From positions 1 through 64,000 of the forward strand of contig JAIQGD010000037.1 in assembly GCA_020072765.1 (NCBI GenBank): 64,000 nucleotides of DNA, read 5' to 3'. Source of the DNA: Terriglobia bacterium (GTDB taxonomy: Bacteria; Acidobacteriota; Terriglobia; Acidiferrales; UBA7541). The position numbers and the translations under genes are program-made. The notes beneath the pieces were generated by a model. The model saw nothing but the letters and a program-made list of their open reading frames with translations. It was not told the origin of the DNA and searched no databases. This document shows, in pieces, positions 1 through 64,000 of this stretch (position 1 is the first letter of the stretch; the number at the start of each line of letters is the position of its first letter).

Positions 1-614
1 CCCTGCGGGAAGAGGCGCGGAGCGCGCTGGGGCTTTCCCCCGACCGGTTTGCGGTTCTCTTGGTTGGCAACCATTGGCACAACAAGGGCGTTCCCGTTCT
101 TCTCGAAGCGCTGGAGCAACTGCGCGGGCTCCCGGTTGACCTGCTGGTTGTCACCAACGAGGATCGGGCGCCGCTGCTGGGCGCGATCGCCGCGAAATCG
201 CTCGAGGGGCGTGTGCATCTTCTTACGCCGCGCAAGGATGTCGAGTTCTACTACGCCGCGGCGGACGCCTACGCCGGGCCTTCGCTGGAGGACACGTTTG
301 CGCTTCCCCCTGCCGAGGCCATGGCGTGTGGCCTTCCCGTGATCGTTTCCGCATTTAACGGGACTTGCGAAATCATGACGCAGGGAGTGGATGGGTTGAT
401 CCTCAAGGATCCGAGGGATTCCTGCGCGCTGGCGGCGATGATCCGCCGGCTGTGCGAGGATGGGGAATTCCGGGAGCGCCTCGGCCAAAGGGCGGCGGAG
501 ACGGCCCGGCAATACACCTGGGAGCGGAACGGCCGCGAACTGGCCGCAATCTTCCGGGACGTGCTGCGGAGCAAGGCGCACGGAGCGGACCAGACGGCAG
601 CGCAGGAATCATGA
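1..614 (+). CDS. Glycosyltransferase family 4, C-terminal part (5' end outside window)
   Basis: The reading frame is open from base 3, so the gene begins upstream of the window. The visible ~203 residues are the C-terminal Rossmann half of a GT-B, family-4 glycosyltransferase: a VGNHWHNKG strand-loop near the start, a YYAAADAY segment, then the nucleotide-sugar-binding region SLEDTFALPPAEAMACGLPV, which carries the E-x7-E arrangement of family 4. It should transfer a sugar from a nucleotide donor onto a growing glycan at the cytoplasmic membrane; donor and acceptor cannot be read from sequence. The TGA stop overlaps the ATG of the following methyltransferase (ATGA), pointing to translational coupling within a glycan operon. 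Confidence 0.85.
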   Translation, partial: LREEARSALGLSPDRFAVLLVGNHWHNKGVPVLLEALEQLRGLPVDLLVVTNEDRAPLLGAIAAKSLEGRVHLLTPRKDVEFYYAAADAYAGPSLEDTFALPPAEAMACGLPVIVSAFNGTCEIMTQGVDGLILKDPRDSCALAAMIRRLCEDGEFRERLGQRAAETARQYTWERNGRELAAIFRDVLRSKAHGADQTAAQES

Positions 615-1414
615 AACCGCCCGGCATCTCCGAAAATCCTGCGGGCTCGTACGCTCCGAGGAAATATTGGGCCGACGTGGCGGAGAAGTTTCAATCCGCC
701 GACGCGGCCGGATTCGCCCCGGTATTGCACCCGGATGCGCCGCCGTGGTTCAACCAGTTGATCGATGAGTTGCAGTTTCGCGCGATACGGCGTGCCCTGG
801 CGGTTGCCGAGATTCCGCCAGGGGCGCGCGTCCTGGACGTGGGCTGCGGCACCGGCCGATGGGTCCGCCGCTACCGGGAGAACGGATTTCGAGCCGCCGG
901 CATTGATGGGCAATATGGAATGTTGGAGCGGGCGCGCGCCCAACGTACCGAAGCTCCGCTCCTGGCCGGCGACGCGTGCCATTTACCGTTTGCCGATGCC
1001 GCCTTCGACGCGGTCACGGACATCACCGTGGTGCAGCACATTGCCGCGTCGCTCCAGCGGCAGGCGCTGGGCGAAATGTTGCGCGTCCTGCGGCCGGGCG
1101 GACGCCTGATTCTGATGGAACTGATTCGCGGAAAGGATGGCGCCACGCTGATCGATTGGTTCGGCCAGGAGTTTGTGCTCTTGGACCGGCTCTTCGTACG
1201 TATGGTACAGAGTTTGCCAGGCCGTGGAATGCGTGGAGCTTCGACCATCGCGGCGTCCTCGGAGGCAGGTCCCAGGCCGATGGTGGGGGCCCGCCGTGTT
1301 TACTGGGAATTGCGGCACGTCACGGCGCAGCTTTCAGCCTGGGCCGATCCGCTTGCGGAAAAAATCTGCCCGGCGCGTCTGGCTACTCACGGCGTCTTTG
1401 TGCTGCGAAAATGA
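611..1414 (+). CDS. Class I SAM-dependent methyltransferase
   Basis: The product is 267 aa. Motif I (VLDVGCGTGRW, about residues 76-86) is the SAM-binding glycine loop; an acidic GIDG follows at the end of strand 2, then GDACHLPFADAAFDAV (motif II) and LRPGGRLILME (motif III). This is the Methyltransf_11/25 fold. The ATG at 611 overlaps the stop of the preceding glycosyltransferase; the frame is open further upstream, but that part lies inside the preceding gene. The stop overlaps the ATG of the next glycosyltransferase. It probably methylates a sugar or lipid-linked intermediate of the locus; the substrate is unknown. Confidence 0.85.
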   Translation: MKPPGISENPAGSYAPRKYWADVAEKFQSADAAGFAPVLHPDAPPWFNQLIDELQFRAIRRALAVAEIPPGARVLDVGCGTGRWVRRYRENGFRAAGIDGQYGMLERARAQRTEAPLLAGDACHLPFADAAFDAVTDITVVQHIAASLQRQALGEMLRVLRPGGRLILMELIRGKDGATLIDWFGQEFVLLDRLFVRMVQSLPGRGMRGASTIAASSEAGPRPMVGARRVYWELRHVTAQLSAWADPLAEKICPARLATHGVFVLRK

Positions 1415-2568
1415 TCGAGCGTCAAGGCAGCCCGCGGTCCATCCGCATCGTCGGTCTCTTCCCGGAGTTGCTCGGTGTCGGCGGCGTGCAGGAGGCCGGG
1501 CGCCTGACGGCCGCCGCTCTGTGCGAGACCGGCCTTCGGCGCGGATGGCCGCTTGATTTCCTGAGTCTCAACGATCCGCCGGGGCTTCACGTCGCGCGCG
1601 TGGGCGACCAGAGGATTTCCTTTCGCGGATTTGGGCGCGCGAAATGGCGGTTTGTGCTTTCCGCGATGGGCCGGGCACGGCATGCCTCGACGGGACGGGA
1701 TCTGATTGTCCTGGCGGCTCACCCGAACCTTGCGTTCCCAGCCGCGTGGATGCGGAGGGTTTCTCCCGGCTTGAAAACGGTGGTGATGTCGCACGGCATC
1801 GAAGTGTGGAAGCCGCTACCAACCCTTCGCCGTGGCGCCCTTTTGCAGGCAGACCTCGTGCTTGCTCCCAGTCGCGACACCGCACGGAAACTCGCCGGCG
1901 TGCAGGGCGTCTCCGCTGAAAGAATTCGCACGCTTGCCTGGCCGCTGAACCCTGACTTTCTTCGAATGGCGAGTGCACCTGGGAGCCTGCTTGTGCCGCC
2001 AGCGTTCCCGCAGCACGGCCGCGTGATCCTGGCGGTGGGCCGTTGGGCTGCCTCCGAACGGTACAAGGGCGCTGACGAATTGATTCGCGCAGTTCAGCAG
2101 CTTCGCGCCGCCATTCCGGGTTTACACTTGGTGGCGGTGGGAGGCGGCGACGACCTGCCGCGTCTCCAGAAACTGGCGGCCGAACTTGGCGTAGCCGACA
2201 GCGTGCATTTCCTGACGGGCCTGACGCGCGAACAGATCGCGGCGTGCTACTCGCGCGCCGACGTATTCGCCTTGCCCAGCACGGGCGAAGGATTCGGCCT
2301 GGTTTTCCTGGAAGCGATGGCCTTCGCCAAACCGGTCGTGGGGGCGGCTTGCGGGGGAACCACCGACGTGGTCGAGGACGGAGTCAACGGCCTGCTGGTT
2401 CCGCCGCGCGACACCCAGCGGCTGGTACAAGCGCTGGGGCGGCTGCTCGGCGACGACGCGCTGTGCGCGGAACTGGGCCGGCGTGGGGCGGAATCGGTGC
2501 AGCAGAAATATGCGTTCGCCGTCTTTCAGGCGGAGCTGGAAAAAATTCTCGGGGAGTGCGGCCGGTAG
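1411..2568 (+). CDS. Glycosyltransferase family 4
   Basis: This 385-residue GT-B glycosyltransferase has an N-terminal acceptor domain with a glycine-rich loop (GLFPELLGVGGVQEAGR) and a C-terminal donor domain. The donor domain carries VGRWA, FALPSTGEGFGLVFLEAMAF (the E-x7-E motif) and a C-terminal helix typical of family 4. The ATG at 1411 overlaps the stop of the methyltransferase by 4 nt. It is about full length for the family. It should add one sugar during assembly of the surface polysaccharide; the linkage and donor cannot be deduced. Confidence 0.87.
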   Translation: MIERQGSPRSIRIVGLFPELLGVGGVQEAGRLTAAALCETGLRRGWPLDFLSLNDPPGLHVARVGDQRISFRGFGRAKWRFVLSAMGRARHASTGRDLIVLAAHPNLAFPAAWMRRVSPGLKTVVMSHGIEVWKPLPTLRRGALLQADLVLAPSRDTARKLAGVQGVSAERIRTLAWPLNPDFLRMASAPGSLLVPPAFPQHGRVILAVGRWAASERYKGADELIRAVQQLRAAIPGLHLVAVGGGDDLPRLQKLAAELGVADSVHFLTGLTREQIAACYSRADVFALPSTGEGFGLVFLEAMAFAKPVVGAACGGTTDVVEDGVNGLLVPPRDTQRLVQALGRLLGDDALCAELGRRGAESVQQKYAFAVFQAELEKILGECGR

Positions 2569-2623
2569 CGGGTTGCGGTGCGCCTTGCCCGGCAAGGCAT
2601 GCAGAAGTTTCTTGTGGGGGAGG

Positions 2624-3682
2624 ATGGGACACTTGGATGGTCTGAGGGTGGGTTTGATTGGGTCAGGATTCATTGCGAAGCAGAAGCACCTGCCGGCCTG
2701 GAAGAAGCTCGGACAGAAAGCGCGGGTGGTCGCGTTGTGCGGCCCCAATGTGGCCCGGGCCGAAGAGTTGGCCCGCGTGCATCGGATCTCCAAAGTGTAC
2801 GGCGACGTCGCGCAGATGCTGCAGGCCGAACGCCTGGACGCCGTGGACATCTGTTCGCCGCCGCGCACGCATGCGGAGCTGGCCGTCCGTTGTCTCGAAG
2901 CGGGCGCGCACGCGCTGATCGAGAAGCCGATGGCGATCGGCACCGAGGAATGCGACCGGATCATCGCCACAGCCAACCGGACCGGGCGCAAGATTTGCGT
3001 TGCTCACTCGGATCTGTTTTACCCCTCGTTCGTGAAAGCGCGGGAACTTGTCAAACAAGGGGCGATCGGCGAATTTCGGGGGATGCGCATTTTTCTTTCG
3101 ACGCCGGTCGATTACATCACCTCCAAGCCCGATCATTGGGCGCACCGGTTGCCGGGAGGCGTCATCGGGGAGACCGGGCCGCACGTCGTCTACATGACCC
3201 TCGCGTTTGTCAATCCGATCCGGGAAGTGCGGGTCGAGGCGCGCAAGCAATTGCCCGAGTTTCCGTGGTCTCCTTTCGAGGACTATCGTTTGGAACTGAT
3301 CGGTGAAAGCGCTTCCTGCAGCGTGGCCCTTACCTACGGCACGAATCGATGGGCGAACCAACTGGATCTGTGGGGCAGCGAGGGCCACATCAAATTCGAC
3401 CTCGAAACGCAGACGGTGGTGCTCCACGGCCGTGCCGATCTGAAGCCGCTGACGCTGGGGCGATCCACCCTTGCGGAGGCGGGCCAGATGCTGCGGAGCA
3501 CGGCGGGCACCGGCCTGCGCTATGTGACGGGAACGTTCGAGAACACGCACGAGTGTCTGGTGAGAGAGTTTGTGGAAAGCATTCAACGTGGCGCGGCGCC
3601 TCCGGTGACGCCGGAAGAAGGCCGGGAAGCGGTCCGCGTGATGGATCTTCTTGTGAAGCAATTGCCGTCCCGGACCAGCTGA
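2624..3682 (+). CDS. Gfo/Idh/MocA family NAD(P)-dependent oxidoreductase
   Basis: The start ATG at 2624 follows a strong GGGGGAGG ribosome-binding sequence; an open frame upstream has no such signal and lies within the previous gene. The 352-residue protein begins with a Rossmann dinucleotide loop (VGLIGSGFIAKQKHLPAW) and carries the EKPMA motif (near residue 100) that holds the catalytic lysine of the Gfo/Idh/MocA family. A C-terminal alpha/beta substrate domain follows. Such enzymes oxidise or reduce sugar hydroxyls, often on UDP-sugars in glycan loci. The next gene, an asparagine-synthase-like amidotransferase, begins 4 nt after the stop. Confidence 0.85.
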   Translation: MGHLDGLRVGLIGSGFIAKQKHLPAWKKLGQKARVVALCGPNVARAEELARVHRISKVYGDVAQMLQAERLDAVDICSPPRTHAELAVRCLEAGAHALIEKPMAIGTEECDRIIATANRTGRKICVAHSDLFYPSFVKARELVKQGAIGEFRGMRIFLSTPVDYITSKPDHWAHRLPGGVIGETGPHVVYMTLAFVNPIREVRVEARKQLPEFPWSPFEDYRLELIGESASCSVALTYGTNRWANQLDLWGSEGHIKFDLETQTVVLHGRADLKPLTLGRSTLAEAGQMLRSTAGTGLRYVTGTFENTHECLVREFVESIQRGAAPPVTPEEGREAVRVMDLLVKQLPSRTS

Positions 3683-3686
3683 TCGA

Positions 3687-5669
3687 ATGTGCGGCATTTC
3701 CGGCATCGTGAGCAAACGCCTGGGTCCCCCGCACCTCGAACCCACGATCGCACGGATGGCGCGCTCGATCCGGCACCGGGGTCCGGACGGGACGCACGTT
3801 CGATGCTTTGGCCCTCCCGCGATTTCGCGCTACGCCGCGCTGGGCCACAACCGGCTGGCGATCATCGACGTTTCCGAAGCGGGCCGGGAGCCGATGACGA
3901 ATGAGGACGGCACGCTCTGGCTCGTCTTCAACGGCGAGATCTACAACTTCGAGGAACTGCGGCCGCGATTGGAACAGCGCGGCCACCGTTTTCAATCCCG
4001 TACCGACGCGGAAGTGATTCTTCACCTGTACGAGGAAGAGGGTCCCGCGTGCGTGGGCAAGCTCGATGGCATCTTTGCCTTCGCCATTCTCGATTTCAAG
4101 CGCGATGCCCTCTTTCTGGCGCGGGATCCCCTGGGCGTCAAGCCGTTGTTTTACGCCGCGACATCGGACCATTTTCTATTCGGCTCCGAGATCAAGGCGA
4201 TTCTCGCGTCTTCGCTGGTTCCCGCCCGCATGAATCGCCAGGCGATTTCCGATTTCTTCACGTTTCTTTACGTGCCGGGACCTCAAACGGCCTTCGAGGG
4301 AATTCAGCAGCTTCCTCCGGCGCACTCGCTCTTTCTGCGCCTCGCTGACCTCTCGCTTTCGACGAAGCGCTATTGGGAGGTGCCGCCGCGGGAAGATATC
4401 ACGCGCTCTTCCTACGAAGACTTGAAGGCGCAAATTCGTGAGCGGCTGGCGGCCTCGGTGAAGCGCCAGCTGGTCAGCGACGTTCCCCTGGGAGTTTTTC
4501 TGAGCGGCGGAATCGACTCAACCATCGTCGCGGGGCTGGCCAAAAGAGAAAAACGCGACATTCGGACGTATACGCTCACCCTGCGGGGAGAGGAGTATCA
4601 GTTTTACGACGAGTCGCAGAAAGCGCGGGCGGTGAGCCGCCATCTGGGAACCGAGCACGTGGAGCTTCCGCTGGAGCGGCCGGACCTGGCGGCGCTTCTG
4701 AACCTGGTCGAGTTTTCCGATCAGCCCTTCGCCAATCCCACCACCTTCTTGATGCACGCGTTGTCGAGAAAGGCGCGCGACCACATCACCGTCGCGCTGT
4801 GCGGCGCCGGCGGCGATGAACTGTTTGCCGGCTACCCGCGGTCCGCGGCGGTGCGTCTGGCCCAGAGATTGCGCTGGGTGCCCCGGCCCTTCCTGCGGCT
4901 CGGCGGACAACTGCTGAAGCCCCTGCGCGACGCGCATCGCAATCCGCGCCTCCGGCGGGCGCGCAAATTTCTCGCAGGCCTCGATTCCGATTTTCTTCTC
5001 CAGTACGCGAACTGGACCTATTTTCTGAATGAGTCCGAGAAACATGGTTTGCTGCCGGGGAGTTTCGCGGGACCGGTCGCAGGGAACGGGTTGCGTCCGT
5101 CGGTGGAAGTGTTGCGCGCGGCTTTTGACGAATGCTCCGTTGCGGACGCGGACAATCGCGTGCTGCAGCTGGACGTGAAAACGTTTCTTGCCGACAACGT
5201 GCTGGAATACACCGACCGGATGAGCATGGCCACCGCGCTGGAGGTGCGCGTCCCGCTTCTGGACGCAGGCTTTGTGGAACTCGGCCTGAATACGCCCTTT
5301 GCCTACAAGATTCGAGGCGGGCATACCAAAGCCATTCTGGTTGATGCCTTCGCGGACTTCTTCCCGCCCGAGGCTCGGAACGCTCCCAAGCGAGGCTTCA
5401 ACGCTCCACTGGGCCAATGGATGGGCGGTTTCCTGGACGACTATTTTCAGGCGGCTTCGGAGCCGGCGCATCCCCTGAGGCGGCGATTGGGCGAGGACGC
5501 CGGCGCGGCCTGGCGCGAGGGAGTTCTGGACGTCTCGTTTATCGAGCGGATGCGCGCGGAGCACCAACACGGGAAACGCGACCGCGCGCATGAGCTCTTT
5601 GCCTGTATGATTTTCGACGTGTGGTGGAGAAAGTACATTTGCAAAACCCTGCCGAGCGCCCACTGGTAG
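3687..5669 (+). CDS. asnB: Asparagine synthase (glutamine-hydrolysing)-type amidotransferase
   Basis: The product is 660 aa. It starts MCGISGIV, so Cys2 is the N-terminal nucleophile of a class II glutaminase exposed after Met removal. RHRGPDGT, NGEIYNF and SRTDAEVIL are glutaminase-domain motifs. The synthetase half has the ATP pyrophosphatase loop SGGIDS (about residues 273-278) and CGAGGDELFAGYPR. The family adenylates a carboxylate and transfers ammonia channelled from glutamine. Because it is embedded among glycosyltransferases, it may amidate a uronic acid or amino-acid substituent of the glycan rather than make free asparagine; that is inference. A second copy lies at 10419. Confidence 0.9.
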   Translation: MCGISGIVSKRLGPPHLEPTIARMARSIRHRGPDGTHVRCFGPPAISRYAALGHNRLAIIDVSEAGREPMTNEDGTLWLVFNGEIYNFEELRPRLEQRGHRFQSRTDAEVILHLYEEEGPACVGKLDGIFAFAILDFKRDALFLARDPLGVKPLFYAATSDHFLFGSEIKAILASSLVPARMNRQAISDFFTFLYVPGPQTAFEGIQQLPPAHSLFLRLADLSLSTKRYWEVPPREDITRSSYEDLKAQIRERLAASVKRQLVSDVPLGVFLSGGIDSTIVAGLAKREKRDIRTYTLTLRGEEYQFYDESQKARAVSRHLGTEHVELPLERPDLAALLNLVEFSDQPFANPTTFLMHALSRKARDHITVALCGAGGDELFAGYPRSAAVRLAQRLRWVPRPFLRLGGQLLKPLRDAHRNPRLRRARKFLAGLDSDFLLQYANWTYFLNESEKHGLLPGSFAGPVAGNGLRPSVEVLRAAFDECSVADADNRVLQLDVKTFLADNVLEYTDRMSMATALEVRVPLLDAGFVELGLNTPFAYKIRGGHTKAILVDAFADFFPPEARNAPKRGFNAPLGQWMGGFLDDYFQAASEPAHPLRRRLGEDAGAAWREGVLDVSFIERMRAEHQHGKRDRAHELFACMIFDVWWRKYICKTLPSAHW

Positions 5670-5686
5670 GCGGCCCAGAGACAACC

Positions 5687-6886
5687 ATGCGAATTCTCAA
5701 CGTGGCCCAAACCTATTTTCCGTACCTCGCCGAAGGCGGCCGGCCCGTGAAGGTTCGCACTCTTTCCCGGAAGCTGGCCCAGCGCGGGCACTGCGTCACG
5801 GTCTTAACGGCCGATCTGGGTTCTGCGGAATGGTCCCAGTCGGGCTGTCCCCGCGAGAAAAGCTCGGCAGGGTGGCGGATGGTGGAGGACGGCGTGGAAG
5901 CCCTGTACCTCCCCAGTTGGTTTCGTTATCGGGCCCTCACATTGAATCCCGGTGTGGTAGGATTTTGCAGGACTTCCCTAAAGGCATTCGACCTGGTGCA
6001 TGTTTACGGCCTGTACGACTTGTTGGGCCCGGCGGTCAGTTACTTCTGCCGGCGGCAGGGCATCCCCTACGTCATCGAACCGATGGGCATGTATCGGCCG
6101 ATCGACCGAAGCTTTCGATTGAAACTCCTGTGGCACCGCAGCCTGGGCGGATCTTTTTGGCGCAACGCCGCACAGGTCATCGCCACGTCCGAGATGGAAT
6201 GCCAGGAGCTTTTGGACGATGGCGTGCCGCGCGAAAAGCTGGTCATTCGCTACAATGGCATTGACCCCGGAGCGTACGCGAATCTGCCGCCGCGCGGCAG
6301 TTTTCGCGCGAAGTGGGGTGTGTCGGCCGAGGAACCGCTGGTCCTGCTTCTCAGCCGGTTAATCCCGCGCAAGGGAGCCGACATTCTCATCGAGGCGTTT
6401 GCGGAAGTTTGCCCGCAGTCGGGCCGGCTGGTGATCGCGGGCCCGGAAGGAGAACCGGGATATCGGGCGCAGCTCGAAAAGTGCGCGAAGGAACGCGGCG
6501 TTGAAAGACGCGTTCTGTTCACCGGTCCTGTGTACGGGGAGGAGAAGAAGGCCGTGCTGGCGGACGCCGATGTTTTCGTCCTGCCATCCCGCTATGAGAA
6601 TTTCGCGAACGCGGCTGCGGAAGCCGTGGCGTGCGGTATTCCTGTCATTGTCTCCAACTGTTGCGGGATTGGTTCGCTCGTGGATGGGCAGGCGGGCCTG
6701 GTGATTGCTCCGGAAAAAGCGCCCCTGACGGAGGCGCTGCGACAGTTGGTGTACGACCAAGCCCTCTATGCGCGGCTGAAGGAAGGGTGCCAGCGTGTCG
6801 CGGGGCAATTGACCTGGGACCGCTTGGCGGCCCAGATGGAAGGCTATTACGAGCAAGTGCTGGCGGGGAGCCATGGAATCCACTGA
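5687..6886 (+). CDS. Glycosyltransferase family 4
   Basis: The chosen start (MRILNVAQTYFPYLAEGG) matches the usual N terminus of GT4 enzymes and lies 17 nt after the asnB stop; an in-frame extension to 5621 overlaps asnB and is less likely. The 399 residues form a GT-B fold. The donor domain carries LLLSRLIPRKGADIL, a GPEGEPGYR loop, VLPSRYENFANAAAEAVACG (E-x7-E variant) and a C-terminal helix. It ends 14 nt inside the next methyltransferase gene. Predicted role: sugar addition in surface polysaccharide assembly, donor unknown. Confidence 0.86.
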   Translation: MRILNVAQTYFPYLAEGGRPVKVRTLSRKLAQRGHCVTVLTADLGSAEWSQSGCPREKSSAGWRMVEDGVEALYLPSWFRYRALTLNPGVVGFCRTSLKAFDLVHVYGLYDLLGPAVSYFCRRQGIPYVIEPMGMYRPIDRSFRLKLLWHRSLGGSFWRNAAQVIATSEMECQELLDDGVPREKLVIRYNGIDPGAYANLPPRGSFRAKWGVSAEEPLVLLLSRLIPRKGADILIEAFAEVCPQSGRLVIAGPEGEPGYRAQLEKCAKERGVERRVLFTGPVYGEEKKAVLADADVFVLPSRYENFANAAAEAVACGIPVIVSNCCGIGSLVDGQAGLVIAPEKAPLTEALRQLVYDQALYARLKEGCQRVAGQLTWDRLAAQMEGYYEQVLAGSHGIH

Positions 6887-7670
6887 GCCAGACACGTTTT
6901 ACGATCAGCACCCGTTCGATTGGGTGCCGCCGGATTCCAGCGAACCCATCCGCGCCGTGTTATCGGCGCCGCTGGTCGAATGGATCGAGAGCCTGGCCCC
7001 GACGGCACTCGTTCTGGATATTGGCTGCGGGCCGGGCCGCGTGCTCGGCTTTCTGGCCCGGCGCGGAATGCGCTGCGTCGGCCTGGACCGCAGCCGCGTA
7101 TCGGTGGGGCTGGCCGCGGAGCGGTACCACCGGCCTGGCGTGGTGGGAGATAACCTGCACTTGCCCTTTGCCGACGCCGTCGCCGATGCAGTAATCTCGG
7201 ATGGCGTCATCCACCACACGGAAGATCCGCAGGCCGCGTTTGTCGAAAACTGGCGCATCCTGAAACCTGGCGGAAGGATGTATCTGGCGGTGTACAAGGA
7301 CTCCGGACGCTACCCGTGGCTCTATCGCTATCCGGGTGCGTTGATACGCGCCGGGCTGCGGCATTCATGGGCAAGGCCCCTGGTTGCTCTTCTTGCGCGA
7401 GTGCCGTACTTCCTGGTGCATTTTATTCGTTCCCGGGGGCGGCGGACGTGGGGCGCCGCGGAAAATCTCTTTTACGACTATTTCGTAACGCCTCAGGTGG
7501 CGTTCCTGCCGCGGAGCGTGGTCGAGGATTGGTGCACCCAACAAGGGGCTCGCGTGCTTTCCTATGACGAGGGCCGGGGCGCGAACGTTCATTCCTTCTG
7601 CCTGGCCAAGGAGCCGAGTCCGAAGATGCCGCCCAGCCGGGACGCGGTGCTCGCAGCAGAGGAGCGGTGA
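6873..7670 (+). CDS. Class I SAM-dependent methyltransferase
   Basis: The product is 265 aa. Motif I is VLDIGCGPGRVLGF, the acidic residue binding the SAM ribose is in GLDRS, and the region DGVIHHTEDPQ is typical of Methyltransf_11 enzymes acting on small molecules or glycolipids; WRILKPGGRMYL is motif III. A hydrophobic stretch (VALLARVPYFLVHFI) in the C-terminal half suggests a membrane-proximal or lipid-linked substrate. The start overlaps the preceding glycosyltransferase by 14 nt and the stop overlaps the next GTG start by 4 nt. Confidence 0.82.
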   Translation: MESTEPDTFYDQHPFDWVPPDSSEPIRAVLSAPLVEWIESLAPTALVLDIGCGPGRVLGFLARRGMRCVGLDRSRVSVGLAAERYHRPGVVGDNLHLPFADAVADAVISDGVIHHTEDPQAAFVENWRILKPGGRMYLAVYKDSGRYPWLYRYPGALIRAGLRHSWARPLVALLARVPYFLVHFIRSRGRRTWGAAENLFYDYFVTPQVAFLPRSVVEDWCTQQGARVLSYDEGRGANVHSFCLAKEPSPKMPPSRDAVLAAEER

Positions 7671-8653
7671 GCCGAAAAGCCCCGGCCCGTGTGAGGCAAG
7701 AAAAGGAGGCTGTTCTGGCGAGCGAGCAGAGTTTCGCGATGGAAGAGCAACGCAGCTCCCCCGCACCGGGGAGCGCGGCGAACCCGCCTGCGCACGCGGC
7801 GCCGGTGGCCCACAGCCATCGCTTCTATCGGGCGGTCTGGCATGTCGTCAATGTTCTCCTGTTCTTTTCGGTTCTGCTGGCTGGCTATGGAGCCCTGTGG
7901 GAGTATGCGACGCACCGGTATCTGAAGGGATTCTCCGATGCCATCATTCCGCCCATGGCCTCGAACGAGGAAAAAATTCAGGCGATTGTAGACTGGATGG
8001 CGAACGGGCCAGGGCGTCAGGGCGGTGGCCCGGAGGATTTTGCGCCCAACCGCAACCCGATCGACACCCTCAACTACAGATCGCTGCTGGAGGTTTGCGG
8101 TACGGCGACCAACGCCTTCGTGAACCTGGCGGACAGCGCGGGGCTGGTAGCCCGGCGGCTTCTTCTCCTGGATTCCCGCCGGATGGCGACGCACGTGGTG
8201 GCGGAGGTTTTGGTCGACGGGCGCTGGATCGTGGTGGATCCCGCCTTTCATGTGATCTGGCGGGGTGCCGATGGCAAGCCTTTGACCCGCGAGCAGCTCG
8301 CCAATCCCGCGGTCTTCTCGGCGGCCACGCGGTCCGTCGAGCATTACCTGCCGCAATACACCTTCGACCGCACCGCGCACGTGCGCCTCAGCCGCATCCA
8401 CGGCGTGGGAACTGGTCTGCGGCGCTTTCTCGACCGCTGGCTTCCTGGCTGGGAGGATTCCGAGACGCTGAGTTTGCTCCTCGAACGCCAATCGCTCGCC
8501 ACTCTGGTGGGGGCGATTTTCCTGGTGGTTTGGTTCGCTGCTTTGCGGGTTGTCCTGCGGTGGTACGGCGAGAGGCGCCTGGGATGGCCAACGGTCCGCA
8601 TCCGCAACCAGTTCTGGCGCGCCTGCCGCGTCTTTATGGAAGCCGCGGGCTGA
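7667..8653 (+). CDS. Membrane-anchored transglutaminase-like (cysteine protease fold) protein
   Basis: The longest form starts at a GTG overlapping the previous stop (GTGA). A near-perfect Shine-Dalgarno (AAGGAGG, 7703-7709) lies inside the frame with a CTG 5 nt after it, so initiation could be ~16 codons later. From the GTG the protein is 328 aa. One membrane segment lies at about 58-78, then a transglutaminase-like core with a visible triad: Cys144 (LEVCGTATNAF), His176 (RMATHVVAEV) and Asp191 (WIVVDPAFH). A second membrane segment follows at about 278-298, so the core sits between two anchors. The family includes cysteine proteases, cross-linkers and inactive relatives. In a glycan locus it may act on an envelope protein or an amidated glycan; the substrate is unknown. 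Confidence 0.72.
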   Translation: MSRKAPARVRQEKEAVLASEQSFAMEEQRSSPAPGSAANPPAHAAPVAHSHRFYRAVWHVVNVLLFFSVLLAGYGALWEYATHRYLKGFSDAIIPPMASNEEKIQAIVDWMANGPGRQGGGPEDFAPNRNPIDTLNYRSLLEVCGTATNAFVNLADSAGLVARRLLLLDSRRMATHVVAEVLVDGRWIVVDPAFHVIWRGADGKPLTREQLANPAVFSAATRSVEHYLPQYTFDRTAHVRLSRIHGVGTGLRRFLDRWLPGWEDSETLSLLLERQSLATLVGAIFLVVWFAALRVVLRWYGERRLGWPTVRIRNQFWRACRVFMEAAG

Positions 8654-9060
8654 TGCGAAATGTTCGCGTGATGTTCATTTCTTAGAACGCGCTCGCGACT
8701 TGGTAAAATCCACGTCCACCTTCCGGGAAGCGTGAGAAACATCAGATTTCCGGTAGTTCATAGTGAGAGAGATGTGTGCGAGACGTCTCGCGCAGAGGGC
8801 AATCGGGTTGTCGTGTTACCGAAGGCAGTGGCACGCGAGCGGCTGCGGACCCATGCTTGCGGAAATGGGGCAATTCCTGATGTGTCTGAGGATGTGCACC
8901 ACCAATCGTGGGCTGGGGAAGAGGTTCTCAACTCCAGAACCCGGCTGGAGCATGGCATGCTGATGCGGCTGGGCGCCTGCTACTCGTCGGCCGGGAAGTC
9001 GAAATGGAACTTCCGGTTAGAACGGGGCCATGAACCTACCCGTCGACAACGGTCTACGAA
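8654..9060 (+). other. 407-nt intergenic stretch, no confident gene
   Basis: It lies between the transglutaminase-like gene and the acyltransferase. A 110-codon open frame (8732-9064) has no ribosome-binding site, no recognisable domain and an arginine-rich composition typical of chance frames. GC drops compared with the glycan genes on either side. This break in the tight gene overlap suggests that the acyltransferase has its own promoter, but I see no convincing -35/-10 pair. Confidence 0.5.
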
Positions 9061-10209
9061 ATGATGCTTGAATCTCCAAAAAGCCGCGTGCCGGAACTGG
9101 ACGGGCTGCGAGGCGTGGCCATCCTCCTTGTTGTTGTGTGTCATTATGTCCCGATGGACGGGACGGCGCCTGCCGGCACAGCTGCGCATCTGCTCCAGCG
9201 TTTCACAAGCCTGGGATGGAGCGGCGTGGACCTGTTCTTCGTATTGTCCGGCTTCTTGATCGGCGGCATCCTGCTGGATGCCCGCACATCTGCTTCTTAC
9301 TACTCCACGTTTTACGCACGCCGGTTTTTCCGGATCATCCCGATCTACTATCTCTGGATCACGGCCTACATCGCTTTGGCTGTTTTCGCGGGCGCAACGA
9401 TCCAACGCATCTCCAATTCGGGCATGGCTCCGTCTTTAGGTTTACCTGTCTATTTGCACTATCTGTTTCTGCAGAATCTTCCAGGGGGCAATCTTCCAGG
9501 ATTGGCGGGCGCCTGGTTTGTTCCTTTGTGGTCTCTGGCCGTGGAAGAGCAGTTCTATTTAATTGCGCCGCTGGTGGTGCGATTTGTTTCTCCTCGCCAA
9601 CTGCCGCGCACCCTGGGGGCTGTGATCGCGTTCGCGCCAGCGCTGAGAGCTTTTCTCAATCTAGCGGTAGGGATTTCGCCTCTCATAGTGGGCGCTTTGT
9701 GGATGCCATCCCGAGCGGATGCTCTGGCCCTGGGGATGCTTCTGGCGGTGATTTGGCGAAGAGAACACGTCAGGATGTGGTTCCAAGAAAATATCGGACT
9801 GTTGTACGCCGCCGGCGGTTTCCTTTCGCTCGGTGTGTTGAGCCTTTGGATCTGGGCTTACACTCCCCGCAGTCTCGGCGTGCAGATTCCGGGATATACC
9901 TGTTTGGCCTTCTTTTACGCTTGTTTGCTTCTTATCGCGCTCTTGCATTCCAGCGGACCGCTGGCCGCGTTGATGCGAATGGCCTGGCTGAGGGAACTGG
10001 GCAAAGTCTCGTACTGTGTCTATATCATCCACGAGGCCGTGAATGTGGCGTGTCACGCCGTCCTGCTTCACAAGGCTCCACAAATCTCGACGGCACAAGG
10101 AGCCGCTGTAACCTGCTGTGCCGCAGGCTTGACGTATATTGCCGCGAAGATTTCATACCTATTGATTGAACAGCCCTTGCTTCGCCGGGGGCATGCGTTC
10201 AAGTATTAA
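9061..10209 (+). CDS. Acyltransferase family 3 (OafA/YrhL-like) membrane O-acyltransferase
   Basis: The product is 382 aa. The N terminus PELDGLRGVAILLVVVCHY is the family signature, including the conserved catalytic-site His; RRFFRIIPIYYLWI and WSLAVEEQFYLIAP are the other conserved blocks. About ten hydrophobic helices are visible. Family members transfer acetyl or other acyl groups from the cytoplasm to surface sugars. The gene is not overlapped with its neighbours: about 400 nt and 200 nt of non-coding DNA flank it. Its GC (sampled lines range 43-63%) is lower than the ~65% around it, suggesting later acquisition. Expected role: O-acylation of the surface glycan. Confidence 0.88.
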   Translation: MMLESPKSRVPELDGLRGVAILLVVVCHYVPMDGTAPAGTAAHLLQRFTSLGWSGVDLFFVLSGFLIGGILLDARTSASYYSTFYARRFFRIIPIYYLWITAYIALAVFAGATIQRISNSGMAPSLGLPVYLHYLFLQNLPGGNLPGLAGAWFVPLWSLAVEEQFYLIAPLVVRFVSPRQLPRTLGAVIAFAPALRAFLNLAVGISPLIVGALWMPSRADALALGMLLAVIWRREHVRMWFQENIGLLYAAGGFLSLGVLSLWIWAYTPRSLGVQIPGYTCLAFFYACLLLIALLHSSGPLAALMRMAWLRELGKVSYCVYIIHEAVNVACHAVLLHKAPQISTAQGAAVTCCAAGLTYIAAKISYLLIEQPLLRRGHAFKY

Positions 10210-10380
10210 GCAGCGTGCTCGAATAATTGCGATCTGACCACTCGTGTCCCGAGCTTGTAGAAAATGATGATTCTTCTCTCGCGAATGCCGAAGTTGGCAC
10301 GCTACCGTTATCGGAAGTTGTTGCAACCTTGTCAGCGCTGTAGTGCCAGAGAGTGGCTCTGAAACCACGCGAGCTCAAGA

Positions 10381-10386
10381 TATACT
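10381..10386 (+). promoter_or_regulatory. Candidate -10 box upstream of second asnB-like gene
   Basis: TATACT lies 32 nt before the ATG at 10419. No good -35 hexamer is seen at 16-18 nt spacing, so this is a weak call. A purine-rich stretch (AAGAGG) between it and the ATG can serve as the ribosome-binding site. Confidence 0.35.
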
Positions 10387-10418
10387 TTCGCATTCTCAAG
10401 CAAGAGGCATAAGTCGAT

Positions 10419-12404
10419 ATGTGCGGGATCTGCGGCGCCATCGGGATCGAATCACGGGAAGCGGGCCAGGCCATCGTGCGCCGCATGATGGCCGCCATGG
10501 TCCATCGCGGCCCGGACGAAGAGGGGCTTCTGCTGGCCTCCCCGGTGGCCCTGGGTATGCGGCGGCTGAGCATCGTGGACCTGCCCGGCGGCAGCCAGCC
10601 CATCTGGAATGAAGCCGGGACGCTCGCGGTCGTCTTCAACGGCGAAATCTACAATTTCCGCGCCCTGCGCCAAGAACTCGAGGCCCGCGGCCATCGATTT
10701 CGGACGCGCTCGGATACCGAAGTCATCGTGCACGCCTATGAGGAGTGGGGCGAGCGTTCGGTCGAGCGGCTCCGGGGGATGTTTGCGCTCGCCGTTGCCG
10801 AAATGCCCCAGGGCCAGGGCGGCCGGGCCGCGCGGGTCTTTTTGGCGCGGGACCGGCTGGGCATCAAGCCGCTCTACTACGCGCCCATCGATGGCGCGCT
10901 GGTGTTCGCTTCGGAAGTGCGCGCGCTGCTGGCCAGCGGCTGCATCCCGCGGCGACTTTCTGCGGAAGCGGTTCCCGCCTATCTGCTGTTCGGCTCGGTG
11001 TGCGAGCCGGCCACCCTGGTCGAAGGCGTACATTCTCTTCCGCCGGGCCACTCCATGAGCATTCCGGCCGATGTGCCGGTGCGTGCCCCTGCAGCAGTGG
11101 CCTATTGGGACTTGGGGCGAGACGCTGCAGGCGCCACAGCAGGGGAACGCGCCTCGCACACAGCCGGCGCTTCCCCGGCACAGCAAGTGCGCTCGTTGCT
11201 CGAGGACGCGGTCGCCAGCCATCTCGTCGCCGACGTTCCCGTGGGCGTGTTTCTGAGCAGCGGTTTGGATTCGACAGCCATCGCCGCGCTGGCGAGCCGC
11301 GCGCAAACCGGCATCCATACCTTCACCGTCGCTTTCACCGACGCCGACTTCAGCGAAGCGGAAATGGCTCGCCGCACCGCCCGGCGCCTCGGGACCGCGC
11401 ATCGCGAGCTGATGCTTTCGGACCAGGAGATGGTCGCCCGGTTGGACGATGCCGTGGCGGCGTTCGATCAGCCGAGCATGGACGGCATCAACACCTATTT
11501 CGTTTCCTGGGCGGCGCGTCAGGCGGGTTTAAAAGTGGCGCTGTCGGGACTCGGGAGCGATGAATTATTCGGCGGCTATCGCTCGTTTCGCGCGACCTCG
11601 GCCGTCGCGCGGATGGCGCGACTGGGCCGCGTGTTTCCGCATGCGCTGCGCGCATGGCTGGCGGAGGCGCTTCCCGGGGCGGTCGCGCTGCGATCCTCGC
11701 CGGATGCGCTGCGCAAAGTGCTGGCGGCTTGGTCCGATCCGGAGTCGCTTCCCCACGCCTATTTGTTCACGCGCCTGCTGTTCACGCCGCAGGCCGTCGC
11801 GTCCCGGCCGGGCGGGAACTTCCGCTCCTGGGCGGCGCAGCCCTGGTGGCGCTGGCTGGCCGGCTCCGCGGATCAGGCGCGTTCGCTGGACGGTTTCACG
11901 CAAGTTTCCTGGATGGAGTTGCGTTCCTATCTCGCGAACACGCTGCTGCGCGACACCGACGCCATGAGCATGCGCCATTCGCTCGAAGTGCGCGTCCCGT
12001 TTCTGGATGCGCCCCTGGTGGAATACGTGCTGTCGCTGCCGGGATCGGTGAAGGACGGCTCCTCGCGTCCCAAGGCGCTGCTCATCGCGGCCCTTCGGGA
12101 TCTGCTGCCCGAGGAGGTGATCGCGCAGCGCAAGCGCACGTTCACTTTTCCGTGGGAGCGCTGGCTCGGCGGCCCGCTGGGCCGGCGCGTGGCGGAGGGG
12201 TTGACCGACTGGTCGCCGGCTCTGGAACCGCATCTAAATGGGAGCGTCGCGCTGGCAGTATGGAAGGACTATCTCCGAGGCCGCACGACATGGTCGCGTC
12301 CCTGGAGCCTGTATGTTTTGAATGAATGGGTGAAGCGGAATCTGGGCGCTGGACAGTCCGGCACCGCCCAGCAAAGCAGCGCGGCGGCTATTTCGCTCGC
12401 CTGA
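10419..12404 (+). CDS. asnB: Asparagine synthase (glutamine-hydrolysing)-type amidotransferase, second copy
   Basis: The product is 661 aa. MCGICGAIG supplies the N-terminal cysteine nucleophile; HRGPDEEG, NGEIYNF and RSDTEVIVHAYEEWG belong to the glutaminase domain. The ATP-binding loop reads SSGLDS (about residues 280-285), a common variant of SGGxDS, followed by SGLGSDELFGGYRSF. It differs from the copy at 3687 throughout, so it is a separate subfamily rather than a recent duplicate. A carbamoyltransferase begins 48 nt downstream. Two such enzymes in one glycan locus suggest amidation of two different carboxylates, or of one carboxylate plus a precursor. Confidence 0.9.
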   Translation: MCGICGAIGIESREAGQAIVRRMMAAMVHRGPDEEGLLLASPVALGMRRLSIVDLPGGSQPIWNEAGTLAVVFNGEIYNFRALRQELEARGHRFRTRSDTEVIVHAYEEWGERSVERLRGMFALAVAEMPQGQGGRAARVFLARDRLGIKPLYYAPIDGALVFASEVRALLASGCIPRRLSAEAVPAYLLFGSVCEPATLVEGVHSLPPGHSMSIPADVPVRAPAAVAYWDLGRDAAGATAGERASHTAGASPAQQVRSLLEDAVASHLVADVPVGVFLSSGLDSTAIAALASRAQTGIHTFTVAFTDADFSEAEMARRTARRLGTAHRELMLSDQEMVARLDDAVAAFDQPSMDGINTYFVSWAARQAGLKVALSGLGSDELFGGYRSFRATSAVARMARLGRVFPHALRAWLAEALPGAVALRSSPDALRKVLAAWSDPESLPHAYLFTRLLFTPQAVASRPGGNFRSWAAQPWWRWLAGSADQARSLDGFTQVSWMELRSYLANTLLRDTDAMSMRHSLEVRVPFLDAPLVEYVLSLPGSVKDGSSRPKALLIAALRDLLPEEVIAQRKRTFTFPWERWLGGPLGRRVAEGLTDWSPALEPHLNGSVALAVWKDYLRGRTTWSRPWSLYVLNEWVKRNLGAGQSGTAQQSSAAAISLA

Positions 12405-12452
12405 GAGATCCAGACGGGCACTCGATCCGTACGTCCGAAAGATGGTAAACAG

Positions 12453-14246
12453 ATGATCATCCTGGGAATCAACGCGTACCACCCGAACGCCGCGGCGGCC
12501 ATCATGGTCGACGGCCACCTGGTGGCCGCGGTCGAAGAGGAGCGCCTGAATCGCGTGAAGTACGCGGCGGGGCTCCCCTCGCGCGCGATTCAGTTTTGTC
12601 TCGACCGGGTGGGCGCGAAGCTGTCGGAGGTGGATCACATCGGGGTCCCGCGCGACCCCCGGGCGCGCCTGGGCACGAAGCTCCGCTACGCGCTGCGCAT
12701 GCCGCGCTTTGCTCTCGACCGCTTCCGCGTGATGAAGCGCTTCGCCGGCATCCGCGAGGATCTGGCCGGAGCCTTCCAAATCGCGCCGGATGAAATTCGC
12801 GCCCACTTTCACCGTATCGAGCACCACACTGCGCACCTCGCCAGTACCTATTTTGCGTCGCCCTTCGATCGCGCTGCGGCGCTTTCCGCCGACGGGCTGG
12901 GAGATTTCGCCAGTTCGATGTCCGCGGTGGGCGAGGGTCCGAACATGCGCATTCTCGGCGACGTGAGGTTTCCGCACTCGCTGGGGATGTATTACACGGC
13001 GCTCACGCAATACATCGGCTTCTGGAAATTCGGCGACGAGTACAAGGTGATGGGCCTGGCGGCCTATGGCCAGCCGGAATTTCTGGAAGAATGCCGCCGC
13101 ATCGTGCGGCTCGATGGTCCGCTTTCGTTCCGGCTGAATCTCGCCTACTTCACGCATCAAAGCCAGGGCGCCGATATGACCTGGCGCGACGCCGACCGCA
13201 CGCCAGTCCTGGGCCGCCTGTTTTCGCCATACCTGGAAAAACGGCTGGGCCCCGCGCGCAAGCCCGAAGAGCCGCTCACCCAGCGGCATCACAATCTCGC
13301 GGCGAGCATGCAGGCCGCTCTCGAGGAAGTTCTGGTTGGCTACTGGAACGGGCTGGCGCGGCGGAGCGGCCAGAAGGCGCTGTGCCTGGCCGGCGGCGTG
13401 GCGTTCAATTGCGTCGCCAACGGAAAGATTTTCGATGCAACTCCCTTCGAGCGCGTGTTCGTGCAGCCCGCTGCGGGGGACGCGGGCCTTTCGGTCGGCG
13501 CGGCCCTGGCCGTGCGCCATCAGGTCCTCGGCCATCCGCGCGAGTTCATGATGGAGCACGCCTATTGGGGGCCGCAGTTTTCGCCCGAGGAAATTCGTAC
13601 CGTGGTCGGACGAATCGGGCCCTCGGACCAGGCGGAGATCGCCGAACTCGACGAGGCGGCGCTCGTGCAGACCACGGCGCGCCACATCGCGGCCGGAAAA
13701 ATCGTGGGATGGTTTCAGGGGGCAGCGGAGTGGGGTCCGCGCGCACTGGGCAACCGCAGCATCCTGGCCGACGCGCGGCGGCCGGAGATGAAGGACATCC
13801 TGAACCGGCGCATCAAGCACCGCGAGATGTTTCGCCCCTTTGCGCCCTCGATTGCCGAAGAAGCTACCGGCGAGTTTTTCGAGAAGACACACCCTTCCCC
13901 GTTCATGACCTTTGCCTACGCCGTGCGCGCCGAAAAGCGCGCCGTGATCCCCGCGCCGACTCACGTGGACGGCACCGCGCGGCTGCAGACCGTGAGCCGC
14001 TCGGCGAACCCGCTCTATTGGAAGCTGCTGCGCGCCATGGGCGACCTCACCGGCGTGCCCGTGGTGCTGAACACCTCGTTCAACGACAACGAGCCGATCG
14101 TCTGCCGGCCCGAAGAAGCGCTGGAATGTTTCCGGCGGACGCGGATGGATGTTCTGGTGCTGGGCAATTTTGTGGTGGAGAGGAAACCCTCCTCGACCGA
14201 TCAGGAGGCCCCGGCGCAGCCCTTCGCCGGGCGCGAGAGCCAATAG
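12453..14246 (+). CDS. NodU/CmcH-type carbamoyltransferase
   Basis: The product is 597 aa. The N-terminal ASKHA-like domain starts ILGINAYHPNAAAAIM and contains EHHTAHLASTYF (the metal-binding histidine motif) and a DGLGD segment. The C-terminal part carries GWFQGAAEWGPRALGNRSIL and MFRPFAPSI, typical of the Carbam_trans_C domain. The reaction is transfer of a carbamoyl group from carbamoyl phosphate, via carbamoyl-adenylate, to a hydroxyl. In this locus the acceptor is probably a sugar of the glycan. It is followed 3 nt later by a glycosyltransferase. Confidence 0.92.
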   Translation: MIILGINAYHPNAAAAIMVDGHLVAAVEEERLNRVKYAAGLPSRAIQFCLDRVGAKLSEVDHIGVPRDPRARLGTKLRYALRMPRFALDRFRVMKRFAGIREDLAGAFQIAPDEIRAHFHRIEHHTAHLASTYFASPFDRAAALSADGLGDFASSMSAVGEGPNMRILGDVRFPHSLGMYYTALTQYIGFWKFGDEYKVMGLAAYGQPEFLEECRRIVRLDGPLSFRLNLAYFTHQSQGADMTWRDADRTPVLGRLFSPYLEKRLGPARKPEEPLTQRHHNLAASMQAALEEVLVGYWNGLARRSGQKALCLAGGVAFNCVANGKIFDATPFERVFVQPAAGDAGLSVGAALAVRHQVLGHPREFMMEHAYWGPQFSPEEIRTVVGRIGPSDQAEIAELDEAALVQTTARHIAAGKIVGWFQGAAEWGPRALGNRSILADARRPEMKDILNRRIKHREMFRPFAPSIAEEATGEFFEKTHPSPFMTFAYAVRAEKRAVIPAPTHVDGTARLQTVSRSANPLYWKLLRAMGDLTGVPVVLNTSFNDNEPIVCRPEEALECFRRTRMDVLVLGNFVVERKPSSTDQEAPAQPFAGRESQ

Positions 14247-14249
14247 CAC

Positions 14250-15485
14250 ATGCACATCCTGCTTTTGAACGAATATTATCCGCCGGACACTTCGGCGACG
14301 GCGAAGATGGCCGCGCAGGTGGTGGAGACGCTGGCGCGGCATCACCGCGTGACGGTCGTGGCGGGGCGGCCCTCGTACGATCCCGACGAGTTCTATCCCT
14401 TCGCGCTTCTGCGGCGCGACACGCGCAACGGCGTCACCGTCGAGCGCGTCGGATCGACGGCCTACCCGCGCCACCGGATGCGCCGCCGCGTCGCCAACTA
14501 TTTGTCGTATCTGGCGCTGGCGGTTCCCCGCGCCTTGGCCATCCGTCCCGACGTGGTTCTGGCCATGACCGACCCGCCGGTCGCGGGAATTGCGGGAGCG
14601 CTTGTGGCGCGGCTGGCGCGGCGGCCCTTCGTCTACAACATCCGCGACCTGTATCCGGACATGGCCCTGGGCGGCGACATTGTCCGCCCGAGTTGGTGGG
14701 TGCGGCGCTGGGAGCAGATGCATCGCCGGGCGCTGCGGCAGGCGGCGCGCGTGATCGTCCTGGGGGACGACATGCGCAACCGCATTCTGGCCAAAGGCAT
14801 CGCGCCCGAGCGTGTGGTGATCGTTCGCGACGGCGCTGCGCTGCCCGCCGCGATGCCCGACCCTGCCGATCCCGCGGTGCGAAAAATTGCGGAGGAAATC
14901 CGCTGCGGCTTCCCGTTCGTGGTTCTGCACGCCGGCAACCTGGGTTTCTACGGGGCGTGGGGGACGCTGCTGAAGGCCGCGGAAATGCTGCGCGACGAGG
15001 GCGCGGGATTGGTGTTCGTGGGAGGCGGGGCGAACCGCGCGGCGCTGGAGGCCTCCGCGGCGAATGCTCCGAATGTCCGTTTCGTGCCGTTCCGTCCTGC
15101 CGAGCAAGTGCCGCACGTGATGCTGGCGGGCGATCTGCACATTGTCACGGTGCGGAGCGGGCTGGAAGGTGTGGTGGTGCCGAGCAAGCTGTATTCGATT
15201 CTGGCGGCGGGCCGCCCGGTACTGGCAGTGGCGGCCGCGGAAAGCGATGCGGCGCGCATTGTCGTCGAGTCGGGATGCGGTCTGGCGGCCGACCCGGACG
15301 ACGCCGACGCGGTGGCCGCCGCCATTCGGGAACTCCGGCACGACCCGGCGAGACTTGAAATCATGGGCCGCCGCGCGCGCGAAGCCGCGGAAAAATATGC
15401 TAGAGTGAGTGAACTGCAGCGGTTTGTGGACACAATCGAACAGGCAGTACTCGAAAAGAATGGAGGCCATCATCTGGGATCGTAA
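14250..15485 (+). CDS. Glycosyltransferase family 4 (WbuB-like)
   Basis: The product is 411 aa. It opens with MHILLLNEYYPPDTSATAKM, the N terminus seen in WbuB/fucosaminyltransferase-like GT4 enzymes, followed by FVYNIRDLYPDMAL and a donor domain with VLHAGNLGFYGAWG and VVVPSKLYSILAAGRPVLAV. It should add an N-acetylated deoxy-amino sugar or a related residue early in repeat-unit assembly; specificity is inferred from family resemblance only. The 3' end overlaps the next gene by 26 nt. Confidence 0.86.
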   Translation: MHILLLNEYYPPDTSATAKMAAQVVETLARHHRVTVVAGRPSYDPDEFYPFALLRRDTRNGVTVERVGSTAYPRHRMRRRVANYLSYLALAVPRALAIRPDVVLAMTDPPVAGIAGALVARLARRPFVYNIRDLYPDMALGGDIVRPSWWVRRWEQMHRRALRQAARVIVLGDDMRNRILAKGIAPERVVIVRDGAALPAAMPDPADPAVRKIAEEIRCGFPFVVLHAGNLGFYGAWGTLLKAAEMLRDEGAGLVFVGGGANRAALEASAANAPNVRFVPFRPAEQVPHVMLAGDLHIVTVRSGLEGVVVPSKLYSILAAGRPVLAVAAAESDAARIVVESGCGLAADPDDADAVAAAIRELRHDPARLEIMGRRAREAAEKYARVSELQRFVDTIEQAVLEKNGGHHLGS

Positions 15486-16389
15486 GAAAGTCCTCGTAAC
15501 CGGCGGCGCTTCGTTTATTGGCTCGCACCTGGTCGACGCCCTGGTCGAGCGCGGCGCCCGCGTGCACGTCGTCGATGACCTCACCAGCGGCCGGCTCTCG
15601 AACATCGAGCAGCATCTCAAGGGTGGACGCGTCACGTTCCTCCAGGCCGATCTGCGCGAGCCGGGAGTCACCCGCACAGCGATGAAAGGGATCGACATCG
15701 TGTTCCATATCGCCGCCGACCATGGCGGGCGCGGCTACGTCGATCTGCATCAGGCGGGCCCGGCGTCGAATCTGTTCCTCGATGGCGTGGTGTTCTGGGA
15801 AGCGCTGAAGGCGGGTGTGGAGAAGGTGGTGTACGCATCGTCGGGCTGCGTCTACCCCAACTACATGCAGACCGACGCGAAGAAGGAACTCTACCTTCGG
15901 GAAGAAGACGTCAAGCCTCCCTACGACGCCGACAACATGTACGGCTGGGCCGTGGAAAATCACGCCGTGATTGCCATGATCGCCCGCGCGTTTGTCCGGC
16001 AGAATCCGTTCGAAGTGTGGGGCAACGGCCAGCAGATCCGCAACTGGACCTACGTCGACGACATCGTCAGCGGCACGATTCTCGCGGCCGAAAAAATCAA
16101 CGACGGCACCGCGATCAACCTGGGGACCATGGAGCGCGTGCGCGTGCTCGACGCCGTCCAGATGGTGCTCGACTACTCGGGCCACAAGGCCGAGATACGC
16201 CTCCGGCCGGACATGCCGACCGGGCCCGTCAATCGCGTGGCCGATAACCACCTGGCGAAGAAGCTGCTGGGCTGGGAGCCCAAGACTGCGTTCCGCGAGG
16301 GCTTGCGCAAGACCCTGGACTGGTATTTCGCCACCCACCAGAAGGCAGAAGTGAGCGGCATCCTGGAAAAAATGCTGACCGCGCGATGA
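15460..16389 (+). CDS. NAD-dependent sugar epimerase/dehydratase with apparent internal deletion
   Basis: The product is 309 aa. Start ATG 15460 lies inside the preceding gene. The Rossmann loop TGGASFIGSH, the VVDDLTSG strand and ASSGCVYPN show an extended short-chain dehydrogenase. The catalytic Tyr161 is present in MYGWA, but the residue four positions later, normally Lys, is Val165. The sequence jumps directly to ENHAVIAMIARAF, which in relatives lies some 35 residues after the YxxxK motif. The conserved YGWAK and RYFNVYGPR-type segments are therefore missing, in frame, and the enzyme is probably inactive or altered. The rest of the protein (IRNWTYVDDIVSG, the C-terminal substrate domain) is intact. 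ATGA overlap with the next gene. Confidence 0.82.
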   Translation: MEAIIWDRKKVLVTGGASFIGSHLVDALVERGARVHVVDDLTSGRLSNIEQHLKGGRVTFLQADLREPGVTRTAMKGIDIVFHIAADHGGRGYVDLHQAGPASNLFLDGVVFWEALKAGVEKVVYASSGCVYPNYMQTDAKKELYLREEDVKPPYDADNMYGWAVENHAVIAMIARAFVRQNPFEVWGNGQQIRNWTYVDDIVSGTILAAEKINDGTAINLGTMERVRVLDAVQMVLDYSGHKAEIRLRPDMPTGPVNRVADNHLAKKLLGWEPKTAFREGLRKTLDWYFATHQKAEVSGILEKMLTAR

Positions 16390-17471
16390 TGGGAGTTGTG
16401 CGCGTGACGATTCTTCACCCCGATCTCATCGCGTTTGTGGTGGCGCTGTTCGCCTCGCTCGGCTTGACGGTGCCGATTCGCCGCCTGGCCCTGCGCTATG
16501 GCATGGTCGACCATCCCGGCCCGCGCAAGGTTCACCTTAGCCCCATCCCGTTGCTCGGTGGGATCGCCATCTATCTGGGTTTTGTGCTCGCGGTCTTGCT
16601 GACGCGGCACGGCCTGTTCCAACAGCAGGTCGCTGGGATTCTCGCCGGCGCCACACTGGTGGCCGTGGTCGGTTTTCTCGACGACCGCGGATGGCTCCAT
16701 CACCAGGTCAAGCTCTTCCTCGGCATGCCTCTGGCAGCGCTCTTCCTACTCGCTTCCGGGATTCACGCGCAGCTGTTTTCGGAGTTTGTGCCGGGGGCGC
16801 CCGGTATGCTTCTCGACAGCTGCTTCACCGTGTTCTGGGTGGTGGGCATCACCGCGGCCTTCAGCATTCTGGACCACATGGACGGGCTCTGCGCCGGGAT
16901 TGCGGCGGTGGCGGCGCTCTTCTTCACCGCGTCGGCGGGCCTGAACGGGCAGACCATGGTGCGCACGCTGGGCGCCGCCACGCTGGGCGCGGCACTCGGC
17001 TTCCTGCGCTGGAACTTCAACCCCGCCAAAATCTTCATGGGAGACGGCGGGGCGATGTTTCTGGGCTTCCTGATGGCTTCGCTCAGCCTGAAGATTCGCC
17101 CCGAGGGGGCGCACTTCCCAGTGACCTGGCTGGTGCCGGTCCTGATTTTGGGCGTTCCGGTCTTCGATACGACCCTAATCTCGGTATCCCGCGCGCGCCG
17201 CGGGCTGATCCCCTTCACGTCGCCGGGCAAGGACCATGCGGCGCATCGGCTGTCCAACCTCGGGCTCGGCCATCGTGGCGCTGTGCTCGCCCTCTATGGC
17301 CTGGCGGCGGTGTGCGGTGGACTGGCTCTTCTGCTTCCCCACCTGTCGGCTGCTAGCGCGTACGTTCTCGCGGGAATTGTGGCTGTCGGCGGGCTGCTCG
17401 CCCTCCTGTTGCTGGAAGGCGCACCGTATGAACGCCAGGTCAAGATACAAAAGCCTTCTTTAACTCCCTGA
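16386..17471 (+). CDS. WecA/MraY-type polyprenyl-phosphate sugar-1-phosphate transferase
   Basis: The product is 361 aa with about ten membrane helices. Motifs: a KVHLSPIPLLGG stretch near residue 50, the aspartate pair GFLDDRG, ILDHMDGL (a variant of the N-x-x-D-G-x-D-G motif in which the first Asn is Ser), FNPAKIFMGDGGAMFLGF, and HRLSNLGLGHRGAV matching the cytoplasmic HxHH-like loop. The family transfers a sugar-1-phosphate from a UDP-sugar to undecaprenyl phosphate, starting glycan repeat-unit synthesis on the inner leaflet. It ends the tightly packed glycan operon; the gene start overlaps the epimerase by 4 nt. Confidence 0.88.
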   Translation: MMGVVRVTILHPDLIAFVVALFASLGLTVPIRRLALRYGMVDHPGPRKVHLSPIPLLGGIAIYLGFVLAVLLTRHGLFQQQVAGILAGATLVAVVGFLDDRGWLHHQVKLFLGMPLAALFLLASGIHAQLFSEFVPGAPGMLLDSCFTVFWVVGITAAFSILDHMDGLCAGIAAVAALFFTASAGLNGQTMVRTLGAATLGAALGFLRWNFNPAKIFMGDGGAMFLGFLMASLSLKIRPEGAHFPVTWLVPVLILGVPVFDTTLISVSRARRGLIPFTSPGKDHAAHRLSNLGLGHRGAVLALYGLAAVCGGLALLLPHLSAASAYVLAGIVAVGGLLALLLLEGAPYERQVKIQKPSLTP

Positions 17472-17513
17472 TCCGCCGCGGATTTGCGGGCTTCCGTGCT
17501 TCGCGCATCTGCT

Positions 17514-17542
17514 TTGGTTCGGGCATTTTCGTAGGGTATACT
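17514..17542 (+). promoter_or_regulatory. Candidate sigma-70-type promoter for the FAD-dependent reductase
   Basis: TTGGTT and TATACT are separated by exactly 17 nt, and the -10 box lies about 87 nt before the ATG at 17629. This is the best promoter-like pair in the gap between the glycan locus and the next gene. Confidence 0.5.
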
Positions 17543-17628
17543 TATTGCCCGGGCGTGGTGGCAAATCCATAGTTTTGGTTTCCGAGGGAATGCAGATTCC
17601 CGCCTGAGGTCGACGGTCGAATACCAAG

Positions 17629-18849
17629 ATGGTGTACGAACGCAGCCAAGGAAAACGTATCTCCAATCCTACAGGTCGCACAAAGAGTCAGAGTGTCGCG
17701 GTAGTTGGTGGGTCGGCCGCAGGCCTGTTTGCCGCCTCCCTGCTGGCGCGGCGGGGCCGCGCCGTAAGTGTGTTCGAGCGCATTGAGACGCTGGAGCCGG
17801 AGGAGCGAACTCTCATCGTGACCCACCGCATGCGCGGCCTGCTGGGCCGGGCTGCCGAGGGCTGTATCGTCAACGAAATTCGCCGCTTCGAGCTCTTCAC
17901 CGATGGCCGCGCGGCCACCATTCCCCTGCATCACCCGGACCTGATCATCGAGCGGCGCACCCTGATCCAGGGCCTGGCCGCCGAGGCGCAGCAGGCCGGC
18001 GCCCGGATTGAGCTGGGCCGCCGGTTTCACTCGCTGCACCCGAATGGGAAGGGGCTGGTCCTCGAAGTTGAGCGATGCGCGGACGGCAGCCGGGAAGAAA
18101 TTCACGCCGATACGATCATCGGCGGAGACGGCGCCGCCAGCCGCGTGGCGCGGGCCGCCGGCTGGGCGCCTCTGGAAACAGTTCCGCTGGTCCAGGCCAT
18201 TGTGCGCCTGCCGAAGGACATGCCGCCGGACACCACGCGCGTGTGGTTCATTCCGCAGGACACGCCGTACTTTTACTGGCTCATTCCCGAATCGCCCACG
18301 CACGGCGCCCTGGGCGTGATCGGCGAGTCGGGCCCCGAGACGCGGCGCGGCTTGGAGCAGTTCCTCGAGAAGCGCGGCCTGGAGCCGCTCGAATTTCAGG
18401 GAGCGCGCATCCCTGTTTATAAGCGCTGGATCCCCGTGCGGCGGCAGCTGGGGCAAAGCTCGGTGTACCTGGTCGGCGACGCCGCCGCTCAGGTGAAGGT
18501 CTCCACCGTGGGCGGCACGGTCACCGGTTTTCGCGGCGCGCTGGGCGTTACCGAGGCCATTCTGAACGGCGGAACCAGCCGCGAGTTGCGCTCCCTGCGC
18601 CGCGAGCTGGACCTGCACCTCCTGCTGCGGCGGACGCTGCACGATTTTCAGCAGCCGGATTACAGCCGCATGGTCGATCTGCTCAACGATGCGGCCAAAG
18701 AATCGCTTGGCGAGTATTCGCGCGACGAAGCCTGGAAGATTCTATGGCGAGTCTGTCTCCGCCAGCCGCGCCTGCTCCTGCTCGGCCTGCGGGGTTTGCT
18801 GATGCGCCGCCGGTCGCTGGACGCCGGCCAGCAATCAGAGCTTTCTTAA
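17629..18849 (+). CDS. FAD-dependent oxidoreductase, geranylgeranyl-reductase/monooxygenase-like
   Basis: The product is 406 aa. The FAD ADP-binding loop VAVVGGSAAGLFAAS lies at about residues 23-37 and the second FAD motif VYLVGDAAAQVKVSTVGGT near 285, where the GD aspartate contacts the ribose. This is the p-hydroxybenzoate-hydroxylase fold, closest in feel to geranylgeranyl reductases and related lipid-modifying oxidoreductases. A hydrophobic C-terminal stretch (LLLLGLRGLLM) could associate with the membrane. Its own promoter candidate precedes it. Substrate not determinable; isoprenoid reduction is a reasonable guess. Confidence 0.75.
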   Translation: MVYERSQGKRISNPTGRTKSQSVAVVGGSAAGLFAASLLARRGRAVSVFERIETLEPEERTLIVTHRMRGLLGRAAEGCIVNEIRRFELFTDGRAATIPLHHPDLIIERRTLIQGLAAEAQQAGARIELGRRFHSLHPNGKGLVLEVERCADGSREEIHADTIIGGDGAASRVARAAGWAPLETVPLVQAIVRLPKDMPPDTTRVWFIPQDTPYFYWLIPESPTHGALGVIGESGPETRRGLEQFLEKRGLEPLEFQGARIPVYKRWIPVRRQLGQSSVYLVGDAAAQVKVSTVGGTVTGFRGALGVTEAILNGGTSRELRSLRRELDLHLLLRRTLHDFQQPDYSRMVDLLNDAAKESLGEYSRDEAWKILWRVCLRQPRLLLLGLRGLLMRRRSLDAGQQSELS

Positions 18850-18860
18850 CCGGAGTGAGC

Positions 18861-18887
18861 GCGCCGATTCCCCGGCCGGGGAGGCGC
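18861..18887 (+). other. GC-rich hairpin between reductase and gyrA
   Basis: A perfect 14-nt palindrome (TCCCCGGCCGGGGA) is extended by GCGCC/GGCGC arms. It lacks a T-run, so it is not a standard intrinsic terminator. It lies 31 nt upstream of the gyrA start and could be an operator, an mRNA structure or an attenuating hairpin. Confidence 0.4.
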
Positions 18888-18918
18888 ATCACCGATCACG
18901 AATTACCGAGGGGTTGAA

Positions 18919-21561
<2,643 letters not shown>

Positions 21562-21713
21562 CCGGAATCGCGCGGCCGTTCGCACGCCGCGCGTCTAGCC
21601 GGCTTGTCCAGCCGCGCTTATCCCCGTTGCACTCGCGGGCAGATATGGCCGATACCTGGCCGCTCGCGCCAGCTTCGCCAAAGTTGGATTTTCCCCGCTG
21701 CCCCAAGACCATT

Positions 21714-21770
21714 CTGTCATTTCGACCGGAGGGACGGCGCCTTTTGCCGTCCCGGAGCGGAGGAATCTCT
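21714..21770 (+). repeat. Intergenic REP-like hairpin element
   Basis: The segment begins CTGTCATTTCGACCGGAGGG and ends GGAGCGGAGGAATCTCT. Its core has an 8-bp perfect inverted repeat, GGGACGGC (21731-21738) and GCCGTCCC (21746-21753), around a short loop. The start and end words resemble dispersed intergenic repeats known from several phyla. It lies between gyrA and a convergent gene, where it could also stop transcripts. Only one copy is present in this window, so its repeat status is inferred. Confidence 0.45.
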
Positions 21771-21791
21771 CTTCCACTTCCTATTTCACGT

Positions 21792-22850
21792 TTAGGGATT
21801 GGCCGAATCGCGGCTGGGAACGTGCGGCGTCAGCTTGCGGATGAGAAACTCCTGCAGAAGATTGGTGGTGGCGGTGGCGCCAATCCCGATGAGCCCGCTT
21901 TCCAACGTTAATCCCGCTCCGCGATCGTTGGCCGGGTAGTAGAGATTGGAAATGCCGCCGGCGGCCAGGTTCCCGAGAATGTTCGAGTAATTCGGCTGCC
22001 AGCGTCCATTATCGCCCTTGCAGATCACTGCATTCCCGAGGGCATACAGAATCCGGGATCGCTTGCTGCCGCTTCCCTTGTAGAAATAGCGCGGATCTTG
22101 CTTCAGGACCGAGGGCAGGATGGCGCCTCCGATAAACGTGCTGGTCACCAGGTCCGCATAGGAGGCGCCGTAGCGCTTTCCGTAGCCTCGCGCGCCTTGT
22201 TCATACCCACTGAAACTGTCTTGCGCTTGCTCCATCCCGGCAATGGCCCCCGTGACTCCGAAGGTGACGGGATCCAGGGTCGTCTTCCAGGCCAATTGGA
22301 ACTTTTGCTTCGGGGTGAGAGGAACCGCATGCGGGAGGTAGCTGACATAGAAGTTGGGAACGATGCGGAGCACGCGCTGTTTCTCTTGTTCCTTAATTTG
22401 CTCTTCGGCGATTTCGGCTTGCGGGGGTGAGACGCGCATCTCGGTGACCGCGGTGGCAATCGCCAGCGTGCTCGGCGGAACCACGAAGCTCTCCCCCGGA
22501 TGCACGACGCCAACCGATGTGTAGATCGCGAAACTCGCCGACGTAATCGTGAGATGGAAGGTTCCTGGAGCGACGGCGGCGAAGGAGAATTGCCCGTCCT
22601 CGCCGGAGAGCGTCTCCTGGACGGGAGAGGAATCTTCGCGTGCCAGGCTCACCCGGGCTCCGACGACGACGGCCCCGCTCGGATCGAGCACAGTGCCGCG
22701 AATGCTTCCCGGCAATTGCGGATTGGGGAGTTGCTCGGCGGCGGATGCTCCGGCTGCCGGTGCGTCAGGCGTTTGCGCCCGCAGCGGGCCGGCAAGGGCC
22801 AGAATGGCCGCCAGCACCAGCATGCTCCTTTTGCTCTTCGTGAAGTTCAA
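21792..22850 (-). CDS. Exported protein with carboxypeptidase-regulatory-like domain
   Basis: The product is 352 aa, read from a TTG preceded by AGAAGGA; the in-frame ATG nine codons later has its purine run too close for use. A signal peptide (hydrophobic MLVLAAILALAGPLRAQ) is followed by a carboxypeptidase-regulatory-like beta-sandwich (SIRGTVLDPSGAVVVGARV, DGQFSFAAVAPGTFHLTI), the same domain that begins the Oar-type receptors in this window. The C-terminal two thirds have no motif I recognise and lack a TonB-dependent barrel length. Likely a periplasmic or outer-membrane protein of unknown role. It is convergent with gyrA and divergent from pyrE. Confidence 0.72.
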   Translation of the reverse strand: MNFTKSKRSMLVLAAILALAGPLRAQTPDAPAAGASAAEQLPNPQLPGSIRGTVLDPSGAVVVGARVSLAREDSSPVQETLSGEDGQFSFAAVAPGTFHLTITSASFAIYTSVGVVHPGESFVVPPSTLAIATAVTEMRVSPPQAEIAEEQIKEQEKQRVLRIVPNFYVSYLPHAVPLTPKQKFQLAWKTTLDPVTFGVTGAIAGMEQAQDSFSGYEQGARGYGKRYGASYADLVTSTFIGGAILPSVLKQDPRYFYKGSGSKRSRILYALGNAVICKGDNGRWQPNYSNILGNLAAGGISNLYYPANDRGAGLTLESGLIGIGATATTNLLQEFLIRKLTPHVPSRDSANP

Positions 22851-23166
22851 AGGTCCTTCTTTCTTCCAGCAAAACGCTTCCCCGCGCGTATCGGCTCAGG
22901 ATGCGATCGGTTTCAGGCCGATGGATCTCGTTCCGTCCGCGTTGCAGCGCACGCTTCGCCGGATAACCAGACATCCAGCTTACCAGTGCTCCACTTTTCC
23001 GTTTTCCGCGTTTGTCAGGCCGTGTGCTTCGAATGCAAATCTCGTGCGCCCTCTTAAACACGTCTCCGTAAGTCGGGCGGGCCGAAACCGCCGCATCACG
23101 GAGATAACGGCACGGGGTAGGAAGGGCCGGAACGAGTGTGATAGTGTTGAGAACTTGGAGGGCGGG
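22851..23166 (+). other. 316-nt divergent intergenic region
   Basis: It separates the exported protein (- strand) from pyrE (+ strand) and should hold promoters for both. I see a weak extended -10-like TGTGATAGT about 30 nt before pyrE, but no good -35. Open frames here lack ribosome-binding sites. Confidence 0.4.
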
Positions 23167-23751
23167 GTGAGTCACAGGGAACGTCTGGCGAATCTGCTGC
23201 GCAGCAAGTCACTGGTCCGCGGGGAATTCACGCTTTCCTCGGGACAGAAGAGCAACTACTACCTCGATTGCAAGCTCACCACGCTGCACCCGGAAGGCGC
23301 GTTCCTGACCGGCTATTGCGTCCTGGAATTGCTCGATGAAATGGGTGTTAAGGCGGATGCCATCGGAGGACTCAGCATGGGCGCCGATCCGCTGGTCACC
23401 GCCGCGGGAGTCGTCAGTGCCATCGAGAAGAAACCGCTGCCCGGTTTTCTGGTGCGCAAAGAGGCGAAGAAGCACGGCCGCCAGAAGCAGATCGAGGGGC
23501 TCGAAAATCCGCGCGGCAAACGCGTCGTGATCGTGGACGAGGTCTGCACCACGGGAGGCTCGACGCAGGAAGCTATCGACGCCGCCGAACGCGAAGGCGC
23601 GCAGGTCGTGGCGGTCATCAGTCTGGTGGACCGCGAAGAAGGCGGTTCGGAAAAGCTGCGCGCCAAGTATAACTATCGCTCGATCTTTACCGCTCGCGAA
23701 CTCCTGGCGGATGATGCGGGCTCCTCCGGCACCGCCCGCGCGGCCTCCTAG
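23167..23751 (+). CDS. pyrE: Orotate phosphoribosyltransferase
   Basis: The product is 194 aa. The GTG start at 23167 is preceded by GGAGGG at 4 nt; a longer open frame upstream has no initiation signal. The enzyme condenses orotate with PRPP to give OMP in pyrimidine synthesis. Signals: FTLSSGQKSNYYLDCK at the N terminus, the LVRKEAKKHG flexible loop, and the PRPP-binding motif VVIVDEVCTTGGST (about residues 119-132). Length is normal. No other pyrimidine gene is adjacent. Confidence 0.93.
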   Translation: MSHRERLANLLRSKSLVRGEFTLSSGQKSNYYLDCKLTTLHPEGAFLTGYCVLELLDEMGVKADAIGGLSMGADPLVTAAGVVSAIEKKPLPGFLVRKEAKKHGRQKQIEGLENPRGKRVVIVDEVCTTGGSTQEAIDAAEREGAQVVAVISLVDREEGGSEKLRAKYNYRSIFTARELLADDAGSSGTARAAS

Positions 23752-23804
23752 ACACCTTCTGCCCCGGCCGGGACTGCATGTGCCGCCGGTCCGGCGCCCC
23801 GGAA

Positions 23805-25166
23805 TTACGCGACGCCCGGATCAGTCTCCGGGTTTCGCGCGGCGGCTGCGTTTTGCAGGCGGCTGCGCACCATCATCACCAGCGTCGCGCACAGCGCGAT
23901 GGCGGCTCCCGCCGCGAAGATGCGCTGCAGACCCCATTGCCACGACACCATCAGGCCCCCAATGAGCGGTCCAATGATGGAGCCCACGCGGCCGACCCCC
24001 AGGGCCCACCCGGCGCCCGTGGATCGAATGGGCGTGGGATAGAAACTCGCGGCCAGCACGTTGAGGCCGGCCTGCGCGCCTTGCGAGCAAAAACCCAGCA
24101 CGAGCGTTACCGCCAGCGTGAAGCCCAGAGTCACCGGAGCGAGCGCCAGCGATCCGATGAGCAGCGTGCACCAGGCGAACTCAACGCTCAGGACCGCGCC
24201 GGCTCCCCACCGATTTATCAGGCGGCCCTCCGCAATCGATCCGGCGATGCCGCCGATGCTGAACAGGGCAATGGCCCTGACCCCGGCCGACACCGGCATG
24301 CCCGCTTGCCACAAAAGCGACGGCAGCCAGCTGACGATGAAATAGAGCATCAGGAGATTCATGAAGTAGGGAATCCACAGCAAAATCGTCCCGGCCGCGC
24401 GCCCCTCGGTAAACAGGGCCTGGACCGGCATGTGCCGCGGCTTCGACTCCGCGGCGAGCAACGGGCGGTCCGGCGCGCTGCGCCAACCGGGCGAAATCCG
24501 CTGCATGATGCGGGAGACGGCTTGCGGGTTGGAGCGGCGCACCGTGAGAAACCGCACCGACTCCGGAAGCGACCTTACCAGAATCGCTGCAAGAAGCAGC
24601 GGCAGGATGCCGCCGACGTAGAACACCGATTGCCAGCCCCACACGGGGATGACGACGGAGCTGATCAGGCTGCCCAGGAGCGCGCCCAGCGGCATGCCCA
24701 AGAAGAGCGAAGCCACCACCACTGCCAGCAACCGCCGCGGCGCATATTCCGATGCCAGCGCGACAATGTTCGGCATGGCGCCCCCGAGTCCGAGCCCGGT
24801 CAGAAAGCGGAGAAGCAGCAGATCGTGGAGAGAAGTCGTGCGCGCCGTGAGGAGGGCGAAGATGGCGAACGTCAGCGTGGCGAATATCACCGGCCATTTG
24901 CGGCCCCAGCGATCGGCCACCGGCCCCGTCGCCAGCGCCGCGATCAGATAACCGAACAATCCAGCGGCAAACACCGGCCCGAAGGCTTTTACGGGAATGC
25001 CCAGCGTCCCGGCCATGGAGGGCGCCAGAAACCCGATGCATTGCGTGTCGAATCCATCCAGCACCGCCACCACGCAGCAGAGCACGATCGCTTGGATTTG
25101 AAAACGGCCCATCGGTTGCCGGTCGATGACTTCACTGACGGTCAACAGGTTGGCGCTGGTGGCCAC
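23805..25166 (-). CDS. MFS transporter, aromatic acid:H+ symporter (AAHS)-like
   Basis: The GTG start at 25166 has AGGAG about six nt upstream, better than the longer frame to 25250. The 453-residue protein has about 12 membrane helices. The first helix contains VAVLDGFDTQCIGFLAP, the DGFD motif characteristic of AAHS carriers such as PcaK and BenK, and loop 2-3 has GPVADRWGRKWP, the MFS signature. Likely a proton-driven importer of an aromatic or other small carboxylate. No catabolic genes flank it, so the substrate is open. It converges on pyrE with a ~50-nt gap. Confidence 0.84.
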   Translation of the reverse strand: MATSANLLTVSEVIDRQPMGRFQIQAIVLCCVVAVLDGFDTQCIGFLAPSMAGTLGIPVKAFGPVFAAGLFGYLIAALATGPVADRWGRKWPVIFATLTFAIFALLTARTTSLHDLLLLRFLTGLGLGGAMPNIVALASEYAPRRLLAVVVASLFLGMPLGALLGSLISSVVIPVWGWQSVFYVGGILPLLLAAILVRSLPESVRFLTVRRSNPQAVSRIMQRISPGWRSAPDRPLLAAESKPRHMPVQALFTEGRAAGTILLWIPYFMNLLMLYFIVSWLPSLLWQAGMPVSAGVRAIALFSIGGIAGSIAEGRLINRWGAGAVLSVEFAWCTLLIGSLALAPVTLGFTLAVTLVLGFCSQGAQAGLNVLAASFYPTPIRSTGAGWALGVGRVGSIIGPLIGGLMVSWQWGLQRIFAAGAAIALCATLVMMVRSRLQNAAAARNPETDPGVA

Positions 25167-25411
25167 GTTCGCTCCTGACGGAAATGGGTCTGGACTGGCA
25201 CCGGGCATCCGGTGGCAGCCGATCATAGCCCAATAATCCTCTGGTTTCACCTTCTGGTGTTCTGGGACTTCGCCTGCGCACAGGGCTGCGAGCGCGGAGG
25301 TGACGAACTCGCCACGCCCGCGCCCGATAACAGCCGTGGGCGGCGCGACGACAGGGCTAGAATGGACTCTCCGCGCGTGCGGCGCAGTTGCACCTCTTGG
25401 GAGGGGGAATC

Positions 25412-26266
25412 ATGAAGCGTTCCGGTCATCTGCCAATGCCCAGCCTGGCGTATCAGGACCCGCTGTTCATCGAAAGTCTGCCGGCGCGGCCGCTGCGGAT
25501 CCTGGCCGAATACATTGACCCGGTCAATCGTCTGCGCCGGGCCAGCATTGGCGACACCATCGTGATGTTCGGATCGGCGCGCATTCACTCGCGCGAGGCA
25601 GCCCTGACGGATCTCCAGCAAGTGCGGGCGAAATCGCGAGGCCGGCGGACCACCGAGTGGCGAGCCAAGATCCGCGCGGCGCGCGCCGACCTGGAAATGT
25701 CGCGCTATTACGAGGACGCGCGCGAACTTTCACGGCGCATCACTTCCTGGGCCATGACCCTCGGCGCGCACCCCAAGCGCTTTGTGATCTGCTCGGGCGG
25801 CGGACCGGGAATCATGGAGGCGGCCAATCGCGGCGCCGCCGAGGCGGGCGGCCCGTCCATCGGGCTGAGCATCCAGCTTCCGCACGAGCAGAAGCCCAAT
25901 CCCTACATCACGCCGGAGCTGAATTTCTGCTTCCACTATTTCTTCATGCGCAAGCTGTGGTTCGCGCAGGTGGCCAAGGCGCTGATCGTTTTTCCCGGCG
26001 GCTTCGGCACCATGGACGAACTGTGGGAAATGCTCACGCTGATGCAGACGGGAAAACTCCCCGCGCACCACATGATTCTCATCTACGGCCGGAAATATTG
26101 GGACAAGATTCTCAACTGGCGGCACATGGTTCGCAGCGGCACCGTGAGCGAGCAGGATTACAAAATGCTGCAATTCGCCGACACGGTGGACGAGGCCTTC
26201 GTGCGCGTCCGCCAGCAAATGGAGACGCATCACCTCGCGCTCGACGCCGATTGGGACCGCCACTAG
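25412..26266 (+). CDS. LOG family protein (Rossmann fold, PGGxGTxxE motif)
   Basis: The product is 284 aa. The ATG at 25412 follows GGGAGGGGG. GGGPGIMEAANRGA and PGGFGTMDELWE are the two signatures of the LOG / former 'lysine decarboxylase' family, which in characterised members hydrolyses cytokinin-type or other nucleoside monophosphates to base and ribose-5-phosphate. This protein is longer than the minimal ~190-aa LOG core, with an N-terminal extension of about 85 residues including a basic, helical segment. No neighbouring gene clarifies the substrate. Confidence 0.82.
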   Translation: MKRSGHLPMPSLAYQDPLFIESLPARPLRILAEYIDPVNRLRRASIGDTIVMFGSARIHSREAALTDLQQVRAKSRGRRTTEWRAKIRAARADLEMSRYYEDARELSRRITSWAMTLGAHPKRFVICSGGGPGIMEAANRGAAEAGGPSIGLSIQLPHEQKPNPYITPELNFCFHYFFMRKLWFAQVAKALIVFPGGFGTMDELWEMLTLMQTGKLPAHHMILIYGRKYWDKILNWRHMVRSGTVSEQDYKMLQFADTVDEAFVRVRQQMETHHLALDADWDRH

Positions 26267-26353
26267 CGCTTTCGCGCATGGCGCAAAGCTGCGCGCGCCG
26301 GGATACACGCCCGGCGGTGAAACCGCGCGCGGGGAAATCCGGCGGCGAAGGCG

Positions 26354-26683
26354 TTAGTTGTTGGAGATTTCGACGTCCGCCGAGAAGACCGCGTTGAAGC
26401 GCCGTTGCTCGTCCTGGTCGTGCAGCAAAACGACCGGCGAAATCCGCAGAGAGCGTTTGCAGCCGCGGCAAGCGCTCATCTCTCCCTGCACGTCCTGCAC
26501 GAAGCCGTCGGTGAAGTGATACTCCGACCGCGCCCGCCGCGCGGCCTTGGCGCCCCGCGTCCCGCAATGCGGGCAGGTGTACTCGACCAGATCCTCCAGC
26601 GGATCACGGTTCAGCGCGGCCCAGCCCGTGTAACGAACTCCCACTGTCTCCGACGAAGAGCGACTCATGATGGTTAACCCCAT
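26354..26683 (-). CDS. Small zinc-ribbon-like protein
   Basis: The product is 109 aa (or 104 aa from an ATG five codons later). It has two Cys pairs, CPHC and CRGC, about 34 residues apart, which can form a zinc ribbon. The C-terminal third (LRISPVVLLHDQDEQRRFNAVF) is hydrophilic. No known family is recognised. The start has only a poor ribosome-binding site. It is divergently oriented from the TonB-like gene across an AT-rich stretch (26684-26780) that contains a small CGAAA-T-TTTCG dyad. Confidence 0.55.
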   Translation of the reverse strand: MGLTIMSRSSSETVGVRYTGWAALNRDPLEDLVEYTCPHCGTRGAKAARRARSEYHFTDGFVQDVQGEMSACRGCKRSLRISPVVLLHDQDEQRRFNAVFSADVEISNN

Positions 26684-26960
26684 TTCCGATTAAATTGGCA
26701 AATTCGAACAATTAGACGCAGGAAGCGCTATTTGTGATGCCCGAAATTTTCGAAATCTGTAACTGATTGTTATGTCGTGGGTTACGGGCCGCCGGGCCGG
26801 CCCCCTGCTGGTCCGGAAACATCCTGGCGACGGTGGTGTCTATAGCCAGCAGGGATCGCGCGAACTCCGGATGCAAGCCCGGCGCGGCCAGGCCCGCGAG
26901 AGCGGGTCCGGCCCGCACCGGCATAGTCCTGCCACCAAATTGAACGGAGGAGGTGTGTCC

Positions 26961-27689
26961 ATGAGCGATTTTGGTAGCCTGTCGCACTGCACTGTGGATG
27001 GTGATGGCGGCGCACGAGGGCGCGCGCGGCTGCGGCGCAGCCGGGCGCTGCTGGCGTCCATCGTGTTGGAGGCGGCGGCGGTGGCGGCCATGCTGGTATG
27101 GCCGCTCGTCACACCCGCCGTGCTTTCGCCGCAACTGGCGGTGACTCCCCTGCCGTCGTTTCAAGGCTTGGCCAAACCGCATGTGGCGCGCCCGGAGCCG
27201 AATCGCGATCCGGGACCGAGGCTGATCTCCGGACGTTCCTATCAGCCGCCGCGCATTCCCCAGTATGTCGACACAACGCCCGACGCCGCGCCGCCAACGA
27301 TCGGCGAGGAGCCGGGGATCTCAAATGAGAAACGCTCTCTGGGATGGGACGTGGGTGAGCGCCGCGAGAGCGTGGCGAATATCGTTCCGCCGCCGCCGAG
27401 CGTCCCGCGCAAGATCAGTAAAGGAGTGATGGACGCTTTGCTGATTCACCGCGTGCAGCCGGAATATCCGCTGGCGGCGCGGGTGATGCGTCTTTCCGGC
27501 ACCGTGAACCTGCGCGCGATCATCGGCACCGACGGCGCCGTGCGGGAACTGCAGGTTCTGAGCGGCAATGCCCTGCTGGTGAATGCGGCGCTGGCCGCCG
27601 TGCGGCAGTGGCGCTATCAGCCAACGCGCCTGAGCAGCCAGCCCGTGGAGGTGGAAACGCACATCACCGTGACGTTCGTCTTCGAATAG
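26961..27689 (+). CDS. TonB-like energy transducer
   Basis: The ATG at 26961 lies 7 nt after GGAGGAGG; the longer open frame upstream lacks such a site. The 242-residue protein has an N-terminal membrane anchor (LLASIVLEAAAVAAMLVWPLV, about residues 32-52), a proline-rich periplasmic spacer, and a C-terminal TonB domain (VQPEYPLAARVMRLSGTVNL ... VRQWRYQPTRL) that ends in a beta-strand pattern. TonB links the ExbBD proton engine to outer-membrane receptors. No exbBD is visible. It probably serves the Oar-type receptors in this region, for example that at 28737. Confidence 0.85.
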   Translation: MSDFGSLSHCTVDGDGGARGRARLRRSRALLASIVLEAAAVAAMLVWPLVTPAVLSPQLAVTPLPSFQGLAKPHVARPEPNRDPGPRLISGRSYQPPRIPQYVDTTPDAAPPTIGEEPGISNEKRSLGWDVGERRESVANIVPPPPSVPRKISKGVMDALLIHRVQPEYPLAARVMRLSGTVNLRAIIGTDGAVRELQVLSGNALLVNAALAAVRQWRYQPTRLSSQPVEVETHITVTFVFE

Positions 27690-27768
27690 TCAGCGTGTTC
27701 CGGAGCGGCTCGCCGTGCTGGCTTTGCGCCGGCACAGAGCGAGCCGCCCCAAGTGGAAGGGTGCCTGG

Positions 27769-28266
27769 CTAAAAGCGGAAGACGATTCCGGTCGACAGGC
27801 GCGCATTGTTCTGTGTGCTGCCGAAATAGTGCGTGTAGATGTAATCGCCCTGTATGACGCGCCAGTAGATTCCGGGAACGAGTCTCGCGTCGATGCCCCC
27901 GCCGATGGCGGTCGAAAACGACGTGTCAGATCCGCCGCCGACATTCACATGCGCGGCGCCAATTAGCACGTGCGCAAAGGGCGAAACGCGAGCCGGCCAG
28001 GAAACCTGCGGCCCGAACAGATAATTGTGCGTGGAGGTGCTGAAACCGCTGGGCGAGCCGTAGTGGCCGTCGAAGTCCGCAACGCCGCCCAGCCAGCTAG
28101 TCCATTTATACTGCCCGGAAAATTCCCAGCCGTTCAGATTGAACGACGGAGAATTATCGACGCGCTGATAGGAATAGCCGCCGAACATCTCCAGCTTATC
28201 CTGCGCGCGCGCAGATAGCGAAACTAACAGAAGCAATGCAGCCATGAACGGCAGTTTGCGCACCAT
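27769..28266 (-). CDS. Small outer-membrane beta-barrel protein
   Basis: The start ATG at 28266 follows AAGGAGGAGG; a 45-codon in-frame extension upstream is unlikely. The 165-residue protein has a signal peptide ending near ARAQ, then alternating hydrophobic/polar strands (MFGGYSYQRV, SPFAHVLIGAAHVNV, GIYWRVIQGDYIYTHY) and a C-terminal Phe, the outer-membrane barrel signature. It resembles small OmpA-like or porin-family 8-strand barrels. Function unknown. Confidence 0.76.
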   Translation of the reverse strand: MVRKLPFMAALLLLVSLSARAQDKLEMFGGYSYQRVDNSPSFNLNGWEFSGQYKWTSWLGGVADFDGHYGSPSGFSTSTHNYLFGPQVSWPARVSPFAHVLIGAAHVNVGGGSDTSFSTAIGGGIDARLVPGIYWRVIQGDYIYTHYFGSTQNNARLSTGIVFRF

Positions 28267-28736
28267 GAAAACCTCCTCCTTGGTTAACTGTGGATTCGTG
28301 TTGCCCGCCCGCACTGCGGGGCGGTGCAACGGATCGCTGGCGGTGCGCGATGGGCCCCGGCCGAGGCGCCCCGCACCGCTGCGAGCTGTGGGTTGAGACA
28401 AATTCGATGCCGGGCGGCGGGGTCGGGTTATCTGGCCGGAGGAATGGGAAAACCATGGAAATGGAATCCGCTGACATTATGAAGGCCGATTTGATAATGG
28501 TATTAACTGACCACAATCCTGTTTTTCGTATATTAAAAACAGTAATTATCCTACTAAACTCTGACAGCCATGTCCTATCGCAAAGTAAATAAGGCAGTTA
28601 ACTATTTCTTGCACTGGAAATAGACGTGCCTAGAAGCAGACAAGGGCGTGCGCCCGTAAGGGGGCTTATAACTGTCTGGGCGCTTGCGCCGGGACCTCGC
28701 ACGAAAACCTTATTGGCAGATGACGAGGAGGGGATG
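28267..28736 (+). other. 470-nt intergenic region, AT-rich in its middle
   Basis: It lies between divergent genes for a small barrel protein and an Oar-type receptor. Bases 28480-28620 are markedly AT-rich against the ~60% GC around them and contain a perfect 8-bp inverted repeat. No open frame with an initiation signal is present. It should carry both promoters; I do not see a clean -35/-10 pair. Confidence 0.5.
28519..28542 (+). promoter_or_regulatory. Candidate operator: 8-bp perfect inverted repeat
   Basis: CTGTTTTT and AAAAACAG are separated by 8 nt (CGTATATT), giving a 24-nt dyad. The layout is typical of a binding site for a dimeric regulator. It is about 195 nt upstream of the receptor start and about 250 nt upstream of the divergent barrel gene. 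Confidence 0.42.
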
Positions 28737-31700
28737 ATGAAGGTGCGATCGCTGTTGTGCGTATTGGCTGCGTTGGTGGTGCTGACTGTTGGCTCGCTGA
28801 GGCTATCCGCTCAGGAAACAACGGGCGGTCTGCAGGGCACGGTGAAGGACGCTACCGGCGCTGTTGTGCCCCAGGCTAAAGTAGCCATTACGGGTGCGTC
28901 GCTGATGGGCAGCAAGGAGGTCGAGACAGACGCAAGCGGCTACTACCGCTTCGCCAATCTTCCGCCGGGCGATTACACCGTTACGGTGAGCATGAAGGGC
29001 TTCGCAGCCATCAGGCGCGGAGGTGTGACTATCCAGGTCGGCCACCTTCCCACGGTCGATTTTCAGCTTGAGGTGGGCGCCGTGACCACGGTTCTTGAGG
29101 TGACTGGGGCCGCGCCTGTGATCGACGTGACCACCACGCAGAATTTGACCAATGTGACCAGCGAAGTGCTGGACAACATCCCGCATGGAACCAGCTTCCA
29201 GTCCGTGATTCAGTTCGCGCCGATGGCGCGCAACGAACCTCTTGCTGGTTACACGGTCAACGGCTCCGGTTACGGCGGCACCGGCGGATCCCTGCCGGGC
29301 AGCAGCGGCAACGGCCAAGCCCTGGGTTACTCGATTGGTGGCGGCGGTGATTCCGAAAACAGCTACCTTGTGGAAGGCCAGGACACGGGGCAACTCTCGG
29401 GCGGCTATTCCAAAGCGAATGTTCCCTTCGAGTTTATTCAGGAAGTTCAGCTGAAGACCTCCGGCATCGAGGCCGAGTACGGCGGCGCTCTCGGTGGAGT
29501 AATCAACGTCGTCATGAAGAAGGGCGGCAACGACTACCACGGCTCGCTATTCACCACGTATGAAGCCGACGGGTTAGATAGCAATAACAACAATATTTTC
29601 TTGCGTTACGACCCAGTCGCGTCGGCTCCCGCCGCCGGTTTCGACGTCCCCTCACAACTCTACAGTCCGAAGAAGGATCACTTCCGGAACGTTAATCCCG
29701 GCTTTACTCTTGGGGGCCCGATTGTCAAGGACCGCCTGTGGTTCTTTCTGGGCCTTGCACCTCTGTTCAACAGCGTGGCCAAGACGGTTGACTTTGGCGC
29801 CAATAACGGTGGCGCCGGCAAGCAGTATTTCACGCAAGACACGCAGACCTATTACACCAATGCCCGCCTTGACGCCTCTCTGACACAGAAGATTCGCGTC
29901 TACGGGTCGTGGCTGTATCAGTACGGCCGCGAGACCGGAGCCGCCCTGCCGATATCGGATCCGGTGAGTTCGCAGGCGGGAATTCTGAACACTTCCACGG
30001 GCGCTCCCCTAACGGCTTTTTCACACGGCCTGGGCTGGGTAGCCCCGAACTCCACGTATAACTTCGGCGCCGACATCACCCTGACTCCGAAGATCGTCTC
30101 CACCACCCGCTTTGGCTACTTCTTTGAGAACTATCACGACTTTGGCTGGCAGACCCAGACGCCGAACCTCCAGTGGAGCGGCGCCGGTGGCGTGGGTGCG
30201 AATGACAATCTGGGCACTGCGCTGCCAGCCAATCTGCAGATGCCGGGCGGCTTCACTACGGCGCCCTATACCCAGACGTTCACTCAGCTCAACGCCAACA
30301 AGCACTACCAGTTCAACCAGGACGTGGCGTTCTTCAAAGGCGGGTGGTGGGGCTCGCATAACTTCAAGCTTGGCTACCAACTCAACCATCTGGTCAACAG
30401 CATTGGTCAGAACGGCAACGTACCCCATGCCTATTTGAGGGTTGGCGCGGGGCATAGCTATTCGCCGTCCACGAGTACCGGTGCAGCCAACTGCGCCACT
30501 CTGGGCGTGGAGTGGGGGGTCTGCGCGGGCCGATACGGTTATTTGATTGTGAATGACTTCGCGACGGTGCTGCCCTCGCCCGCCAGCGACTGGAACCACG
30601 CGCTGTTTGTCCAGGATTCCTGGACGGTGGGCCACGGTGTAACCTTGGACCTGGGCCTCCGCGTGGAGAAGGAAAGCCTGCCCGCTCCGGGCGGCGTTAA
30701 TGTGCCGTCCATCAACTTCTCCTGGACCGACAAGATTGCGCCTCGCCTGGGAATTGCGTGGGATCCGACGCGCCGCGGCAAGACGAAGCTCTTCGCCAGC
30801 TACGGCGTGGTCAACGATATTATGAAGCTGCTAGTGGCCCAGACTTCGTTTGGCGGGCAGGCATACACTTATTGCGTATATGCCCTGGGTCCGGATGGGA
30901 CTCCCGCAGGGTTCAGCGTCTCCGACATCAATCTGGTGTTCAAGCAGGGTCGCGCTTGCCCAAGTGGTCCAGCAACCCTGGGAGCCAACTTCGCCACCGC
31001 CTCGGTCCCGACGGCCCTGACGGACGCCGGGACCGGCATTTCGCTGATTGAAAACGTCAACTTTCGTCCGGCGGAGCCGGTCGCTCCGGGCGTGAAGCCG
31101 TACCGGCAGCACGAGTTCGTGGCTGGCTGGGACTACCAGATCGCCAAGGACTGGTCATTCGAGGCGCGCTATGACCGTCGGCGCCTCGACCACGTCATCG
31201 AAGATGCGTCGTTGTCCGATAAAGCTTGGGGCGAAACCTACGCGATCGTCAATCCCGGTGAGGGCGTCAACAGAACTGTCGACGGCTATGCCAATTACCT
31301 GACCGCGCTTGGCCAGGCATTTTTGGTTCCGGGATGGGCCTTTAACGACACTGCGGACTACGGCCCCGGGGTCGCTTTTGGCACCTGTCCCACATGCCCA
31401 GCGTTGCCCAAGGCTATCCGTGACTACGACGGCTTGGAATTCCGGGTCACGAAGGCCGCGTCCAGGAACTGGGCTGGGACGTTCAGCTACACGTGGAGCC
31501 GCCTGTGGGGCAACTATACGGGCCTGACCACCACCGATCAAACCGACGGCAACGCTGCGGGGCGTAACTCGCCCGATACCACTCGTGCATTCGACGAGCC
31601 GTTCTACTACTTCGGCGCCAATGGCAAATCAAACGACGGGGTGCTGCCGACCGATCGTCCGAACACGTTCAAGGGCAACGTCTATTATCAGCTACATTGG

Positions 31701-32243
31701 AAGGGGTCGAAGACAACCTTTGGCGTCTTTCAGAGTGCCTACGAGGGCACCCCGGTCAGCTCGTACACTGATTTGGCCACGTCGGCGTACGGTATTCCTT
31801 ACGAAGCTGCGTACATCTTTGGCCGCGGAAAGTGGGCTAACGTTACCCAGGATGCTGCCGGGAACATCACGTTTGGCACCCCCTATAACCGCCGTACCCC
31901 GTGGTTCACCCAGACCGATTTCAACATTGCAGAGCAGTTCAAGGTGGGCGAGGGCCGGTCCCTCCGCTTCGAAGCTAGCATCTTCAACCTGTTCAACCAG
32001 CACTCCGTCGTTCAGTACTACCAGGGCTTCAACTCGATGGATGCGCTGACCCCTTTGGCTCCGGGAGGCGTCAGCCTCGCGAGCGGTGCGGCTCTGTACC
32101 AGACGCTTATGGGCGGCTATAACCCGCAAGCTTGGGTCAGCAGCGGCGGTTCTCCGCTCGTGGTTAAGAGTTCGTGGTATGGCCAGCCGCAGCAATATCA
32201 GCTGTTGCGTACCATGCGCTTGGGGGTGAGCTTCACCTTCTAA
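28737..32243 (+). CDS. Oar-type TonB-dependent receptor with N-terminal carboxypeptidase-regulatory-like domain
   Basis: The ATG at 28737 has AGGAG 6 nt upstream; the ATG three bases earlier is equally possible. The 1168-residue protein has a signal peptide (to about LRLSAQ), a carboxypeptidase-regulatory-like domain (GLQGTVKDATGAVVPQAKV, GYYRFANLPPGDYTV), a plug domain (IQEVQLKTSGIEAEYGGALG, GGVINVVMKKGGNDYHG) and a long 22-strand-type barrel ending MRLGVSFTF with the terminal Phe. It should import a large or scarce substrate across the outer membrane using TonB, possibly from the gene at 26961. Ligand unknown. A strong terminator follows the stop. Confidence 0.86.
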   Translation: MKVRSLLCVLAALVVLTVGSLRLSAQETTGGLQGTVKDATGAVVPQAKVAITGASLMGSKEVETDASGYYRFANLPPGDYTVTVSMKGFAAIRRGGVTIQVGHLPTVDFQLEVGAVTTVLEVTGAAPVIDVTTTQNLTNVTSEVLDNIPHGTSFQSVIQFAPMARNEPLAGYTVNGSGYGGTGGSLPGSSGNGQALGYSIGGGGDSENSYLVEGQDTGQLSGGYSKANVPFEFIQEVQLKTSGIEAEYGGALGGVINVVMKKGGNDYHGSLFTTYEADGLDSNNNNIFLRYDPVASAPAAGFDVPSQLYSPKKDHFRNVNPGFTLGGPIVKDRLWFFLGLAPLFNSVAKTVDFGANNGGAGKQYFTQDTQTYYTNARLDASLTQKIRVYGSWLYQYGRETGAALPISDPVSSQAGILNTSTGAPLTAFSHGLGWVAPNSTYNFGADITLTPKIVSTTRFGYFFENYHDFGWQTQTPNLQWSGAGGVGANDNLGTALPANLQMPGGFTTAPYTQTFTQLNANKHYQFNQDVAFFKGGWWGSHNFKLGYQLNHLVNSIGQNGNVPHAYLRVGAGHSYSPSTSTGAANCATLGVEWGVCAGRYGYLIVNDFATVLPSPASDWNHALFVQDSWTVGHGVTLDLGLRVEKESLPAPGGVNVPSINFSWTDKIAPRLGIAWDPTRRGKTKLFASYGVVNDIMKLLVAQTSFGGQAYTYCVYALGPDGTPAGFSVSDINLVFKQGRACPSGPATLGANFATASVPTALTDAGTGISLIENVNFRPAEPVAPGVKPYRQHEFVAGWDYQIAKDWSFEARYDRRRLDHVIEDASLSDKAWGETYAIVNPGEGVNRTVDGYANYLTALGQAFLVPGWAFNDTADYGPGVAFGTCPTCPALPKAIRDYDGLEFRVTKAASRNWAGTFSYTWSRLWGNYTGLTTTDQTDGNAAGRNSPDTTRAFDEPFYYFGANGKSNDGVLPTDRPNTFKGNVYYQLHWKGSKTTFGVFQSAYEGTPVSSYTDLATSAYGIPYEAAYIFGRGKWANVTQDAAGNITFGTPYNRRTPWFTQTDFNIAEQFKVGEGRSLRFEASIFNLFNQHSVVQYYQGFNSMDALTPLAPGGVSLASGAALYQTLMGGYNPQAWVSSGGSPLVVKSSWYGQPQQYQLLRTMRLGVSFTF

Positions 32244-32276
32244 CCCGCGCGCTGCGGCGATCGGCTTGCAGTTCCA

Positions 32277-32315
32277 GGGCGTCCCGGTGGAAACCGCCGG
32301 GACGCCCTTTTTCTT
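32277..32315 (+). terminator. Rho-independent terminator of the Oar-type receptor gene
   Basis: An 11-bp GC stem (GGGCGTCCCGG pairing with CCGGGACGCCC) is followed immediately by a T-rich run (TTTTTCTTTG). It lies 34 nt after the receptor stop codon, on the + strand. Confidence 0.88.
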
Positions 32316-32367
32316 TGTTTGGGGAGGCAATTACCGCTGGTTTGCAACTTCGAGTGCTCTCTGCGCG

Positions 32368-32373
32368 TATAAT
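32368..32373 (+). promoter_or_regulatory. Candidate -10 box upstream of ABC permease pair
   Basis: A perfect TATAAT lies 193 nt before the permease start. A TTGCAA hexamer is upstream but at 20-nt spacing, which is longer than ideal. If used, the transcript would contain the nested inverted repeat at 32440-32534 in its 5' leader. Confidence 0.45.
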
Positions 32374-32439
32374 TTGAAGGAGCAGAAGAGTTCGTGTGGC
32401 GCCGGCCGAGGCTGTCCCTCAGCGGTCAAAGCCGGGAGT

Positions 32440-32534
32440 GGTTCTCGGGGGTTGCGGCACGGTCCCGATTGCTGTCCGGGACGCAAACGGCGGGCTGAAG
32501 CCGTGCGCTGAAGCCGTGCCCTGACGCGAGAACC
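32440..32534 (+). repeat. Nested inverted-repeat element in leader of ABC permease genes
   Basis: Outer arms GGTTCTCG (32440-32447) and CGAGAACC (32527-32534) enclose GGCACGG (32456-32462) and CCGTGCC (32514-32520). Inside lies a local hairpin, GTCCCG (32462-32467) with CGGGAC (32477-32482), and a perfect tandem 13-mer GCTGAAGCCGTGC (32494-32506, 32507-32519). The whole can fold as a long branched hairpin. It could be an RNA regulator or a REP/MITE-like repeat. Confidence 0.5.
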
Positions 32535-32565
32535 AGGGCCGCTCCACACTTCTGAAAGGCGAGCC

Positions 32566-33804
32566 ATGGCTGGGAAGACATCGCTGGCGTTGGGAGAGGC
32601 GGTCAACATCGCCGCGGCGAGCTTGTGGGCGCACAAGCTGCGGAGCATGCTGACGCTGCTGGGGGTGGTGATCGGGGTGACGGCGGTGATCGCCGTGGTG
32701 AGCATCGTGAACGGGCTGAACGGCTACGTGGCCGAGAAGATCTTCAATCTGGGCGCGGACGTGGTCCTGATCAACCGCGGGCCGTCGGTCATCACCACCA
32801 TCGAGGAGTATGAGGAGAGCCAGAAGCGCCGCAAATTCAAGTTCGAGGACTACGAGGCCCTGCGGGACAACTGCCGGAGCTGCAAGGCGGTGGCCGCCAA
32901 CCTGGGTCACCTCGGGCAGGTAAAGTACGGGACGGAATATCTTCCGGACGCCAACATCATCGGATTCACGCATGAAATGCCGCAGGTGCTGGATCGCGAG
33001 CTGACCGAGGGGCGCCAGATCACCCAGCTGGACGTGGCGCGCGGCGCGCCGGTCTGCGACGTGGGCTACGACGTGGTGGACAAGCTGCTGCCGGGAACCG
33101 ACCCCCTCGGCAAGGAAATCCGCGTGGATACGGCCACGTGCGAAATTATCGGCGTGGGCAAGAAGCGCGGGTCGGTGATGGGGCAATCGCAGGATAGCTG
33201 GGTGATCCTGCCGCTCACGACGTTTCAGAGAATCTACGGAAGCGATGATTCGGTGCGACTGTGGGTGAAAGCCGCGGGCACGCAGGCGCTGGAGGCCACC
33301 ACGGATGAAGTGCGGCTGATCCTGCGGGGGCGGCGGCACCTGGCGTACCGCGACTCGGACGATTTCGCGATAGAAACGAACGCTTCCTTTCTCGAGCTGT
33401 GGGGCAGCATCAGCAGCACGTTTTTCGGCGTGATGATCGGGATCGCGTCGATTTCGCTGATTGTCGGCGGCATCGTGATCATGAACATCATGCTGGTGTC
33501 GGTGGCGGACCGCACGCGGGAGATCGGCTTGCGGAAGTCTCTGGGGGCGCGGCAGGCGGACATCCGGATGCAGTTCCTGATTGAATCGGCGACGCTTTCG
33601 GCGGTGGGAGGAGCGATCGGCGTGGTGCTGGGAATTCTGGTGGCGAAAATCGTGAGCTGGACGACGTCGCTGCCCAGCTCGGTACAGCTCTGGTCGGTGC
33701 TGATGGGCCTGCTGGTGGCCACGAGCGTGGGATTGTTCTTCGGCGTGTATCCGGCGGCGAAGGCGGCGCGGCTCGATCCGGTGGTGGCGTTGCGGTCGGA
33801 GTGA
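32566..33804 (+). CDS. ABC transporter permease, MacB/FtsX type
   Basis: The product is 412 aa. It has an N-terminal membrane helix (LRSMLTLLGVVIGVTAVIAVVSIVNGL), a large periplasmic MacB-type domain, and three C-terminal helices of the FtsX family with the motif REIGLRKSLGARQADIRMQFL. Such permeases use ATP hydrolysis by a partner to drive export or lipoprotein-type mechanotransmission across the envelope. No ATPase gene is adjacent, so the partner must be encoded elsewhere. GTGA overlap with a second permease of the same type. Confidence 0.88.
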   Translation: MAGKTSLALGEAVNIAAASLWAHKLRSMLTLLGVVIGVTAVIAVVSIVNGLNGYVAEKIFNLGADVVLINRGPSVITTIEEYEESQKRRKFKFEDYEALRDNCRSCKAVAANLGHLGQVKYGTEYLPDANIIGFTHEMPQVLDRELTEGRQITQLDVARGAPVCDVGYDVVDKLLPGTDPLGKEIRVDTATCEIIGVGKKRGSVMGQSQDSWVILPLTTFQRIYGSDDSVRLWVKAAGTQALEATTDEVRLILRGRRHLAYRDSDDFAIETNASFLELWGSISSTFFGVMIGIASISLIVGGIVIMNIMLVSVADRTREIGLRKSLGARQADIRMQFLIESATLSAVGGAIGVVLGILVAKIVSWTTSLPSSVQLWSVLMGLLVATSVGLFFGVYPAAKAARLDPVVALRSE

Positions 33805-35090
33805 GAAAAGAGATGGCGCAAGAGAAACACGGGATTGTGGGCCTCCGGGAATCGATCGCTCTGGCGTTCGACGTGCTGCGGCGGAATCCGCTGCGGTCGT
33901 TTCTGACGGTGCTGGGGATCGTCATCGGCGTGAGCACGGTGATTGTCATTGGGGCGGTGGTGAACGGGCTGAACACGAACGTGCTGAGCAGCGTGGAGGT
34001 GCTCGGTTCGAACACCATCATCTGCTACCGCTTCTCCTTCGCCCAACTCGGGCGGCGGCTGGCGGCGGAGCTGCAGCGCAAGGAACTGAAGGCGGAATGG
34101 GCGGAGGGCCTGGCGCAACTGCCGCACGTAGTGGCGGCCTCGCCCGAAATACGCATCCAGAACTTCGAGTTTGGAGTGGGATCGAGCAGCGCCCGCCGCG
34201 GCAACTATCGCGCCAAGAGCATCATCCTGCAGGGGAATACGCCCTCGATTGCGACGATCACCAATCTGGAGGCGGAGCGCGGCCGGTTCTTCAACAAAAC
34301 GGACGAGGAGCATCGTTCCGCGGTCACCGTCCTGGGCCACACCACGGCGAATATTCTCTTCCCCAATCACGAGGACCCCATCGGGCAGGAAGTGTTGCTC
34401 GAAGGCAAGGGCTTCACGGTCATCGGCGTGTTGAAGGAGCAGAAGCAGGCGCTGGGAAGCGGCGACAATCCCAACGACAACATCGCGATCACGCCGTTGT
34501 CCACCATGCGAGGGATGCATCCGGAGTTCAAGGATTTCGTGCTGTTCGTGCAGGCCGACGATGCCAAGACCATGCCGATGGTGATCGACGAGGTGCGCGA
34601 CTACCTGCGGCGCATGAGGCGGTTGCCGTCGGACAAAGAGGATGATTTCGCGATCATGACCACGGACACGTTCCTGGATTTGTGGAACCAGATTTCCAGC
34701 GGCATTTTCATCGTGATGCTGGCGGTGGGGTCGGTGGCGCTGCTGGTGGGCGGTATTGGCGTGATGAACATCATGCTGGTGAGCGTGACCGAACGCACGC
34801 GCGAAATCGGGGTGCGCAAGGCCATCGGAGCGCGCCGGTCAAATATTCTGATGCAATTTCTGCTGGAGTCGGTGACCCTGGCGGCCCTGGGCGGGGTGAT
34901 CGGAGTGCTGTTTGGCTGCTTCATTGTGCTGCTCATCCGGCTGGCGTTTTCTTCCTTCCCGGCCGCGGTGTCCATCTCGCTGGTGGTGATCGGCGTGTCG
35001 GTGGCCGGGTCGATCGGGGTGTTCTTCGGCGTGTATCCCGCCTGGAAAGCGGCGCGGCTGAATCCGGTGGAGGCGCTGCGGTATGAGTAG
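33801..35090 (+). CDS. ABC transporter permease, MacB/FtsX type (second copy)
   Basis: The product is 429 aa from a GTG overlapping the previous stop; an ATG 4 codons later (33813) is an alternative. The architecture matches the preceding gene: N-terminal helix (LRSFLTVLGIVIGVSTVIVIGAVVNGL), periplasmic domain, then three FtsX helices with REIGVRKAIGARRSNILMQFL. The two copies are homologous but not near-identical, consistent with a heterodimeric or old duplicated pair. The stop codon abuts the G-rich repeat that flanks the four-helix-bundle gene. Confidence 0.87.
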   Translation: MRKEMAQEKHGIVGLRESIALAFDVLRRNPLRSFLTVLGIVIGVSTVIVIGAVVNGLNTNVLSSVEVLGSNTIICYRFSFAQLGRRLAAELQRKELKAEWAEGLAQLPHVVAASPEIRIQNFEFGVGSSSARRGNYRAKSIILQGNTPSIATITNLEAERGRFFNKTDEEHRSAVTVLGHTTANILFPNHEDPIGQEVLLEGKGFTVIGVLKEQKQALGSGDNPNDNIAITPLSTMRGMHPEFKDFVLFVQADDAKTMPMVIDEVRDYLRRMRRLPSDKEDDFAIMTTDTFLDLWNQISSGIFIVMLAVGSVALLVGGIGVMNIMLVSVTERTREIGVRKAIGARRSNILMQFLLESVTLAALGGVIGVLFGCFIVLLIRLAFSSFPAAVSISLVVIGVSVAGSIGVFFGVYPAWKAARLNPVEALRYE

Positions 35091-35124
35091 GGGTGAGGGA
35101 CGAGGGGTGAGGGCGAGGGATGAG
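35090..35124 (+). repeat. Upstream G-rich arm flanking four-helix-bundle gene
   Basis: A 35-nt GAGGG-rich segment begins at the last base of the permease stop codon and runs into the start codon of the four-helix-bundle gene. It contains the words TGAGGGACGAGG, GAGGGGTGAGGG and GGGCGAGGGATGAG. All three recur, on the opposite strand and in another order, in the arm at 35513-35560. Confidence 0.75.
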
Positions 35125-35500
35125 CGACGGCATCAAGAGCTATCGCGATCTCTTGGTTTGGCAAAAGGCTATGGATCTCGTTGTGGCAAGCTACGGAATT
35201 GCTAAGAAGCTCCCTGCACAGGAAATGTACGGTCTGGTCACCCAAATCCAACGGGCTGCAGCCTCGATTCCCGCAAACATCGCCGAAGGGCACGGTCGAA
35301 AGCACAGAGGCGATTACTTGCACCACCTTTCGATAGCAAGAGGTTCGTTGCTTGAGCTTGAGACTCATCTCTTAATTGCCGGCCGGTTGGGATACCTTTA
35401 GCCACCAGAGGTTGAAAACATCCTTCGATTGACGGATGAACTTGGCCGGATGATCTCGGGCCTTATTCAGAAGCTGAGATGCAAGTCTGCCACATCATAA
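35120..35500 (+). pseudogene. Four-helix-bundle (23S-rRNA-IVS/S23-like) protein gene interrupted by an in-frame TAG
   Basis: The first 93 codons encode the S23-like four-helix-bundle family: SYRDLLVWQKAMDLV at the N terminus, QIQRAAASIPANIAEGHGR and HHLSIARGSLLELETHL, with the last helix expected after RLGYL. A TAG at 35399-35401 stops translation there. Reading through it, the same frame gives PPEVENILRLTDELGRM and a further helix, ending with TAA at 35498-35500, which restores the family's usual ~120-residue length. Homologues are known from 23S rRNA intervening sequences and, as bAvd relatives, from diversity-generating retroelements; function of free copies is not settled. G-rich repeats flank both sides. 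Confidence 0.82.
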
Positions 35501-35512
35501 CGGGGGGCAAAA

Positions 35513-35560
35513 GCCCTCACCCCTCACCCCTCGCGCCTCGTCCCTCATCCCTCGCCCCTG
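35513..35560 (-). repeat. Downstream G-rich arm flanking four-helix-bundle gene
   Basis: On the - strand this 48-nt segment is GAGGG-rich. It shares a perfect 14-nt inverted match with the upstream arm (35544-35557 with 35111-35124) and two further 12-nt matches. It overlaps the 3' end of mtnA and supplies that gene's last codons and stop. Confidence 0.75.
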
Positions 35561-36611
35561 CTAAGGCTGCCAGCGAGGTTTCAAACGGAGGGCGTGCCAC
35601 GCCGCGCTCGGTGATGATGGCGGCGATGAAGCGCGCGGGGGTGACGTCGAAGGCGGGATGGGCGGCACGCACGTTGGGGGCGATGCGCACGCCGCCGAGA
35701 TGGGTGACCTCTTCCTCGGAGCGCTCTTCGATGGGGATGTGATCTCCCGAGGGAATCGAGAGGTCGAGAGTCGAAATCGGGGCGGCGACGTAGAACGGGA
35801 CGTTGTGCTCGCGCGCCAGGACGGCGATTCCATAGGTGCCGATTTTGTTGGCAGTGTCGCCGTTGCGGGCGATGCGGTCCGCGCCGACCACGACCGCGCC
35901 GACGCCGCCGGTCTTCAGGAAGTGGGCGACCATGTTGTCAGTGATGAGCGTGAGAGGAATGCCATCCTCGTGGAGTTCCCAGGCGGTGAGCCGCGCTCCC
36001 TGCAGGTAGGGGCGCGTTTCGGGGACGAGCACTTCGATCTGATGTCCGGCCTGGACGGCCATGCGAATCACGCCCAGGGCCGTGCCGATGCCGGCGGTGG
36101 CCAGGGCGCCGGCATTGCATTGCGTCATGACGCGGCCGCTTTTCGGCAGCAGCGCGGCGCCGAATTTCCCGATGCGGTTGTCGGCTTCGCGGCGCTCCTG
36201 GTGCACCTGCTGCGCTTCTTCAACCAGCGCGGTCCGGATGCGCGCGATGGCTTCCGGGCCGCCGCTTTCCGCGGCGGCAGCCAGTTCGGCAAAGCGGCGC
36301 TTGAAGCGCTCGATGGCCCAGAAAAGGTCGACGGCCGTGGGTCTCGTGCGCGCCAGCGTCTCGCAGATGGTGGCAAATTCGGCGCGCAGTTGCTCGAGGG
36401 TCTGCGCTCCGGAACGCTCCACGCCCAGCGCCACGCCCATGGCCGCCGCCACGCCGATGGCCGGCGCCCCGCGGATGACCATGTCCTTAATCGCCCGCGC
36501 CAACTCGCGGTAATCGGTGTAGGTGAGGTAGAGGACTTCGCCGGGCAGCCGGCGCTGATCGAGCAGAACCACGCCTTCGCGGGTCCATCGAATGGGTTCG
36601 ACCGTATGCAA
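35517..36611 (-). CDS. mtnA: S-methyl-5-thioribose-1-phosphate isomerase
   Basis: The product is 364 aa. It starts at a TTG with GGAG about 10 nt upstream. The enzyme isomerises the aldose methylthioribose-1-phosphate to the ketose in methionine salvage. Motifs: [24 protein letters not shown] (active-site Cys), ITDNMVA (active-site Asp), [18 protein letters not shown] and a [18 protein letters not shown]-terminal block. The last ~14 residues ([13 protein letters not shown]) are encoded by the G-rich repeat rather than by family sequence, so the 3' end was remodelled. The Cys/Asp residues argue for MtnA rather than an eIF-2B paralogue. Confidence 0.92.
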
Positions 36612-36708
36612 GGAATTGTTCTCCGTTGGTGGTGCGTCATGCGCCCGCGGGCGGCGTGCGGGCGAAATTTCATTTTAACCGATTCCGGGGCGAGGGAAAG
36701 GAAGACCG

Positions 36709-37611
36709 CTACTTGACCGGGGTCAGATGCCGCAGGCCATGGAGGGCGACCAGGGTCGTGATGACTTGCAGCGAGTTATAGCTGATATGGACGATGAAGC
36801 TGGCGAGCACCGTGCCGGTCCTGGCGCGCACCAGCGTGAACACGATGCCCACGGCGATCAACAGCGCGATTTGCCACCATCCGCCCCAGAGTTGGATCGA
36901 GTGCAGAAGGCCAAAGAGCGTTCCGGTGACGAAAACCCCCGCGCCAACGCCCCAGCTGCGCGCCAGGACGGGATAAAGATAGCCGCGGAACAGCGTCTCT
37001 TCGACCAGAGGGGCCACCAGCACGGCCGTCAGCATGAACAGCGCGGCGGCTCGTGGATCCTGGAGCACCGTTTCAATGGGCAGCGCGTGTTTGGGCGGGA
37101 AGGCTGTTTCGGCCGCCATGGTGACCACCGCGAGGAGAAATCCACTCAAAACGAGCGTGAGATAGGCGAGGGCACGCGGGGAGGTGGTGGTCTCCAGGGA
37201 GCGCCATCCAATCGTGCGCCAGAAGGGGGCATGAAACTTCATGCGCATCTGCGCGGCCAGGTAGCCAAGCAGGACCAGGTCGAGCACGACTTGGGCGGCG
37301 ATTTGGACCAGGCCCCAGGCACCGCGCGATTTCTGGAGCTGCGCGGGCGTCAGATGCAAAATCGAGCGCCCCACGGCCAGCAAGAGGAGACCGAATACAA
37401 TCGTGGTGGCGAACACAAAGAGACCAAACAACAGCAGATCCAGCCAGTCCCAGGGTACGCGAAGATCTTCGGGGACCGCGGGCTTCGCCGGACCGGAAAT
37501 TGGCCCAGCGACAGATGCGCCTTCGAGCGACGCGGATTCCGCGGAGTGCGGCGCCGGCTCGGGAGCTTCCGGGGGCTCGCCAGGGAACAAGTTTCGGTTG
37601 TTTTCGGTCAT
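36709..37611 (-). CDS. CPBP family intramembrane metalloprotease
   Basis: The product is 300 aa with about seven membrane helices after a 50-residue proline-rich cytoplasmic segment. EETLFRGYLYP is the first CPBP (Abi/CAAX-protease) motif with the metal-binding Glu pair; FGLLHS and HISYN supply the conserved His residues. The fold is a site-2-type glutamic/metal protease in the membrane, and members process prenylated or membrane proteins or act in bacteriocin immunity. No neighbour indicates the target. Confidence 0.84.
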   Translation of the reverse strand: MTENNRNLFPGEPPEAPEPAPHSAESASLEGASVAGPISGPAKPAVPEDLRVPWDWLDLLLFGLFVFATTIVFGLLLLAVGRSILHLTPAQLQKSRGAWGLVQIAAQVVLDLVLLGYLAAQMRMKFHAPFWRTIGWRSLETTTSPRALAYLTLVLSGFLLAVVTMAAETAFPPKHALPIETVLQDPRAAALFMLTAVLVAPLVEETLFRGYLYPVLARSWGVGAGVFVTGTLFGLLHSIQLWGGWWQIALLIAVGIVFTLVRARTGTVLASFIVHISYNSLQVITTLVALHGLRHLTPVK

Positions 37612-37687
37612 CGCGATGGTTTTACCGGCGCTCCCAGGCGCCTCTGCACTTTACCGGCAGGGAGCAGGTGCGCGCAAGTTTCGGCGC

Positions 37688-40525
37688 TCAGCCCGGGTGG
37701 CGTGTATCTCGTCCGTTGCCGTTTGCGCCGCTCCTGGCTCCCTCGAAGGCGCGGGCGAGGATCTGGCCGGTGTAGGATTTCTTGCTGCGGGCGACGAGTT
37801 CGGGCGCGCCCTGCGCCACGATGCGCCCCCCCTCCTCGCCGCCTTCCGGGCCCAGATCGATGATCCAGTCGGCTTGCTTCATGACGTCGAGATTGTGCTC
37901 GATGATGAGCACCGTATTGCCCAGTCCGACCAGGCGGTTGAGCACATCCAGCAGCTTCTTGACGTCGTCGAAGTGCAGCCCGGTGGTCGGCTCGTCGAGG
38001 ATGTAGAGCGTGCGACCGGTCTGGCGGCGGGAAAGCTCGCGCGCGAGTTTGGTGCGCTGCGCTTCGCCGCCCGAGAGGGTGGTCGACGACTGGCCCAGCT
38101 GGATGTAGCCGAGCCCGACATCCACCAGAGTCTGCAGCTTCACCTGGATGGCCGGAATGTTTTCGAGGATCTTGAGGGCTTCCTCGATGGGCAGGTCGAG
38201 CAGATCGGAGATGGAGCAGCCCTTATAGCGGACCGCCAGCGTCTCGGCGTTGTAGCGCTTGCCGCGGCACACCTCGCAGGTGACGTACACATCCGGGAGG
38301 AAGTTCATCTCGATGCGGCGCTGGCCGTCGCCCTGACACGCCTCGCAGCGGCCGCCCTTCACATTGAAGCTGAAGCGACCGGGGCGGTAGCCGCGCTCGC
38401 GCGATTCGGGCAGCATGGCGAAAATCTCGCGGATGGGCGTGAAGACGCCCGTATAGGTGGCGGGATTGGAGCGGGGCGTGCGCCCGATGGGGGCTTGGTC
38501 GATCTGCACCACCTTATCAATGTGCTCGATGCCGAGGATGGCGCGGTGCGCGGCGGGCTTCTCCATCGAGCGATAGAGCTTGGCGGCCAGCGCGCGGTAC
38601 AGGATGTCGTTGACGAGCGTGGATTTTCCCGAGCCGGAGACGCCGGTGACAACCGAGAGCAATCCCAGGGGGATGGCCACGTCGATGTTCTTCAGGTTGT
38701 GGCCGCGCGCGCCCAGGATCGAGAGCGATTTGCCGTTGGGACTGCGGCGGCGCTCGGGCACGGGAATCTTCATCTGGCCGGAGAGATATTGCCCGGTAAG
38801 CGAAGCTGGATTGGCGGCAATTTCTTCGGGCGAACCCGCGCCGACCAGATAGCCGCCCGCCTTGCCTGCACCGGGCCCCAGATCCACGACGTAGTTGGCG
38901 CGGCGAATGGTCTCCTCATCGTGTTCGACGACGAGGACGGTATTACCCAAGTCGCGCAGGGTTTCCAGCGTCGCGAGCAGGCGGCCGTTGTCGCGGGCGT
39001 GCAAGCCGATGGATGGCTCATCGAGGACGTAGAGCACGCCGCGCAGCCGCGAGCCGATTTGCGTGGCGAGGCGGATGCGCTGGGCCTCGCCTCCGGAAAG
39101 CGTCGCGGCGGAGCGGTCGAGCGTGAGATAGCGCAGGCCGACGGCCAGCAGGAAGTCGATGCGCTCGGCGATTTCCCCGAGCGGGCGTCCCGCGATCTTC
39201 TCCTGCCGTGGCGTGAGTTGCGCGCTCATTTTGTCCACGGCGGCGCGGGCGTCGGCGAGCGGCAGCGCGGTGAAGTCCGCGATCGAAAGCCCGGCGACTT
39301 CCACGGCCAGGCTTTCGGGCCGCAGGCGGCGTTCATTACAGCTTGCGCACGGAGCCGGCGACATGTATTGCGTGAGCCATTCGCGGACGTTGTCGGAGTT
39401 CGAGTCGGATAGGAGGCGCTCCAGATGCGGCAGGATCCCCTGGAAGTGCAATCCTTGCGCCGTGCCGCCCTTCGAGGGATTCCCCTGCAAGATCAGGTTC
39501 TGCGCCTTGCGCGACAGCTTTTCAAACGGCAGGGCGAGATCGAAGCCGTGCGCCGCGGCGGCGGCCTGCAGCGTGCGCTGCAAGTGCGTCGAGCCGGAGC
39601 CCGGGCCGAGCCCGCCTTCGAACAGCGGCTTGGTCCAGTCGACAATCACCTTGGCCGGGTCGAAATCGTATTTGGAACCGAGCCCGCTGCATTCGGGGCA
39701 CGCGCCGTAGGGTGAATTGAAGCTGAACGAGCGCGGCTCAAGCTGCGGAACGGAGATACCGCAATCGGGACACGCCAGCTTTTCGGAATAGACGCGCTCC
39801 TCGCCTCCCACCACGGCGATGGTGACCAGCCCGCCGGTAAGTTTCAGCGCGGCTTCGACGGATTGCTCGAGGCGCTGGGCGATGCCGGTCTTCAGCAGCA
39901 AGCGGTCCACGACGACTTCAATGGTGTGGTTCTTGCGCCGGTCGAGCGCCGGCGGTTCGTCGAGATTGACCAGTTGGCCGTCGATGCGCGCGCGGACGTA
40001 GCCCGCCTTGGCATATTTTTCGAGGTCCTTCTTGTATTCGCCCTTGCGTCCCCGGACCACCGGCGCGAGGACCATGATGCGTTCCTCCGGCTTGAGCGCC
40101 AGCACGGTTTGCACGATCTGCTCGGTCGACTGCCGCGCGATTGGCTGGCCGCAATTGGGGCAATGGGGGGTGCCGATGGCGCTGAATACCACGCGGAGAT
40201 AGTCGTAAATTTCCGTGATCGTGCCGACGGTCGACCGCGGGGAGCGCGTGGTGGTTTTCTGCTCGATGGCGATGGAGGGAGAAAGGCCCTCGATGGAATC
40301 CACGTCGGGGCGCTCCATCTGGTCGAGGAACTGCCGCGCGTAGGCCGAAAGCGATTCGACGTAACGCCGCTGGCCCTCGGCATACAGCGTGTCGAACGCC
40401 AGCGAGGATTTGCCGGAACCGGAGAGCCCCGTGATCACCGTCAGGGTGTTCCGCGGGATTTCCAGACTGATGTTTTTCAGGTTGTGCTGCCGGGCGCCCC
40501 GGATGACGATTTTCTTTAGACCCAT
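37688..40525 (-). CDS. uvrA: Excinuclease ABC subunit A
   Basis: The product is 945 aa, normal for UvrA. It recognises bulky DNA lesions and loads UvrB in nucleotide excision repair. Two ABC ATPase halves: Walker [14 protein letters not shown] near residue 31 with signature [11 protein letters not shown], and [13 protein letters not shown] in the second half with [11 protein letters not shown]. Zinc-finger cysteines are visible as CPDC...CPEC and CEACQG...CEVC. It is read toward the CPBP protease gene. Upstream is a CTGGG...CCCAG dyad (40555-40575 area); no clear LexA site was recognised. Confidence 0.97.
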
Positions 40526-40685
40526 CGGTCGAGTGCCCCTGCACAGAGGGGGTGTCTATACACTGGGCATAATGCACCCAGCGTAATCTTTGAACATAGC
40601 AAGCAGCACTCGCCGCGGTCAAGGATGGTACTGCGGAGTTAGGGGGCCGATTTCCGGCAGCGGTGCCATGCGCCGATTCGGCGGG

Positions 40686-42005
40686 TCACACTTCCCGGCA
40701 AAACCGTGCCACGCGGATCATGGCGGCCACACTTCGATCTACGTCCTCGTCGGTGGTGGCCCAGGACGAGACACTGATGCGCATGGCGACCTTACCCTGC
40801 CACACGGTGCTGCCACACCAGCACGTGCCCTCCTGCTGGACGAGGCGAATGACTTCCTGCGTCCTTTCCGGGCTGCCGAAGGAGACCAGCACCTGATTGA
40901 GGACCACCTCGTTCAAAATGTGGAAACCAGCTTCCTCCAGTTGTCGCGCAAACAGCCGGGCCTGGGCGCACGACCGCTCGACCAATTCCGCAAGCCCCGC
41001 GCTGCCCAGTGATTTCAGCGCCGCCCACAATTCCACGCCCCTGGCGCGACGCGATGCCTCCGGCGTCTGATGCATCGGCTCGCGCTGCGCCCCCGTCGCC
41101 AGATAGGCCGCGGACATCCCCATGGTGGTGCGGAGTGGAGCGGGGTGTTTGGTGATGGCCAGACCGCAGTCATAGGTCACATTGAGCCATTTGTGCGCAT
41201 CGGTGGCCCATGAATCAGCATTTGCGTATCCGCTGACCAGGTGCCTGTATTGGGGCGAGGCGGCCGCCCACAATCCAAAGGCTCCGTCGACGTGCACCCA
41301 CGAGCGGCTAATCTTGGCTGCTTCGCAGATAGGGCCGGCCGGATCGAATGCTCCCGTATTCACGTTGCCCGCCTGGATGCAAATGATCGCGGGCTTGCGC
41401 AGGTGGGGCAGCTTCTCCGGTCTCATCCGTCCTTGAGCGTCCGCCTCAACGATGGTGATGCGCCGGTTTCCAAATCCCAGAAGCCCTAGCGCCTTCAGGA
41501 CCGAGGCGTGTACCTCCGCGCCCACGATCATCTCGATCGGCGGCGCGCCAAATAATCCGTCGGCGACAGCGTTCCAGCCCTGGCGTTCGAGCAATGCCTG
41601 GCGCGCCGCCGCGAGCGCGGTAAAATTCGCGGCCGTCGCCCCGGTAACAATGCCGCCTTCGCAATCCGCGGGAAGTCCCAGCGCCTCATACGCCCAACGC
41701 AGGGCCACATCTTCCAGGACAGCGGCAACGGGCGACATCACGCGCAGCGCAGCGTTCTGATCCCACGCGCCCGCCAGCCAGTTGGCCGCCAGCACGGCCG
41801 GCAAGGTCCCACCGATGACAAAGCCAAAATAGCGTCCTCCAGTGGAAGCCATGGTGGCCGGGGAACCGGCCAGCGCCGCGATGTCTGAATCTTGCGGAGC
41901 AACTCGGCGATCACGAATGCCCAGTACGTAGTTTGTGGCGCGCTCCGCGGCCGTGTGCAGTAGCTGGCGGGTTGCAACCGCCAGACGTTCTTCAGGAGAA
42001 TTCAT
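40686..42005 (-). CDS. Pyridoxal-phosphate-dependent decarboxylase, group II (aromatic/GAD-like)
   Basis: The product is 439 aa. The PLP lysine is Lys272 in ATDAHKWLNV, and Asp240 in HVDGAFG pairs with the pyridine nitrogen. GGIVTGATAANFTAL binds the phosphate. The family decarboxylates aromatic L-amino acids, glutamate or diamines. It lacks the C-terminal region that distinguishes histidine or glutamate enzymes, so the substrate is not assigned. Start with GGAG about 9 nt upstream. It is read toward uvrA but with ~160 nt between, so co-transcription is uncertain. Confidence 0.86.
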   Translation of the reverse strand: MNSPEERLAVATRQLLHTAAERATNYVLGIRDRRVAPQDSDIAALAGSPATMASTGGRYFGFVIGGTLPAVLAANWLAGAWDQNAALRVMSPVAAVLEDVALRWAYEALGLPADCEGGIVTGATAANFTALAAARQALLERQGWNAVADGLFGAPPIEMIVGAEVHASVLKALGLLGFGNRRITIVEADAQGRMRPEKLPHLRKPAIICIQAGNVNTGAFDPAGPICEAAKISRSWVHVDGAFGLWAAASPQYRHLVSGYANADSWATDAHKWLNVTYDCGLAITKHPAPLRTTMGMSAAYLATGAQREPMHQTPEASRRARGVELWAALKSLGSAGLAELVERSCAQARLFARQLEEAGFHILNEVVLNQVLVSFGSPERTQEVIRLVQQEGTCWCGSTVWQGKVAMRISVSSWATTDEDVDRSVAAMIRVARFCREV

Positions 42006-42472
42006 AGGTCTTGCTCCGATTCAGAAAAGTCTAGTCCGAGGTTCGCAGGGTTGGTAGGGTAACGCGTTCTGATCGGGGAGGGAAAGAACCGAATTGGCCG
42101 CCTGTCCTGGTGCTGAGCTGTCGGGATGGCCAGTCCGAAATTTCTACGGGCTATGGGGAGTTTTTACCATGGGCCTGAAATGGAAGGCTTGTGATTTCAG
42201 TGAGTTAGCTTTGGCTTTGGACGTGCCTTCTATCCCAGTAGTCAAGGGAAGGAAGACCGAGGATCCCTATAGGGGATTGAGGGCTGGGCCGGCTTCCTTC
42301 CCTGACCACCTGCCACCACGGCCTGAGTTGCACCCACTCCTCTTGAGCGCCCGGCGCGGTGCGCCCATCTGCTTCCACCGAAGTGCACCGAAGGCTCACC
42401 AAAAAACTTTTCCATGTGCATCCAGGTCCGTGCTGGATTTGCGGAGATTTTTGGTAGAATAGGAGCTTGATT
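42006..42472 (+). other. 467-nt intergenic region between decarboxylase and tRNA-Asn
   Basis: The left part should hold the promoter of the - strand decarboxylase, and the right part that of the tRNA. A TAGAAT box lies 11 nt before the mature tRNA but lacks a good -35 partner at 16-18 nt. Open frames here have no initiation signal or family resemblance. Confidence 0.45.
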
Positions 42473-42548
42473 GGGGCGTGGTCCAATTGGTAGGGCACCT
42501 CACTGTTAATGAGGACGGTGTTGGTTCGAGTCCAACCGCCCCAGCCAA
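42473..42548 (+). tRNA. tRNA-Asn (anticodon GTT), CCA encoded
   Basis: The 7-bp acceptor stem is TGGGGCG with CGCCCCA, the anticodon arm CCTCA-CTGTTAA-TGAGG gives anticodon GTT, and the T arm GTTGG-TTCGAGT-CCAAC is standard. G discriminator and genomic CCA follow (42545-42548). It is the only RNA gene found in the window. Confidence 0.95.
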
Positions 42549-42587
42549 CCCTACCTGGCGGGAGAGTTCTTCCGCACTGCGACGCCG

Positions 42588-42959
42588 CTAGTCCTTCACC
42601 GTGGGAAAGCCCGACTCGGTCCAGTGGCGCCAGCCGCCGTCCATGGAAATGACGTTGCGGTAGCCCATCTTCTGAAGGCTCTCGGCGGCAAGTGCCGAGC
42701 GGTAGCCGCCTCCGCAATATAGAACGATCATCGCATTCTTGTCCGGGACGAGTTTCTCGATGTCGCGCTCGATGCTGCCGCGACAGGCGTGAATCGCGCC
42801 GGGCAGGTGGCCGCGGACCCACTCGGAGTCCTCGCGGGTATCGATGAGCGTGAACTTTTCGCCGGCGTCGATTCTCTTCTTGGTGGCCTGGCAGTTTTCT
42901 TCCTGGATGTTCTTCTTGGCGTCGTTCACGAGCTTCAGAAACGCTGGGGAATGTTGCAT
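42588..42959 (-). CDS. Rhodanese-like domain protein
   Basis: The product is 123 aa. ATG preceded by AGGAGG. LIDTREDSEWVRGHLPGA is the N-terminal rhodanese strand-loop, and YCGGGYRSA carries the active-site Cys82 in a six-residue loop, followed by ISMDGGWRHW. The single domain transfers sulfane sulfur to a thiophilic acceptor, or acts in phosphatase-like or signalling roles. The downstream gene end lies close to the tRNA (opposite strand). It follows polA in gene order but is divided from it by ~140 nt. Confidence 0.9.
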   Translation of the reverse strand: MQHSPAFLKLVNDAKKNIQEENCQATKKRIDAGEKFTLIDTREDSEWVRGHLPGAIHACRGSIERDIEKLVPDKNAMIVLYCGGGYRSALAAESLQKMGYRNVISMDGGWRHWTESGFPTVKD

Positions 42960-43102
42960 CGAGTCACCTCCTGGCGGTTGCGCTCCGGTCCGAAAACATT
43001 ACCACAGAGGGCCGCGCGAGAGCACCGGGCGCGCGGAGAAGCGTTCGCTGCCGGTCGAATCCCTGCGCCCTGCTCCCAATTTTCCTTCGCGGTCTTCCCG
43101 CG

Positions 43103-45754
43103 TCATTTCATGTCGCGCCAGTTGGGGCCGGCCTTGGTATCCACGACGAGCGGGACGCGCAACGGGTGCGCGCCTTCCATTACTTCCTTCACCAGTTGGG
43201 TGAGCCGGGGAAGTTCCTCTTCCGGCGCTTCGAACAACAATTCGTCGTGAACCTGCAGGATCATGCGCGACTGGAATTCGCCCGAGAGGCGGCGGTCGAG
43301 CTCGATCATGGCGAGCTTGATGAGGTCGGCGGCGGCGCCCTGCATGGGCGTGTTCATGGCCGTGCGTTCGGCGAAATTGCGCAGGTTCGGCTGCGGCGAA
43401 TTGATCTCGGGGATCGGCCGGATGCGCCCGAAGAGCGTTTTCGTAAATCCGCTGGCGCGGACGTCGGCGATCTGCTGGTCGAGATATTTTTTCACGCCGC
43501 TATAGCGCTCGAAATAGGCGGCGATGAATTTCGCGGCTTCCCGCTGCTCGATCCCGAGTTGCTGGGCGAGGCCGAAGGCCGAGAGCCCGTAGATCACGCC
43601 GAAGTTGATGACCTTGGCGACGCGACGGTGCTCGGGCGTCTGCCCGAAGGGCGCGACGCCGAACACTTCCTGAGCGGTGCGCGAGTGGATATCCTCGCCG
43701 CGGCGGAAGGCTTCGACCAATACGGGGTCCTCGGAGAGATGCGCGAGAATGCGCAGCTCGATCTGGGAGTAGTCGGCCGAGAGCAGCAGGCGCCCGGGCG
43801 CGGCAACAAACGCGGCGCGGATGCCGCGTCCCAACTCGGTCCGCACGGGAATATTCTGCAGGTTGGGATTCGACGAGCTGAGCCGGCCGGTGGCCGTGCC
43901 GGTCTGGCTGAAACGCGTGTGCAGGCGGCCCGTGGCGGGATGGATCAGCCGGGGGAGCGCGTCGGCATAGGTGGACTTCAGCTTGGCGAGTTCGCGGTAT
44001 TCGAGCACTTTTCCCGGCAGTTCATGCACCAGAGCCAGTTCGTCGAGCACCTCGGCGGCGGTGGAGCGCGCTTTGGTGCGCAGCCGCCGCGGAGGCTGGA
44101 GATTCAGTTTGTCGAAGAGGACTTCGGCGAGCTGTTGCGGCGAGTTGACGTTGAACTCGAATCCGGCGAGCGCGTAAATGCTTTTTTCCAGCGCGCGAAT
44201 CTGTTCCTGCGCGTGCGCCGCAATCTCTTCCAGTTTGTTCGCGTCCACGCGGACGCCTGCGGCCTCCATGCGGGCCAGCACGGAGGCGAGCGGGAGATCG
44301 ATTTGCTCGCAGAGGCCTGCCAGTCCCTGTTTTTCGACTTCCGCACGGAGCAGGGGGGCCAGGCGCATCAGGAAATCGGCGCGTTCGCCGGCAGCGCCGG
44401 AAAGCGCCCGGTTCAAATGGCGGAGCACGATTTCGGGGAAGGCGTGATTCGCCGTGGTGGGCCGGAGAAGGTAGGAGTAGAGCATGGTGGCATGGCGCAC
44501 TCCTGCGAGGGGAGCCGGAGAATCGGGCGCGGCCAGCAGAGCCACGAGTTTCGGGTCATGCACGATCTTGGGCCGCGCGGGATCGGCGAGCCAGTCCCGA
44601 ATGGCCGCAAGCGTGGCGTTTTCCGCATCGTTGGCCGCCGTGCGAGCCGTACCCGATTCCGCGGACAGCTCGATTCCCAGAACCTTGGCGCCGAAGCTCT
44701 GCTCGTCCGGATCGTCGGATTCGAGTGTAAGCCAGAGCGCCACGTCGCGCCCGGGCGGGATAGAGGCGAGGAATTGGCGGACGGCGGCCGAGGAATCGAG
44801 CGCCACGTAGTCGGTGGCATGGTCTTCCACCGGCGCGGGCAATTCGCGCAGCAGCGACGTGAAGCCCATCTCGGTGTAGAACGCGCGGAGCGCCGCAACG
44901 TCCGGCGGCTGCAAGCGGAGCGCGTCGAGCGCAAGCGTGACCGGAGCGTTGGTGTGAATCAGGGCGAGCTGCTTGCTGAGCCGCACAAACTCCCCGCATT
45001 TCTCGAGCGCCTCGCGGTAGCTGGCGCGCTTCACTTCCACGGCATGAGCTACGGCGTTTTCGGCGCTGCCAAACTGCTGGATCAATTGCCGCGCGCCCAC
45101 TTCGCCGATGCCGGCCTTGCGCCGCTCCCCGGGAGCGGGCTTTTCGCTGGGATCGCGCGCGCCGGGAATGTTGTCGATCGAGTCGCCCATCAGGGCCATG
45201 ACGTCGGGCACCTGCTTGGGGGGAACACCCATGATCTCCTCGACTTTCTTTTCGTCGATGAGGAGATCGTTTTTCGCCGGGTTCAGGACTTGCACGCGCC
45301 CGCCGACCAGTTGCAGCAAGTCCTTGTCGCTGGTGATGACCAGGACGTCGAGATCCTCCCGGGCGGCCTGCTGCGCCAGCGTCCCGATGATGTCGTCGGC
45401 CTCGTAGCCGGGATATTCCAGGATGGACAGGTGCATGGCCTCGCAGTAGCGGCGGACATAGGGCAACTGTACGCTCAGGTCTTCCGGCATGGGCGGGCGC
45501 TGCGCCTTGTAGGAGGCGAAGAGTTGATCGCGAAACGTGGGCGCAGCGGCGTCGAGCACCACGGCGACGTAGTCCGGGCGCAGGTCCTTGCTTTGCAGCA
45601 GGCGCCGCATCATGGTGGCAAACAGATAGGGCACCTTCGTGGGAATGCCCGTGGAGGTCTGCAGGCGGTCCATGGGGGCGTAAAACGCCCGGAAGATGTA
45701 GCCCATGGCGTCGACCAGGAAGAGGCGTTTTGGGTCTTTGGGTGGCATGCGCAT
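43103..45754 (-). CDS. polA: DNA polymerase I
   Basis: The product is 883 aa. The N-terminal ~300 residues are a 5' nuclease domain (FLVDAMGYIFRAF, YEADDIIGTLA, VITSDKDLLQL, MGDSIDNIPG), with a ~15-residue insert at GARDPSEKPAPGERRKAG. The middle domain lacks the DxE and YxxxD residues of a proofreading 3'-5' exonuclease, so that site is dead. The polymerase domain has motif A (ADYSQIELRILAHL), motif B (RRVAKVINFGVIYG) and motif C (LQVHDELLFE). It fills repair gaps and removes primers. An ATG two codons later is an alternative start; neither has a good ribosome-binding site. Confidence 0.95.
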   Translation of the reverse strand: MRMPPKDPKRLFLVDAMGYIFRAFYAPMDRLQTSTGIPTKVPYLFATMMRRLLQSKDLRPDYVAVVLDAAAPTFRDQLFASYKAQRPPMPEDLSVQLPYVRRYCEAMHLSILEYPGYEADDIIGTLAQQAAREDLDVLVITSDKDLLQLVGGRVQVLNPAKNDLLIDEKKVEEIMGVPPKQVPDVMALMGDSIDNIPGARDPSEKPAPGERRKAGIGEVGARQLIQQFGSAENAVAHAVEVKRASYREALEKCGEFVRLSKQLALIHTNAPVTLALDALRLQPPDVAALRAFYTEMGFTSLLRELPAPVEDHATDYVALDSSAAVRQFLASIPPGRDVALWLTLESDDPDEQSFGAKVLGIELSAESGTARTAANDAENATLAAIRDWLADPARPKIVHDPKLVALLAAPDSPAPLAGVRHATMLYSYLLRPTTANHAFPEIVLRHLNRALSGAAGERADFLMRLAPLLRAEVEKQGLAGLCEQIDLPLASVLARMEAAGVRVDANKLEEIAAHAQEQIRALEKSIYALAGFEFNVNSPQQLAEVLFDKLNLQPPRRLRTKARSTAAEVLDELALVHELPGKVLEYRELAKLKSTYADALPRLIHPATGRLHTRFSQTGTATGRLSSSNPNLQNIPVRTELGRGIRAAFVAAPGRLLLSADYSQIELRILAHLSEDPVLVEAFRRGEDIHSRTAQEVFGVAPFGQTPEHRRVAKVINFGVIYGLSAFGLAQQLGIEQREAAKFIAAYFERYSGVKKYLDQQIADVRASGFTKTLFGRIRPIPEINSPQPNLRNFAERTAMNTPMQGAAADLIKLAMIELDRRLSGEFQSRMILQVHDELLFEAPEEELPRLTQLVKEVMEGAHPLRVPLVVDTKAGPNWRDMK

Positions 45755-45870
45755 GCGCGCGTCTGTGAGGGCTGTCCCGTGCCCAGGGCCGGCGGATCAG
45801 AAGGCGCGCCGGCACGCGAGTATAGCAGACCCGGGCACAGGCCCCGATGGGGGCGCGCCATACTGCTCTC

Positions 45871-45900
45871 TTGACTGCCTATCCCGCTCGGGCATATAGG
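45871..45900 (+). promoter_or_regulatory. Candidate sigma-70-type promoter for second Oar-type receptor
   Basis: TTGACT and TATAGG are separated by 18 nt, 118 nt before the receptor ATG. The -35 matches five of six consensus bases. It lies in the divergent gap between polA and the receptor. Confidence 0.55.
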
Positions 45901-46018
45901 TTAGTGGACCCCGGGGAAAGCGGGCTTGCCTACAGGCGGTGACTGCGGGGTCTGGCACGTAGAGCGGAGAAGACGCCACTGCCAGCAAGGCCTCAGAAGG
46001 CGTTCTAAGGAGAGGAAC

Positions 46019-49000
46019 ATGGAACCTCGTCGATGGGGTGTTCGCGCCGCGCTGACGTGCGCGGGGTTGCTTTGGATGGCGCTGAGCGCCACGACAGGCT
46101 GGGCGCAGACGTTTCGCGGGACGATCCTGGGCACGGTCACGGATGTGAGCGGGGGCGCCGTCGCCGGTGCCGTGGTGACCGTGCACAACACCGAGACGGG
46201 GACAGACCGAACGGCGGAGACCACCGCTGACGGAGGGTATCTCGTCCCGGAGTTGCCGATCGGGACGTACGACGTCGCCATCGAGAAGGAAGGGTTTCAG
46301 AAGTCGGTCACGACGGCCGTGAAGGTCACGGTGGCGGCGGAGCGCCGCGTGGATGTAGCGCTCAAGCCCGGCGAGGTGAGGCAGCAAGTGGTGGTGTCCG
46401 GGGAGACCATTCCGCAGATCGAAACCACCACCAATACACTGGGCGGCACGCTCACCCAGGAGGACGTCAAGGACCTGCCGATCAACGGCCGGGACTACAC
46501 GAAGCTGATCTTCTTGAATCCGGGCGTGGCGGGCTCGCCGGACCAGATTACGGATTCGCCGGGATCGTTCGGCGAGTTTTCCATGAATGGAGCGCGCGGG
46601 CGCTCCAACAACTACCTGCTCGACGGCACGGACATGAACGATGGCTACCGGAATGACCCGGCCATCAACCAGGGCGGCGTGTTCGCCACTCCCTCGGCGA
46701 TTTTGCCGATTGACGCGGTGTCGGACATGCGCGTGCTCTCCAACTTCGAGCCGGAATACGGGCGCAACGCCGGCGCGGTGGTGAACATCGTGACCAAGAG
46801 CGGGACGAACGATTACCACGGCGACGTGTTTGAGTATTTCCGCAACGACGCTCTGGGCGCGCGGAATTACTTCGATGTGGCGCCGGCCCCCAAGGCGCCC
46901 TTTCACAATAATCAGTTCGGCGGCTCGTTGGGCGGACCCCTGGTGAAAGACAAGACGTTCTTCTTCCTGGATTACGAGGGGCAGCGGGAAAGCGTGGGGG
47001 TGGTCACTTTGGCTTGCGTGCCCACGCAGGCCCAGATCGCCGCCGCCAAGACGGCCCTCGGCCCCGCCGTGACACCGGTGGGACTTGCGCTACTGAGCTT
47101 TTGGCCGAGCAATCCGGCGAGCTACATTCCGGGAGTCACTTCCAACAACGCGGGGTGCTTCGATGGGAGCGGGAATAGCGTTCCGGACTACACGGCGATT
47201 GCTCCCTCCTTCAACAATTTGTCCAGCTTCATCGGCAAAATTGACCACTACTTCAACCAGAGCAACAACATTTCCGGCCGCTATTTCTTTGGGGACAGCA
47301 CGCAGCAATTCCCGCTGGCCCTGAACGCCACCGGCGGCGAGCTTCCGGGGTTTGATACGGTGACGCCGACGCGGGTTCAGCTGGTCTCGCTTTCCTACGT
47401 GCATGTGGTTTCGCCGACGCAGGTCAATGAACTGCGTTTCGGCTGGAACCGCTTCGCGGAGGGATTCTTTCCGCAGGATGCCCGCTTCGATCCCAGCACG
47501 ATCGGACTCTGCAACGTTCCGCAGGGAAGCGCTTCGTGCCACTCTTCGGGTCTTCCGATTCTGCTCTTGTCCCCGACGCCTACCGGCGCCACGGCGTTTT
47601 TCGCGCAGCCCGGCGCCACTTCGGGCGACCCGCGGAGCCGCGTGGACACGAATACACAGGTGCTCGACAACTTTTCCTGGAAGATCCACAAGCACGACCT
47701 GAAGTTCGGCGCGGAGTTTCGCCGCACCAGCATCCAGCAGCATTTCGACAAGTACTCTCGCGGGAGGCTTTCCTTCCCCAGGCTCGAGGACCTGCTCACG
47801 GCCACGCCGCTCAAGGGGTTCAGCTATTCCGGCAACACCTTGCGTCACACCTATGAGAACGGCTACGGCTTGTACGTCCAGGACAGCTTCCACGTGATCC
47901 CGCGCGTCACCCTGAATTACGGGCTGCGGTGGGACTTCTACGGCATCGTGGCGGAGAGGGGGCATTTGTTTTCGAACTTCGACACCACCACGGGCGCGCT
48001 CGTCCGGGTCGGACCCGGGGGTCTATCGAACCTGTACAAGCCCGATTACAGGAATTTTGCTCCGCGCGTCGGCATTGCCTGGGATGTATTGGGCAAGGGG
48101 AAGACGGTGATTCGCGCCGGATTCGGCATGTTCTACGACGCGTTCTCGCAGGATATGTTCCTGGGCCATCTGCCGTACCCGACGTTTTACGCGCCGGGCC
48201 CGGCGTACAACAACATCGGGCCGAATCCGGTCCAGCAAGCCCTGTTCGTGGGCGGCCCAATCACGCCCGGAGTGCCGGTCTATGGCACACCCAGTTGCGG
48301 AACCGACGAAGGCGGATCGTTTCATGAATGCGACATCTTCGGCTTCGACCGCAATATCAAGACGCCCTACATGGAGAACTACAATGTGAACATCCAGCAG
48401 CAGATTTCGAAGGAAGTGACGCTGCAGGTGGGCTACGTGGGATCGCAGGGGCACCGGTTGTTCCGGTTTTTCGATATCAACCAGCCCAGCCAGGCGCAGA
48501 TCACGGCCGCGGACTGCCCCAGCGGAATCGCAACCTGCGCCACTACCGGGGCCATCCAGGATTTCGGAGTGCCGCGTCCGTATGGCAATCCCGCCGGCGC
48601 TTTTTATATTTTTCAGGAAAATTCCAAGGGAAAATCCAATTACAACTCGCTGCAGATCAGCTTGCGGGTGAACAAATATCACGGCCTGACGTCGGCGGTG
48701 AACTACGTGTGGTCCCGTTCGCTGGACAACTCCAGCGACGGCGAGGACTTCGTGGTCAACGCGGCGCAGCCTCAGGACAGCAACAATCCGAACGCCGAAT
48801 ACGCGCCGTCAAACTTCAATATGAAGAATCGCTTCACCTGGATCACCAGCTACGAGCTTTCGGTTGCCGGTGGCGATTGGCACCGGCTGAAAAAGGGATG
48901 GGGACTCGACAGCACGGTGACGATCCAGAGCGGCCAGCCGTTTACGCTGAACTATAACGGCGAGGACGATTACAGCGGCGGCGGCGATATTTTCGACCGG

Positions 49001-49501
49001 CCGGACGTAGTCGGCCCCATCGTTTACAACTACCACGATCCGGCGAATTTTCTCCAGCTCAGCTCCTTCGCCATGCCCTGCACCATCACCGCCGCGGCCC
49101 AAGCCAGCCCGTCGGGGTGGGCCTCGGATTGTGTCCCGGGAACCCGCCACTACGGAAACCTGGGGCGCAACGCCCTGCAAGGTCCGCCCTTCAGGCAGTG
49201 GGACCTCGCGATTTACAAAACCACCACGATCACGGAGCGGCTGAAGCTGCAACTTCGCGCGGAATTTTTTAACCTCCTGAATCATCCGAACTTCTCCAGC
49301 CCTCTGCTTCCGGCGTTCATTGCCGATCCGTCCTCGAATATCAGCCAAACGTGCGGGTGCGGCTTCCACGCGGTCGGAAACCGCGAAGTCGGCAATGGGG
49401 CCTATCACATTGTCGCGACCGGGGACGTGGGCATCGGCAATCCGTTCCTGGGTGGGGGCGGTCCCCGCGGGATTCAGATCGCCGCGAAGTTCAGCTTCTG
49501 A
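46019..49501 (+). CDS. Oar-type TonB-dependent receptor with N-terminal carboxypeptidase-regulatory-like domain
   Basis: The ATG at 46019 has AAGGAGAGG 4 nt upstream; an in-frame extension to 45926 has no signal. The 1160-residue protein has a signal peptide (TTGWAQ end), a carboxypeptidase-regulatory-like domain (GTILGTVTDVSGGAVAGAVV), a TonB plug (PINGRDYTKLIFLNPG, SRSNNYLLDG-type region, YGRNAGAVVNIVTKSGTNDYHGD) and a long barrel ending IQIAAKFSF. NGRDYTKLIFLNPG is the canonical plug motif of Acidobacteriota Oar proteins. An ECF sigma/anti-sigma pair begins ~100 nt downstream and may relate to it. Confidence 0.88.
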   Translation: MEPRRWGVRAALTCAGLLWMALSATTGWAQTFRGTILGTVTDVSGGAVAGAVVTVHNTETGTDRTAETTADGGYLVPELPIGTYDVAIEKEGFQKSVTTAVKVTVAAERRVDVALKPGEVRQQVVVSGETIPQIETTTNTLGGTLTQEDVKDLPINGRDYTKLIFLNPGVAGSPDQITDSPGSFGEFSMNGARGRSNNYLLDGTDMNDGYRNDPAINQGGVFATPSAILPIDAVSDMRVLSNFEPEYGRNAGAVVNIVTKSGTNDYHGDVFEYFRNDALGARNYFDVAPAPKAPFHNNQFGGSLGGPLVKDKTFFFLDYEGQRESVGVVTLACVPTQAQIAAAKTALGPAVTPVGLALLSFWPSNPASYIPGVTSNNAGCFDGSGNSVPDYTAIAPSFNNLSSFIGKIDHYFNQSNNISGRYFFGDSTQQFPLALNATGGELPGFDTVTPTRVQLVSLSYVHVVSPTQVNELRFGWNRFAEGFFPQDARFDPSTIGLCNVPQGSASCHSSGLPILLLSPTPTGATAFFAQPGATSGDPRSRVDTNTQVLDNFSWKIHKHDLKFGAEFRRTSIQQHFDKYSRGRLSFPRLEDLLTATPLKGFSYSGNTLRHTYENGYGLYVQDSFHVIPRVTLNYGLRWDFYGIVAERGHLFSNFDTTTGALVRVGPGGLSNLYKPDYRNFAPRVGIAWDVLGKGKTVIRAGFGMFYDAFSQDMFLGHLPYPTFYAPGPAYNNIGPNPVQQALFVGGPITPGVPVYGTPSCGTDEGGSFHECDIFGFDRNIKTPYMENYNVNIQQQISKEVTLQVGYVGSQGHRLFRFFDINQPSQAQITAADCPSGIATCATTGAIQDFGVPRPYGNPAGAFYIFQENSKGKSNYNSLQISLRVNKYHGLTSAVNYVWSRSLDNSSDGEDFVVNAAQPQDSNNPNAEYAPSNFNMKNRFTWITSYELSVAGGDWHRLKKGWGLDSTVTIQSGQPFTLNYNGEDDYSGGGDIFDRPDVVGPIVYNYHDPANFLQLSSFAMPCTITAAAQASPSGWASDCVPGTRHYGNLGRNALQGPPFRQWDLAIYKTTTITERLKLQLRAEFFNLLNHPNFSSPLLPAFIADPSSNISQTCGCGFHAVGNREVGNGAYHIVATGDVGIGNPFLGGGGPRGIQIAAKFSF

Positions 49502-49564
49502 TCAGCTAGGACAGGCCAATCACTCGGCAGCCGGCGGGTGAGCATCGCCGGGTGCCTCGTCGTG

Positions 49565-49593
49565 TGAAATATTTGGATGCCGTCCTGCGTATC
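49565..49593 (+). promoter_or_regulatory. Candidate ECF-type autoregulatory promoter
   Basis: TGAAAT and CGTATC are 17 nt apart just upstream of the sigma-factor gene; the CGTA -10 resembles ECF promoters, while TGAAAT departs from the usual GGAAC. If used, the transcript would start at about the first ATG, favouring translation from the ATG at 49626. Confidence 0.3.
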
Positions 49594-49598
49594 AATCC

Positions 49599-50213
49599 AT
49601 GGATAGAGCGAAGACGACCGGGACGATGAGCGAGACGGAACTGGCGGACGTGTTGTCCCAGGTCCGGGCGGGCAGTGCCGACGCCTGGGGCGAACTCTAT
49701 CGCCGGCACGCGGCGGCGATTTTCCGCTTCTGCCGCCGGGTGCTCCCCAGCCGCGAGGACGCCGAAGACGCCACCACGGAAATCTTCATGAAAGTGCGCC
49801 AGAAACTGGACAGCTACGATGCCTCCCGGCCCTTCACGGCGTGGCTCTACAAGGTCGCGAGCAATCATTGCTGGGACATGCTGCGGCGGCGGCACATCCG
49901 CCAGGACCTCGAGACCGGTGATATCGAAACGCTGCCGCTCAAGCATCCCGACCCGGGTCAACTCGAACGTCTGCAGGCCGAACAAGGCAGCAAAGAGATC
50001 CGCGCGGGGCTTGCGCAGCTTCCCGACCGCGCGCGCATGGCGCTCGTCCTGCGCTATTACGCGGAGATGAGTTACGAAGAGATCGCCGAGACGCTGGGGG
50101 TGCGGCGCGCGTTTGTGGGTGTGCTGCTGCTGCGCGCGCGGCATCAGTTGCGCGACGTCCTGAGCCAGGGCGGCGCGAGCGCCGCGAAAGCTGTTGCAGG
50201 GAGAGCACCATGA
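49599..50213 (+). CDS. ECF-type RNA polymerase sigma factor
   Basis: The product is 204 aa (or 195 from an ATG at 49626). Region 2 (about residues 20-90): WGELYRRHAAAIFRFCRRVL, DAEDATTEIFMKVRQKL, FTAWLYKVASNHCWDMLRRR. Region 4 (about 130-185): LPDRARMALVLRYYAEMSYEEIAETLGVRRAFVG, a helix-turn-helix that binds the -35 element. No region 1.1 or 3. Its stop overlaps the ATG of an anti-sigma fusion protein (ATGA), the usual layout of an ECF sigma/anti-sigma pair. Signal and regulon unknown. Confidence 0.92.
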   Translation: MDRAKTTGTMSETELADVLSQVRAGSADAWGELYRRHAAAIFRFCRRVLPSREDAEDATTEIFMKVRQKLDSYDASRPFTAWLYKVASNHCWDMLRRRHIRQDLETGDIETLPLKHPDPGQLERLQAEQGSKEIRAGLAQLPDRARMALVLRYYAEMSYEEIAETLGVRRAFVGVLLLRARHQLRDVLSQGGASAAKAVAGRAP

Positions 50214-51823
50214 ATCATTCCAGCAATCATTTTGACGAGGTGACGGGCCTTCTCTATCTTGAAGGGCAGCTCGACCCGGGCCGTGCGGACGAGGTCGCCG
50301 GGCATGTAGCCGTATGCAACGAGTGCCGCGGCCTGCTCGGCGCGCTGGAGAAGGAAGGCGTCTGGCTGCGCGAGGCGCTCAGGGCCGAGGACGAAGCGGT
50401 GCCGGCCCGGCTCATCCCCGCACCCGGGCCCAGCACGGCCCGCTGGGGGTGGATGGTGGCCTTTGGGCTGGGCGCGGCGGGGGCCTACACGCTGTGGAGC
50501 GGCTTGATCGATCCGTGGTTCAACCAGGCGGCGCAGGCCGGCTTCACGCAAGAAACTATTCTGACCATGCTCTTTTTCAGCGGTGCCTTTTGGAAAGGAT
50601 GGGACGCAATGACAAGCTTGGTTCAATTCCTCGCGGTTGGGACGCTGGCGACAATCGTGATTTGGCTGCTGCGGCGGCAATGGCAACGTCTGACGCCCGT
50701 GGCCTTCGTGATGGGCGCCCTGGCGTGCGCGCTCACGCTCTCTCCCTCCGCCTCCGCAGGCGAAGTGCACCGGGGCAATCCGAGTTATACATTGCCGGCC
50801 GGCGAGACGGTGAAAACAGATCTGATCGTCGTCGCCGAGCGCGCGAGGATTGATGGTGAGGTGGACGGTGACCTGGTTGTATTTGCCGCCGCAGTGACCG
50901 TGCATGGTCATATCAAGGGCGACATCCTCGGTTTTGCGCAGGAGCTCCGCGTGGATGGCCAAGTGGATGGCAATATACGGGGATTTTCGCAGGCGCTCGT
51001 CCTGAACGGCTCTGTGGTTCGGAATGTGAGCGGCTGGACCGGCGTGATGGAACTAGACGAAAAGGCCAGCGTCGGAGGTTCCCTCAGCGTTTTTGCGGGC
51101 ACGGGTGAACTGAGTGGCCATATTGGAGGCGATGTCATGGTCGTTGCCGGAAGTCTCGAGATCAACGGAATCTTAGGACGCGATGCCATGATCTGGGGAG
51201 ACAGGCTTACGATTGGGCCTTCGGCTCAAATCGCCGGGAAAACGAAGTACACAGGTTCCCGCGAGCCGAATATTTCCTCCGCTGCAAAGCTCGGGAGCCA
51301 GCCGGAGATTACGATCAAACGTCGCGGCCCGGATTACGCTGTGCCGGGCTACTATTGGCACCAGGTACTGCTCTGGGGAGCCAGCTTTCTGTTCGGCCTT
51401 GTTCTGTTACTTGTTGGGCCAGGATTCTGCTCGGATGCATTGCAGGCAGCCAAGAGAATTGGCCCTTCACTCGGTTTCGGCGCTCTGTTTCTGTTCGCCA
51501 CTCCGGTAGTCGCTCTAATCGCATGCGCGACGATCGTGGGGCTGGGTGTTGGAATTGCTGTGCTGATGTGCTACACGATCGCCGTCTACGCGACACAGAT
51601 CTTTGTAGGCTCATGGATAGGCGAGGCGTTGCTCGGCGCCTCGGCTGGCGTGGGGCCGATGATCGGCCGGATGGCCCTGGGGCTGGCCATCGTCCGCGCC
51701 GCCTGCGCTGTACCTTATGTGGGCTTCTATGCCGGTGCGCTGGTGACGATCTGGGGGCTGGGCGCGATAGTTCTGGCGCTCCACCGGAGGATGCGCCCAT
51801 CCCAGTTAGCCGAAACTGCCTGA
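50210..51823 (+). CDS. Zinc-finger anti-sigma factor fused to bactofilin-like beta-helix membrane protein
   Basis: The product is 537 aa. Residues ~1-60 form a zinc-finger anti-sigma (ZAS) domain with H32-x3-C36-x2-C39 (HVAVCNEC), which should bind the ECF factor encoded just upstream with ATGA overlap. Membrane helices lie at about 78-98 and 133-154, then a segment ending SASAG. Residues ~190-340 are a run of short strand repeats (DGEVDGDLVVFAAAVTVHGH, DGQVDGNIRGF) typical of a polymer-forming bactofilin-like beta-helix. Four or so C-terminal helices close the protein. The extracytoplasmic beta-helix is a plausible sensor of envelope state; that role is inferred. Confidence 0.72.
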   Translation: MNHSSNHFDEVTGLLYLEGQLDPGRADEVAGHVAVCNECRGLLGALEKEGVWLREALRAEDEAVPARLIPAPGPSTARWGWMVAFGLGAAGAYTLWSGLIDPWFNQAAQAGFTQETILTMLFFSGAFWKGWDAMTSLVQFLAVGTLATIVIWLLRRQWQRLTPVAFVMGALACALTLSPSASAGEVHRGNPSYTLPAGETVKTDLIVVAERARIDGEVDGDLVVFAAAVTVHGHIKGDILGFAQELRVDGQVDGNIRGFSQALVLNGSVVRNVSGWTGVMELDEKASVGGSLSVFAGTGELSGHIGGDVMVVAGSLEINGILGRDAMIWGDRLTIGPSAQIAGKTKYTGSREPNISSAAKLGSQPEITIKRRGPDYAVPGYYWHQVLLWGASFLFGLVLLLVGPGFCSDALQAAKRIGPSLGFGALFLFATPVVALIACATIVGLGVGIAVLMCYTIAVYATQIFVGSWIGEALLGASAGVGPMIGRMALGLAIVRAACAVPYVGFYAGALVTIWGLGAIVLALHRRMRPSQLAETA

Positions 51824-51953
51824 GTCTAACCCTGTAAGCGGGACGAGAACGGAGGCGCAAAAATCACGGGCGCCCAAGCCTCGCTTCCGCTACAATCGCC
51901 GCCGGCTGGGGCTCGGGGGACCGTGCCGTGCACGCCAGCCAGGGGGAAAACCT

Positions 51954-53237
51954 TTGAGCCTGGCGCAGCGCTGGCGCGAGATCCGCGTGGGATTTGAGCC
52001 TGCCTTCTGGGTCGCCAATTTCACCGAAATCTTCGAGCGGGTCGCTTACTACGGGATGAGCGCGGTCCTGGCCATCTATCTAAGCGAGCAGCTTCATTTT
52101 TCCAGCGAGCTGACCGGGTCGCTTCTGGGGATCACCGGCTTCGTGGTGTACGCGCTGCCGATTCTGGCTGGAACGCTGGCGGACCGGTTTGGTTTCCGGC
52201 GCTCCTTGCTGGTGGCTTATCTGGTGCTGACGGCCGGCTATTTTCTGCTCGGCTCGCTGGCGGAGCCTTGGATGGCGCCGCTGCGCAGTACCCTGGGCGA
52301 CAAGTGGCTGGTGCTGGCGGTCCTGCTGATTCCGGCGCTCGGGCCGGGCATGGTGAAGCCGTGCGTCGCGGGAACCACGGCGCGGGCCTCCACCGAGAAT
52401 GTGCGTTCGCTCGGCTATTCGATCTATTACACGCTGGTGAACATCGGCGGCGCGCTGGGGCCGCTCATGGCGTGGGTGGTCCGCGAGCGGCTGGGCCTCG
52501 GAATCCAGAACGTATTTCGCATGGCGTCGCTGAGCGTGTTCCTGATGTTCTGGGTGACGCTGTTCTTCTATCGCGAGCCGGGGCGGCCGGGTGAACAACG
52601 AGTGCAAAGTATCTGGGACGCACTCAAGAATATGTTCGTCGTGCTCGGCAATCTGCGCTTTGTCACTTTTCTTCTGATTTCCTCGGGCTTCTATATCGTG
52701 TTTTGGCAGATTTGGATCACCATGCCGCTGTTCATGCGCCGGTATGTGGACGCCAACGCCGCCACGGACCGGATGCTGACCATCGAAGGTCTGACCATCA
52801 TCTGTTTTCAGATTCTGGTGACCTATCTGACGCGAAACATGGCGGCGGTGCGTGTGATCGCGCTCGGCTTCTTGATCTCGGCGCTTTCGTGGATCTTCCT
52901 GGCCACGCACCCTACGATGTTCACGCTGGGGGCGATGCTGGTGGTGATGGCGCTGGGCGAACTCACACAGGCGTCGCGCTATTACGAATATTGCTCGCGG
53001 CTGGCTCCCCCGGGCCAGCAGGGCCTGTACATGGGCTACGCCTTCCTGCCGATCGCCATCGGTTATCTGATCGCGGGCCCGCTGGGCGGGTATCTTCTCG
53101 ATGCATTCGGCGAGAGGCGGCACCGGCCAGCGCGGATGTGGTGGGTGATTACGGCGATCGGAGTGGCCACCGCCGCGCTGATGTGGCTCTACGGCCGGAT
53201 GGTGAAGCCGGTGGCCGCGGCTCCGGCGAATTCCTGA
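51954..53237 (+). CDS. POT/PTR-type proton-dependent oligopeptide transporter-like MFS protein
   Basis: The product is 427 aa. It starts at TTG, with AGGGGG 7 nt upstream. Helix 1 carries EIFERVAYYG, the E-x-x-E-R-x-x-Y-Y-G motif diagnostic of POT/PTR carriers, then GPGMVKP near the end of helix 4 and YTLVNIGGALG in helix 5. About 12 membrane segments. Characterised members import di- and tripeptides with protons. Length is on the short side for POT proteins, which are often 460-550 aa. Confidence 0.83.
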   Translation: MSLAQRWREIRVGFEPAFWVANFTEIFERVAYYGMSAVLAIYLSEQLHFSSELTGSLLGITGFVVYALPILAGTLADRFGFRRSLLVAYLVLTAGYFLLGSLAEPWMAPLRSTLGDKWLVLAVLLIPALGPGMVKPCVAGTTARASTENVRSLGYSIYYTLVNIGGALGPLMAWVVRERLGLGIQNVFRMASLSVFLMFWVTLFFYREPGRPGEQRVQSIWDALKNMFVVLGNLRFVTFLLISSGFYIVFWQIWITMPLFMRRYVDANAATDRMLTIEGLTIICFQILVTYLTRNMAAVRVIALGFLISALSWIFLATHPTMFTLGAMLVVMALGELTQASRYYEYCSRLAPPGQQGLYMGYAFLPIAIGYLIAGPLGGYLLDAFGERRHRPARMWWVITAIGVATAALMWLYGRMVKPVAAAPANS

Positions 53238-53247
53238 GAGCTCCAGC

Positions 53248-53877
53248 TCAGGCCTTGGCGCCGCCGGCGCGAATTGCCGCGAGCGCCTCGTCGGTGGTGA
53301 TCAGCCGCGCGCCGAGGGATTGCAATTCGTCCAGAGCCCGGCGGCCGTCCTCGATTTTGAGCGTTTCGATGGCGTCCCGCACGATCGCGACCTTGCGGCC
53401 GCGAGCCAGCAAGCCCTTGGCTGCACAGCGCACGCAGTATTCCGTGACCACGCCGAAGACCACATATTCCGCTTCCGCGCCGAGGCGTTCGACCAGTTCG
53501 CTGGCGTGCGGATTGTCGAAGACGTCGAGCGTTTGTTTTTCGAGAATCACCTGCGGCGAGCGGAGGATGTCGTCCGGCAGGCGGTAGGACGCGTCGTTGG
53601 GGATCGTGCGGAAATCCTGGGCGAGCCCCTCGGCAAGGATGCGCGCGCCGGGGGTTCCGCGCAGGCAGTGTGGCGCGAAGGTTTCGAATTCCGGGTCGTC
53701 CTTCGGGTGGGCATCGCCGCTGGCGACCAGGAGCACGCCGGCTTCGATGGCGGCGGCCACTAGGCGCCGGAGATTGGGAATGAGTCTTTCGGCGCCGGGA
53801 ACGTAGAGCTTGCCGCCCGGCAGCATGAAATCGGCCTGCGCGTCCACTTCCCAGAAGACGATGCGTCGCAGCGCCAT
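53248..53877 (-). CDS. pncA: Nicotinamidase/isochorismatase-family hydrolase (pncA-like)
   Basis: The product is 209 aa. The catalytic triad is visible: Asp12 (WEVDAQADF), Lys114 (LEKQTLDVF) and Cys148 (TEYCVRC). Metal ligands of nicotinamidases match Asp55, His57 and His70 in DAHPKDDPEF and APHCLRGTPG. It lies 30 nt downstream of pncB on the same strand, which strongly favours nicotinamidase (nicotinamide to nicotinate) over other isochorismatase-family reactions. A perfect 12-nt palindrome (53893-53904) separates the two genes. Confidence 0.82.
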   Translation of the reverse strand: MALRRIVFWEVDAQADFMLPGGKLYVPGAERLIPNLRRLVAAAIEAGVLLVASGDAHPKDDPEFETFAPHCLRGTPGARILAEGLAQDFRTIPNDASYRLPDDILRSPQVILEKQTLDVFDNPHASELVERLGAEAEYVVFGVVTEYCVRCAAKGLLARGRKVAIVRDAIETLKIEDGRRALDELQSLGARLITTDEALAAIRAGGAKA

Positions 53878-53907
53878 GTGGTCGGGAGCCTCCCGGAGCT
53901 CCGGAAA

Positions 53908-55260
53908 CTATTTCTTCGCCGCGCGGCGGACGCGCCGACGGACCTTCTCGAGCATGTCCTGTAGGCGCCGGCTGTAGCGCACGGGATAGACGGCGCGGCG
54001 CTGAATCTGCCGGCAACGCTGCGGAAGCCGCGCGACGCCGGCAAGACAGCGGTCGCGCAGTGCGCCGACGGGTTCGGGCGGAGCGATGCGCCGGCCGCCG
54101 CGCATGATTTCCACCAGCAAGGGCTGGGCGCCGTTGGGCGGCTCATCGGCGAGGCCGATTTTGTCGCTTTCAAATTCCCCGCCGGGCGTGCTGTGGCGGA
54201 ACACCTGCTTGCGCCCGGGATACGTGACTTTGGCATGGCTGAATTTCGCGGCCTCGTGGATTTTGCCGCCGCGTTCGACTTGCACCAGCTTGTAAATCAG
54301 ATTCAGGTGGGGCGCGTCGCCCGGCGTGCCCAGGGCCGTGCCCACGCCGAACGCGTCGATGGCCGCGTCTTTGCGCAGCAGTTCCGCGATCTTGTACTCG
54401 TCGAGGTCGCCGGAGGCGAAGATCTTCACGTCCTTCCAGCCGGCCCGGTCGAGCGCGCGGCGCGCCCATCGGCTGTCCGCGGCGACGTCGCCGCTATCGA
54501 GCCGGATGCCGGCGGGCTTGCGGCCGGCGGCGATGATGTTTTTGACCGCGTTGCGCACATCGTAGGTGTCCACCAGCAAGAAGGTACCTTCAGGAAACGT
54601 GTCGAGGAAGTGGGCGAAGGCCTCGGTTTCGTCCTCGTGCGCCATGATCCAGGAATGCGCCTGTGTTCCATAGGTGCTCATGCCGAATTCCTGCCCGGCG
54701 AGAACGTTGGAGGTGCCCACGCAGCCGCCGATGGTGGCGGCGCGCGCGGAAAGAAGGCTGGCCGGGCCGCCATGGGCGCGGCGTGCGCCGAAATCCACCA
54801 CTTGGCGGCCCTGCGCCGCCGTGACCACGCGCGCCGCCTTGCTCGCAATCATGGTCTGATAGCTCATCACCGCGAGCAGGTAGGTTTCCATGATCTGCGC
54901 TTCGATCACCGGCGCGGTCACGCGCAGCAGGGGCTCGCCCGGAAAGATCAGCGTTCCTTCGGGCATGGCCCAGACGTCGCCCGTGAAACGGAACTTCGCG
55001 AGGTAGTCGAAAAACTCCGGGCGGATGTGGCGGAACATCGTGTGCCGCCGCAAGTATTCGATCTCGTCCGGCGTGAAGTGCACGTTTTCGAGGTATTCGA
55101 CGGCCTGCTCGAGCCCGGCAGCCACCAGGTAATTGCGGTGCGGCGGCAGGTGCCGGACGAACAGTTCGAACGTGGCGCGCCCCTCGAAGCGAGTCTGGAA
55201 ATAGCCCGCCGCCATGGTGAGCTCGTAGAGATCGGTGAGAAGGCCCGAATATTCACGCAT
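53908..55260 (-). CDS. pncB: Nicotinate phosphoribosyltransferase
   Basis: The product is 450 aa. It converts nicotinate and PRPP to nicotinate mononucleotide, feeding NAD synthesis. Motifs: LLTDLYELTMAAGYF at the N terminus, VVDFGARRAHGGPAS, GTQAHSWIMAHEDE with the phosphorylated-type His, IRLDSGDVA and the phosphate-binding IFASGDLDEY and DAFGVGTALGT. The C-terminal 60 residues are basic and more variable. With pncA-like at 53248 it forms a nicotinamide/nicotinate salvage unit. Confidence 0.95.
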   Translation of the reverse strand: MREYSGLLTDLYELTMAAGYFQTRFEGRATFELFVRHLPPHRNYLVAAGLEQAVEYLENVHFTPDEIEYLRRHTMFRHIRPEFFDYLAKFRFTGDVWAMPEGTLIFPGEPLLRVTAPVIEAQIMETYLLAVMSYQTMIASKAARVVTAAQGRQVVDFGARRAHGGPASLLSARAATIGGCVGTSNVLAGQEFGMSTYGTQAHSWIMAHEDETEAFAHFLDTFPEGTFLLVDTYDVRNAVKNIIAAGRKPAGIRLDSGDVAADSRWARRALDRAGWKDVKIFASGDLDEYKIAELLRKDAAIDAFGVGTALGTPGDAPHLNLIYKLVQVERGGKIHEAAKFSHAKVTYPGRKQVFRHSTPGGEFESDKIGLADEPPNGAQPLLVEIMRGGRRIAPPEPVGALRDRCLAGVARLPQRCRQIQRRAVYPVRYSRRLQDMLEKVRRRVRRAAKK

Positions 55261-55361
55261 GCGATTGGATTCTAGCCGGAGCTGCCGATTTATCCAGGAT
55301 TGTGCCGCGGGGTCATCCCGCCGCCCGCGGCGATGTGGCCCGCAGCGGCGCGGCGGAAAGA

Positions 55362-55416
55362 CAAAACCCCCAAGACTCCCTCCCGCTATGCGGGACGGAG
55401 AGCCCTGAGGGTTTTG
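55362..55416 (-). terminator. Hairpin terminator, probably bidirectional, between pncB and HU gene
   Basis: CAAAACCC and GGGTTTTG form the outer arms, with an inner TCCCGC-TAT-GCGGGA hairpin. On the - strand, the arm ends in TTTTG after a long GC stem, suitable for stopping the HU transcript; the symmetric A/T arms mean it can also work from the other side. Confidence 0.75.
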
Positions 55417-55441
55417 CCGCGAAACCTGGCGCCGAACCGAA

Positions 55442-55744
55442 CTACTTCAGAACGGCGTCTTTGAACGCCTTCGCCGCGCGGAGGCGGACGACGGTCTTAG
55501 CCTTGATCTTGATTGCTTCGCCCGTGGCGGGGTTGCGGCCCATGCGCGCCTTGCGATGCGCCTTGACGGCGCGTCCCAGGCCGGGGATGACGAACTTCCC
55601 TGCGCTCTTGGCCTCTTTCACCGCGAGCTTGAACAACTCGTCGAAGAACGCCGATACCTGCTTCTTGGAGACCGGCTTCTCGGGAGTGCTGACCTTAGTG
55701 GCCAGGTGGGCAATGATTTTGGATTTGCTCAACGGAGATGCCAT
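55442..55744 (-). CDS. HU family DNA-binding protein
   Basis: The product is 100 aa. The ATG at 55744 is preceded by GAGGAGGAAAG at 7 nt; a longer open frame extends upstream without such a site. SKSKIIAHLATKV begins the dimerisation helices, and GRNPATGEAIKI is the HU/IHF beta-arm signature. The N terminus and basic C-terminal part are slightly longer than a minimal ~90-aa HU. It compacts DNA and helps bending for replication, recombination and repair. A good promoter precedes it. Confidence 0.92.
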   Translation of the reverse strand: MASPLSKSKIIAHLATKVSTPEKPVSKKQVSAFFDELFKLAVKEAKSAGKFVIPGLGRAVKAHRKARMGRNPATGEAIKIKAKTVVRLRAAKAFKDAVLK

Positions 55745-55807
55745 CGAATTCTCTTTCCTCCTCGGGTGTAATTGCTTTTCGGCCCCGGCGTACGGGATGC
55801 CACGCGC

Positions 55808-55836
55808 ACTATAGCCGCCCGGCTCGCCGAACGCAA
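55808..55836 (-). promoter_or_regulatory. Candidate sigma-70-type promoter for HU gene
   Basis: Read on the - strand: TTGCGT, 17 nt, TATAGT. The -10 lies about 65 nt upstream of the HU start codon, giving a short leader. This is among the best-spaced promoter pairs in the window. Confidence 0.65.
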
Positions 55837-56016
55837 GCAAAAACATCTAAAAACGCCCGCAAAATCGGGATTTTTCGCGCCCTGCGTTTTGCCTCGGGGC
55901 CTTCCTCGTAGGAGCAAGCAAAATGATCGAGTCCCGCGTCCATCCGGCGCGGGGATGTCACGGCGTTCGCTGCCAGGGTACGCGCGGTTGGGATGAGCCG
56001 GACGCACGACGGCCCG

Positions 56017-56044
56017 GCTTGACACGGCGTGTTAACCTCTTAAC
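56017..56044 (+). promoter_or_regulatory. Candidate promoter for molybdenum hydroxylase operon
   Basis: A perfect TTGACA at 56017-56022 is followed by TAACGA after 16 nt, about 40 nt before the ATG at 56084. The -35 is good and the -10 weak. Confidence 0.45.
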
Positions 56045-56083
56045 GACGAGCAGGTTCCAGCAGCCGGCGGGGAGGCAGGCGAC

Positions 56084-56653
56084 ATGGCGAGCGAACTCAA
56101 GATCCAAGTGAACGAGCGAATCTTTACGGTGGCGGCGGCGCCGGATACGCCCTTGCTGTACGTGCTTTCCGACGAATTGCAACTCCAGGGCCCGCGGTTC
56201 GGCTGCGGCCTGGCCCAGTGCGGCTCCTGCTCGGTGCTGGTCAACGGCGTGGAGACGCGTTCGTGCGCGACGCCGGTTTCGGCCGTCGTGGGCAAGTCGG
56301 TGACGACGCTGGAAGGATTGCCGGCGTGGTACGCCAAGCAGAAGAAGCTCGCCCACGCCCCGGCGCTTCATCCCGTGCAACAAGCCCTGATCGACGAGCA
56401 GGCGGTGCAATGCGGCTACTGCTTTAACGGCATGATCATCAAGGCTTCCGAACTCCTGTCGAAAACCCCGCAGCCGACCGAAGCGCAAATTCGTTCGGCC
56501 ATGAACGGCCATTTGTGCCGGTGCGGAGCGTACCCAAGGATCGTGAAGGCGATCGAGCGCGCGGCGGAAGTGATGCGCGGACCGAGCTTGAGTCACAACG
56601 AGGCGCCAGGAAAAACAGCAGGCAAGACGAAGGTGGCGGAGGTGACGCGATGA
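56084..56653 (+). CDS. (2Fe-2S) subunit of molybdenum hydroxylase (IorA-like)
   Basis: The product is 189 aa. CGLAQCGSCSVLVNG plus a later SCAT cysteine bind the plant-ferredoxin-type [2Fe-2S] cluster; the C-terminal four-helix domain carries CGYCFNGM and CRCGAYPR for the second cluster. This is the small subunit of the xanthine-dehydrogenase family, in the isoquinoline 1-oxidoreductase alpha type. It passes electrons from the molybdopterin site. The stop overlaps the ATG of the large subunit (ATGA). No FAD subunit is present, as usual for IorAB-type enzymes. Confidence 0.92.
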   Translation: MASELKIQVNERIFTVAAAPDTPLLYVLSDELQLQGPRFGCGLAQCGSCSVLVNGVETRSCATPVSAVVGKSVTTLEGLPAWYAKQKKLAHAPALHPVQQALIDEQAVQCGYCFNGMIIKASELLSKTPQPTEAQIRSAMNGHLCRCGAYPRIVKAIERAAEVMRGPSLSHNEAPGKTAGKTKVAEVTR

Positions 56654-58893
56654 GCAACCTCCACGCAACCACGCAGCTTCCCCGCCGCGACTTCCTGAAG
56701 GCTGGAGGCGCGCTGGTGGTCGGCTTCAGTCTCAGCGACGCGCTGGCGGCCCAGGAACGCCCGGCCACGGCCGCGCGCGGCAGCGTCGCGGGTCCGCCCG
56801 ATCCCAAGCGGATCGACACGTGGCTGGCCATCCACGCCGATAACACGGCGACCGTGTTCATCGGCTTTGCCGAACTCGGGCAGGGCGCTTCGACGGCCTT
56901 GCTGCAGGTGGCGGCCGAGGAACTTGACCTGGACATGAATCAGGTCACCTCGGTCGGGCTCGACACCAACGTCACGCCCAATCAGGGCGGGACGTATTCG
57001 AGCGCCTCGATTCAAAGGGGCTCGCCGCAGATTCGCACGGCGGCGGCCGAAGCGCGGCTCGCGCTCCTCCAGCTGGCTTCCAAGAAGCTGAACGCGCCGG
57101 TCGAGCGCCTCACGGTCTCGAAGGGCGTCGTGTCGGTTGGGGGCAGCCCGGAGAAGTCGGTGAGCTACGGCGAACTCGTGGGCGACAAGCCGTTCGACAT
57201 CCCGTTCACGGGAAGCGCGCCGGTGAAGCCGCCCGCCGCGTACAAAGTGGCCGGCACGAACGCGGTGCGCAAGGACATCCCGGCCAAAGTCAGCGGCAAA
57301 TATGTCTACCTGCAGCACCTGCGTCTGCCCGGAATGCTGCACGGGCGCGTGGTGCGGCCGCGCGGCCAGGGCGCCTATGGCGACGGCGCCAAGGTGCTAA
57401 GCGTCGACGAAGGCTCGATCGGCAACATTCCGGGAGCGCGCGTCGTGCGCCGGGGCGATTTCGTCGGCGTCGTTGCCGAGCGCGAATGGGACGCCGTCCG
57501 CGCCGCGCGGCAATTGAAAGTGACGTGGGACACGAAGGCTATCCTGCCGGGCAGCGACCGCCTCCACGAAAAAATGCGCGCGGAAAAGACGGCGGACAGG
57601 GTTCTCCTCGAGAGAGGGGATGTGACCGGAGCGATGGGCCATGCCGCGCATGTGGCCTCGCAGATCGGCCGCGGACCGTACCAGTCGCACGCCTGCTTCG
57701 CGCCCAATGGCGCGCTGGCGGACGTCAAGACGGATTCCGCGCTGGTCATCTGCTCGACGCAGGATTGCTACGGGCTGCGCGGCACGCTGGCTCGACTGCT
57801 CGGCCTGCCGGAGGAAAAAGTTCGCGTGCAGTATTACGAGTCCTCGGGCACCTACGGCCATAGCTGCCATGACGACGTGGCCGAAGCGGCTGCCTTCCTG
57901 TCGCAACTCGCGGGCAAGCCGGTGCGGCTGCAGTTCATGCGCTGGGACGAGCACGGGTGGGACAACTACGGCCCGGCGCACGTGGGCGAGGTGCGCGCCG
58001 CGGTCGACGCCGGCGGCAAGATCGTGGCCTATCAGTACGACGGCTGGCAGCACAACTGGTGCGCCGTCGAAACGTCCGCGCAACTGGCGCTGGGCACGCC
58101 CGCGGCGCAATGGCGCGGATCGATGGCTCAGCAGGTGAGCCCGCTTACCTGCGGCGGCATGTACGACATTCCCAGTCTGCGGCTGGTGAACCACGAAATC
58201 GCGGCGCTGGGTTACCTGAAGGGGGCGTGGCTCCGTTCGCCGCTCGATCTGTCGTTTGCGTTTGCCTCGGAGCAAGCCATTGACCAGCTCGCGTACCTGG
58301 CGGAGATGGACCCGTACGAATTCCGGCAGCGCAATATCACCGATGCGCGCTGGCGTGGCGTGCTGGACGCCGCCGCGCAGGCCGCCCAGTGGAAGCCGCG
58401 GCGGGCGGCGTCGAAGCTGTCGAGTGCGAAAGTCGCGAGTGGGCGCGGCATCGGGCTGGGGACGCATCTGGCGTCGTATGGCGGAGCCGTCGCCGAGATC
58501 GAGGTTCACAAGCAGACCGGGCGTGTCGCCGTGAAGCACCTGTACGGGGCGATTGATGCGGGCTTCGCCGTCAATCCGGGCAATATCGAAAACCAGATCG
58601 GCGGGCAATTGGTGCAGACGTCCAGCCGCATGCTGCTGGAGGAAGTGACGTTCAGCACGACCAACGTCACGAGCCTCGACTGGCAGAGTTACCCCATCCT
58701 TCGGTTTGAAGAATGTCCCGAGGTCACACCGGTGGTCGTGCAGCGCCTGGATCAAAAATCGTCAGGCGCGGGCGAGGAAGTGATGGCAGCCGCCGCCGCG
58801 GCGATCGCCAACGCCTTTTTTGACGCCACGGGCGTGCGCATGGAGCAATATCCGTTCACGCCGCCTCGCGTTCTGGCGGCGCTCCGCGGCTGA
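56650..58893 (+). CDS. Molybdopterin-binding subunit of molybdenum hydroxylase (IorB-like)
   Basis: The product is 747 aa. A Tat signal (PRRDFLKAGGALVVGF, twin Arg at 12-13) sends the complex to the periplasm. AELGQGASTALLQVAAEEL and ADNTATVFIGFAELGQG resemble the Mo-cofactor binding loops of isoquinoline 1-oxidoreductase beta subunits; EEVMAAAAAAIANAF is the conserved C-terminal region containing the catalytic Glu area. Reaction type: hydroxylation of an N-heterocycle or aldehyde using water, electrons leaving via the IorA-like partner. The substrate is not identified. Confidence 0.9.
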   Translation: MSNLHATTQLPRRDFLKAGGALVVGFSLSDALAAQERPATAARGSVAGPPDPKRIDTWLAIHADNTATVFIGFAELGQGASTALLQVAAEELDLDMNQVTSVGLDTNVTPNQGGTYSSASIQRGSPQIRTAAAEARLALLQLASKKLNAPVERLTVSKGVVSVGGSPEKSVSYGELVGDKPFDIPFTGSAPVKPPAAYKVAGTNAVRKDIPAKVSGKYVYLQHLRLPGMLHGRVVRPRGQGAYGDGAKVLSVDEGSIGNIPGARVVRRGDFVGVVAEREWDAVRAARQLKVTWDTKAILPGSDRLHEKMRAEKTADRVLLERGDVTGAMGHAAHVASQIGRGPYQSHACFAPNGALADVKTDSALVICSTQDCYGLRGTLARLLGLPEEKVRVQYYESSGTYGHSCHDDVAEAAAFLSQLAGKPVRLQFMRWDEHGWDNYGPAHVGEVRAAVDAGGKIVAYQYDGWQHNWCAVETSAQLALGTPAAQWRGSMAQQVSPLTCGGMYDIPSLRLVNHEIAALGYLKGAWLRSPLDLSFAFASEQAIDQLAYLAEMDPYEFRQRNITDARWRGVLDAAAQAAQWKPRRAASKLSSAKVASGRGIGLGTHLASYGGAVAEIEVHKQTGRVAVKHLYGAIDAGFAVNPGNIENQIGGQLVQTSSRMLLEEVTFSTTNVTSLDWQSYPILRFEECPEVTPVVVQRLDQKSSGAGEEVMAAAAAAIANAFFDATGVRMEQYPFTPPRVLAALRG

Positions 58894-59545
58894 CCGGACA
58901 CCGGAGGATCGCACGATTTGACGGTCCGGTGGGACTTGTCCTCGCCGGAGTAGCTTCCGTGATTTCGACGCCGCCCGCACTTCGATGTGTGAGCTTCCAT
59001 TTCGATTTTGACGTTATCGCAGCGGCGTAGTGCGCCAGCCGTTGTCCTCCGGATCTCCATGATGAGAAATACCTCATCCACGCCCGCCCGCGGACGCAGT
59101 GATTGGCCACGCGCTTGCACAACCCTCTGCTGCTGAAGACACCGGGTTTGTGCCGAAGCGGCACCGGTTTGACCGCACCGCGGTCGCAATTTGAACAGCA
59201 GTAAGACGACTCAGGTTTCCAATTGTGTACTGCACGATTAGCACCAGAAATTCCATTGGTACTATTGAGGCGATATGCCTCGAAGCCCAAACTCGTGTGA
59301 CTGCACTCAACGAGCGCGTCTGAGTGGGGACGCATCTCGATCGAAGGCTGTTTTGGTCTTTCGTGAATCTGCCGAGGCGCCAAGTTTTCGCCCCCCTGGG
59401 ACTTGCCAGCCCAGCGGCTGGAATTTCCTCTCACCATTTCGGAACGGCGGACCGTTCTGATGCGGGTGAAAGAGGCAACTTGCGAGCAACATGGAATTTC
59501 GATGGACGGCAGAAATGCCGGAACTTAGCGGAGGAGAGGACTACG
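58894..59545 (+). other. 652-nt intergenic region
   Basis: It lies between the hydroxylase operon and the third Oar-type receptor. I see two small dyads, GAGGC-gatat-GCCTC near 59271 and GAACGG-cgga-CCGTTC at 59442-59457, but no gene with an initiation signal. The last 25 nt hold the receptor's ribosome-binding site. Confidence 0.5.
59442..59457 (+). promoter_or_regulatory. Short inverted repeat upstream of third receptor
   Basis: GAACGG and CCGTTC are separated by 4 nt. It is 89 nt before the receptor ATG and could be an operator half-site pair or a leader hairpin. Confidence 0.35.
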
Positions 59546-62500
59546 ATGACGATGAAGACGCTGTGGAGGGTTCTTGTGCTTCTGGTTGTGGCCGTGGCGG
59601 GGGCGCACGCGCAGAGCGCGGGCTCGCCGGGAGAAATCCGCGGGACGATCACGGATGCCTCCGGTTCCGGAATGCCAGGAGTGTCTGTCGTCGTCCTTGA
59701 TAAGCAGACCGGCAACGATTATCGTGCCGTGAGCAATGGCCAGGGGCAGTACCGCGTGGCGGGGTTGCCCCCGGCGAGTTATCGGGTGACCGCGAAAGGT
59801 GCCGGGTCTGGCGGCAAAGTGCAGCAGGACGTGAAGGTCACCGCCGGCACTTCGGCCGTCGTCGATCTGCGCATGCAGGATAAGACCGGGGCGCCAAAGA
59901 GTGCCTTCGTGAAACCCGAGTGGGAGCCCGGGTCGCAGCCCGGCACGCTGGACAGCCAGCAGATCACGGATTTGCCCAGCGTGCAGCGCGACGTGGTGCG
60001 GTTCTCGCTGCTCCTGCCGGCGGTGAGCGATTCCAATACTACCGTGGATAATCTGGATTTCCGCGTGAAGCAGGCTCCGCAAAGCGGCCTTTCGATCCTG
60101 GGAAGCAATGGGCGGGGGAACAGCGTGAGCGTGGACGGCGGCGAAGCCGACAATGACACAGGTGGATTTCGCACCACGGTGAGCCAGGAAGCGGTCAAGG
60201 AGCTCCAGGTCGTCGGCAGCAACTTTCCGACGGCGCAGGGTCCGGTGGCGGGGCGGAGCGTCAACATCGTCACCCAGTCGGGCAGCAATGAACTTCATGG
60301 CGGCGTTTTTGGATTTTTCGGCAACGATGCGATGAACGCGGCCGACCCGTTCTCGATGACGCAAGCGCTGCAGCCGAGCCAGGTGTTTAATCCCGCCTCG
60401 CCGGACTTGCAGGGCGTCCCCGTGAAGAACGGGCTGAGCCAGCAGCAATTTGGCGGCAGCGTGGGCATGCCCCTGAGCAAGGACAAGACCTATGTGTTCG
60501 GCTCCTTCGAGGGGTTGCGCCGCGACGCGCAGGACGCAGTGTCCCTGCTGAGGAATACCAGCCTCTTCCGTCCGGAGAGCGACGCGCAAAACGATCAGGC
60601 GGCGGTTATCAACGGACTGGCGACCCTTGCCGGGAACCCCCCGGTGCCGTGCCTCACGGGCCAGCCTGCCTTGCCCGCGGCTACCTGCGCTGCGATTCTG
60701 ACGAATATCCTGACCATCAATCCGGTCACTTCGCCGCTGAATGCGTACCTGGTCAACCAGTTCGAGAACAACGGCGGCACATTTCCCTACCTCACGCGCG
60801 ATTACCTGGCTTCGCTCCGCATGGATAACGATTTCAGCAAGAACGATCGTTTCACTGTCCGGTTTAACTTCGGGCACAACCAGGACGAAGCTCCGGATTC
60901 CCAGATTTTCAACGGCTTCTCCCGAGGCAGCGCCATTCATTCCTACGATTACGCTGGTCAGGCAAGCTGGTCTCATGATTTCAGCCCCATGACTCGGAAT
61001 GAACTCCGCTTTCAGCTCGCCTACAGCCACTTCGATGTGCTGCCCAATCAGACCGGCGCAGCCGGGCTCGACATCGCCGGTTATGCGAACCTGGGAACGG
61101 ACTACTACCTGCCCAGCCGCACGGGTATGACGCACGCCCAGTTCGCGGACAATGTGGCGATGACCCGCGGCCGTCACAAGCTGGATCTCGGGATCGAGGA
61201 ATGGATTCGCAGAGACAACACCGATTCCAGCGCGTTCATGCCCGGACGCTTTGTGTTCGGCGCATTGCCGGGCGGCATTCTCAGCCCGTGCCTTCAGGTG
61301 CCCGCGGCCTGCGGACTCGTGGGCGTGAATGCGGCAACGATCAACGCGCTGCAGTCCGCCTCGCTCGGACTTCCGCAGTTTTACCAGCAGGGGTTCGGCC
61401 TGGGGGCTTATAGCTACACCAGCCCGTTGACAACTGTGTATGCGCAGGATGCGTTTTCCCTCCGGCCGAACTTCACGCTGACCCTCGGCGTGCGGTATGG
61501 CCTGGAAGCGAACTTCGGCACTCTGAACACGGACGAGAACAATGTTGCCCCCCGGGTGGCCTTCGCCTGGGATCCGTTCAACGACCACAAAACCGTGGTC
61601 CGCGGCGGCTACGCGATCGCGTACGTTCCCTACAACAGCCAGATCGCGGATTTGGTTGGACTGCTGGGCACCGTGAACTACTACCGCCAGATTGCCAACA
61701 TCGACATTCCCTTGACCGGAGTTCCGGGGAATCCTGCGCTGACGTCGGCGGCGGTCTTCCAGACGCTCTTCGCCCAAGGGAAAGTGCAGTGTACGGTTCC
61801 GGCGCCGGGCGATCCGGCCTGCATTACCCCGGCCGATCTGACGCAGTTTGGCATCAGCATCACGCACAGCGGCGCCCTGATGCCTCTGACGACGCTGTTC
61901 AGCGCTTCGGCGAACTTCCGCAATGCCTATTCGCAGCAGGGCGAGTTCGGAATCGAGCACGAGCTTGCCGGCGGTCTCACCGTTTCCGCCAGCTACGTCT
62001 ACGTTCACACCGTGGGGCTCCCGGTCGCTCTGGACTCGAACCTCCTGACCCCGCCGGTCACATCGGTGACGCTGGCCAACGGGCAGCCGTTTAGCTATCA
62101 CAACTGGGGCGCTCTCGGGTGCCCGGCCAGCTGCTTTGTGGATCCCACGATCCTGCAAAACAACGTCTACAGCTCCGTGGCGTCGGCGGTGTACCAGGGC
62201 GGCATCTTCGAGGCGCGGTTCGACAACGAGCTGCGAACTACACCTACAGCAAGGCCTTCGACAATGCCACCGACTACAATCCCGAATATGCCCCGCTCGA
62301 CCAGTTGAATCTGGCTGGTGAGCGCGCCCTTTCCAGTTTCGACCAGCGCCACCGTTTTGTGGCCTCCGCGCTGATCGAAAGCCCGTGGAAAGGCGGATCA
62401 GATGCCACCATGGGCTCGCGCATCCTGGCGGGCTTCGAGCTGGCTCCCATCGTCACCTATGGCACCGGGCGTCCGTTCAACCTGCTCACCCTCAGCGACG

Positions 62501-62823
62501 TGAATTCCGACCGGCACTACGCCAGCGACCGTCCACTCGGGGCCCCGCGCAATTCCGGCATCGGCCCGGACTTCCTCAACCTCGACCTGCGTCTGAGCCG
62601 CACGGTCAAGTTTGGCGAGCGGATCAGCGCGCAGCTCATGGCGGAAGGCTTCAACCTCGCCAACCGCACCAATTACGCCACCGTGAACAACCTGGTCGCC
62701 GCGAATTTTGCGCCGCCCTTCAATGTCCACGGGAGCGCGGCCATCGCTCCGAACCAGCCCCTGGACTTTGCTTCCGCGTACGCCAAGAGGCAGATCCAGT
62801 TCGGGCTGCGGCTTTCCTTCTAG
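59546..62823 (+). pseudogene. Oar-type TonB-dependent receptor broken by a single-base frameshift
   Basis: The ATG at 59546 has GGAGAGG about 6 nt upstream. The frame encodes a signal peptide (VAVAGAHAQS), a carboxypeptidase-regulatory-like domain (EIRGTITDASGSGMPGVSV), a TonB plug region (VKELQVVGSNFPTAQGPVAG, VNIVTQSGSNELHGG) and most of the barrel, then leaves homology at codons near 62233. From there the -1 frame continues ANYTYSKAFDNATDYNPEY to the barrel end QIQFGLRLSF at 62823. One G lost from CTGGCG (now CTGCG, 62231-62235) would explain it. Joined, the product would be about 1092 aa. It could be a true mutation, a sequencing error or, less likely, recoding. Confidence 0.84.
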
Positions 62824-62837
62824 CGCTGTAGGACCGC

Positions 62838-62872
62838 GGGGCGCGCCGGTGCATTGCCGGCCGGCGTGCCCC
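62838..62872 (+). other. GC-rich hairpin after third receptor gene
   Basis: GGGGCGCGCCGG and CCGGCGTGCCCC form an 11-bp stem with one mismatch around an 11-nt loop. There is no T-run after it, so it is a processing or weak termination structure at most. Confidence 0.4.
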
Positions 62873-63090
62873 GGCGGCCCGGGTGAGCTTGTACCAGGCA
62901 CTGTGCTTCCAGACCAGTGTCCTCGCAACCCCGCCCCTGCCTGCTCCGCATCGGCCTGACGAGAAGTCGAGTGCGCCCGATGCTTCAAAGCGTACCTTTG
63001 GTTTGTGGAAACTTGCCCCATATTCCCGCCAGTCATCATAAGGGCAGCCTGATAGAGTGGGCGGGAAGCGGCACGTCCGGGAGTTCACGC

Positions 63091-64000
63091 ATGGCGGCAG
63101 CGGCCACAGCCGGGCAATCACAAGACAGCAACAAATCGCTCATTCATGCGGCGATCGTAGTCGCCGTCGGCGTCCTCGCTACAACGCTCTCGCAGCCGCA
63201 GGTGCTCGGACGAATCCCCATTCAGAATCTTCTGAAGAACGAACTGCACGCCGATCGAGCGGCCAATGCCGCCTTCTTCTTTTGGATCGGTCTGGCGTGG
63301 TATTTCAAGCCCCTGGCAGGCATCGTCACCGACGCTTTCCCGCTGTTTGGCAGCCGCCGCAAGAATTACATGCTGATCAGCACCGTGTTGGCGGTCTTGT
63401 CATGGGCCGGGCTCTATTTCACGCCCCACCAGTACAACAAGCTCCTCTGGGTGTGTATTTTCATCGATCTTTTCATGGTGGTGGCGAGCACGGTGGTGGG
63501 CGCGTACATGGTGGAGATCGCGCAAGCGATCTCCGGATCGGGGCGGCTGACCGCCATCCGGCAGTTTATGCAGCAGTCGTGCTACCTCGTGGTCGGTCCG
63601 ACCGCCGGGTATCTGGGGAGCATCGCCTTCGGATGGACAACCGCAGCTTGCGGCGGCGCGATGTTCTTGCTGGTGCCCGCGGCAATTCTTTTTCTTCACG
63701 AGCAGCGCAAGAGAATCGATTCGCGCGAACTGCTCGGCAATGCCGGGAAGCAGCTGGTCAAGATCGGCGCCGCGACCACCATGTGGGCGGCTGCGGGGCT
63801 GATGGCCTTGTTCTACATAGCTCCCGGCTTAACCACGGCCGTGTTCTACAAGCAGCAGAACGATCTGCACCTCAACACCCAGGGCCAGGGTTTCTTGGTG
63901 TTCATCAGCGGGGGTTGTGGCGTGGCAGCGGCAGTAGGGTATGGATTTGCGTGCCGCTATCTTAACCTCCGGAAGCTGCTCGTCGGGTGCCTGCTCTTTG
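63091..64000 (+). CDS. MFS transporter, folate-biopterin transporter (BT1/FBT)-like, 3' end outside window
   Basis: The ATG at 63091 has GGGAG 7 nt upstream. The frame stays open to the window end (303 codons seen). It has hydrophobic helices from about residue 18 on, and the block FFFWIGLAWYFKPLAGIVTD followed by AFPLFGSRRKNYML matches the first conserved loop of the folate-biopterin transporter family. GYLGSIAFGW and the helix around FLVFISGGCG follow. A competing open frame on the same strand (63057-63965) lacks membrane helices. Substrate unknown; the family carries pteridines in plants and protozoa. Confidence 0.8.
   Translation, partial: MAAAATAGQSQDSNKSLIHAAIVVAVGVLATTLSQPQVLGRIPIQNLLKNELHADRAANAAFFFWIGLAWYFKPLAGIVTDAFPLFGSRRKNYMLISTVLAVLSWAGLYFTPHQYNKLLWVCIFIDLFMVVASTVVGAYMVEIAQAISGSGRLTAIRQFMQQSCYLVVGPTAGYLGSIAFGWTTAACGGAMFLLVPAAILFLHEQRKRIDSRELLGNAGKQLVKIGAATTMWAAAGLMALFYIAPGLTTAVFYKQQNDLHLNTQGQGFLVFISGGCGVAAAVGYGFACRYLNLRKLLVGCLLF

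Follow-up and report, generated by a model that had tools for sequence, protein, structure and literature searches.

Does a sugar epimerase gene that has lost the segment carrying its catalytic lysine still encode a working protein, is the gene on its way out, or did the gap arise while the contig was being made? The gene in question encodes a GDP-mannose-3,5-epimerase-like, NAD-dependent, extended short-chain dehydrogenase/reductase (SDR), and lies in a conserved row of glycan genes within the window (the whole stretch of DNA analysed, 64,000 nucleotides):

10419..12404, + strand: asparagine-synthase-like amidotransferase, glutamine-dependent, of the same conserved gene row
12453..14246, + strand: NodU-like carbamoyltransferase, of the same conserved gene row
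14250..15485, + strand: WcaI-like glycosyltransferase, upstream of the epimerase and overlapping the start of its open reading frame
15460..16389, + strand: sugar epimerase, 309 amino acids, with an internal 96-nt in-frame deletion
16386..17471, + strand: WecA/MraY-like glycosyl-1-phosphate transferase, downstream, its first ATG overlapping the epimerase stop (ATGA, 16386-16389)

A 1154-codon open frame on the opposite strand (12234-15698, − strand), antisense to the carbamoyltransferase and glycosyltransferase genes, is probably a high-GC shadow frame. A plasmid search returned three weak partial matches only.

Orthologues of the epimerase were gathered through a search of relatives and a scan of GTDB contigs, keeping hits of at least 350 bits and dropping weaker paralogues, to give 85 distinct sequences besides that of the window. 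Aligned with these, the window protein showed one gap, where exactly 32 residues (96 nt) are missing after A164 and before V165. The positions that matter around it are as follows:

15847..15849, + strand: Cys130, aligned with catalytic Cys145 of GDP-mannose 3,5-epimerase; retained and invariant
15940..15942, + strand: Tyr161 of YxxxK, aligned with Y174 of that enzyme; retained, with its lysine partner deleted
15951..15952, + strand: deletion junction between A164 and V165; the 32 absent residues are K165-G196 of the orthologue L040
15961..15963, + strand: His168, aligned with the catalytic base Lys217 of GDP-mannose 3,5-epimerase; retained and invariant

At the gap the protein reads Y161-G-W-A-V165 and then ENHAVIAMIARAF, so that the Tyr-x-x-x-Lys of extended SDRs is broken, with valine in the place of the lysine. 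The block was present in all 85 of the other orthologues, starting with K-L at Tyr+4 and ending with an R(Y/F)FTVYGPRG-type strand, and each of the 64 full-length relatives compared has lysine at Tyr+4. In the nearest relative (L040, from genome G001), which is 88% identical to the window gene in amino acids and 83% in nucleotides outside the gap, the block is KLMAELTLQAYHREHKLGAASLRYFTVYGPRG. With the 96 nt went the lysine of YxxxK, the greater part of the catalytic helix and the R(Y/F)FTVYGPRG strand that follows it. The open reading frame, its coordinates and the residues read in the initial annotation (Y161, V165 and the jump from YGWA) were all borne out, as was the absence of a block; the estimate of its size, ~35 residues or ~105 nt, has to be corrected to 32 residues and 96 nt.

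The cut falls between codons and the frame is open, free of stops or frameshifts. A wrong reading frame or genetic code was ruled out by that open frame, by the alignment of both flanks with relatives and by a gap length that is a multiple of three. For nine near relatives, each compared in both directions, homology at the junction came to 0 or 1 nt, and on this ground a deletion between direct repeats and the collapse of a repeat were both rejected; a 4-nt overlap of aligned pieces, seen in one blastn pair (with L040), fails to produce the observed junction. The lesion thus has the form of one that makes a pseudogene or null allele, removing essential residues and being unique against intact orthologues.

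None of the 85 distinct orthologues had the same gap, and a search of 399 class genomes with the junction pattern, which guards only against an identical junction, matched a single genome, the window's own. Taken with the invariant lysine and with a survey of gene pairs described below, this puts the gap far outside what chance would give. When the window's own genome and 60 relatives were searched, 20 of the 61 matched the epimerase at E <= 1e-20: the window itself, three distant matches (G038, G042 and G050) and 16 with a close orthologue, every one of which had the full block. A full-length orthologue as query matched 57 of the 399 class genomes at E <= 1e-100, to be read as a family frequency only, as this threshold can drop gapped relatives and did drop the window's own gene. 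Elsewhere in the genome, the 111-nt query that we took from a relative to represent the lost stretch gave chance matches only (best E 1.27), and the full-length orthologue query found no close paralogue, the next best match being 36% identical. Other SDRs encoded in the genome, where aligned, kept Y-x-x-x-K and were without the cysteine motif SSGCVYP. Relocation of the block, or its supply by another gene, was rejected on the strength of the two genome searches.

Members of the epimerase family (~57-80% identity) were found in records titled Acidobacteria, Chloroflexi, Planctomycetes, Melainabacteria, Omnitrophota, Rokuibacteriota, Nitrospirales and others (L040-L119), a breadth that suggests wide transfer between phyla. 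One Melainabacteria contig (L118) carries two tandem copies, in open reading frames at about 6886 and 7970.

For the profile of the intact family, the best match among solved structures was GDP-mannose 3,5-epimerase (2c59, E 6.7e-49), and the same enzyme was the best fold match of an AlphaFold2 model of intact L040 (8sg0 and 2c5e; TM 0.86). Residue numbers for this enzyme were taken from PDB titles and from PMC2279256, passages of which give C145 and K217 as its acid/base pair; the roles of the cysteine, the lysine and YxxxK are set out in passages of PMC6678494. The lysine at the position of K178 lies within the deleted block. What the window protein keeps includes the Rossmann NAD-binding motif GGASFIGS (of GxxGxxG type) and a match to the extended SDR profile PF01370 (113 bits, best stretch 11-146), with PF16363 matching best over 168-285.

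In the model of intact L040 (mean pLDDT 92.1) a helix spans residues 160-179 and a strand 182-188; the deletion removes all of the helix past residue 164, the strand at 182-188 and the loop to 196, in the numbering of that protein. The AlphaFold2 model of the window protein, built on an alignment that held 64 intact relatives and is thereby biased to the intact fold, had a mean pLDDT of 82.3, falling below 50 at 89-98, 129-131 and 154-167, values that express confidence and do not measure stability. The strand at 247-253 of the intact protein was unformed in this model, which was left with neither a complete Rossmann sheet nor the whole catalytic/dimer helix, and its superposition on 2c5e_B gave TM 0.77 at 4.6 Å as against TM 0.86 at 2.6 Å for the intact model. 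With a Rossmann strand and the larger share of the catalytic helix removed, the fold is probably damaged too. The initial annotation had described the flanking domains as intact, which holds for their sequence but overlooks that the deleted part itself contains that strand and most of that helix; its suggestion that the protein may be inactive is supported by the orthologue alignment, by the removal of both the lysine and a core strand, and by the fold models.

The operon itself varies within the genus. The epimerase was present in 10 of 20 genus genomes (the window's included) and the glycosyltransferase in 17, with seven having the glycosyltransferase and no epimerase. In all seven the WecA-like gene came directly after the glycosyltransferase, the matched stretches lying some 35-110 nt apart; these epimerase-free loci are L139 (G007), L140 (G012), L141 (G010), L142 (G014), L143 (G011), L144 (G002) and L145 (G005). 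The flanking genes lie side by side, and MAG incompleteness is therefore no explanation for the missing epimerase. Judged by gene content, the epimerase gene is dispensable in the operon of this genus, because 7 of the 20 genomes have the same operon without it. Same-family outgroups (L050, L051, L052 and L059) carry the epimerase at this place. A tree of the glycosyltransferase alone was poorly resolved, its strong branches forcing just one change, and for that reason three neighbouring genes were joined; on the joined tree the absences fell in several places, with uneven support. With the gene present there in the outgroups, the absences are probably losses, and their scatter on the tree makes them a candidate for the repeated loss of one sugar-modifying step.

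Two further features of these loci were recorded. Several genus genomes have a second, distant carbamoyltransferase (~34% identity to that of the window) past a gene for an FAD-dependent oxidoreductase, at L137 4516-6246, L140 6570-8279, L143 10977-12764 and L144 6-365. The glycosyltransferase orthologue at G005:C98:2-1159 (L145) is reported with one in-frame TGA, which may be a true lesion or an error in the sequence.

Outside the gap the epimerase is no less conserved than intact copies are. Compared with G001 it had dN 0.068 and dS 0.84 (dN/dS about 0.08), and the window protein departed at 0 of the 50 columns invariant in the other 85 orthologues and at 1 of the 109 columns conserved at 95%. 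With L041 as outgroup, 21 amino-acid changes were found only in the window protein and 7 only in that of G001; the neighbouring genes lean the same way, so this excess was rejected as a sign of visibly relaxed selection on the epimerase; either the lesion is too young for relaxation to show, or selection has not relaxed. On this substitution pattern the gene was under normal constraint until late, which leaves three possibilities: a recent deletion, a deletion that the real genome does not have, or a protein that is still needed. The deletion is placed late because the rest of the protein is constrained, its changes lean as in its neighbours and the gap is unique; a long-term adaptation it is not, as far as these comparisons tell.

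That the deletion might be absent from the real genome deserves weight. The real gene would then be full-length, the 96 nt having been lost in the making of the contig through a chimeric read, gap closing or a minority variant, and we regard such an assembly or library artefact as rather unlikely while taking it seriously. The assembly of this soil acidobacterium (3.78 Mb, 96.6% complete; nearest named relatives Acidobacteriota, including assemblies titled Terriglobia and Candidatus Acidiferrales) is in 152 contigs, all near relatives with the epimerase gene have the block, and outside the gap the gene appears fully functional, as if nothing had happened. Against this, junction homology in the nine near relatives does not exceed 1 nt and hence offers no repeat to collapse, which makes a simple collapse unlikely, and a k-mer assembler would be expected to need reads crossing the junction. 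We also surveyed gaps between 60 pieces of this genome (G000), the window among them (979,612 bases), and 63 pieces of G001 (1,239,777 bases), covering 130 non-overlapping orthologous gene pairs and 51,425 aligned columns. The epimerase gap was the only internal gap of at least 25 amino acids in either genome, although smaller gaps leaned mildly to G000 (8 against 3 at a length of at least 8 amino acids, and 3 against 0 at 15 or more). A grossly deletion-prone assembly was thus rejected as the sole cause, with only one gap of at least 25 amino acids in 130 pairs and with that lean of the smaller gaps kept in mind.

The shortened protein could instead be a pseudoenzyme with a kept role, still able to fold and to bind NAD or a sugar nucleotide, and acting as a scaffold, a regulator or a non-redox 3,5-epimerase using Cys130 and His168 on the keto-sugar of another enzyme; we hold this to be very unlikely. 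The kept frame, the conservation of the rest of the protein and the retention of Cys130, Tyr161 and His168 (aligned with C145, Y174 and K217 of GDP-mannose 3,5-epimerase) agree with such a role, but a recent event explains the conservation equally well, and the window model loses confidence around the active-site loops. A precedent exists in WbmF, which is without the triad Ser/Thr and is proposed in passages of PMC2279256 to be a non-redox sugar SDR epimerase; as described there, however, the WbmF structure is complete but for one triad residue, whereas the window protein has lost a Rossmann strand and the bulk of the catalytic helix. No second genome has the short form (among the 85 orthologues, and among 399 class genomes by junction pattern), so that selection on it is undemonstrable. 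We give only a very slight chance to the specific version in which a minimal SDR binds a nucleotide sugar and epimerises a keto-sugar without redox through Cys130/His168, or else scaffolds the glycosyltransferase and the WecA-like enzyme. An active protein would mean, surprisingly, that a sugar epimerase can do without the YxxxK lysine and a core strand; nothing here points to activity. The catalytic helix in SDRs is usually part of the dimer bundle. This matters for complementation in trans, in which a complete paralogue would form mixed dimers with the short protein or take over its reaction: the helix of the bundle (the SDR dimer helix bundle is described in passages of PMC2279256) is itself truncated in the short protein. 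Elsewhere in the genome, extended SDRs that retain Y-x-x-x-K do occur, for example at contig C12 39647-40579, but the best paralogue is 36% identical and without the SSGCVYP cysteine, so mixed dimers and a shared reaction are both unlikely, and we find complementation hard to credit at all. Neither work with a partner nor a new role, the functional readings offered in the initial annotation, has support: the block was found nowhere else in the genome, the best paralogue is distant, and none of the relatives covered shares the gap.

We therefore favour, as the probable explanation, an ordinary GDP-mannose-3,5-epimerase-like enzyme of a glycan operon in which a clean loss of 96 nt, in frame and recent, has given this lineage or strain a null allele. 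By stripping the YxxxK lysine, most of the catalytic helix and the next strand, the deletion would leave a protein incapable of the C4 oxidation and reduction that such epimerases need; that protein would probably fold poorly, as the product of an allele on its way to loss. The loss would be tolerated since the operon can apparently work without the enzyme, as the seven genus genomes without an epimerase at the same place suggest. The stop of the epimerase gene and the first ATG of the WecA-like gene overlap, so that a cut that keeps the frame would spare coupled translation into the downstream gene, if this ATG is its true start. Counting against decay is the lack of the frameshifts and stops that decaying genes often have; an in-frame length has a one-in-three chance of arising by luck alone. 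If the deletion is real, the locus offers a snapshot of a glycan operon losing an enzyme, through a cut that keeps the frame, with the neighbours intact and the gene already absent from other members of the genus. The gap is surprising on sight and ordinary on inspection, an artefact being possible at the lower probability given above.

Among known systems, WbmF of Bordetella (2pzj, 2q1s) is a sugar-nucleotide SDR with an incomplete triad and a proposed non-redox 3,5-epimerase; according to passages of PMC2279256 it is without the triad Ser/Thr only and was solved with NAD bound, in contrast to the window protein, which misses a whole structural block. GDP-mannose 3,5-epimerase (2c54, 2c59, 2c5a, 2c5e and 8sg0) is the best match in both profile and fold, and its Cys, Tyr and general-base positions align with those of the window family, although it has Lys217 where that family has His; the window protein differs from it in being without the YxxxK lysine, the rest of the helix and the following strand. 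Identity between this enzyme and the intact orthologue is about 28%, too low to fix the substrate. UDP-glucose 4-epimerase TM0509 (4zrm) and the Mth375 epimerase (6pmh) share the extended SDR fold and came a close second in the sequence and fold searches; 4zrm shows SSTGGAIYG where the window family has the SSGCVYP cysteine motif, and the deletion is found only in the window protein. Bacterial glycan loci also carry pseudogenes and null alleles made by in-frame deletion, in which one sugar-modifying enzyme is lost and the operon is otherwise intact. Set beside the null alleles of such loci, the window gene differs in its open frame, which runs through without a stop or a frameshift.
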